Shown: positions 1 through 34,770, counted from the stretch's first letter. The stretch: 34,770 nt of DNA from Thiomicrospira sp. (GCF_014859555.1 NZ_JACUTY010000017.1:1-34770), one strand, 5' to 3'. The notes: generated by a model from the letters alone, not told the origin. Numbers and translations are program-made.

Positions 1-74
1 TTTTCAGCCATGACCAGGCCTGGTGCTAGGCATAAAGCCGCGATTAGCGGTTTAATTTTGTATGAGTTTTGCAT
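1..74 (-). CDS. 5' end of a secreted protein, probable B12-regulated TonB-dependent receptor (partial)
   Basis: Only the first 24 codons lie in the window; the gene runs off the left edge. They encode a basic start, a hydrophobic core (LIAALCLAPGLVMA) and a likely signal peptidase site after VMA, so the product is exported. The ATG at 74 has GAAGGAA about 8 nt upstream. It is preceded by a cobalamin riboswitch and promoter on the same strand. Such riboswitches commonly control btuB-type outer-membrane cobalamin receptors or other B12 uptake and synthesis genes. An exported product fits BtuB best, but no mature sequence is visible, so the family is an inference. The iterated palindrome CCAGGCCTGG (14-23) sits inside the signal peptide and encodes Pro-Gly-Leu. 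Confidence 0.7.
   Translation of the reverse strand, partial: MQNSYKIKPLIAALCLAPGLVMAE
13..24. repeat. Iterated palindrome ACCAGGCCTGGT in the first gene
   Basis: Exact 12-mer in the signal peptide of the partial gene, read as Pro-Gly-Leu-Val. Confidence 0.9.
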
Positions 75-204
75 TTAAAGATTCCTTCAATTCATAGATT
101 TAATATCTGTTATGAACGAAGGCAAAACGGACTTATCCCGAAAGTTGTTCAGGCATTTCAAAATGAAAATTTTACAAGCGCTCCGTATTGCCCACCGCAA
201 TAGG

Positions 205-400
205 TTTAACAATTCATTAGGCCGGTATCCGGGCTGAGGAGCGATTTCAGATTGCCTTCTCGGATTGATATCCAATGGCGTAATAATCTGTTTTCTCCAT
301 CACCGTTGCGGGGGCAGCGTTCGATTTGAATCCAAAGTATTTGGATTCGTACGACTCTTCCCGTTTAACGCGGCATTCAAACCGCGCACCTAACGAAGCG
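205..400 (-). ncRNA. Cobalamin (adenosylcobalamin-class) riboswitch
   Basis: On the minus strand the conserved core appears in order: a GGTGCGCGG stem region (about 390-382), GGGAA (about 362), GAATCC, the hallmark CGCTGCCCCCGCAACGGTG (about 321-302), a variable P6-like extension, and the B12-box-like AGCCCGGATACCGGCC (about 236-220). A small hairpin, TATTGC-GGTGG-GCAATA (about 203-187), follows. It could provide the loop that pairs with the core, or part of the expression platform. About 130 nt then lead to the ATG at 74. No intrinsic terminator is obvious, so control may act on translation. Boundaries are approximate. Confidence 0.93.
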
Positions 401-404
401 CATT

Positions 405-432
405 ATTGTAGAGGTATCCTGAAATTTTGCAA
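405..432 (-). promoter_or_regulatory. Sigma70-type promoter of the riboswitch transcript
   Basis: On the minus strand, TTGCAA (432-427) and TACAAT (410-405) are separated by 16 bp. The predicted start falls at about 398, just at the 5' edge of the riboswitch, which supports both calls. Confidence 0.7.
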
Positions 433-480
433 GCACGATACCCAAAGGGCATAAAGGCCTGGTGCCTCTGAGTTTTTAGT

Positions 481-690
481 TTATTGATCTGGATTATTGC
501 GGTTTTTGGCAGCGAGATGATTTGCCCATTTATAGGATAACCAAAAAGCTGGTGTAATAATTGCAAAGGTAAAGGCAAAGCTGCTTAACGCCGTTAACCA
601 GCCTTCACCTTGCCAAAGCACGACCGCACCCACCGCCAAACTTAACAATAAGCCGTTACGTAATGCGCGTTGTGTTGGGTTAAACAACAT
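481..690 (-). CDS. Small two-helix membrane protein of unknown function
   Basis: A 69-residue protein. I do not recognise a named family. Two hydrophobic stretches are visible, about residues 12-27 (GLLLSLAVGAVVLW) and 33-52 (ALSSFAFTFAIITPAFWLSY), separated by a short polar turn. Arg at both ends of the first helix and a Lys/Asn/Asp-rich tail suggest a small inner-membrane protein with a cytoplasmic tail. The ATG at 690 has AAAGGAATGG a few bases upstream, a convincing ribosome binding site. It is read toward the riboswitch promoter and is divergent from the barrel gene at 849. A half copy of the iterated palindrome (AGGCCTGGT, 455-463) lies 18 nt past its stop. Confidence 0.65.
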   Translation of the reverse strand: MLFNPTQRALRNGLLLSLAVGAVVLWQGEGWLTALSSFAFTFAIITPAFWLSYKWANHLAAKNRNNPDQ

Positions 691-754
691 ATTCCATTCC
701 TTTGGTTTAAATCATCACAAAAACTTGATCCATATTATGCGCGATTCAGTTAAA

Positions 755-796
755 AATGAATAGTAAGTAATATTCATTCTGGGGTGATTACTTACT
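755..796. promoter_or_regulatory. Nested inverted repeats, probable operator
   Basis: Two overlapping perfect inverted repeats are present: AATGAATA (755-762) with TATTCATT (771-778), and AGTAAGTAAT (762-771) with ATTACTTACT (787-796). The right arm of the second covers the -35 element of the promoter reading into the gene at 849. This is the geometry of a repressor or activator site, or of two mutually exclusive DNA/RNA structures. The regulator is not identifiable here. Confidence 0.55.
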
Positions 797-816
797 TACA
801 AAGTTAGCGGTATAAT
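788..816 (+). promoter_or_regulatory. Sigma70-type promoter for the outer-membrane barrel gene
   Basis: TTACTT (788-793) and a perfect TATAAT (811-816) are separated by 17 bp. The predicted start near 823 gives a leader of about 25 nt before the ATG at 849, with GAGGTG as ribosome binding site. Confidence 0.75.
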
Positions 817-848
817 AAAATCTTTAGCCCTGACTGAGGTGATTTGAA

Positions 849-1709
849 ATGAAAACAAAACTGCAAAAAATGGCATTGGCTGGTTTAATCGGCGCTTTGC
901 CTATGACGAGTGTGTTGGCCGGTGACAATAGCAACGGCTTTCAAATCGCCCCACCACCCATAGCACACCCGATTTTTGCGGCGGGGATTAAAGACCAAAA
1001 GTTCGACTTTAACTTTATTAGTATGAGTTCGGATGAGATTGAGGTCGATTTAAATGGTTTTGGTGCCAGTTATATTGTGCGTGAAGCTTATAGCGATACC
1101 TTTGCCGTCAGTGCACAAGCTGGTTTGTTTATGTTGAATGGTACGATGCCGGGTCTGGCTTTACCTTTTTATTACCAAGGTAATTGGTTTTTCCCCGAGT
1201 CGTTAAGTGATGCGGATGTTAGCATGATGGCGGTGCCGTTTAGTGCTAATATTGAAATGCAGTTAATCAAATCAGACGCGGCGAGTTTAATTGTGTTTAT
1301 TGGCCCGAACTTGGGGTTCAGTGTAATGAATATGAAAACGTCTTATAAGGTAAGTTCAACCAGCCCAACCTACACCAACTTAGCACAAGTGACTTCAACC
1401 ACAGCGGGTTTACAGTTTGGTATGCAGGCGGGTTTTCGTGTGTCGGAGAACGTAAAAGTCAGTCCGTTTTTTATGGTGAGTAGTTCGAGTGGTACCGCCA
1501 ACTTTAATTACAAGGCTGGTGCGAGTGGGGTATCAGATACCACTTATAGTGGTGAAATTCCGGACATTACGACCAGCTCCATCGGTATGGATATTATTTT
1601 TAAAGAAATAAGCATTGGTACGGTGTTACAAGATATTCAACGCTCAAGCGGTGGCAATGACGAAGGCGGCTTAAAAACCGCTATGTTAAGGCTAGGCTAT
1701 AAGTTTTAA
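849..1709 (+). CDS. Predicted outer-membrane beta-barrel protein
   Basis: A 286-residue protein with a signal peptide: KTK then a hydrophobic core, with likely cleavage after SVLA at about residue 24. The mature part alternates short amphipathic strands with Gly/Ser/Asn turns and ends in a C-terminal Phe (RLGYKF), the typical last strand of outer-membrane barrels recognised by BamA. I do not recognise a specific family. A Ser/Thr-rich stretch and repeated paired aromatic residues fit an 8-12-strand barrel, possibly a porin-like or adhesin-like protein, but no substrate can be inferred. The start has GAGGTG 8 nt upstream. Its stop overlaps by a few bases the stop of the convergent DUF1841 gene. 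Strong promoter elements with nested inverted repeats suggest specific regulation. Confidence 0.75.
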   Translation: MKTKLQKMALAGLIGALPMTSVLAGDNSNGFQIAPPPIAHPIFAAGIKDQKFDFNFISMSSDEIEVDLNGFGASYIVREAYSDTFAVSAQAGLFMLNGTMPGLALPFYYQGNWFFPESLSDADVSMMAVPFSANIEMQLIKSDAASLIVFIGPNLGFSVMNMKTSYKVSSTSPTYTNLAQVTSTTAGLQFGMQAGFRVSENVKVSPFFMVSSSSGTANFNYKAGASGVSDTTYSGEIPDITTSSIGMDIIFKEISIGTVLQDIQRSSGGNDEGGLKTAMLRLGYKF

Positions 1710-2146
1710 TCCGCTTTAATTTTGCCCGCTCTTTGTTGCAAACACAGCAAGTAAGCCTGTTCATCAGGCGCTTGCTGGTTTTTCTGACTATGCCATAAGG
1801 CTTCGGCCAAACATTCCATCATGTCATGTTCCGCTTCCAATACACTTCCGTGTTTAAGCGTTAACACACGATGCACCTGTGCAATTCCAGCCGGGCGATC
1901 AGTGGCAACCTGTTCACGAATACCTAAGTGCATGCCCATGTGTAAAAACGGATTGGTTTCACCCATTTCAGGCAGGTATTCGTTTTTTAAATGCTGTTTG
2001 TTTTCGAGCATTTTGTGATACTCAGGATGCTGATCAATCACTTGCGCAATCTGCTGTTCTAACGCATCCAAGGGTTGATTATTGCGGGCTTTCTGCCAAA
2101 TATCCGCGTAATGCTGGCGGAGTTTGTCGCGTTCTGAAGTGTACAT
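1706..2146 (-). CDS. DUF1841 family protein
   Basis: A 146-residue soluble protein matching, from memory, the DUF1841 family of beta- and gammaproteobacteria. It has an N-terminal helical start (TSERDKLRQHYADIW), a central PLDALEQQIAQVI and DQHPEYH segment, then ETNPFLHMGMHLGIREQ and a helical C-terminus. The biochemical function of the family is unknown to me. It lies directly downstream of nth on the same strand, with a gap of about 100 bp that contains one iterated palindrome. Its 3' end collides with the barrel gene. Confidence 0.8.
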   Translation of the reverse strand: MYTSERDKLRQHYADIWQKARNNQPLDALEQQIAQVIDQHPEYHKMLENKQHLKNEYLPEMGETNPFLHMGMHLGIREQVATDRPAGIAQVHRVLTLKHGSVLEAEHDMMECLAEALWHSQKNQQAPDEQAYLLCLQQRAGKIKAD

Positions 2147-2235
2147 AAAATTCGGTTACCGTTGGGTTTGAGGGTCCATAATTAATCGACCAGTTTAGCC
2201 AATTAGCCTTAAGTTTTCAGCTTTTAAGTTGACGT

Positions 2236-2247
2236 ACCAGGCCTGGT
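2236..2247. repeat. Iterated palindrome ACCAGGCCTGGT (intergenic)
   Basis: Exact 12-mer, 2 nt beyond the nth stop codon on the minus strand. Confidence 0.9.
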
Positions 2248-2249
2248 GC

Positions 2250-2891
2250 TTATTCCGCATATTTGTGTTTGTCTTTAAACTCACACAAATCAAAGATTAC
2301 GCAGCTGCCACAGCGCGGTTTACGCGCCATGCAAGTGTAGCGGCCATGCAAGATTAGGAGGTGATGTGCGTCCATTAAATGTTCTTTAGGTGTGAATTTG
2401 AGTAGCTTCTGTTCGACTTCTAATACGTTTTTGCCGGATGCGATTTTGGTGCGATTGGACACCCGAAAAATATGCGTATCTACCGCCATCGCGATTTGGC
2501 CGAACGCGGTATTGAGCACCACGTTAGCGGTTTTTCGGCCCACGCCGGGCAGGGTTTCAAGCGCATCTCGTGTTTGCGGCACTTGGCTGTGATGCAAATC
2601 TACCAACATTTTGCAGGTTTTAATAATGTTTTCGGCTTTGGAATTAAACAGCCCGATGGTTTTAATATAATGCTTTAACCCATCAACCCCCAGCGCATAA
2701 ATCGCCTCTGGCGTATTCGCCACCGCAAACAACTTCGCTGTCGCGATATTTACACCCTTATCCGTCGCTTGCGCCGATAAAATCACCGCAATCAGCAACT
2801 CAAACGGCGTCGAATAATTCAACTCGGTTTCCGGCTCTGGAATCGCTTCGGCTAAGCGGTCAAAAATCTGTTGGCGTTTGAGTTTATTCAT
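2250..2891 (-). CDS. nth: Endonuclease III (DNA glycosylase/AP lyase)
   Basis: A 213-residue base-excision-repair enzyme that removes oxidised pyrimidines and nicks abasic sites. Visible signatures are the helix-hairpin-helix LPGVGRKTANVVLN with the catalytic Lys, the catalytic Asp in VDTHIFRVSNR, and a C-terminal [4Fe-4S] motif C-x6-C-x2-C-x5-C (CMARKPRCGSCVIFDLC). Length equals the usual size of about 211. In many gammaproteobacteria nth is the last gene of rsxABCDGE-nth. Here the same order and strand are kept, but a toxin-antitoxin pair intervenes, so nth may now depend on a read-through or local promoter. Confidence 0.98.
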   Translation of the reverse strand: MNKLKRQQIFDRLAEAIPEPETELNYSTPFELLIAVILSAQATDKGVNIATAKLFAVANTPEAIYALGVDGLKHYIKTIGLFNSKAENIIKTCKMLVDLHHSQVPQTRDALETLPGVGRKTANVVLNTAFGQIAMAVDTHIFRVSNRTKIASGKNVLEVEQKLLKFTPKEHLMDAHHLLILHGRYTCMARKPRCGSCVIFDLCEFKDKHKYAE

Positions 2892-2904
2892 AAGTTAGAC
2901 GTAT

Positions 2905-3324
2905 TTATTTCCATGGGTTAATGAGATGCAGGCCGAGTATTGATTCAAAATCTTTTGTATTGCGCGTCACTAAAGTGAGTTGATGGGTTAGCGCTATCGC
3001 GGCAATTTGGGCATCTTCAACACTCGTCGGCAAACCTTGCTTACGTCGCTGAACTATTACATCCGCATAATGTTTAGCCGCTCGATTATCGAAATCGAGA
3101 CAACGCCCCATAAAGTCTTTGCCAAACATGTCCAGCGCTTTTAGAGTTAAAAGGGTTTTGCGTTTGCCATCGTCTAATAAACCTAAACCCAGTAAAATTT
3201 CTGCTTGGCTAATAGAGGCAAGATAGAGTGTAGAGAGGCTTTGCGCATCTAACCAATCTACAACTTTGGCGGATGGGTTAGGGCGCATAAACTCGGAAAG
3301 TACATTGGTATCGAGTAGGTACAT
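2905..3324 (-). CDS. PIN-domain toxin, VapC/FitB type
   Basis: A 139-residue PIN-domain protein, predicted to be a Mg-dependent ribonuclease. The acidic active-site residues are all present: Asp5 (LLDTNVLSE), Glu42 (QAEI), Asp104 (SVEDAQIAA) and Asp125 (NTKDF). The N-terminal DTNVLSE and the C-terminal LVTRNTKDF motifs are typical of FitB-like toxins. It follows the antitoxin gene by 17 bp in the usual antitoxin-first order. The catalytic set is intact, so this is not an obvious relic. The ribosome binding site is weak, which fits translational coupling to the antitoxin. It ends 13 bp before the nth start. Confidence 0.93.
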   Translation of the reverse strand: MYLLDTNVLSEFMRPNPSAKVVDWLDAQSLSTLYLASISQAEILLGLGLLDDGKRKTLLTLKALDMFGKDFMGRCLDFDNRAAKHYADVIVQRRKQGLPTSVEDAQIAAIALTHQLTLVTRNTKDFESILGLHLINPWK

Positions 3325-3341
3325 GGCGCGTTTACTTGGGC

Positions 3342-3584
3342 TTATTCAAAACGGGTCATGCGTGGCGGCTGGCGTTCTGGCAGGTTAAAAGAATCGGCGG
3401 CTGCATCTTCAAATTTGGCTTTTAGTTTAGAGCCGAATCCTTTTTCAACTGGCGCGTGCTGCCCAATCACTTGACGCAAAATGCAGCGCACTTCTTCTTC
3501 CATCGAGTGACCATGTTGCGCCGCGATAATGCGTAAATTAGTTTTTAATTCTTCTTCAAGATTTCGTATCGTTATGCTTGCCAT
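3342..3584 (-). CDS. Antitoxin, FitA/StbC-like ribbon-helix-helix
   Basis: An 80-residue protein. The N-terminus (ASITIRNLEEELKTNLRIIAAQHGHSMEEEVRCIL) is a ribbon-helix-helix DNA-binding fold: a beta strand with alternating residues, then two helices carrying the EEEVR motif common to FitA antitoxins. The flexible C-terminal tail with basic and acidic residues (RQPPRMTRFE) would wrap the toxin. The start is supported by GGGAGGGG about 5 nt upstream. A 21-bp perfect palindrome sits 15 nt upstream of the start and overlaps the predicted transcription start, as expected for an autoregulated toxin-antitoxin operon. Confidence 0.92.
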   Translation of the reverse strand: MASITIRNLEEELKTNLRIIAAQHGHSMEEEVRCILRQVIGQHAPVEKGFGSKLKAKFEDAAADSFNLPERQPPRMTRFE

Positions 3585-3599
3585 CCAACCCCTCCCATC

Positions 3600-3620
3600 A
3601 ATGCAATCAGTGATTGCATT
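3600..3620. promoter_or_regulatory. Operator palindrome of the fitAB-like operon
   Basis: Perfect inverted repeat AATGCAATCA-g-TGATTGCATT. It lies between the -10 element and the antitoxin start, the expected place for ribbon-helix-helix autoregulation. Confidence 0.8.
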
Positions 3621-3622
3621 TA

Positions 3623-3650
3623 ATTATAACCTACTTGTTTTGGTTGTCGT
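3623..3650 (-). promoter_or_regulatory. Promoter of the toxin-antitoxin operon
   Basis: On the minus strand a perfect TATAAT (3628-3623) is preceded, after a 16-bp spacer, by ACGACA (3650-3645), four of six -35 consensus bases. The predicted start falls within the operator palindrome. Confidence 0.65.
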
Positions 3651-3671
3651 TGTTCTATTTTATTTCGGACG

Positions 3672-3705
3672 CTTTTAGATCACATATCTGTTTATGATCT
3701 AAAAG
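3672..3705. repeat. 11-bp perfect inverted repeat with 12-nt loop
   Basis: CTTTTAGATCA (3672-3682) and TGATCTAAAAG (3695-3705). It is AT-rich with no following T-run on either strand, so it is not a classical terminator. It lies between the rsxE end and the toxin-antitoxin promoter and could be a weak transcript-end structure or a protein or recombination site. Confidence 0.6.
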
Positions 3706-3755
3706 GGGCTTGCTGGGTTAGTTGATTATTTATTGAGTGCGTTATAAAAGGTTTC

Positions 3756-3766
3756 ACCAGGCCTGG
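3756..3766. repeat. Iterated palindrome (ACCAGGCCTGG, intergenic)
   Basis: Core 10-mer with 5' A but A instead of the usual 3' T. It starts about 14 nt beyond the rsxE stop. Confidence 0.85.
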
Positions 3767-3780
3767 AGTTTAAAGTCGGG

Positions 3781-4488
3781 TTAGTTACTCGTTTGTACTT
3801 CAACCGGAATATTCACCAGGCCTGGTTTTTTGAGTTTTTGGTCGGCATAGTTTTTTAGCGCAATCAGCAAACCTAAACCGATAAACGCACCCGGCGGTAA
3901 AATCGCTAGCAATACGGGTGTGTAATCTGCACTTAGATGCAACGTCCAACCTCGTGCGGTTTCGCCGAATAACAACCAGGCCTGGTCGAATAACGTACCA
4001 TTACCAACCAACTCGCGCAGACTGCCCAAAATGACCAATACGACCGTGAAACCGATACCAATAAACAACGCATCGACAATTGATTTATCTAATGAATTTT
4101 TGGAGGCAAACGATTCGGCGCGCGCTAAGATCGCGCAGTTGGTGACAATTAAGGGGATAAATATGCCTAAAATCCCATGCAGGGTATAAAAATAGGCGTG
4201 CATGAGCATATCAATAATGGTGACGGCGGCGGCGATAATCGCAATAAATACCGGAATCCGAATTTCACTTGGCACCCAATGGCGGATCAACGAAACCAAA
4301 ATATTCGAGGTCATCAAAACGGCCATGGTAGCCAAACCCAGGCCGAGTCCGTTGACGCTGTTATTGGTGACCGCAAGTAACGGGCATAAACCGAGCAGGG
4401 CGACCAAGGCTTGGTTGTTGTTCCACAGACCTTTTTGTGCAATGTCTTGGTAATCGCGCCAGGTTTGGTTAATAGATGATTTAGTCAT
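3781..4488 (-). CDS. rsxE: Electron transport complex subunit RsxE/RnfE
   Basis: An integral membrane subunit of the Rsx/Rnf complex, which couples NADH-ferredoxin-type electron transfer to ion transport or keeps SoxR reduced. I place the start at 4488 ([14 protein letters not shown]), giving 235 residues close to the E. coli length, because GAGGAA lies just upstream. A start at 4515 would overlap rsxG by 35 bp without need. Visible family features are [22 protein letters not shown] near the start, paired with RsxA, and about six hydrophobic helices. Translation is coupled to rsxG by an 8-bp overlap. Two iterated palindromes lie inside, encoding KPGLVNI and FDQAWLL. Confidence 0.96.
3815..3826. 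repeat. Iterated palindrome ACCAGGCCTGGT in rsxE
   Basis: Exact 12-mer near the 3' end of rsxE, read as Pro-Gly-Leu-Val. Confidence 0.9.
3975..3986. repeat. Iterated palindrome ACCAGGCCTGGT in rsxE
   Basis: Exact 12-mer, read as Asp-Gln-Ala-Trp in a loop between membrane helices. Confidence 0.9.
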
Positions 4489-5107
4489 ACAATTCCTCTG
4501 TGTGACGATTGACATAATCGAGTGTCAGTCTGACAGCGCCCACTACCGCACGTGGGGTGATGGTCGCGCCGGTAAATTGATCAAATTCACCTCGGTCCCG
4601 TTTAACGGCCCAGCGATTAGCGTTGTCTTCAGTTAGGCGCTTACCTTCAAAGCCTAAAATCCAATCATCTTTACGCAGTTCAATTTTATCGCCTAAGCCG
4701 GGGGTTTCACGGTGACTGACGACACGAACCCCGGCCACGCGGCCGTCATAAAATACGCCCACGATTAAACGAATTTCACCGTTGTAACCATTGGGTGCCA
4801 CGGTTTCGATTACTAAACCAGCCGGTTCGCCATTGAGGCGCGCGCGATAAACCATCATGGGGTCATGGCTGCCCAAATACTCAGGTTCGATCAGGGTTTT
4901 GGTGTCTTCAAGCAAGTTGTTGTCGTAAGCCGAAGCGGGCATTACTTGATTTAGCAACTGGTGCAAAGCCGTTTGTTCGGCTTGCGCAATTTTAGGTTGG
5001 GTAAACTCGTTAATCGCCATCAATAAAGCCACGCTAATCACCACAAATAAACTGAGCAAGCCGGCGGCACGCAACATGGTTTGTTTCAGTTTGAGTTCTG
5101 GTTTCAT
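4481..5107 (-). CDS. rsxG: Electron transport complex subunit RsxG/RnfG
   Basis: A 208-residue subunit with one N-terminal membrane helix (about residues 12-30) and a periplasmic FMN-binding domain. The covalent FMN attachment motif is visible as [15 protein letters not shown] near residue 180, where the Thr after GATI receives FMN through a phosphoester bond. [11 protein letters not shown]-type sequence (here [18 protein letters not shown]) is also family-typical. The start overlaps the rsxD stop by 4 bp (ATGA), indicating translational coupling. Confidence 0.97.
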
Positions 5108-6135
5108 CGAATATGCCCTAGCACGCGAGGTTGTGTGTAGCGATCAATCAGTGGCACCGCGATGTTCATTAATAAAATCGCGAAGGCAATCCCATCTGGG
5201 AATGCGCCCCAGTTACGAATAACATACACTAAAATACCAATGCTTGCGGCAAAAATTAGGCGACCCATCGGTGTGGTGCTGGAGCTAACCGGGTCGGTGA
5301 TAATGAAAAACGCCGCCAACATAGTGCCACCAAATAATAGGTGAAAACTGATAGGCGCATATAAAGCCGGATTGATCATATGGAATACCCACGCCATGAA
5401 AGCTAGCGCGCCCAAAAACCCGACCGGAAATTGCCAGCGAATGGTTCGAGTATAAAGTAGCCACAAACCACCGATTAAAAACGCTATATTAATCCAACCC
5501 CAAGCCGTCAGATTTAACCAACTGGATTCAAAATAGGTTGCTTGGAGCATGTCCTGGCTGGATAAGCCTTGTTGCAAGCCAGTTTGTAACGTGCTCAGTG
5601 GGGTCGCACCAGTAAAGCTGTCGATGGGCATATTGGGCATCACGCCAAAGAGAATATGGTTAAACGAATCCCAGAAACTCAGTGTGTAACCGGCCAAATC
5701 TTTTGGTAAAGTCCACTGCGTCATTTCAGCCGGAAATGAAATCAATAAAAACGCATAACCTAACATCGCTGGATTAAATGGGTTGTAACCTAATCCGCCA
5801 TAGAGGTGTTTGCCAAATACAAGCGCAAAGGCGCAGCCAGATACAATCACCCACCAAGGCGACTCGGGTGGAATACAAAACACTAGGCCTGTTACCGTAA
5901 TCAGGGCACTAAAGTCGGTGATGTTGGGCATAACCGGACGGTCACGCAGTTTAAGCATAACAAACTCAACCAATAGGGCGGTGGCCACCGCCAAAAACCA
6001 TTGAATGATAATGCCGTAGCCAAATAACATAATGTGGGCAAGTAACGCCGGAAATGCCGCCAGCTGAACTTGTAACATAATTTTTTGCACGGAACTGTTG
6101 TTGTGTGCAAATGGGGAGCTGCTAAAACGAGACAT
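5104..6135 (-). CDS. rsxD: Electron transport complex subunit RsxD/RnfD
   Basis: A 343-residue polytopic membrane protein of NqrB/RnfD type with eight or more hydrophobic helices. The covalent FMN site is seen in DSFTGATPLSTLQ near residue 177. KHLYGGLGYNPFNPAMLGYA and the C-terminal FPDGIAFAILLMNIAVPLID are characteristic. The start codon overlaps the rsxC stop by one base (TAATG), and its stop overlaps rsxG by 4 bp. Confidence 0.97.
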   Translation of the reverse strand: MSRFSSSPFAHNNSSVQKIMLQVQLAAFPALLAHIMLFGYGIIIQWFLAVATALLVEFVMLKLRDRPVMPNITDFSALITVTGLVFCIPPESPWWVIVSGCAFALVFGKHLYGGLGYNPFNPAMLGYAFLLISFPAEMTQWTLPKDLAGYTLSFWDSFNHILFGVMPNMPIDSFTGATPLSTLQTGLQQGLSSQDMLQATYFESSWLNLTAWGWINIAFLIGGLWLLYTRTIRWQFPVGFLGALAFMAWVFHMINPALYAPISFHLLFGGTMLAAFFIITDPVSSSTTPMGRLIFAASIGILVYVIRNWGAFPDGIAFAILLMNIAVPLIDRYTQPRVLGHIR

Positions 6136-8054
6136 TACTGGCTGGACTCCTGTTGGCGTTTTTTACGTTCCGCCGCCTTGGCTTTGGCTGCATCCATTGC
6201 GGCTTTGCGTTTGTCTTCAGCTGAAGCTGAATTAGACGGCGTATCCTCGACCGAGCTGGCTTGGGCTTGTTCGGTCAGGTTAGCTGGGGTTTCTGTACTG
6301 GCTGTTTTTTGAGCTTTCAGCGCGGCGGCTCGCGCTTTGGCGGCTTGCATGGCTGCTTGGCGTTTATCGTTCGCCGATTGGGCGGGTGCGGTTTCGGCCG
6401 GTTTTGAGTTGTCCTTTCTTGACGCTTTTTTGGCGGTAGCGTCCTTTTCATTAGCCGTGGTTTGGCTGGCTTTCTGGCGTGCTTTCGCCGCTTGAATGGC
6501 TTTTTCACGCGCACTTAGTTTGGGTGCATCGGCGGCTGTTTTTTCAACCTTCGGGGCATCGGCGGCTTGCTGTTTAACCGCGGCTTTTTTGGCGGCTAAC
6601 TTAGCCTCACGCTCGTGTTTATCACGTTCTAAGCGCGCTTCACGCGCATCAAAACGTTGTTTCGCGATTTCAGTTAATTTGGCTTGTTGTTTGATCTCAC
6701 GTATTTCGGCCTTGGCGTGACGATAATATTGCACCAGCGGAATATGACTGGGGCAAACAAATGAACAACAGCCACATTCAATGCAGTCGAATAGCTTTAG
6801 TTGCTCGGTTTTATCGTACTCATGCGCGCGTGCATGCCAGTAAAGTTGTTGGGGTAGCAGGCTAACCGGACAGGCTTCGGCACATTCGCCACAACGAATA
6901 CAGGCCATCGGTTCGTCTGACGTTTCAGGAGGATTTGCCAGGATGCAGTTGGTGGTTTTAATAACTGGAACATCATTATGTGCGACCGCAAAGCCCATCA
7001 TCGGGCCGCCCATTAAAAGCGGATAATTCAATTTTGGTTCGGGTTGCGCGAGTTCAACTAACTCATTAAACGGTGTGCCGAGTAGGGCTTCAATGTTATA
7101 AGGTTTTTTTAGTCCCATGCCGGATACGGTGACAAAACGCGAAATCAGTGGTTGACCAAGCTCAATGGCTTGCGTGATGGCGCGCAAGGTAGCGACGTTC
7201 ATCATGACCACACCAATATCAATACTGTGAAGTTGGCTGGGAATTTCTACGCCAATTAGTTCTTGCGTCAGTTGTTTTTGGCCACCCATTGGGTAAACGG
7301 TGGCGACTTCTTCAAGTCTAATTCGAGTGTCTTCACAAGCTTGGCGCATGGCTTCAATCGCCTGTGGTTTGTTGGTTTCAATGCCACAAATGACCTGCTC
7401 AACGTCAAATAATTCCGCCACAAATAAAGCCGCCCGCACGATTTCTGGCGCGTGGGTTTGCATTAATAGGTCGTCGCAGGTAATAAAGGGTTCGCACTCC
7501 GCTCCATTAATGATGAGGTGTTTAATTTTTTTAGGTTGATCCGGTAGTTTAGCAAAAGTAGGAAAACCCGCACCGCCCATGCCCACAATGCCAGCGTTGA
7601 GCAGCAGTTGTTTAAATTCGGCAATGGTTTTGGGTTTATGTGTGATGCCTAACGCGTTTTCAATCGCGTCTTGTTTCGCGTCCGGTTCAATCACTATGCA
7701 GGGTTCGGCTAGGCCTGAAGCGTGTGGCAAAATACGTTGTTCAATCGCGATAATTTTACCGGAGGCGGGGGCGTGAACTGGCGCACTTAACCCCTTAGCT
7801 GGCTGAGCGATCATTTGGAATTTTTTAACCTGCTCACCGACTTCTACACAAGGTAAAGCCGCCTCGCCCATATGCTGTTGTAAAGGCAAAATTAACTGTT
7901 TTGGCACATAGCTTGTGCGCAAGGGTTGGCGTAAAGATAGGCTTTTGTTGTACTTGGGAAATACACCGCCATGAAACTGGTGCAACCAACGTTTTGCCAT
8001 AGGGTAAATAGAGGCGATCAAATTAATCAATTTTTGATGTAAGCGGATGTTCAT
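6135..8054 (-). CDS. rsxC: Electron transport complex subunit RsxC/RnfC
   Basis: A 639-residue peripheral subunit that is the likely NADH entry point. In order: an N-terminal barrel-sandwich domain (about 40-110), a flavin/NADH-binding region with GMGGAGFPTFAKL (about 155-167), an SLBB-like segment, and two [4Fe-4S] motifs, CIRCGECAEACP (about 383-394) and CIECGCCSFVCP (about 421-432). The last 190 residues are an Ala/Lys/Gln-rich charged tail with three imperfect copies of a unit like DKRxAAMxAAKAKAAxxK, a length-variable helical extension also seen in other gammaproteobacterial RsxC proteins. The start overlaps rsxB by 4 bp. Confidence 0.97.
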   Translation of the reverse strand: MNIRLHQKLINLIASIYPMAKRWLHQFHGGVFPKYNKSLSLRQPLRTSYVPKQLILPLQQHMGEAALPCVEVGEQVKKFQMIAQPAKGLSAPVHAPASGKIIAIEQRILPHASGLAEPCIVIEPDAKQDAIENALGITHKPKTIAEFKQLLLNAGIVGMGGAGFPTFAKLPDQPKKIKHLIINGAECEPFITCDDLLMQTHAPEIVRAALFVAELFDVEQVICGIETNKPQAIEAMRQACEDTRIRLEEVATVYPMGGQKQLTQELIGVEIPSQLHSIDIGVVMMNVATLRAITQAIELGQPLISRFVTVSGMGLKKPYNIEALLGTPFNELVELAQPEPKLNYPLLMGGPMMGFAVAHNDVPVIKTTNCILANPPETSDEPMACIRCGECAEACPVSLLPQQLYWHARAHEYDKTEQLKLFDCIECGCCSFVCPSHIPLVQYYRHAKAEIREIKQQAKLTEIAKQRFDAREARLERDKHEREAKLAAKKAAVKQQAADAPKVEKTAADAPKLSAREKAIQAAKARQKASQTTANEKDATAKKASRKDNSKPAETAPAQSANDKRQAAMQAAKARAAALKAQKTASTETPANLTEQAQASSVEDTPSNSASAEDKRKAAMDAAKAKAAERKKRQQESSQ

Positions 8055-8608
8055 TCAGTGCGCTCCGCAGCGGCTTTGGGTTCGGGCCATTTCCAGTTTT
8101 TTAAATTGGGTTTTTCCATCACCATATCAATGCAATCCACTGGGCAAACTGGCACGCAAAGTTCGCAACCAGTGCATTCTTTTTCGATTACGGTATGCAT
8201 CATTTTGGTGGTGCCGATAATCGCATCGACTGGACAAGCTTTAATGCACAACACGCAACCTATACAAATATCCTCATCAATCACGGCTAGCATTTTAGGC
8301 TTAGGTTCGGTGGCTTCGGCTTGCATGGGTTTGGGTTCGACTTGAAGAATCTCAGCAATTTCAATCATGGTGGGTTCACCACCTGGAATACACAAGTTGA
8401 CTTCGGCTTCGCCTTTCGCCAGCGCTTCAGCATAAGGTTTGCAACCTGGGTAACCGCACTGGCCACACTGGGTCTGGGGTAGTTTTTTGTCGATAATTTC
8501 TGCCAGCGGATTGCCTTCGATGCGAAAACGCACCGCGGCATATCCCAGCAATAAGCCAAATGCTAGGGCTAAACCTAGGAAGATTAGGATTCCAGCGAAC
8601 ATGCTCAT
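8051..8608 (-). CDS. rsxB: Electron transport complex subunit RsxB/RnfB
   Basis: A 185-residue iron-sulfur subunit. It has one N-terminal membrane helix (residues 4-27), a [4Fe-4S] region starting at Cys48 (CGQCGYPGCKPYA plus a later Cys in NLC), and two ferredoxin-type motifs, CIGCVLCIKACP and CTGCELCVPVCP. It would relay electrons between RsxC and the membrane subunits. The stop of rsxA and the start of rsxB are immediately adjacent. Confidence 0.97.
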   Translation of the reverse strand: MSMFAGILIFLGLALAFGLLLGYAAVRFRIEGNPLAEIIDKKLPQTQCGQCGYPGCKPYAEALAKGEAEVNLCIPGGEPTMIEIAEILQVEPKPMQAEATEPKPKMLAVIDEDICIGCVLCIKACPVDAIIGTTKMMHTVIEKECTGCELCVPVCPVDCIDMVMEKPNLKNWKWPEPKAAAERTE

Positions 8609-9184
8609 TTAAACCAACCCACCAAAGCCCATAAAGGCTAACGACATAAGTCCGGCGGTGATTAAAGCGATAGGCGCACCTTTGAATGGCATGGGCACAT
8701 CACCGGCATCGACGCGTTCACGAATCGAAGCAAATAACACCATGACCATTGTGAAGCCGATGGCCGCGCCAAAGCCATAAAAGGCGGATTCGATAAAGTT
8801 GTGGTCTTCGCCAATGTTGAGTAAGGCCACGCCTAAAACCGCGCAATTGGTCGTGATTAATGGCAGATAAATACCCAACACTTGGTAAAGCGCGGGGCTG
8901 GATTTGTGAATCGCCATTTCGGTAAAGCCCACTACCGCGGCAATTGATAGAATAAAACCGATGGTTTTAAGATATTCCAGTTCAAAAGGCGCGAGTAGGT
9001 AGGTGTAAAGCAGATAACTCATGACTGATGATAGCGTAAGCACAAAGGTGGTAGCTAACCCCATGCCTAAAGCGGCATCGAGTTTTTTGGACACACCCAT
9101 AAACGGGCACAAGCCTAAAAATTTGACCAGCACAAAATTATTCACCAAAACGGTGCTAATTAAAATAATGACGTAATCGGTCAT
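8609..9184 (-). CDS. rsxA: Electron transport complex subunit RsxA/RnfA
   Basis: A 191-residue membrane subunit with six predicted helices, homologous to Rsx[23 protein letters not shown] near the N-terminus and [16 protein letters not shown] mid-protein are the conserved half-helix elements that hold the membrane-embedded iron-sulfur centre. It is the first gene of the rsxABCDGE operon, whose genes overlap or abut throughout. The ribosome binding site is AAAGAG about 7 nt upstream. The preceding 130 bp hold an imperfect long inverted repeat but no clear promoter, so read-through from metG is possible. Confidence 0.97.
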
Positions 9185-9210
9185 ATTTACTCTTTGTTAG
9201 GAAAGACTCA

Positions 9211-9318
9211 ATTTTTTAAACCACGAAGGTCGCGAAGATTTTTGACATACTCGCCTCTGTTTTTTAAAGCGGTTTCTTACTTTGTGATCTTCGTAATTTT
9301 CGTGGTTAATTAAAAAAC
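9211..9318. repeat. Long imperfect inverted repeat between metG and rsxA
   Basis: Arm 9221-9239 (CCACGAAGGTCGCGAAGAT) pairs with arm 9287-9305, whose reverse complement is CCACGAAAATTACGAAGAT; 15 of 19 positions match. Flanking T-runs and A-runs at 9211-9216 and 9311-9316 extend the symmetry. The 47-nt interval carries no gene. The element could fold in RNA as a transcript-end or leader structure, or be a miniature repeat element. Confidence 0.6.
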
Positions 9319-11363
9319 TATTTTACCCGCATACCAGGTTGCGCACCTTCATCGGGGTTGAGGATAAACAAGTCTTTTCCTCCTGGCCCAGCGGCGAGAA
9401 CCATGCCTTCGGATAAACCAAAGCGCATTTTACGTGGCGCCAAGTTGGCGACCATAACGGTTAGCTTACCAATAAGCTGTTCCGGTTCATAGGCGGATTT
9501 GATACCGGCAAAGACTTGGCGTTCGCCTAAACCAATATCTAAGGTTAGTTTTAATAATTTATTGGCTTCCGGCACGCTTTCAGCATTAACGATTTTGGCA
9601 ATGCGTAAATCAATTTTAGCAAAGTCGTCAATCGTGATTTCTGGTGCGATAGGATCAAACGCATCACTGGTGACCGCAGGCGCGGCTTGGTTGGCTTGTA
9701 AAGTTTGTTTGGAATCTTCTAGCATTTTTTCTACCTGTACCATATCGAGTCGGGTTAATAGGGCTTTATAAGCTTGAATTTCATGGTTCATCAACGCTGT
9801 TTTGGCTTGTGACCATGACCAGTCGGTTTCGTTAAAATACGCGCGCGCTTTTTGACTGGTTTCTGGCAAGACCGGTGCCAAATAAATCATTAAACAACGG
9901 AACAAGTTTAAGCCAACACTCACCGATTCGTGTAATTCGGCTTCTTTACCGTCTTGTTTCGCCAACACCCAAGGGGCGGTTTCGGCAATGTATTCATTAG
10001 CTTTATCCGCCAGTGCCATAATGTCACGCATGGCTTGGGCATATTCGCGCTTTTCGTAAAGCTCGGCAATCGGTTCGGCTTTATCAGCAAACTGTTGGAA
10101 CAAAGCTTGCGCTTCAGACGACCAGGCCTGGTTGAGTTTGCCATCAAATCGTTTGGTTACAAACCCGGCGCAACGGCTGGCGATATTAACCACTTTACCG
10201 ATTAAATCGGAGTTAACACGCTGCACAAAATCATCTAGATTTAAATCTAGATCGTCAATGCGGCTGTTGAGTTTGGTCGCGAAGTAATAACGTAAATACT
10301 CCGGTTCCAGGTGTTTGAGATAGGTGCTGGCCATAATGAACGTGCCGCGTGATTTTGACATTTTCGCGCCATCTACCGTAAGGAAGCCGTGTGCAAAAAT
10401 CGCATTGGGTTTTCTAAAGCCAGCGCCCGTTAGCATCGCCGGGAAAAACAAGGCGTGGAAATAGACGATGTCTTTACCGATGAAGTGGTAAAGCTCGGTT
10501 TGGCTATCTTCACGCCAGTATTCGTCAAAGTCTAAGCCGTGTTCGTCACAGTATTTTTTGAAAGAAGCTAAGTAGCCAATCGGCGCATCCAACCAAACGT
10601 AGAAAAACTTATTATCTTCGCCGGGAATTTGAAAACCAAAATAGGGTGCATCGCGGCTGATGTCCCAGTTTTGTAGGCCGGATTCAAACCATTCGTTTAG
10701 TTTATTAGAAATTTGGCTTTGTAAGTGGCCGCCTTGCGTCCATTCTTTGAGCATAGGCTCAAAATGGGCGAGCTCAAAAAATAAATGTTCGGAGTCTTTT
10801 TGAATAGGCGTGGCACCAGAAATAACCGATTTAGGATCAACCAACTCGGTGGGCGCGTAAGTCGCACCACAGGCTTCACAGTTGTCACCGTATTGATCGT
10901 GCGCGCCACATTTTGGGCAGGTGCCTTTAATAAAACGATCTGGCAAAAACATGTTTTTTTCAGGGTCGTAAAACTGTTTGATGGTTTTGCGACTGATGTG
11001 ATTATTGGCTTTGAGCTGGTTATAGATATAACTCGAATAATAACGGTTTTCTTCTGAGTGGGTGCTGTGATATTGGTCAAAGGCAATGTTAAACCCAGCG
11101 AAATCTTGTTGGTGTTCTTGTGATACTCGCGCAATCAAGGCTTCTGGTGTAATGCCTTCCGATTGTGCTCGCAGCATAATTGGGGTGCCATGCGCATCGT
11201 CCGCACAAACGTAAAGGCAGTTGTGCCCACGTTGTTTTTGGAAACGTGACCAAATATCGGTTTGTATGTATTCAACAAGGTGCCCAAGGTGAATCGGGCC
11301 GTTGGCATAGGGGAGCGCGCTGGTGATTAATATTTTTCTGACCGAGGTCATAGAGGCATCCAT
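9318..11363 (-). CDS. metG: Methionine--tRNA ligase
   Basis: A 681-residue class I aminoacyl-tRNA synthetase charging tRNA-Met. The HIGH motif is HLGH (residues 25-28), and KMSKS appears as [11 protein letters not shown]. Zinc-knuckle cysteines are in [18 protein letters not shown], and the C-terminus carries an EMAPII-like tRNA-binding domain ([18 protein letters not shown] to the end) as in the long dimeric E. coli type. An in-frame ATG at 11351 ([18 protein letters not shown]) aligns better with family N-termini and may be the true start. Neither start has a strong ribosome binding site. The iterated palindrome at 10121-10132 encodes NQAW. Confidence 0.98.
10121..10132. repeat. Iterated palindrome ACCAGGCCTGGT in metG
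   Basis: Exact 12-mer, read as Asn-Gln-Ala-Trp in metG. Confidence 0.9.
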
Positions 11364-11387
11364 CTTATTGCTGGTTGAAAGCCAAGT

Positions 11388-11416
11388 ATTATAACGGCTT
11401 TAGCGTCAGCTGACTA
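11388..11416 (-). promoter_or_regulatory. Probable metG promoter
   Basis: On the minus strand a perfect TATAAT (11393-11388) lies 17 bp after TAGTCA (11416-11411), a four-of-six -35 match. The predicted start is about 18 nt before the first possible metG ATG. The -35 overlaps the perfect palindrome GTCAGCTGAC (11405-11414). Confidence 0.55.
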
Positions 11417-11496
11417 AGGATAATTGAGGTTTAAAGTCCAACAAATAGCTTGTTTAATAGAGGATGAATTCCATGGCCTGTGTAGGGATAAAAGTG

Positions 11497-11525
11497 TTGG
11501 ATATGCATCATTAATGGTTTATGAT
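11497..11525 (+). promoter_or_regulatory. Promoter of the partner-switching operon
   Basis: TTGGAT (11497-11502), a 17-bp spacer and TATGAT (11520-11525) make a good sigma70 promoter with a leader of about 75 nt before the ATG at 11609. The rest of 11400-11608 holds no credible gene. Confidence 0.65.
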
Positions 11526-11608
11526 TGGGTGAGTTTTTCGTACCTACTCTGGGGCTTGATCGGGAAGTCAGCCTTAGTGTTAGGGCGGTGTGAATCGGAG
11601 ATTTTGCA

Positions 11609-11905
11609 ATGTCAGTTGAAGGTCAGTTGGTGGGGAATACCGCGATCCTGTTTGTTAAAGGACGCTTTGATATCGCCAGTTATGAGGAGTTTAATCAAGC
11701 TTATATCAATTTTATAGGTCGAGCGGAGCAATTTCAAGTTGATCTTTCGACGACCACTTTTATGGATAGTTCGGCGCTAGGTATGCTTTTATTGTTACGA
11801 GAAAAAGCCGGAGATTCGGTGCATATTGAGCTGATTAACGCCGATGATGAAGTATCCAAAATTTTACAGATTGCACAGTTTCAGCAGTTGTTTACCATCC
11901 GATGA
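11609..11905 (+). CDS. STAS-domain anti-sigma factor antagonist
   Basis: A 98-residue single STAS domain of the SpoIIAA/RsbV/HsbA type. The phosphorylatable motif TTFMDSSALGMLLLLRE is intact, with Ser55 aligned to the Ser that a cognate HATPase kinase phosphorylates. Unphosphorylated, such proteins sequester the kinase or anti-sigma factor; phosphorylated, they release it. GGAG lies 9 nt upstream of the ATG. The stop overlaps the next start (ATGA), so the two proteins are probably made together. The nearest described system I can name is HsbA/HsbR of Pseudomonas, which controls flagellar anti-sigma activity and biofilm behaviour. Confidence 0.92.
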   Translation: MSVEGQLVGNTAILFVKGRFDIASYEEFNQAYINFIGRAEQFQVDLSTTTFMDSSALGMLLLLREKAGDSVHIELINADDEVSKILQIAQFQQLFTIR

Positions 11906-13644
11906 TCCCTCCGTTTACTAGTCTTCAGCCTTTATCTAATCGTATTTTAATCGCCGACCCGAGTGCCGAGCATTTTGCATTTTATGATTGTATATTGACC
12001 GCGCAAGGCTTTGAAGTTTTGCATGTTGATCGCCATGATGCAATTTTAGATGCGGTTCAGCAATTGCCGCCCAGTTTAGTGATTGTTGACTTAGCCATTT
12101 GTGATGAAAAACGCAATGATTTGATTAAAAGAATTAAGCAGTCTTGCAGTACCCACAGTGCGTTTGTACCAGTTTTGTTGGCGAGCAATCAAGATGAGCA
12201 AATCTTGTTGCAACATGCGGTAGCGAAAGAAGCCGACGGTTTTTTGCAGTTCCCGTTTTCAGATAAGGTGTTGATGGCAAAAGTTCAATCCTTGTTGCGG
12301 ATTCGCAGTTTGTATGTTGCGTTAAAATCGACCAGCGATCAAATTCACCAACTGCATTACACGCTAGAGCAAGAGTATAAGGATGCAGAGCGAATTTATG
12401 AAAAGTTTTTACGGCCTTCAGCGCAAAAACTGGCCGGTTTCGATAGTTATATTTCGTCCGCATCCATTTTTAACGGCGATTTATTATTAGCTAAGGTGCA
12501 GTCTTCCGGTGACGTATTGATTTTGTTGGGGGATTTTACCGGGCATGGTTTAAGCGCGGCGATTGGTGTGATTCCGGTCGCTGAGATGTTTAATAGTATG
12601 GTTACGAAAGCGCGCAGTGCGCCGGAAATAATTAGCGAAATTAACACGAAACTTTACAATATTTTGCCGGCGCATTTGTTTTTTGGTTGCGCCATTTTGC
12701 AAGTGTCACCCGCCCAGAAAAAAGCCCATATTTATAATTTTGGCATGCCCGATGTATTGATGATCAAACGCGCAGAGCTAAGCCGTTTCAGTTCGCGTAA
12801 TTTACCGTTAGGCGTGGTCAACAGTCAGCGATTGGACCTGTATCCTCAGAGTGTGGACTTGAGTGGCGATGAGGTGTTTTATATGCTGACCGATGGCTTC
12901 ACCGAATCGCGCAATCCACAAGGTGAAATGTTTGGTGATCATCGAGTTGAACAGACCTTGCTGCATGCAGGTAAGCAGGGAATTAAAACATTGATTGAGC
13001 AAGTTGGTGAGTTCTGTGCGGATTGTTTTACAGAGGATGATGCAACTATTGCCGAACTGCAAACCGGGCCGATTCTCAACTTTAATTACATTGACTCCTT
13101 TAGCCATTTAACCAAGGCATCGCGTTGGAATTTGAATTTTCGGTTTGATCATGTAGCGCTCAAGCAAATGGCACACCCAATGGAAGGTTTGGTCGACATG
13201 ATTATGCACGTGCAACCCATCCCAAGTCATAAAGAACGCCTGTTTATGATTTTGGACGAGCTCTACACCAATGCTTTAGAACATGGTTTATTAAAACTGG
13301 ACTCCTCTTTAAAGCAGCAAGAAGACGGATTTTTGCGTTTCTTGAATGAGCGTGAGCGTGCGATAGAAGGGTTAAACACAGGTTTTATTGATGTGCAAGT
13401 AATCCACAAGCCGCTAGGCGAGTATGAAGGTGAATTAAGCATTCGGATTGAAGATAGTGGGGAGGGCTTTGATTATACGGAGTTGGATGCAAGTCCGGCC
13501 CCGAACCAATTCATATTTTCAGGGCGCGGGGTTTTATTAACACGTTCGCTGTGTTCGAGCCTGACTTATGAAGGTCAGGGAAATGTTGTTACTGCCGTGT
13601 ATCACTGGCATTTGCGGCCAATCATGGAGCAAGCTGCCGGTTAG
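11902..13644 (+). CDS. Receiver / PP2C phosphatase / HATPase fusion (HsbR-like partner-switch regulator)
   Basis: A 580-residue three-domain protein. Residues about 14-125 form a receiver: Asp63 in LVIVDLAI is the likely phosphoacceptor. Only one acidic pocket residue (Asp19) is evident, and the conserved Lys-Pro is FPF (Phe117), so signalling is non-canonical. A helical linker (about 135-165) precedes a SpoIIE/RsbU-type PP2C domain (about 170-390) with GDLLLA, LLGDFTGHGLSAAIG and MLTDGFTE metal-binding motifs. Residues about 420-575 are an anti-sigma-kinase HATPase with N-box DELYTNALEHG, G1 IEDSGEGF and G2 SGRGVLLTRS. It could both dephosphorylate and phosphorylate the upstream STAS protein. 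No sigma or anti-sigma gene is adjacent. Confidence 0.93.
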   Translation: MIPPFTSLQPLSNRILIADPSAEHFAFYDCILTAQGFEVLHVDRHDAILDAVQQLPPSLVIVDLAICDEKRNDLIKRIKQSCSTHSAFVPVLLASNQDEQILLQHAVAKEADGFLQFPFSDKVLMAKVQSLLRIRSLYVALKSTSDQIHQLHYTLEQEYKDAERIYEKFLRPSAQKLAGFDSYISSASIFNGDLLLAKVQSSGDVLILLGDFTGHGLSAAIGVIPVAEMFNSMVTKARSAPEIISEINTKLYNILPAHLFFGCAILQVSPAQKKAHIYNFGMPDVLMIKRAELSRFSSRNLPLGVVNSQRLDLYPQSVDLSGDEVFYMLTDGFTESRNPQGEMFGDHRVEQTLLHAGKQGIKTLIEQVGEFCADCFTEDDATIAELQTGPILNFNYIDSFSHLTKASRWNLNFRFDHVALKQMAHPMEGLVDMIMHVQPIPSHKERLFMILDELYTNALEHGLLKLDSSLKQQEDGFLRFLNERERAIEGLNTGFIDVQVIHKPLGEYEGELSIRIEDSGEGFDYTELDASPAPNQFIFSGRGVLLTRSLCSSLTYEGQGNVVTAVYHWHLRPIMEQAAG

Positions 13645-14765
13645 TTGTTTTCAATCACAATATTGGGAAAGGCGGACGCATAGTTGCGTTTAGAGTCGGC
13701 GATGCCTGCGCCAATTTTATGCGCCATAGTACGATATTTTTCGGCCAGTACGCCATCTGGTTCGGCTACTACCGTGGGGCGACCTGCATCGGCTTGTTGA
13801 CGAATGCTCAGGCTTAAGGGCATCGTGCCCAAAAAAGCAACCTGGTAGTTACTCGCCAAGGTTTCGCCACCATGCTCACCAAAAATCGCTTCTTCATGAC
13901 CGCACTGGCTGCAAATGTGTGTGCTCATGTTTTCTATCACGCCCAATATCGGAATGTTGACTTTTTCAAACATTTTGACGGCTTTCTTGGCATCCAATAA
14001 CGCCAAATCTTGTGGGGTGGTGACGATCACCGCGCCCGTGACAGGAATCTGTTGAGCAAGCGTTAATTGCACATCACCGGTACCTGGCGGTAAATCAATA
14101 ATCAAAAAGTCCAAATCTTGCCAATCGGTTTCTTTTAATAGTTGAGTTAGGGTTTGGGTAACAATTGGGCCACGCCAAATCATTGGCGTATCTTCTTCGA
14201 TTAAACAACCGATTGACATGGCTTGCAGGTCATAAGCACGCATAGGTTGCATGCTTTTACCATCCAATGTACTGGGTTTGCCAGATAAATTTAACAGGGT
14301 TGGAATGCTGGGCCCGTAGATATCGGCATCCAGAATGCCGACCTTGGCGCCTTCTTGTTGGAGTGCCAGGGCGAGGTTAACACTGGTAGTGGATTTGCCA
14401 ACCCCGCCTTTGCCGGATGCGATCGCGATGATGTTTTTAATATTCGCTAAGGCTTGCACATTGGGTTGGGTTTGGTGGGCCTTGATCTGGGTTAAATGCT
14501 GGATGCTGACCTGATCAATGCCTTCTAATGCGGTTAGCTTTTGAGTCAAATTATCAGCTAATTGAGCATGCAAAGCTTGAGCGGCATAAGGCCAGTTAAT
14601 CGTAAAGCTCAACTGTTTGTTTTTATAACTGAGTCCAGACACCAGCTTGGTGTTCGATAAGTTTTGCTGCAATAAGGGTAGGTTGGTTTGCTCGAAAATC
14701 GAGTGGATTTGGCTTTTTAGTTGATCGTTTAGGCCGTCACCGAATAGTTGATTTAATAAACCCAT
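13641..14765 (-). CDS. apbC: Iron-sulfur cluster carrier protein Mrp/ApbC
   Basis: A 374-residue P-loop ATPase that carries and transfers [4Fe-4S] clusters. It has an N-terminal MIP18/DUF59-like region (about 1-90), the deviant Walker A IASGKGGVGKST (about 110-121), switch motifs DADIYGPS and IIDLPPGTGD, and the cluster-binding CSQCG. In this lineage mrp commonly neighbours metG and dcd. Here dcd is adjacent and metG is 2.3 kb away with the partner-switch pair between. Its stop overlaps that of the convergent fusion gene. The start has only a weak AGGA about 12 nt upstream. Confidence 0.96.
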   Translation of the reverse strand: MGLLNQLFGDGLNDQLKSQIHSIFEQTNLPLLQQNLSNTKLVSGLSYKNKQLSFTINWPYAAQALHAQLADNLTQKLTALEGIDQVSIQHLTQIKAHQTQPNVQALANIKNIIAIASGKGGVGKSTTSVNLALALQQEGAKVGILDADIYGPSIPTLLNLSGKPSTLDGKSMQPMRAYDLQAMSIGCLIEEDTPMIWRGPIVTQTLTQLLKETDWQDLDFLIIDLPPGTGDVQLTLAQQIPVTGAVIVTTPQDLALLDAKKAVKMFEKVNIPILGVIENMSTHICSQCGHEEAIFGEHGGETLASNYQVAFLGTMPLSLSIRQQADAGRPTVVAEPDGVLAEKYRTMAHKIGAGIADSKRNYASAFPNIVIENN

Positions 14766-14832
14766 GCGTGTTGTTAATCCTGTTGTTTAAATACTTGACT
14801 AATCTTATCAGGAATTGGAGTTTGAACCAAGC

Positions 14833-14843
14833 ACCAGGCCTGG
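14833..14843. repeat. Iterated palindrome (ACCAGGCCTGG, intergenic)
   Basis: Core 10-mer with 5' A but 3' C. It lies about 42 nt beyond the dcd stop, upstream of mrp. Confidence 0.85.
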
Positions 14844-14885
14844 CACTTTTCGGTTTGGAGTTGGTTAATCGAGATACCTAACTAT

Positions 14886-15500
14886 TTAATCAAGCAAAGC
14901 CAGTTGGCGTTCGTCGGTTTGATCTTGGTTAATCCGGCTGGAGGTTGGGCCGGATTGGTTGTGGTACTTTGCGTCTTTACGTTTGTTGTAAGGTTTTTCG
15001 GCTGGACTGGATAGGGTTTCAAAGTTGATCGCACAAATATCCATGCCAGGCCGTAAAGCCAGCGGTAATTTACCACTGTTAAAAATTTCCAATACAATTT
15101 GTCCCTGCCAACCCGGGTCAATGCGGTGTGCGGTCACGTGTACCATTAAACCCAAACGCGCTAAACTTGAACGGCCATCTAACCAGCCTACTAGGTCGTC
15201 TGGCACCATGATGGATTCTAAGGTTGATGCCAAGGCGAGTTCACCAGGATGTAAGAAAAACGCTTGGTCTTCTTCGATCACAATTTCATTGCCCATAATT
15301 TTGTCGAGTAGGGTCTGGACCTCTTCTCGCGGGCCGCTTAAGTCAATAAATGGCGCGGTGTGATCGTTAAAAACCCGAAAGCGGTTATCAAGTCTTAAAT
15401 CGACGCTGATGCCTTTTATTTTACTGGCATTGGGTTCAGGCTCGATCGCAATGCGGCCGGATTTTAATGCGATTGAAATGTCTTTATCACTGAGTTTCAT
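14886..15500 (-). CDS. dcd: dCTP deaminase
   Basis: A 204-residue trimeric enzyme converting dCTP to dUTP for dTTP synthesis. Signatures include [53 protein letters not shown] and the catalytic Glu in QIVLEIFN. The final 20 residues, Ser/Gln/Asp-rich, form the flexible C-terminal lid region. It is part of a minus-strand run purM-purN-DUF3108-dcd-mrp. Confidence 0.97.
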
Positions 15501-15523
15501 AGCTTCGATTCTTAAGTTGTGTT

Positions 15524-16252
15524 CTATTGAAAATGGGGTGGCGCGTCAAGCGATAATACTACACGTCGCTTGACTTGCGTATTGTTGACTTCAATACGGC
15601 CGGGGAAAAAGTTTAACTCGTCAATCAGCCAGACCTTAATTTCTTGGGTATCGGTTGTCCACTCATAATAACGCGCCTTAAGGTTGCTTTTGTAATTTAG
15701 GTGGGTTCGAGTGGCCTGGTTGGCGACGTTAAACTTCACATGAGTTTGTTGCTTTTCTTCTTGCAGTACAAGCGGCGGTGTAGGGTCGCCGTTTAAGGCG
15801 TAAAACTGTAAGGCGTAAGCAATCGTCATAGTGTCATAGGCATAAGGCGAGGCAGGCCAGCTGCGATCTTTTTGTGGAAAGTGAATGCGGTCGTTTTCCA
15901 AGTCCGCGATCAGATCGGTTTCGATTTGTATGGTTTGTTTGGAATGACGGCGGGTTAAATCTTTGTGATAACTGAGCCAGCGGAACTGGTTGTTTTCAGT
16001 CAAAATTTGGCTGGTTTCAAAGGTGGATTCGTTAATGAAACGCCTAGCCCAGCGAGGCGGCTCGGCTTCGCTAGTTAGGGTGCAAGTATCGGCTTGGCAA
16101 CGCATTTTTTGCTCAACCGTGCCGACATTAAACCCCATTAAACGTACCGCAAACTCGGCATCAAAGTTTTGACTGGGATGAGCTAGCGCTTGGCTGCTAA
16201 ACACTAAGCTTATCAAGGTTAAGCGAGTCAAGTTTCGCAAGAGGATGGACAT
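15524..16252 (-). CDS. DUF3108 family periplasmic protein
   Basis: A 242-residue protein with start taken at 16252 ([24 protein letters not shown]), because this gives a clean signal peptide and begins 2 bp after the purN stop; GAGG lies about 10 nt upstream. An upstream in-frame start at 16303 would add 17 residues overlapping purN. The mature part is beta-rich with paired Cys ([10 protein letters not shown]) and matches, from memory, the DUF3108 family that often follows purN in gammaproteobacteria. The function is unknown; family members are predicted periplasmic or lipid-associated beta proteins. Confidence 0.85.
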
Positions 16253-16254
16253 CC

Positions 16255-16908
16255 CTACAAGGCCTCGATTTGTAGCGGGGCAGTTAAAACTAGGCCTGAC
16301 CACCAGGCCTGGTGGTCTTGGTAACTTAATTTGCCCTGGGCAAATAGATTGACCGCCAGTGGATAAGCTTGGTGTTCTAATTGATGTACTCGGGCTTTTA
16401 AAGTTTCCACCGAATCATTGGCTTGAATATCCGTGTGGGCTTGCAAAATCACCGGCCCGCCATCGAGTTCGTCAGTTACAAAATGAATACTTAAACCGTG
16501 TTGTTTATCGCCGGCTTCCAGCGCACGTTGGTGGGTTTGTAAACCAGGATATTTAGGCAGTAAAGAAGGGTGTATGTTGAGCATACGCCCAACATAATGT
16601 TGAGTAAAAAGCGGGGTTAGAATCCGCATAAAACCCGCCAATACCACCAGGCCTGGTTGGGCTTGATCAATTGATTTAATTAACGCCCGCTCAAAATTTT
16701 CGCGGCCATCAAAGCTTTGGTGGGGAATGGTATCGGTTTCAATCTGATATTGTTTGGCACGTTCTAGCCCAAATGCATCTGCTTTATTTGAAATGACTTT
16801 GACGATTTGATAAGCGCAACCGGCTTGATTTTGGCGGTCAATCAGGGCCTGCAGATTGGAGCCGTTACCTGATATTAAAACCACAACGCGAAGCGGACTT
16901 TGTTGCAT
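16255..16908 (-). CDS. purN: Phosphoribosylglycinamide formyltransferase
   Basis: A 217-residue enzyme transferring formyl from 10-formyl-THF to GAR in purine synthesis. ISGNGSNLQALID binds the ribose phosphate. The catalytic Asn-His pair is in NIHPSLLPKYPGLQTHQRAL, and the catalytic Asp is in VTDELDGGPVI. The start is placed at 16908 (MQQSPLRVVVL), with AAGG 7 nt upstream, matching family length. The longer frame to 16950 begins with GTG and runs through a hairpin. Two iterated palindromes lie inside (QPGLVVLAG and DHQAWWSG). It is co-transcribed with purM. Confidence 0.97.
   Translation of the reverse strand: MQQSPLRVVVLISGNGSNLQALIDRQNQAGCAYQIVKVISNKADAFGLERAKQYQIETDTIPHQSFDGRENFERALIKSIDQAQPGLVVLAGFMRILTPLFTQHYVGRMLNIHPSLLPKYPGLQTHQRALEAGDKQHGLSIHFVTDELDGGPVILQAHTDIQANDSVETLKARVHQLEHQAYPLAVNLFAQGKLSYQDHQAWWSGLVLTAPLQIEAL
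16298..16317. repeat. Extended iterated palindrome in purN (20-bp perfect)
   Basis: GACCACCAGGCCTGGTGGTC is self-complementary over 20 bp, containing the 12-mer at 16302-16313. It is read as His-Gln-Ala-Trp-Trp. Confidence 0.92.
16646..16657. repeat. Iterated palindrome ACCAGGCCTGGT in purN
   Basis: Exact 12-mer, read as Gln-Pro-Gly-Leu-Val just before the conserved VLAGFMRIL strand. Confidence 0.9.
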
Positions 16909-16920
16909 GTTTAACCTTAG

Positions 16921-16941
16921 CGCCGAGTTTAGAGCTCGGCG
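16921..16941 (-). promoter_or_regulatory. Intercistronic hairpin between purM and purN
   Basis: CGCCGAG (16921-16927) and CTCGGCG (16935-16941) form a 7-bp GC-rich stem with a 7-nt loop. It fills the short gap between the purM stop (16953) and the purN ATG (16908). There is no T-run downstream, so it is more likely an mRNA-processing or translation-modulating structure than a terminator. Confidence 0.65.
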
Positions 16942-16952
16942 TTGAATCACAA

Positions 16953-17999
16953 TTAATCGGCGATTAACTGAACATAGGGTTCAGCTTGATCACTGGATAC
17001 GATTTCACCAATCACACGGGCGGTTTCGCCAAGCTGGGTGAGCAATTCCAAGGCGTTGGCTTGGTCGTTTGAATCCACGGCAATCACCATGCCAATGCCG
17101 CAGTTGAATGTGCGGTGCATTTCGACATATTCGACATTGCCGGCTTCTTGTAACCAGTCAAATACCGCCGGTCTTTGCCAGGACTTGGTACGAATCTGGG
17201 CGCAGGTATATTCAGGCATTACGCGTGGAATATTTTCAACTAAACCACCACCGGTAATGTGTGACAAAGCATGCACTTTGATGTGTTTCATGAGTTCGAG
17301 TATCGGTTTGACATAAATGCGGGTGGGTGCCATTAACGCGTCAATTAAGGGTTGACCATTCAGGTCGGTATTTAGGTTTTGACCACTGACATCAATGATT
17401 TTTCGAATCAGCGAATAACCATTTGAGTGTGGGCCGGATGAGGCTAAACCAATCAACACGTCGCCGCTTTTTACCGCAGAACCATCAATTAAATCCGCTT
17501 TTTCAACGATGCCAACACAAAAACCGGCTAGGTCATAATCGCCTACTGGATACATGCCCGGCATTTCAGCGGTTTCGCCGCCGATCAATGAGCAACCCGC
17601 TTGTTGGCAGCCTTCGCCAATGCCTTTGATCACATCTTTGGCGACATATAAATCCAGTTTACCGGTCGCGTAGTAGTCTAGAAAAAATAATGGCTCCGCA
17701 CCCTGTACAATCAAGTCGTTAACGCACATTGCGACTAGGTCGATACCGACTTGATCGTGTTTGCCACTATCAATCGCTAAACGTAATTTAGTACCTACAC
17801 CATCCGTGCCGGATACTAAGACCGGGTTTTTGTATTTGTTGATAGGCAGTTCAAACAGGGCACCAAATCCACCTAGTGAGGCCATAACCTCTGGGCGGCG
17901 AGTGGCTTTGGCAATGGGCTTGATGGCATCAACGAGCGCGTCGCCAGCATCGATATCAACACCAGCGTCTTTGTAGCTTAAGGAAGGTTTAGTTGTCAT
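16953..17999 (-). CDS. purM: Phosphoribosylformylglycinamidine cyclo-ligase (AIR synthetase)
   Basis: A 348-residue ATP-dependent enzyme making AIR in purine synthesis. Signatures: [21 protein letters not shown] at the N-terminus, [59 protein letters not shown] and [16 protein letters not shown]. Length matches E. coli PurM. It is the first gene of the minus-strand pur run and is divergent from the DUF2066-hda pair across about 110 bp. Confidence 0.98.
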
Positions 18000-18107
18000 A
18001 GGGATTCGGATCAGTTCTTAGATTGAATAAGAGCTCAATTGAAAACAACCGAGCCCCAGGGTTTAAAAAATATTATGATATTGTAACTAAAAATAACCGA
18101 GGCGGGT

Positions 18108-19169
18108 ATGAGAACTTTTCTAATTCCAATAATAATGAGCATTTTTTTTGCCGTGCAAAGCGTTCAAGCGCAGTCAGACTTGAATCTGTTTGTGATTGAG
18201 AAACCGGTCGAAAAATACCACACGAACCAGTTAAATGATCTACTTACGTCGTCGATGCGTGATTTGTTGGTTCGTGTGGTGGGCGGCGAGGCCGCATTAA
18301 GCCATCCCGAAGCCGAAGCTTATATTCAAAATGCGCGTCGCTGGGTACAAAGTTACCGGGTTGAAAACCGCGAAGTAGACGGCGTGGTGGTCGGCCAGAA
18401 GATCGTCGTGAGGTTTGATCAGAATCGGTTGTTGAGTGATTTTCAGCGTGATGGCATTCAAATTTGGCCATTAAGCGAACGTCCTAAAACCTTATTGATT
18501 GGGCAGTGGGAGCAGCAAGGTTTAAAAGTGAACCTGAGTGATGAAAGTTTGCAGTATCGGGTTGATTTAGATTATCGCGATTATGCCAATCTATTGGCCT
18601 TATTTATGCGACTGCCTGAAAAAGAAGCCGAGTTTAAAGGCATTAATCCGCAGCGTTTGGTGTCTCGACCCCAGATTAATGAGGATCTGCGTGAGATGGC
18701 AGACTCGGCGGGTGCAGATTATGTGTTGGTGTTTAAGGCGGATGTGATTGGCGAGGTTTCAAGCCTGGTTTGGTCATTGTACGAGCGTGAAACTGGTGAG
18801 CGGATATTGCAGTCGGATGAAACCGGTGAGGGTTTTTTAAGTTTATTGCAGGGCGCATTTGATAGCCTGCTCGAGCTTTATTCACGCCCATACCGTGAAG
18901 GCGCGGACAGCTATGGTCTGATGGGTTTGACGGTGGAGAACGTGCCATCCTATGATGCTTTGATTCAGATGGAACGGTTTTTGAAGCAGTTGCGCCCAAC
19001 CTTAAATGACGTGACGTTGGTTGAAGTCACTGGAGACCAGGTGCGGTTTGACGTGTTTTATCAAGGTCGTTATTCAAATGTGGTCAAACTGATGGAGGAG
19101 GTGCCGAACTTGCGCTTAATTGAAGATTCTATTTTTGGCAGCGAGTTGAAAGGACGGTTTGAACCATGA
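18108..19169 (+). CDS. DUF2066 family exported protein
   Basis: A 353-residue protein with a signal peptide (MRTFLIPIIMSIFFAVQSVQAQ; cleavage about residue 21). The early segment LNDLLTSSMRDLLVRVVGGEAAL with RRWVQSYR matches, from memory, DUF2066, a family that commonly sits between purM and hda in gammaproteobacteria. The fold is unknown to me, and a periplasmic location is inferred. GAGGCGGGT provides the ribosome binding site. The stop overlaps the hda start by 4 bp. Confidence 0.88.
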   Translation: MRTFLIPIIMSIFFAVQSVQAQSDLNLFVIEKPVEKYHTNQLNDLLTSSMRDLLVRVVGGEAALSHPEAEAYIQNARRWVQSYRVENREVDGVVVGQKIVVRFDQNRLLSDFQRDGIQIWPLSERPKTLLIGQWEQQGLKVNLSDESLQYRVDLDYRDYANLLALFMRLPEKEAEFKGINPQRLVSRPQINEDLREMADSAGADYVLVFKADVIGEVSSLVWSLYERETGERILQSDETGEGFLSLLQGAFDSLLELYSRPYREGADSYGLMGLTVENVPSYDALIQMERFLKQLRPTLNDVTLVEVTGDQVRFDVFYQGRYSNVVKLMEEVPNLRLIEDSIFGSELKGRFEP

Positions 19170-19885
19170 GTCACAAAACCATGTCTGTTCAATTACCGCT
19201 TAAAATTAATTTACGCGATGATGCCAGCTTTGAAACCTTTGTGGCCGAGCAGGAATCGATTGCCTTGGTGTTAAGTCATTTGCAACAACACGATAATTCG
19301 CGTTATGCCGGTTGCTATTATTTTTTTGGCGAAAGCGGAGCAGGCAAAACCCATTTGCTGCAAGCGGCCTGTCGGTTTTACACCCAAAAACAACGCCAAA
19401 GTGTGTACTTTCCTTTGTCTAATGCGGCGTTGCCTTTGATTCCAGATGTATTGAATGGTTTAGAAATTACCGATTTGGTGTGTTTGGATGATGTCGATCA
19501 GATCATCGGGCAAGCCGACTGGGAACGTTCCTTAGCTAATTTTTTAGCTAAGTCACGTGTTTTAGGTCATCGAGTGTTGTTAACTGGTTCAGCCGATTTG
19601 ATTCATTGGCCGGTGGTGACAGATGAGTTACGACGCGAGCTGGTATCCATTATGCCCGTGCATTTATCGGCCCTTCAGGGTTCAAGAGAATTAGTGTTAG
19701 CTTTGCAACGCCATGCGTTATATAAAGGGTTTGAATTGCCGATCGAAGTGGGCAACTTTCTGCTGAAACGTTTTTCGCACGATTTACAGGAACTATTAGT
19801 TGTGCTGGGTCTGCTGGAGCAAGCGACGCTGGCTGAAAAACGGCGTTTGACTTTGCCATTTGTAAAGGATGTATTGGCCAGATAA
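19166..19885 (+). CDS. hda: DnaA regulatory inactivator Hda
   Basis: A 239-residue AAA+ DnaA paralogue. With the beta clamp it stimulates ATP hydrolysis by DnaA and so prevents re-initiation of replication. The N-terminal clamp-binding motif is QLPL (residues 9-12), Walker A is GESGAGKTHLLQA (about 54-66), and Walker B is LVCLDDVDQI. It lacks the DnaA DNA-binding domain IV, as expected. The start overlaps the DUF2066 stop (ATGA). Its own stop codon sits in the loop of a perfect hairpin. Confidence 0.93.
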   Translation: MSHKTMSVQLPLKINLRDDASFETFVAEQESIALVLSHLQQHDNSRYAGCYYFFGESGAGKTHLLQAACRFYTQKQRQSVYFPLSNAALPLIPDVLNGLEITDLVCLDDVDQIIGQADWERSLANFLAKSRVLGHRVLLTGSADLIHWPVVTDELRRELVSIMPVHLSALQGSRELVLALQRHALYKGFELPIEVGNFLLKRFSHDLQELLVVLGLLEQATLAEKRRLTLPFVKDVLAR

Positions 19886-19896
19886 ACTGGCCAATA
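19872..19896 (+). terminator. Perfect 10-bp hairpin enclosing the hda stop codon
   Basis: TATTGGCCAG (19872-19881), loop ATAAA, CTGGCCAATA (19887-19896). The hda TAA (19883-19885) lies in the loop. No U-tract follows immediately, so it may be a 3'-end stabiliser or a weak terminator before the thioredoxin genes. Confidence 0.6.
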
Positions 19897-19941
19897 GAGA
19901 TGTAATTAATAAAAATTAACAAAATTAATAAGGGAAGAATT

Positions 19942-20457
19942 ATGGAATGTCGTAAAAACAGCACTGGGTTTATGGGTTTTTTATTTATGATAGCGTTGAG
20001 TTTAATGACGACCTTGGCTCAAGCCGAACCCCAAGATATCGAGTTTGTAGATTTAGAAGGTAAAAACGTCAATTTGTCTGACTTTAGAGGTCAGTGGGTA
20101 ATTGTGAATATTTGGGCGACCTGGTGTCCACCTTGCATCAAAGAAATGCCCGATCTAACGTTTTTTCACGAAAAATATAAAGATGACGGTGCGATTGTTC
20201 TGGGGGTGAATTATGAGAATATTGCGGTTGAGAAGATCAATAACTTTACCGAAGAGCTGATGATTACGTTCCCGATTGTGCGTTTTAAAGATATCGATTT
20301 AAACGCCAATAAAACGCCATTTGGCCCGTTACGTGGCTTACCCAGCACTTACATGGTGGCACCGAGTGGGCATATAGTGGCTGGGCGCGCTGGGCTAGTT
20401 GATCAAGAACTTCTAGAATCGTTTATAAAAGAATATGAGGCTAAAAATCCGCAATAA
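19942..20457 (+). CDS. TlpA-like periplasmic thioredoxin-family protein
   Basis: A 171-residue exported thioredoxin-fold protein. The N-terminal hydrophobic segment (about residues 9-27, ending TLAQA) is a signal peptide or anchor. The active site is WCPPC (residues 61-65) within NIWATWCPPCIKEMP, typical of TlpA/ResA-type thiol-disulfide reductases. The cis-Pro appears in GLPSTYMV. Central NLSDFRGQWVIVN is the usual AhpC/TSA-like strand. AAGGGAAG lies just upstream. Substrate is unknown; partners may be the SoxW-like protein or exported Cys proteins. Confidence 0.92.
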   Translation: MECRKNSTGFMGFLFMIALSLMTTLAQAEPQDIEFVDLEGKNVNLSDFRGQWVIVNIWATWCPPCIKEMPDLTFFHEKYKDDGAIVLGVNYENIAVEKINNFTEELMITFPIVRFKDIDLNANKTPFGPLRGLPSTYMVAPSGHIVAGRAGLVDQELLESFIKEYEAKNPQ

Positions 20458-20466
20458 AACACGGGG

Positions 20467-20496
20467 TTGAAGCCTTGAAAACGTTTCCGGTATGAT
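20467..20496 (+). promoter_or_regulatory. Promoter upstream of the SoxW-like/TolC operon
   Basis: TTGAAG (20467-20472) and TATGAT (20491-20496) are separated by 18 bp, giving a leader of about 26 nt before the ATG at 20529 with AAGGAGAGAGG as a strong ribosome binding site. Confidence 0.65.
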
Positions 20497-20528
20497 AATG
20501 AAATTGGATACATCTCAAGGAGAGAGGT

Positions 20529-21041
20529 ATGAAACATTTCGCACTAGGCTTTGCCTTTTTGTTGGTGGGCTTGTCTGCGCCCAGCTGGGCAGCCGAGTTT
20601 TTTGATCAAAGTTTTGGTAACTTTGAGGAAGAGGCAAAGTACGCGCGAGATGAAGGTAAACTCGGCGTGTTTGTGTTTTTCGAAATGGATGATTGCCCCT
20701 TTTGTCATCGAATGAAAGAAACGATTTTGATCGAGCCGGACGTGGTTGAGTATTTTAACCAGCACTTTAAAGCCTATCGCTTTGATATAGAAGGCTCGAG
20801 CCCGGTGGTGGATTTTGACGGCACCGAGTATGCCACCGGTCAAGAGATGGCTGTAAAAAAGTATCGTGTACGTGCCACCCCTGTGATGATTATGTTTGAT
20901 AACGATGGCCAAGTTATAGCGCGCTATACCGGGCCGGCCACCACCAAAGAAGAATTTTTGATGTGGGGTGAATTTGCGGTGAGTGGCGAATATAAAAACA
21001 TGCCATTTACGCGTTACAAACGTGCACAAACGCAACAATAG
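20529..21041 (+). CDS. SoxW-like periplasmic thioredoxin
   Basis: A 170-residue exported protein with signal peptide (MKHFALGFAFLLVGLSAPSWA). Active-site cysteines C56 and C59 are in FFEMDDCPFCHRMKE, the CxxC context of SoxW/DsbD-gamma-like thioredoxins. The cis-Pro is in VRATPVMIMF. The spacing EPDVVEYFNQHFKAYRFDIEG is typical of the thioredoxin_2/SoxW group. SoxW proteins keep Sox sulfur-oxidation components reduced, but no sox genes are in this window. It is followed by the TolC-like gene after 10 bp, so an operon is likely. Confidence 0.88.
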   Translation: MKHFALGFAFLLVGLSAPSWAAEFFDQSFGNFEEEAKYARDEGKLGVFVFFEMDDCPFCHRMKETILIEPDVVEYFNQHFKAYRFDIEGSSPVVDFDGTEYATGQEMAVKKYRVRATPVMIMFDNDGQVIARYTGPATTKEEFLMWGEFAVSGEYKNMPFTRYKRAQTQQ

Positions 21042-21051
21042 CGGATTGACT

Positions 21052-22356
21052 ATGAAGCGACTTAACTTTTTAGGCCTGTTATTTATCTGTGCGTGGAGTA
21101 GCAGTTATGCCGAACAGGAACCTTTACCGACGCCGTTAACGTTGGATTATGTGCTTGATTTGCCCACCTCGATGAGCCCGGAAGTGATGCGCCAGCAAGC
21201 TCGGTTGCTCCAAGCTCAGGGCCATCGAGCCGAACTTAATGCCCAAGATCGTGTGCAGTTTGATTTGCAAGCTCGATTGGGTAAACGCGAGTTTATGGGG
21301 GAGGGTCAAGATTATAATATGGCCGCGTTGCATATGGGTTTACCCCTGTATGACTTTGGTCGTACCGCCAATCAAGACCAGGCCTGGTTGTGGGACACGA
21401 AAGCCCGTCAATATCAGCTGCAAGCCATCGAAAAACAATTTCGGCTGGATTTAATGCAAGCTTATTTTAATGTTTTGTTGGCCGATATACATTACCGCGT
21501 TGAGAATGAGGCGATGGCGATTGCCTATGTCACCTTAGACAAGGTGCAAGAAAACCATGAAATCGGACGTGAGTCAGATGCCAATTTGTATGCCTCTGAA
21601 GAGTCGTACCAAAAAGCCTTTGTGAAACGCCAACAAGCCCAGGCCAACTTGCGTCGATCTCGGATGTTGTTGGCTAATGCGATGGGGCGTTCCGATGCGG
21701 TTATTTCGCGAGTCAGTTTACCGGATTGGTCAAATCTGCCCGAAAAACTGTTGAAAGTTGAAGATTATTTAGCGCTGGCGTTGGATCATAACCCGCAGGT
21801 TTTGGCGATGAAACAAGCTTTCGAAGCCAGTGGTTATAGGGTTGAGGGCGCGCGTGCCGGTAAACGCCCGGAAATTCGTGCGGATGCTTGGATTGGACAG
21901 TTGTCGAGTTATCCTGATGTGCGCGAAGGTCATTATCATGCTGAAGTTTCGATCAATGTGCCTTTGTATGATGGTGGGCTAACCAAATCGAGAGTGGATC
22001 GTGAGCGGGCGCAGCGCCAACAGATTCAAGCGAATTTATATCAAGCTCAGCAACAAATTCGTGAGCAAGTCACCAATTTATACTTCGAGTTAAGTTTATT
22101 GGATGTTGAAAAACAAGCGGTGCAAGCCGGTCAAACCTTTGCGGATTTCAACTTAGATTACAAACGCGCAATTTATGAAAATGAATTGCAGGCGGATTTA
22201 GGTGATGCGATGGTTAGAATTTCGCAAGCACATTACGATGCTTTGGCATTTGATTTAAAGCGCGCCTTATTATGGGCCAAGATGCAGGCTTTAACCGGGC
22301 AGGATGATTTGTCCGAGGCCAAGATCTCTCAGCAAACAAACATGCCCTTGGAGTAA
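21052..22356 (+). CDS. TolC-family outer-membrane channel
   Basis: A 434-residue protein. The start is placed at 21052 (MKRLNFLGLLFICAWSSSYA), which gives a signal peptide and begins just after the preceding stop; a longer frame from 20983 would overlap it by about 60 bp. It shows the twofold TolC plan: long Gln/Ala/Arg-rich helices (about 45-75, 100-185) with YFNVLLADIHYRVENEA, then the repeat (about 250-410) with LAVNVPLYDGG-like VSINVPLYDGGLTKSRVDRERAQ and NLYFELSLLDVEKQAV. It should form the outer-membrane/periplasmic tunnel of an export complex. The iterated palindrome encodes DQAWL. Confidence 0.93.
   Translation: MKRLNFLGLLFICAWSSSYAEQEPLPTPLTLDYVLDLPTSMSPEVMRQQARLLQAQGHRAELNAQDRVQFDLQARLGKREFMGEGQDYNMAALHMGLPLYDFGRTANQDQAWLWDTKARQYQLQAIEKQFRLDLMQAYFNVLLADIHYRVENEAMAIAYVTLDKVQENHEIGRESDANLYASEESYQKAFVKRQQAQANLRRSRMLLANAMGRSDAVISRVSLPDWSNLPEKLLKVEDYLALALDHNPQVLAMKQAFEASGYRVEGARAGKRPEIRADAWIGQLSSYPDVREGHYHAEVSINVPLYDGGLTKSRVDRERAQRQQIQANLYQAQQQIREQVTNLYFELSLLDVEKQAVQAGQTFADFNLDYKRAIYENELQADLGDAMVRISQAHYDALAFDLKRALLWAKMQALTGQDDLSEAKISQQTNMPLE
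21377..21388. repeat. Iterated palindrome ACCAGGCCTGGT in the TolC-like gene
   Basis: Exact 12-mer, read as Asp-Gln-Ala-Trp-Leu. Confidence 0.9.
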
Positions 22357-22359
22357 CAC

Positions 22360-22854
22360 ATGATTAAACCTATTATATTGGTGCTGGCCAGTTCACTAAT
22401 CGCCTTGAGCAGTCAGGCTGCCGAAGTAAAAGTGGGCGCATTGGTAACGGGTCAAGTAACTCAGGTTATGGTGAAAACAGGTCAACAGGTTAAAGCTGGG
22501 GATCTGGTTTTAAAAATTGATGATCGGCGTTACCAGGCAAAGTTAAAAGCTTTGCAAGCCGAAGTGGCTTATCGAGAAACCGCTTTGGCCGACATGAAAA
22601 TAGAGTTTGACCAAACCCAAGATTTATATGATCGTACGGTAATTGCACGTCGCCCATACGAGCGCGCTAAAACGGATTTTGAGCTGGCGCAAAACGCGTT
22701 GGCCAAAGCACAAGCCGAACTGGAAATGCACCAGGCCTGGTTGGATTATTATGAGGTTAAAGCACCAGTAGCGGGCGCAGTCAAAATGGTTGTAACGCAA
22801 GGTTCAACCGTATTTAAAGAAAATGATGCTTTATTTAGTTTAGAGGTTAAATAA
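22360..22854 (+). CDS. Minimal periplasmic membrane-fusion (HlyD/RND-adaptor-like) protein
   Basis: A 164-residue protein with a signal peptide ending SSQA. It contains the two halves of a biotinyl-lipoyl domain, GQVTQVMVKTGQQVKAGDLVLKID (about 29-52) and YYEVKAPVAGAVKMVVTQG (about 128-146). They flank a coiled-coil hairpin (about 57-125, rich in Ala/Lys/Glu/Gln). The usual beta-barrel and membrane-proximal domains of adaptors (normally 300 residues or more) are absent, although the stop is clean and the next gene overlaps (TAATG). It starts 4 bp after the TolC-like stop. A palindrome at 22730-22741 encodes HQAWL. Confidence 0.88.
   Translation: MIKPIILVLASSLIALSSQAAEVKVGALVTGQVTQVMVKTGQQVKAGDLVLKIDDRRYQAKLKALQAEVAYRETALADMKIEFDQTQDLYDRTVIARRPYERAKTDFELAQNALAKAQAELEMHQAWLDYYEVKAPVAGAVKMVVTQGSTVFKENDALFSLEVK
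22730..22741. repeat. Iterated palindrome ACCAGGCCTGGT in the adaptor gene
   Basis: Exact 12-mer, read as His-Gln-Ala-Trp-Leu at the end of the coiled-coil hairpin. Confidence 0.9.
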
Positions 22855-23126
22855 TGTCGACGTTAAAAACGCAATGGCAATATGGCGTAAAGTATTGGCG
22901 TTTAGCAATTCACCTGACGTTTAAAACCCGTCATTTTGGGGTTAATAATCAATGGTGGGCACGTCAGCCTTCGGTCATTGGTTGGAGTTGGTATCAAATT
23001 TTATGGGGCATAATTACTATCATGCCAATTGTGCGTAATGTGCAGTCCATGAAAGTACGCAGCTGTATTGGTTGGATTCCACAGTCTGAATGTGACGCGC
23101 TGGGATTTTCACGTCAAAAAGACTAG
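22854..23126 (+). CDS. Trp-rich small protein, possible membrane protein
   Basis: A 90-residue protein I do not recognise. It has eight Trp residues and a hydrophobic segment about 43-60 (GWSWYQILWGIITIMPIV) that could be one membrane helix, with basic flanks. Two Cys in the tail (SCIGWIPQSECDALG) might be redox-active. The start overlaps the adaptor stop (TAATG), a strong sign of translational coupling, which is the main support for it being real. It could be an inner-membrane anchor for the soluble adaptor; that is speculation. Confidence 0.65.
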   Translation: MSTLKTQWQYGVKYWRLAIHLTFKTRHFGVNNQWWARQPSVIGWSWYQILWGIITIMPIVRNVQSMKVRSCIGWIPQSECDALGFSRQKD

Positions 23127-23187
23127 AATGGGCGAAATAATTTTTTTGAATTAAATTTCCAAACAACCCAACCTATAAAGGCACCCT

Positions 23188-24024
23188 ATGTCAGAACAGC
23201 GACAGTCCTCTCGATTTTCTCGTCAGTTTTTAGTTACCGATTATCAGGATGAACACTTTGAACTGGCTTTTGAGGGTTGGGATGTCAATTTAACGGGTTT
23301 AAGTTTTTGGGTAAATGACCCAGATTTGTTTATGCCGGGGCAGATTCTAACGTTACGTGTTAAAGCCGAAGATACCGCTGAAATGTATGCGTTGGATAGT
23401 GTTGAAGTGGTACATTTGCAAGAACGAGATGGGCTGATTTTATGCGGTTGCCATATTGCTCAAGTCACCAGTGATCAATTATTGGCGCATCATCGTTTGG
23501 TTATGCTAAACGAAGCGGCCGCTAGCCAGTCCATGTCTGATTCTGAATTGCGTGAGTTTGATTTTAATCAAACTGGTTCAAGTCTGTCTTTTCAGCCGGC
23601 CGATTATCAGCAAGCCAGTTTTGCGCTTAATTTGGCAGTAGAGGAGTTGACCGGTGGCGTGCAGTCGGATGAAACCAGCTGGGAAACGCTTCACAATGGC
23701 TTAGAGGATTTGCTTAGTGAGGTGGAACAAGATCAGCAACAACAGGTTTTGTCGTTAATTGCCGGTTTTAAGCGTTTTCACCTGTCGCAAGAGTCGCGTA
23801 ATGAGCAGGTGTTGGCACTCAGTTTATTGGCCAAAATGTTGGTTCACACGCCACAGACGGAAGCGGATCGCTTGTCATGGCAAACCTTGTTGCGCGATTT
23901 TGAAACGCGCTTTTTAGATGAACGTTTATTGTTGGCGTATGATTTGATGCATCAAGGTTTGGAAGCGGGCGAAGCCTTGCAGCGAGCCACCGATCAATTG
24001 ACGCTGGAGAAGGAGCCATTCTAG
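23188..24024 (+). CDS. PilZ-like domain protein with helical C-terminal region
   Basis: A 278-residue cytoplasmic protein. Residues 1-110 resemble a PilZ c-di-GMP-binding barrel: R5-xxx-R9 (RQSSR) near the start, then DVNLTG (residues 32-37), matching (D/N)xSxxG except Asn34 replaces Ser. The remaining 160 residues are predicted helical, Gln/Glu/Leu-rich (EVEQDQQQQVLSLIAGF), of no family I recognise. AAAGG precedes the ATG. The Asn change could weaken c-di-GMP binding, so it may be a degenerate or altered PilZ receptor. Confidence 0.75.
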   Translation: MSEQRQSSRFSRQFLVTDYQDEHFELAFEGWDVNLTGLSFWVNDPDLFMPGQILTLRVKAEDTAEMYALDSVEVVHLQERDGLILCGCHIAQVTSDQLLAHHRLVMLNEAAASQSMSDSELREFDFNQTGSSLSFQPADYQQASFALNLAVEELTGGVQSDETSWETLHNGLEDLLSEVEQDQQQQVLSLIAGFKRFHLSQESRNEQVLALSLLAKMLVHTPQTEADRLSWQTLLRDFETRFLDERLLLAYDLMHQGLEAGEALQRATDQLTLEKEPF

Positions 24025-24084
24025 TATGATGATCGAGTTTTAAAGCCAAGAACTGGCTATGTTAGAAGCTACAAACCTAAACTT

Positions 24085-24134
24085 TAAAAAACCTAAGCTC
24101 AGTCATTTAAGCGCTGAGCTTAGGTAATTTATTT
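24085..24134 (-). terminator. Rho-independent terminator, probably bidirectional
   Basis: ACCTAAGCTCAG (24091-24102) and CTGAGCTTAGGT (24114-24125) form a perfect 12-bp stem with an 11-nt loop. On the minus strand it is followed by a TTTTTT run (24090-24085), ideal for proS. On the plus strand AATTTATTT follows, so it can also stop the PilZ-like transcript. Confidence 0.9.
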
Positions 24135-24145
24135 CTTGTTGCGGA

Positions 24146-25861
24146 TTATCCTACTAACTTATCGATTAAAAATGCCATAAAATCAGCCTGTGGAATATTC
24201 TGGCTAGATTCATCACGACGGTTTTTGTATTCAATCATGCCGTCATCCAAACCGCGTTCACCCACCACAATACGATGCGGAATGCCAATAAGTTCCATGT
24301 CATTAAACATCACACCTGGGCGTTCGTTGCGGTCGTCAAATAACACGTCAATGCCTTTAGCGCTTAAGTCCTGATAAAGCTGTTCAACTACTTCTTTAAC
24401 GCGTGGTGATTTGTGCATTTGCATCGGCACGATGCAAACCTGGAACGGGGCCAATGATTCCGGCCAAATAACACCTTTATCGTCATGGTTTTGCTCAATG
24501 GCAGCCGCAACTAGGCGGGTTACGCCAATGCCATAACAGCCCATTTCTAGGGTTTGGGCGCGACTGTTTTCGTTTAATACATTCGCGTTTAATGCGCTTG
24601 AGTATTTATCACCAAGCTGGAAAATATGGCCGACTTCGATGCCACGGCGAATTTGAATAAAGCCATGGCCGTCAGGACTAGGGTCACCCTCCACCACATT
24701 ACGAATGTCGGCTACCAGGCCTGGTTGAACATCACGTTCCCAGTTTACGCCAGTTAGGTGATAGCCGGTTTTATTGGCGCCGCATACAAAATCGCTTAAA
24801 TGCGCTGCAGAGCGATCAACGATCACCGGAATCGTTAAACCGACCGGGCCAATTGAACCCGCATCGCAGCCCGCGGCTTGTTGAATTTGTTCCGCATTGG
24901 CAAAAGTCATTGGGCTGGCAACTTGGGCTAGCTTTTCAACTTTAATATCGTTAACTTCATGATCACCACGTAATACCAGTGCAACCACTGGACTGGCTTG
25001 GTCGGCACCTTGAACCAGTAGGGTTTTAATGGTTTGTTTGGCCTCAACTTTTAATAAGGCACACACGTCTTCAATGCTGTGGGTTTTTGGTGTGGCGACT
25101 TCAGCCAGCACCAGGCCTGGTGCTGGGCGAGCACCACTTGGTGCAACGGCTTCAGCCAATTCGACGTTGGCGGCAAAATTACTTTCGGTCGAAAAGGCGA
25201 TGGCATCTTCACCGGAGTCGGCTAATACGTGGAACTCATGTGAGCCATCACCACCGATTGAACCTGTGTCGGCTTGTACCGCACGGAAATTTAACCCCAT
25301 GCGTTCAAAAATACGGTGGTAGGTGTCATACATGACTTGGTAGGTGGCTTCCAAACTGGCACGATCAATATGGAAAGAGTAGGCGTCTTTCATAATGAAT
25401 TCACGCGAACGCATCACTCCAAAACGCGGACGAATCTCGTCACGGAACTTGGTTTGTATTTGGTAAAAGTTAACCGGCAGTTGTTTATAACTGCGAATTT
25501 CTTTGCGGATTAAGTCGGTAATGACTTCTTCATGTGTTGGGCCTAAGCAAAACTCACGATTATGACGATCATTAATGCGCAACAACTCCGCACCATATTC
25601 TTGCCAACGGCCTGATTCTTGCCATAGTTCGGCTGGCTGAACAACGGGCATTAACACTTCCTGCGCGCCGGCTTTATCCATTTCTTGACGAATAATGTTT
25701 TCCACCTTGCGCAATACTCTTAAACCTAAAGGCAGCCAAGTGTACAAGCCCCCAGCTAAACGGCGGATTAAACCGGCACGAATCATAAGCTGGTGGCTGA
25801 TGATTTCAGCGTCGGCTGGCGTTTCACGAGTGGTGGCGAGCAGGAATTGCGATGTTTTCAT
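24146..25861 (-). CDS. proS: Proline--tRNA ligase
   Basis: A 571-residue class II synthetase of bacterial type. Motif 1 ([25 protein letters not shown]), motif 2 ([18 protein letters not shown] to [25 protein letters not shown]) and motif 3 ([20 protein letters not shown]) are intact. The inserted trans-editing domain (about 225-385) that clears Ala-tRNA-Pro is present with [14 protein letters not shown] and [17 protein letters not shown]. The C-terminal anticodon-binding domain ends at DKLVG. Two iterated palindromes lie inside the editing insertion ([18 protein letters not shown]). Confidence 0.98.
24714..24725. repeat. Iterated palindrome ACCAGGCCTGGT in proS
   Basis: Exact 12-mer in the editing-domain region, read as Gln-Pro-Gly-Leu-Val. 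Confidence 0.9.
25105..25126. repeat. Extended iterated palindrome in proS (22-bp perfect)
   Basis: The 12-mer at 25110-25121 is flanked by CCAGC and GCTGG, making 22 bp of perfect dyad symmetry, the longest in the set. It is read as Pro-Gly-Leu-Val. Confidence 0.92.
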
Positions 25862-26028
25862 GTGCGTTATGCCTTGTTATTCAGCGTGATATTAAGAATT
25901 AATCGCGTATTTTAACATGCGAAGGGAGGGTTTTGGCGAGTTCAAAACCGATTCTTTGTCCTCGTTTGCTTGGGTTTACAGTAGAATAGAGCGAATATTA
26001 ACAGCTTGAGTTTGGAGCCACGAAAAAC

Positions 26029-28848
26029 ATGTTATACACCACGGATGCGTCTGTTTTTGAAATTACCCCGATTAGAGTGCTGACACCGAAAGATCGTATT
26101 GGATTGATTAACTGTATTCGTGATTTGGTTCACCAAGATTACCCGATCACCTTGCGCGCAGGCGGTACATCGTTGGGCGGTCAGGCGATTGGCTCGGGCG
26201 TGATAGTTGATGTGTCTAAGCATTTGAATCAAGTGATTGAATATCGCCCGCAACAAAAGCAAATTAAGGTTGAACCGGGTGTGATTCAAGATGACTTGAA
26301 TAACTACTTAAAAGCCGACGGCTTGATGTTTGCACCTGATACCTCGACCTCCAATCGTGCCATGATAGGCGGCATGGTGGGGAATAATTCCGCGGGTGCT
26401 TACTCGGTTTATTATGGCACAACGCGCGAACATGTCATTGCCTTGGATGTGGTGCTGGCGGATGGGTCGGAAGTGGTGTTTGAAGATTTATCGCCTGAGC
26501 AATTAGAACAAAAAACGGATCAGTCAGATTTGGAAGGCGAGATTTATCGCGAAACCCTGCGATTGCTGAAAGCGCATCAAACCGAAATTCTGGCTCAGTC
26601 TCCCGATGCATCAATCATTCGACGCAACACCGGTTATGCGTTGGATGTGATGCTGCGCGAGCATCAACCGTTTAACGCCAAAGGCAAGCCATTTAGTTTG
26701 GTGCCGTTGATTTGTGGCAGCGAAGGCACGTTATGCACCGTGACCGCAGCTACGTTAAATTTGGTAGAACGTCCCAAGTTCCGTCAGTTAATTTGCGCGC
26801 ATTTTGATTCTATTGAAGCGGCACTGAACCAAGTGGAAGGTTTGTTGCGATTTAAACTGGCCGCGATTGAATTAATTGATAAAGCCACGCTAGATGCTAC
26901 CCAAACCAATTTGGAGCAGCAATCCAATCGTTTTTGGATCCATGGTGATCCACAAGCGGTCTTGGTAATTGAATTGTTTTACCAAACCAAGGCTACCATG
27001 ACCAAACGTTTAGCCGAGAACCAGGCCTGGTTGTTGGAAAAGGGGGCTTACGCGGCGCCGATTATTGATCCAGCGGAGGCCTCAAAAGTATGGTCGTTAC
27101 GTAAATCTGGTTTGGGTTTGTTAATGGGTAAGCGTTCACGTAAAAAAGCCGTCGCAGTCATTGAAGATGCCGCTGTACCGGTGCCCAGTTTGCCGGCTTT
27201 TTATCAAGCGGTGCAAGCGATGATGGCCGAATTGAATGTAAATGCGGTTTATTACGGCCATGCTTCAGTTGGCTTGATTCATATTCGACCTGAGTTGGAT
27301 TTGGCGAAACCAGCGGACCGCGAATTATTTGCAAAATTAGCGGCGCGTTTTTCGAGTTTGGTGAAAGAGTTTCGCGGCGCCCTATCAGCGGAACACGGAG
27401 ACGGACGTATACGAGCACCTTATTTAAAAGAACAAGTCGGCGAGCAAGTTTATACCGTTTGGCAAACACTTAAACAAACGTTTGATCCAAAAGGGTTATT
27501 TAACCCGGGTGTGATTTTAGGTGAAACGCCGATTAATCAAAATCAACGTGCGGATCGCCAGCCCATTCAAAAACTTGAAACCGGCTTTGATTGGCGTGCA
27601 GACATGAGTTTGATGGATGCGGTCGAGAAATGTAATGGGGCGGGTGCTTGTCGTAAATCAAATGGCTTAATGTGCCCTTCCTACCAAGTCACACGTGAAG
27701 AGGCTTATTCGACTCGGGGCCGTAGCAATTTGTTGCGTCGCGCTTTAACCGATCCGAACCCGAGAGAGTCCTTGAGTAACAATGAACTGCAAGATGCGCT
27801 GGATCATTGCTTGTCTTGCAAAGCCTGTAAAACTGAGTGCCCAGCCAGTGTGGATTTGTCGCGTTTAAAAGCCGAAGTGAGTTATCAGTTAGGCATTAAA
27901 AAGTCGGTGGCTTGGGCTTTAAAACGCCAGCATAAATTGATGAGCTGGGGGGTGCGTCATCCCAAGTGGTTTAGATGGTGGCAAAATTTTGGTTTGTCAA
28001 AGCGCATGTTGGGCGTGGATCGCCGCCGCCGTTTGCCAGGCGCGGGTTCTTTTAGCTTAGAAGACTGGTGGAGTAACTTAAGTAGCCAGCAGTTAGACCC
28101 TATGGGCGAAGGCAACCTGCGCCAGAAAGTATGGGTACTGTGTGATTTATTTAGCCAATACCAGGAGCCGGAAGTAGGTAAAGCAACATTAAACAGCTTA
28201 ATTAAACTCGGTTTTGATGTTAAACCAGTGTTTATGAAAGCCTCGCCTCGCACCTTAATTAGTCAAGGTTTATTGCCGCAAGCCAGTGAAGAGTTGGCTC
28301 GTTTGATTCAAATGCTGAATCAGGTTGAGTTGGACGATTATGTTATTGGGATTGAACCGTCTGAAGTCATTACTTGGCGTGATGAAGCCAAAGATTTATT
28401 ACCAAAAACCGCCGATGCGTTTGATTATAAACAGGTGCGTTTATATGAAGAGCTGATTGTAGACCTGGTCGCGCAAAAACGTTTACCTAAGATGGCAAGT
28501 GTAAATCGTAAACTTTGGTTGCATGTACATTGTCATCAAAAAGCTTTGGCCAAACCTGAGCAAGTTGAACAAGCCTTATTGCAAGTACCAGGCCTGGTGG
28601 TTGAAACCATTCAAAGTGGTTGCTGTGGTATGGCCGGCGATTTTGGTTATCGACAATATGATTTATCCATCAAAATTGCCGAGCAAACTTTACTGCCAGC
28701 CTTGGCGCAAGCGCAAGCGCAAGACTGGGTGGTGGCGACTGGCGTTAGTTGTCGAACCCAAGTTTCAGACTTAACTCAACATAAAGCGCAGCATGTGGCG
28801 CAGATATTTGATCATGTGTTGCCTGAATTGGAGGCACTAGATGTCTAG
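26029..28848 (+). CDS. FAD-binding and Fe-S-binding oxidoreductase (GlcD/GlcF-like, YdiJ family)
   Basis: A 939-residue fusion of a flavin dehydrogenase with an iron-sulfur subunit, likely oxidising a 2-hydroxyacid such as D-lactate or D-2-hydroxyglutarate and passing electrons to quinone. FAD_binding_4 has RAGGTSLGGQAIGSG (about 43-57) and GGMVGNNSAGAYS; the FAD-oxidase C-terminal domain has YYGHASVGLIHIRPELDL and FNPGV. Fe-S motifs are CNGAGACRKSNGLMCPSY (about 535) and CLSCKACKTECP (about 595). CCG-type segments HVHCHQKAL and SGCCGMAGDFGY lie near 833 and 863. The N-terminus starts at YTTDAS, lacking some 30 residues usual in relatives; an in-frame TAA upstream excludes an extension. Two palindromes are inside (NQAWL, VPGLV). 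Confidence 0.92.
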   Translation: MLYTTDASVFEITPIRVLTPKDRIGLINCIRDLVHQDYPITLRAGGTSLGGQAIGSGVIVDVSKHLNQVIEYRPQQKQIKVEPGVIQDDLNNYLKADGLMFAPDTSTSNRAMIGGMVGNNSAGAYSVYYGTTREHVIALDVVLADGSEVVFEDLSPEQLEQKTDQSDLEGEIYRETLRLLKAHQTEILAQSPDASIIRRNTGYALDVMLREHQPFNAKGKPFSLVPLICGSEGTLCTVTAATLNLVERPKFRQLICAHFDSIEAALNQVEGLLRFKLAAIELIDKATLDATQTNLEQQSNRFWIHGDPQAVLVIELFYQTKATMTKRLAENQAWLLEKGAYAAPIIDPAEASKVWSLRKSGLGLLMGKRSRKKAVAVIEDAAVPVPSLPAFYQAVQAMMAELNVNAVYYGHASVGLIHIRPELDLAKPADRELFAKLAARFSSLVKEFRGALSAEHGDGRIRAPYLKEQVGEQVYTVWQTLKQTFDPKGLFNPGVILGETPINQNQRADRQPIQKLETGFDWRADMSLMDAVEKCNGAGACRKSNGLMCPSYQVTREEAYSTRGRSNLLRRALTDPNPRESLSNNELQDALDHCLSCKACKTECPASVDLSRLKAEVSYQLGIKKSVAWALKRQHKLMSWGVRHPKWFRWWQNFGLSKRMLGVDRRRRLPGAGSFSLEDWWSNLSSQQLDPMGEGNLRQKVWVLCDLFSQYQEPEVGKATLNSLIKLGFDVKPVFMKASPRTLISQGLLPQASEELARLIQMLNQVELDDYVIGIEPSEVITWRDEAKDLLPKTADAFDYKQVRLYEELIVDLVAQKRLPKMASVNRKLWLHVHCHQKALAKPEQVEQALLQVPGLVVETIQSGCCGMAGDFGYRQYDLSIKIAEQTLLPALAQAQAQDWVVATGVSCRTQVSDLTQHKAQHVAQIFDHVLPELEALDV
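27020..27031. repeat. Iterated palindrome ACCAGGCCTGGT in the FAD oxidoreductase gene
   Basis: Exact 12-mer, read as Asn-Gln-Ala-Trp-Leu. Confidence 0.9.
28587..28598. repeat. Iterated palindrome ACCAGGCCTGGT in the FAD oxidoreductase gene
   Basis: Exact 12-mer, read as Val-Pro-Gly-Leu-Val between the two CCG-type segments. Confidence 0.9.
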
Positions 28849-29437
28849 CTCTTTATCGAAACCTTTATATCTGGCCTCCACTTCGCCACGTCGCGCCGAA
28901 CTGCTGGGTCAGTTGGGTTTAAGCTTCGAAACGGTTAATGCACCGGTGGAAGAGGTGGCCTTGCCTAATGAAGATGCGGAATCTTTTGTCAAGCGCATGG
29001 CGATTGAGAAAGCACTGGATGGCTTTAATAAGTTAGCGGGCGCGCATATTTGGGTGGTTGGGGGCGACACGCTGGTTAAAGTGGATAACTTTGTGCTGGG
29101 CAAACCGAAAAACCAAGCCGATGCGATGCGTATGTGGCGAAAACTATCTGGGCGCAAACATGAAGTTTTATCGGCGGTGGCGGTAGTTCATGATGGTGAA
29201 GTTTTTTGTCGACTAAATCAAACCTGGGTCTATTTTAGAGAAATCAGCGAACAAGAAATGCGTGATTATTGGCAAACTGGTGAGCCGGTCGGTAAGGCTG
29301 GCGCTTATGCCATTCAAGGGTTGGGAACCCAGTTTATTGAACGTATTGACGGCAGTTATTCGGCCGTAATGGGTTTGCCTTTATTTGAACTGAGTCAGTT
29401 GCTAACGCAGGCTCATTACTATGAGACATGTCGATGA
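28841..29437 (+). CDS. Maf-family nucleotide pyrophosphatase (YhdE type)
   Basis: A 198-residue house-cleaning nucleotide pyrophosphatase, probably dTTP/UTP-specific as YhdE. Signatures: LASTSPRRAELL near the start, the metal-site region VVGGDTLVKVD (Gly where most relatives have Ala before the Asp-Thr), LGKPKNQADAMRMWRKLSGRKHEV, and GKAGAYAIQGLGTQFIERIDGSYSAVMGLP. The position immediately before rng and yhdP mirrors E. coli yhdE-rng-yhdP, which favours YhdE over YceF. It overlaps the upstream gene by 8 bp and the downstream gene by up to 10 bp. Confidence 0.93.
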   Translation: MSSSLSKPLYLASTSPRRAELLGQLGLSFETVNAPVEEVALPNEDAESFVKRMAIEKALDGFNKLAGAHIWVVGGDTLVKVDNFVLGKPKNQADAMRMWRKLSGRKHEVLSAVAVVHDGEVFCRLNQTWVYFREISEQEMRDYWQTGEPVGKAGAYAIQGLGTQFIERIDGSYSAVMGLPLFELSQLLTQAHYYETCR

Positions 29438-30906
29438 GTAATGAAGAAAAAGTATTGGTGAATATCACGCCCAACGAAACACGTGTAGCTTGGCTGGAAA
29501 ATGGCGTGCTCCAAGAGGTTTGGGTGGAACGCACCAAAAAACGTGGTCTAGTCGGTAATATTTACTGGGGGCGCGTGGATCGTGTGTTGCCAGGTATGCA
29601 AGCGGCGTTTGTGGATATTGGTTTAGGTCGAGCGGCATTTTTACATGTGTCGGATTTATCACAGGCCTTAATTGAGAAGCGCGCACCCAATGATCCAGAA
29701 GATATCAGTAAAATATTGTATGAAAGCCAAAAGCTCATGGTTCAAGTGGTAAAAGATCCACTTGGAACCAAGGGCGCTCGCGTAACCATGCAAATTTCTT
29801 TGCCGTCTCGCCTGTTGGTGTATATGCCGGAGGAGAAGACTTTGGGTGTGTCGCAGAAAATTGATCAATCTGAAGAACGCGACCGTCTTAAAGAAATTAT
29901 TCGTCAAATTCAAGAAACGCAAGCCGTCGAAGGTGGCTTTATTTTCCGTACGGTTGCGGAAGGCGCGAATTTTCATGAAATTCGAGCCGATTTAACCTAT
30001 TTGCAGCGTTTATGGCAAGGTATTGTGTCCAAGTCGACACAAGCCAAAAAACCAAAGATTATTTATGAAGATTTACCGCTTTATTTGAGAATTTTGCGAG
30101 ACATTCCAAATGACGGTATTGAGAAAATTCGGGTCGACTCAGCCGAAACTTTTCAAAAAATGCAGGCGTTTGCCAAGATGTATGTGTTGGAAGTTACGGA
30201 TAAGTTGGGTCATTACAAAGGTGATCGTCCGATTTTTGACCTTTATAACATTGAAGATGAAATTCAGGCCGCGTTAGAAAAACGGGTGATGTTAAAGTCC
30301 GGGGGTTATTTGATTATTGATCAAACTGAGGCCATGACAACCATCGATGTCAATACCGGCGGGTTTGTTGGACACAAGAATTTAGAAGAAACCATTTATC
30401 GAACCAATTTAGAAGCGACGCAAGCAATTGCACGTCAATTACGCTTGCGAAATTTGGGCGGTATTATCATTTTAGATTTAATCGACATGGACGATAAAGA
30501 ACATCGAGCCCATGTTTATGAAGCGTTAGGCAAGGCTTTGGCGCGAGACCGTGTGAAAACCTCGATTAGTGAAATATCGCGTTTAGGTTTGATCGAAATG
30601 ACACGCAAACGCACGCGTGAAAGTTTGGAACGCATTCTATGCCAACCTTGCCCAATGTGTAATGGGCGAGGTGTGGTGCGCACTGCAGAAACGGTCGCTT
30701 ATGAAATTTTCCGTGAAATTACTCGCATGGACAAATCCTTTAACGCCGATAAATATCGGGTAATTGCGGCGGAGTCAGTGGTGGCCAGGATTATGGATGA
30801 AGAGTCGGATGCGGTGGCTTCGTTAGAAGCCTTTTTAAATAAAACTATTCGTTTTCAAGCCGAAAGCAGTTACCCGCCTGAGTATTTTGATGTGGTGATG
30901 ATGTAG
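29428..30906 (+). CDS. rng: Ribonuclease G
   Basis: A 492-residue RNase E/G family endonuclease (E. coli 489) that matures the 16S rRNA 5' end and degrades some mRNAs. The S1 domain (GNIYWGRVDRVLPGMQAAFVDIG) is at about 40-125, followed by the RNase H-like and DNase I-like catalytic parts with TTIDVNTGGF and IIILDLIDMDD carrying the Mg-binding Asp residues. The Zn-link is CPMC (QPCPMCNGRG) near residue 410. It lacks the RNase E C-terminal scaffold. An alternative ATG at 29434 overlaps the maf stop as ATGA and may be the true start. Confidence 0.97.
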   Translation: MSMSNEEKVLVNITPNETRVAWLENGVLQEVWVERTKKRGLVGNIYWGRVDRVLPGMQAAFVDIGLGRAAFLHVSDLSQALIEKRAPNDPEDISKILYESQKLMVQVVKDPLGTKGARVTMQISLPSRLLVYMPEEKTLGVSQKIDQSEERDRLKEIIRQIQETQAVEGGFIFRTVAEGANFHEIRADLTYLQRLWQGIVSKSTQAKKPKIIYEDLPLYLRILRDIPNDGIEKIRVDSAETFQKMQAFAKMYVLEVTDKLGHYKGDRPIFDLYNIEDEIQAALEKRVMLKSGGYLIIDQTEAMTTIDVNTGGFVGHKNLEETIYRTNLEATQAIARQLRLRNLGGIIILDLIDMDDKEHRAHVYEALGKALARDRVKTSISEISRLGLIEMTRKRTRESLERILCQPCPMCNGRGVVRTAETVAYEIFREITRMDKSFNADKYRVIAAESVVARIMDEESDAVASLEAFLNKTIRFQAESSYPPEYFDVVMM

Positions 30907-30908
30907 TT

Positions 30909-33900
30909 ATGTTTTTTAAGTCAGTCCGGCTTTTTTTTGAGGGTTTGGTTCTTTTATTTGCGCTATATTTTGTGATTACACGCGCTTTAATTACCTGGGT
31001 GCAGCTTGCACCGAATCAAGTGGCGAATGTAACGCAAAGTTTAAGCGGTATTCAAATCGATTTTGACCGCCTTAAACTTGAACAAACTTGGACGGGTTTT
31101 AAGTTACAAGTACACAATCTTCATGTTGATCAACCCGGCATGCAGTTAAGTATGCAAAGTTTGGCGGTTGATTATCATCTTTTATCGCCTATCTGGCCGA
31201 GTTTGCCCTATGGCGAACGACTCGAAATTCAACAAGGTTTAGTTCAGTTATCTTCATTGGAACCGACTTCAGAGCCCTTTGAAGTGGAGCCTTTTCTGAG
31301 CCAAATATCGAAGTTTTGGCGGCGTGCAAATGTGACAGACTTACGCATTGAGTTTGAGCCCAATGCGGCGCTTCAAATCCGCTCGCTTCAAGTGAGCCGA
31401 GCCGAGCGTTGGAATGCGCTGTCTGATATTGATTTGATTTATGGGGATGAACTAAAGTCGGCCAGTTTTCAAGTGCGTGCACGTTTATCGGAAGATTTGT
31501 TTGGCCTATTATCTTCAGGCGATATTAGCCTTCGTCAGACAAAAGGCTTGCCGTTTGATGTGGTGAGTCATTTTTGGCCGGCTTTTCAGCCAAGCATTCA
31601 ACGCTTACCCAGTGGTGAGTTTCAATTTGATGCGTCGGCCGTGATCCAAAAACGCCAACTTAATAAGGTCTCGGTTAACCTAAATCTTGATAAATTAGAT
31701 TGGGCACAAGCTAGTGATGATTTGCCAAGGTCAGCCTCGGCCCAGTTGAATTGGGATCGGAGTGACGTGCAATCCGACTTTATGCAGGCCACTTTATCTA
31801 ATTTACGTTTAGATCAAATATCGGTAGCGGATTGGTCTCCGGTTACCTTAACCAAACAAAATCAACGCATTCGTTTGCGTTTAGCGCAAGCCTCTTTAAT
31901 TCCTTTTAAACCAATCTTGCATTCGATTGCGGGCGATTATGTTGATTCGCTGCAGGCGTTTGAATTGCGAGATGTGGATGCCAGCTTTAATCTTAAGCAC
32001 GCTCGGTTGGACTCGTTGAATGCAAAGGTGGACACTTTTTCTTGGCAAAACCCAAATCTAAGTGTTGGTGTGCAGGGCCTTGAAGTTGAACACGATCAAC
32101 ATCAACTCCAATTTCGTTTTGCCGATTCCATTGAGCTGGTAACCGACCATACACAACAGCAAAATTATCGGTTGGATTTAGGACCAGGCCTGGTGCTTGA
32201 TTATAAAGACAACCACCAGGCCTGGTGGTTAAACGAACATACCTTATTGCTAAACGATTTCCCAATTAAGTTACAAGCCAATGGTGACTTTAAAGGTTTT
32301 ATAGACCTTCACTTGAAAGCAGAGGCTTCGACATTAGAACAGGTCAAGGCCTCGTGGTTACCATTCGGTTTGATGCCTCCTAAGTTAGAAGATTGGTTGA
32401 AAACAGCGTTAATTAGTGGGGATCAGGTTGAGGCTGAGGTCTGGATGAAAGGTCAGGTGTCGGATTTTCCTTTTAAATCAAGCGAAGGACACCTCAAAGG
32501 GCTAGCGCACTTGAAAAACGCTCGCTTAGCTTTTAACCCAAGTTGGCCAGTGCTCTATGACTTTGACGCACAATTTGAATTTACACCGTTTGATCTCACT
32601 ATTTCGACCCCTAAGGCTTTTATCCACGGAGCTTTGGCCGAAAATGTGAGAGTGAATATTGCGAATCTTAATCAGCCCAATATAGCTGTTGAAGTAAGTG
32701 GGCAAGTCAAAACTCAAGCCCAAAATGGCATTGACTTTTTATTGGCTTCGCCTTTAGCTGATAAGTTGGGTATGCGCGCTTTTTTGGATAAGCAGGTTAA
32801 AATTGACGGTGAATGGTTGGTTGAGTTGAATCAGATTTGGGTGCCAGTTAAAGGTTTTAATGATCAGGATGTTAAGTTTGCTGGAAAAGTCGGGTTTGAT
32901 GATGCTCGTTTGGTGTTATTTGATCGCCTTAATTTTAATCAGTTAACGGGTGGTTTTTTATTTGACGAGCAAGGTGTGAACACCCAGCAAGCTATTCAAG
33001 CTAAGGGGTTGGGCGCCGACAATATCCGTTTGGTTATTCAGACCGATCATGAGCACAAACGTGTGGCTTTGGATATTGATGGTCAATCACAGCTGGATGA
33101 TACTTATGGGTTACAAGGTTCCTTGCCTTTTGATGTTCAGGTTTATGTGCCTTATAAAGCAGATGGTCCAGTACCTGTTGAGCTGAAATTTAGTGCCGAT
33201 CCAGCGGCGGTAACCAGTCACTGGCCATCACCATTTAAAACTGAACAGCTTAATGCACAAACTTGGCAAACACAGATTCGTGTATTGGATGGTCAGCTAA
33301 ACTTAGAATCTAGTTTGTCCAATCAATTGCGAATGCACAGTCAAATAGCCTTTCAGGCTAACGAAGCCGCCACACTGCAATTTGCAAGGTTTGACATAGG
33401 AGCGGTAGACTCTCCTCAACGGGTTGATAAAGGGGTTCACTTCAATGCCGCGTTAGATGAAATGGACATTGATGCTTGGTTAACCATGTTGGCGGTGTTA
33501 AAACCTTTGTTAAAAAACCAACAATCAACCGACCAAAGTTTGGCTGGGATTGTTTGGGGGCCATCTCGAATTAAAACTCAGCACCTTCGTTTTTTAAATC
33601 AAGAATACGACGCTTTAGATTTCAGCTGGCATTCTGATGCCACAACTCAGCAGATTAAAGCCGAAGTACAAGCCACATATTTACAAGCTCGGATTGAGTA
33701 TTTAAAAGCCAGTGGAATGGATGTTTCAATTGAACATGCCCAAATCAAGTTGCCAGACAAACAAGACCAGGTAGCCGATGTCGAACCTAAAACCTGTCAA
33801 ACGGATGACGTAACAACACTTTGGCCTAATGTGCGGGTGCGGGCCAACCAATTAAAGCTGGGTGACAAAATGATCGACTCTTTGTCATTTAACCTAGAAG

Positions 33901-34643
33901 ATCAGTCATCCGTTCGAGTTTTATCCGATATTCGATTCAGTTTTGCAAACCAAATTGGCGAGGGTGTAGCCAACTATTACTGGCGCAAGTCATTGAATCG
34001 AAGCGAGCTGGCATTAACACTGCAAAGTAATCGAGTGGCTGGTTTAAGTGAATTTATTGGATTTAAAAAAGGCTTTAGTGGGAAAGAGGGCAGCTTGAAA
34101 ACAAAGCTGACTTGGTCACAAGGTTTAACATGTTTCAGTCTCAATAGTATTGAGGGAGATTTTGATTTGGCGTTTAATGACGGCGTGATCGAACAAGTCG
34201 AACCCGGATTGGCTCGGCTAATAGGCTTGCTAAGTGTGGACTCGTTTCTTCGGCGTTTAAAGCTAGACTTAAAAGATGTCACGAATGAAGGCATGCAATA
34301 CGACAGAATAAGAGCAAACGGTAGCATTGGTGGCGGTGAAATTGATCTTAAACGGTTTAATGTATCATCGCCTGGCGCACAAGTCGCAATGACGGGTCAA
34401 ATAATACTACAAGAACAATTGTTTAACCTAGATGCACAAGTTACGCCAGCAATGGGGGCCGCCTTGCCAACCGTCGCAGCAATATTAGGACTAGCCAATC
34501 CAATTACGGGTGTGCTGGCTTACATACTGGCCAAGAATATATCTTTCATAAACGAAGATATCGTGACCTATAATTATAAAATTACAGGCCCTTGGAAGCA
34601 GCCTGAAATCAAAAGTAAGGGCGGCAGTGTGTTGTTTAAATAA
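30909..34643 (+). CDS. yhdP: AsmA-like protein YhdP
   Basis: A 1244-residue envelope-spanning protein (E. coli YhdP 1266) with one N-terminal membrane helix (about 5-27) and a very long beta-rich periplasmic part. The family is implicated in phospholipid transport from inner to outer membrane. The C-terminal AsmA-like region has LTLQSNRVAGLSEFIGFKKGFSG, FDLAFNDGVIEQVEPGLARLIGLLSVDS and NGSIGGGEIDLKRFNVSSPGAQVAMTGQ, followed by hydrophobic ALPTVAAILGLANPITGVLAY, all typical. It starts 2 bp after the rng stop. Two iterated palindromes are 32 bp apart around codon 425-440. Confidence 0.95.
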   Translation: MFFKSVRLFFEGLVLLFALYFVITRALITWVQLAPNQVANVTQSLSGIQIDFDRLKLEQTWTGFKLQVHNLHVDQPGMQLSMQSLAVDYHLLSPIWPSLPYGERLEIQQGLVQLSSLEPTSEPFEVEPFLSQISKFWRRANVTDLRIEFEPNAALQIRSLQVSRAERWNALSDIDLIYGDELKSASFQVRARLSEDLFGLLSSGDISLRQTKGLPFDVVSHFWPAFQPSIQRLPSGEFQFDASAVIQKRQLNKVSVNLNLDKLDWAQASDDLPRSASAQLNWDRSDVQSDFMQATLSNLRLDQISVADWSPVTLTKQNQRIRLRLAQASLIPFKPILHSIAGDYVDSLQAFELRDVDASFNLKHARLDSLNAKVDTFSWQNPNLSVGVQGLEVEHDQHQLQFRFADSIELVTDHTQQQNYRLDLGPGLVLDYKDNHQAWWLNEHTLLLNDFPIKLQANGDFKGFIDLHLKAEASTLEQVKASWLPFGLMPPKLEDWLKTALISGDQVEAEVWMKGQVSDFPFKSSEGHLKGLAHLKNARLAFNPSWPVLYDFDAQFEFTPFDLTISTPKAFIHGALAENVRVNIANLNQPNIAVEVSGQVKTQAQNGIDFLLASPLADKLGMRAFLDKQVKIDGEWLVELNQIWVPVKGFNDQDVKFAGKVGFDDARLVLFDRLNFNQLTGGFLFDEQGVNTQQAIQAKGLGADNIRLVIQTDHEHKRVALDIDGQSQLDDTYGLQGSLPFDVQVYVPYKADGPVPVELKFSADPAAVTSHWPSPFKTEQLNAQTWQTQIRVLDGQLNLESSLSNQLRMHSQIAFQANEAATLQFARFDIGAVDSPQRVDKGVHFNAALDEMDIDAWLTMLAVLKPLLKNQQSTDQSLAGIVWGPSRIKTQHLRFLNQEYDALDFSWHSDATTQQIKAEVQATYLQARIEYLKASGMDVSIEHAQIKLPDKQDQVADVEPKTCQTDDVTTLWPNVRVRANQLKLGDKMIDSLSFNLEDQSSVRVLSDIRFSFANQIGEGVANYYWRKSLNRSELALTLQSNRVAGLSEFIGFKKGFSGKEGSLKTKLTWSQGLTCFSLNSIEGDFDLAFNDGVIEQVEPGLARLIGLLSVDSFLRRLKLDLKDVTNEGMQYDRIRANGSIGGGEIDLKRFNVSSPGAQVAMTGQIILQEQLFNLDAQVTPAMGAALPTVAAILGLANPITGVLAYILAKNISFINEDIVTYNYKITGPWKQPEIKSKGGSVLFK
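32183..32194. repeat. Iterated palindrome ACCAGGCCTGGT in yhdP (first of pair)
   Basis: Exact 12-mer, read as Gly-Pro-Gly-Leu-Val. Confidence 0.9.
32211..32230. repeat. Extended iterated palindrome in yhdP (20-bp perfect, second of pair)
   Basis: AACCACCAGGCCTGGTGGTT is self-complementary over 20 bp. It is read as His-Gln-Ala-Trp-Trp, in the other permitted frame from its neighbour 32 bp away. Confidence 0.92.
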
Positions 34644-34675
34644 AAAGACGACCGAATGAGGTAAGCTAAGTTATT

Positions 34676-34715
34676 GAAACTAAAAGTGACGTTAAAATAA
34701 TGTCATAAAAGTTTC
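34676..34715. repeat. Imperfect inverted repeat downstream of yhdP
   Basis: GAAACT (34676-34681) pairs with AGTTTC (34710-34715), and inside them TGACGTTA with TAATGTCA (7 of 8). There is no T-run after it on the plus strand. It could be a weak transcript end for yhdP or part of the upstream region of the following promoter. Confidence 0.4.
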
Positions 34716-34724
34716 AAAAAACAG

Positions 34725-34752
34725 TTGCAAGCAAGCGGGGAGTCTGTAGAAT
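34725..34752 (+). promoter_or_regulatory. Strong promoter of stable-RNA type at the right edge
   Basis: TTGCAA (34725-34730), a 16-bp spacer and TAGAAT (34747-34752), followed by a GC-rich discriminator (ACGCCTC) and preceded by an A/T-rich UP-like stretch (34691-34720). This combination is typical of rRNA or tRNA operon promoters in gammaproteobacteria. The transcribed gene lies beyond the window. Confidence 0.65.
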
Positions 34753-34770
34753 ACGCCTCACTTCGCAGCC

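Follow-up and report, generated by a model that had tools for sequence, protein, structure and literature searches.

Gene Content and Layout

The window analysed here, a 34,770-nucleotide stretch of DNA from Thiomicrospira sp., contains five genes arranged head to tail on one strand between positions 19942 and 23126. They encode two exported thioredoxin-fold proteins, a TolC-family channel, a very short periplasmic adaptor and a Trp-rich 90-residue protein (ORF90), and a PilZ-like gene follows (Table 1). The gaps are 71 nt between the TlpA-like and thioredoxin genes, 10 nt between thioredoxin and TolC, and 3 nt between TolC and adaptor, while the adaptor and ORF90 overlap by 1 nt (TAATG). This confirms the earlier note on this DNA, which had described five genes that overlap or abut. 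The gap ahead of TolC is counted from the ATG at 21052; a GTG at 20983, which would give a protein of 457 aa, is a less likely start.

Table 1. Genes of the cluster and its downstream neighbour, with window coordinates
Feature	Position	Strand	Evidence
TlpA/ResA-like exported thiol-disulfide oxidoreductase (WCPPC)	19942..20457	+	AhpC-TSA 2.4e-20
Exported Thioredoxin_2-family protein (active site CPFC)	20529..21041	+	PF13098 1.4e-18
TolC-family outer-membrane channel, 434 aa	21052..22356	+	PF02321 (OEP) 4.5e-27, two stretches
Mini periplasmic adaptor, 164 aa (signal peptide, lipoyl half, alpha-hairpin, lipoyl half)	22360..22854	+	TIGR01730 positions 18-165/322, AlphaFold
ORF90, Trp-rich basic 90-aa protein	22854..23126	+	Conserved in 60/63 family genomes
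PilZ-like protein (context)	23188..24024	+	PF07238 E 0.02, below cut-off

The TlpA-like protein scores 73 bits against PF00578 (cut-off 26) and carries its WCPPC motif after a signal-peptide-like N-terminus. Judged by its sequence, it has the predicted attributes of the TlpA/ResA family (AhpC-TSA fold, WCxxC, export), and its match to the ResA model (1.1e-25) lies below the cut-off of that model. The CPFC and ATPV motif of the second thioredoxin-fold protein, referred to below simply as the thioredoxin, is invariant across 17 aligned sequences. Neither protein reaches any cut-off in an NCBIfam search; the score against the DsbH model (NF043050), which has a cut-off of 190 bits, is 31.6 bits, and there was no match to a model for SoxW, the periplasmic thioredoxin of Sox clusters that SoxV reduces. 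The likeness to periplasmic thioredoxins of the TlpA/ResA and DsbH/SoxW kinds is that of exported thioredoxin folds, here with active sites WCPPC and CPFC, but the cluster proteins differ from them in being operonic with a TolC and an adaptor. The TolC has tandem OEP repeats, both PF02321 stretches scoring above the gathering threshold, and falls below the cut-off of TIGR01844 (1.1e-27).

Conservation and the Unit of Inheritance

The window genome (2.1 Mb) belongs to an order, which we take to be Thiomicrospirales, that comprises a single family of 63 genomes in our sample. A short-type adaptor is present in 51 of the 63. The two adaptor types are separated by a mini-adaptor profile, which gives 177–248 bits in these 51 genomes, whereas long adaptors do not exceed about 101 bits. 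Adaptor length is confined to 151–179 aa across 40 family loci and two loci from elsewhere (L009 and L010). For all five genes dN/dS is far below 1; in the comparison of the window with one related genome (G058), dN is 0.059 and dS 1.57 for the adaptor, and dN is 0.067 and dS 0.90 for ORF90. Such ratios indicate strong purifying selection on all five genes. Together with the presence of the short adaptor in 51 genomes, they show that the cluster is neither a chance assembly nor a case of decay in progress.

Thioredoxin and adaptor are jointly present or jointly absent in 62 of the 63 genomes (Fisher p 5e-12), with both absent from 12. The sole exception comes from G035, whose genome is incomplete and has just a fragment of the thioredoxin, on another contig. 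In one genus (g3) thioredoxin, TolC and adaptor are found elsewhere, and TlpA, ORF90 and PilZ remain at the purM-DUF2066-Hda locus. The relocated g3 triad adjoins, in several loci, genes that resemble ectoine and aspartokinase genes. In genomes without the triad ORF90 lies directly after TlpA (seven loci read). L009 and L010, which come from two other gammaproteobacterial MAGs, have the triad without TlpA or ORF90; in a concatenated tree they nest inside the window's genus with full support, and hence the three genes were transferred as a unit. The coupling of thioredoxin, TolC and adaptor that the earlier note had proposed is therefore borne out by co-occurrence, by joint relocation and by joint transfer. 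These patterns of gene content indicate that the functional unit is thioredoxin-TolC-adaptor, with ORF90 a neighbour.

ORF90 itself is a real and strongly conserved protein. It occurs in 60 of the 63 family genomes at 60–90% identity, has 28 invariant columns in 28 sequences, and is more conserved than the adaptor or TolC; on these figures the idea of a spurious ORF was rejected. Conservation of this frame, on which the earlier note had made its reading depend, is thus seen in nearly the whole family, but the role offered for the protein, that of the adaptor's membrane anchor, is not supported. ORF90 is kept in nine of the 12 genomes without the adaptor, lies far from the adaptor in g3, and is absent beside the L009 and L010 triads. 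Since each can be found without the other, ORF90 is unlikely to be the adaptor's anchor. TlpA likewise remains once the triad is gone, yet it belongs to the wider operon described below. In most loci the PilZ-like gene adjoins ORF90. ORF90 has no match in PDB, Pfam, NCBIfam or PHROG, and its AlphaFold model, mostly helical with a pLDDT of 61.7, is too poor for a fold search.

Cysteine is absent from the mature adaptor in all 43 sequences and from TolC in 41 of 43, so the substrate of the thioredoxin is probably something other than these two proteins. A link to the Sox system through SoxC was also considered and was rejected, as SoxC occurrence does not track the triad (11 of the 12 family genomes without the triad have SoxC).

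Structure and Reduction of the Adaptor

The adaptor matches Pfam Biotin_lipoyl and HlyD_3 (lipoyl/HlyD). It aligns to positions 18–165 only of the 322 in TIGR01730 (RND_mfp); full-length adaptors elsewhere in the window genome align to positions 1–320. Apart from the signal peptide, its confident AlphaFold model (pLDDT 92.4) has only lipoyl strands and a hairpin, the two helices of which span residues 56–92 and 94–130 (~37 residues each). The chain stops at the second lipoyl half: TIGR01730, the AlphaFold model and the alignment all show no beta-barrel, and TIGR01730 shows no membrane-proximal domain. By sequence and model the protein has a signal peptide and no further membrane anchor. Residues 20–164 share their fold with the lipoyl-hairpin part of AcrA, MacA and MexA (Foldseek TM on query 0.75–0.82 against AcrA and the 4dk0 MacA; VIA Z about 14–15.6). 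The profile and the model thus uphold the earlier description of an adaptor made only of lipoyl halves and a coiled-coil hairpin. In an adaptor search of 398 Pseudomonadota genomes, all matches with E of 1e-22 or better were at least 271 aa long, the window itself excepted. The mini form is the smallest adaptor that we know of.

Relatives from outside the family are longer. In 33 of 34 outside loci the adaptor runs 67–93 residues past the C-terminal end of the window adaptor. This extension falls within the HlyD_3 match, and in those checked the TIGR01730 match reaches position 229–244 of 322; from this profile position we infer that it is a beta-barrel without a membrane-proximal domain. In the alignment, about a dozen residues ahead of the first lipoyl half are missing from the mini form too. 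At the 34th outside locus (L182, in G170) the adaptor is 158 aa long and has no such extension. The barrel is thus missing from the whole clade of the family and, as a separate case, from G170, which branches far from the window's family in a tree of thioredoxin and TolC, and the same reduction seems to have arisen twice. G119, a genome of another family, has a mini-adaptor too, with ORF90 behind it.

The RLS motif at the hairpin tip is the usual site of TolC docking. In mini-adaptors Q stands in place of R in 36 of 43 sequences and A in place of S in 34 of 43, with L kept; outside relatives keep R in 91% and S in 82%. The mini-adaptor also has invariant residues of its own (D78, R98, Y130 and E154). 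In the window's lineage, then, the adaptor has been reduced to its lipoyl-hairpin half, and the tip of that half is altered.

A Wider Gammaproteobacterial Operon

When 369 genomes of the class were searched with the thioredoxin alignment, about 95 proved to have a close relative (E below 1e-35), and, judged by this one gene, the operon would occur in about one in four of the gammaproteobacterial genomes sampled. Thioredoxin, TolC and adaptor are in order on the same strand at 34 of 40 loci sampled outside the family, and a TlpA-like gene lies upstream of the thioredoxin at 24 of these 34. An acylphosphatase gene comes after the unit in 22 outside loci; DsbD is downstream on the same strand in four, and a DUF1223 protein, another thioredoxin-like fold, is encoded upstream in three. 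The last two neighbours would seem to point to thiol redox. Part of the outside loci have Hda or proS within about 7 kb, as does the window, and this makes it probable that the position of the operon is ancestral. The view of thioredoxin-TolC-adaptor as a mobile cassette that had entered between TlpA and ORF90 was rejected, given the frequency of TlpA upstream of the outside loci; together with the nearby Hda and proS, this argues for an ancestral position followed by losses and one relocation. On this comparative evidence, thioredoxin-TolC-adaptor, often preceded by TlpA, appears to be an ancient gammaproteobacterial operon, and the window to hold its Thiomicrospirales form. None of its members was found in the plasmids searched, and no description of the operon was found in the open-access literature; it is widespread and apparently undescribed.

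Absence of an Adjacent Pump and Possible Function

The surroundings of the thioredoxin (7 kb) were scanned by tblastn at 82 loci for RND and ABC pump components, the queries being CusA as the RND pump, a permease of the MacB type and an ABC ATPase, and none of the loci gave a match. The neighbours that could be identified (acylphosphatase, proS, T2SSE, DsbD, DUF1223 and others) include no transporters. Hence the lack of an adjacent RND or ABC pump, which the earlier note had remarked on in the window, holds in the relatives as well. The same note had reasoned that decay would be indicated by relatives with a full-length adaptor and a pump next to it; a longer, barrel-bearing adaptor is indeed what the outside relatives have, but no RND or ABC pump stands beside it. 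As these relatives are also pumpless, the missing pump is ancestral and not a product of decay. The pumpless state thus appears to be class-wide, a property visible only from relatives and beyond the view of a reader of the window. Full-length adaptors and RND genes do occur elsewhere in the genome of the window, which leaves room for an unlinked pump.

The usual view is that a TolC channel depends on an energised inner-membrane transporter, which it engages via the barrel and membrane-proximal parts of an adaptor. We tentatively favour, at less than even confidence, a different arrangement for the cluster: a TolC port that works independently of a pump, combined with thiol chemistry in the periplasm, as the Thiomicrospirales form of the pumpless operon. 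The adaptor would form a soluble ring or sleeve in the periplasm, where it would dock on the near end of TolC and hold the channel, or open it, towards the periplasm. The cargo, a thiol, a disulfide or something thiol-bound in the periplasm, would be acted on by the two thioredoxin-fold proteins and would then exit through TolC, with no inner-membrane transporter dedicated to it. In such a scheme the beta-barrel, which lies on the inner-membrane side in ordinary adaptors, would be dispensable, and this fits its loss both in the window's family and in G170, which is only distantly related. The PilZ-like gene and ORF90 would be neighbours with another job. Docking on TolC can only be presumed, given that the RLS tip is altered (R to Q, S to A). 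It also counts against a port that nothing encoded in the operon supplies energy, and we know of no driving force for uphill export through a TolC without an energised partner. More guardedly, the whole class may possess a pump-independent exit from the periplasm made of TolC, an adaptor without the pump-docking part, and two thioredoxins for preparing or reducing what is exported. If so, in the window's lineage that exit route has been cut to a minimal adaptor.

The main and most serious rival of the port is an ordinary tripartite exporter whose inner-membrane transporter (ABC, MFS or RND) is encoded elsewhere. Unlinked partners are common for TolC. Furthermore, the outside adaptors keep the barrel and are without the membrane-proximal domain only, like EmrA, which works with an MFS pump (PMC4158417, PMC4446572). 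We nevertheless rate an unlinked pump slightly below the port: the membrane-proximal domain is in no form checked, the barrel is gone as well from the mini form, and an RND or ABC pump has joined none of the 82 loci even though the operon has moved and been transferred.

TolC and the adaptor might instead not export cargo at all, the adaptor serving as a scaffold associated with TolC, either to gate the channel or to place the thioredoxins at the outer membrane. Such a role would suit the inseparability of thioredoxin and adaptor across the family, and also the fact that adaptor and TolC offer the thioredoxin no cysteines to act on, but we consider a scaffold, with its putative contact between thioredoxin and adaptor, unlikely. 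A decaying remnant of a pump operon in the window's lineage could be argued from the absence in its adaptor of the barrel of outside loci and from the lack of thioredoxin and adaptor in 12 of the 63 family genomes. Decay is very improbable, however, and was rejected in view of the strong purifying selection on all genes, the narrow range of adaptor lengths across genera, the horizontal transfer of an intact three-gene unit, and the equally pumpless relatives outside the family.

Comparison with Known Adaptors

The cluster is both conserved and unusual. A conserved operon with no pump found beside it, in which the pump-facing part has seemingly been lost twice under strong selection, would be a natural test of what the TolC-facing half of an adaptor can do alone. 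It would also bring into view an unnamed operon that, as judged by thioredoxin, some one in four of the sampled Gammaproteobacteria carry, and gives a hint of outer-membrane passage that does not use the usual three-part exporter.

With AcrA, MacA and MexA (TIGR01730) the mini-adaptor shares the lipoyl (barrel-sandwich) domain and the alpha-helical hairpin; unlike them, it has no beta-barrel, no membrane-proximal domain and no adjacent pump, and the R and S of RLS are replaced. Reviews describe adaptors without the membrane-proximal domain (EmrA) and without the hairpin (BesA) (PMC4446572, PMC4158417, PMC8277102), and we found no adaptor with the lipoyl-hairpin part only described in the open-access literature. 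EmrA, an MFS adaptor without the membrane-proximal domain, offers a parallel in its modular loss of an inner-membrane-facing domain, and the adaptors from outside the family resemble the EmrA state (PMC4158417). EmrA keeps the barrel and serves EmrB, however, whereas the mini-adaptor has neither a barrel nor a linked transporter. BesA, a Borrelia adaptor without the hairpin, shows that loss of a whole domain is possible in adaptors (PMC4446572); it lacks the TolC-facing hairpin and has the pump BesB, whereas the mini-adaptor, with no linked pump, is missing the opposite half.

Transfer and Surroundings of the Three-Gene Unit

In the tree, the thioredoxin-TolC-adaptor units of two gammaproteobacterial MAGs from outside the family (L009 and L010) fall within the genus of the window, and this nesting indicates that the three genes moved jointly by horizontal transfer. 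In several genomes of g3, the genus in which the unit has left the TlpA-ORF90-PilZ locus, a TPR protein of ~290 aa with a hydrophobic stretch is encoded immediately upstream of the relocated unit, and this TPR gene itself sits behind ectoine- and aspartokinase-like genes. In four loci from Gammaproteobacteria beyond the family (L169, 4017-6732; L168, L175, and L189), the adaptor gene has DsbD downstream of it in the same orientation, hinting that DsbD could supply electrons to the thioredoxins of the operon.

Coordinates of the transferred units, the g3 TPR genes, and ORF90
Feature	Sequence	Positions
Thioredoxin-TolC-adaptor unit	L009	4174-6498
Thioredoxin-TolC-adaptor unit	L010	4199-6498
TPR protein	L047	4666-5547
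TPR protein	L050	5012-5884
TPR protein	L077	10553-11458
ORF90	window	22854-23126

The ORF90 Family and Other Genes

The ORF90 family, Trp-rich and basic in composition, has 28 invariant residues and a single, marginal hydrophobic stretch (residues 42-60); searches of Pfam, NCBIfam, PHROGs, and PDB returned no matches to it. Its usual neighbors are TlpA and a PilZ-like gene, and in one genome (G109, locus L097) ORF90 is present with neither beside it.

Elsewhere in the window, genes judged by eye to resemble an Rnf/Rsx electron-transport cluster (3781-9184) and a PIN-domain-like, VapC-type reading frame, likewise judged by eye (2905-3324), lie on the minus strand. Among the SoxC-bearing genomes of the family, only G005 has SoxC as two separate frames (C1:170820-172074).
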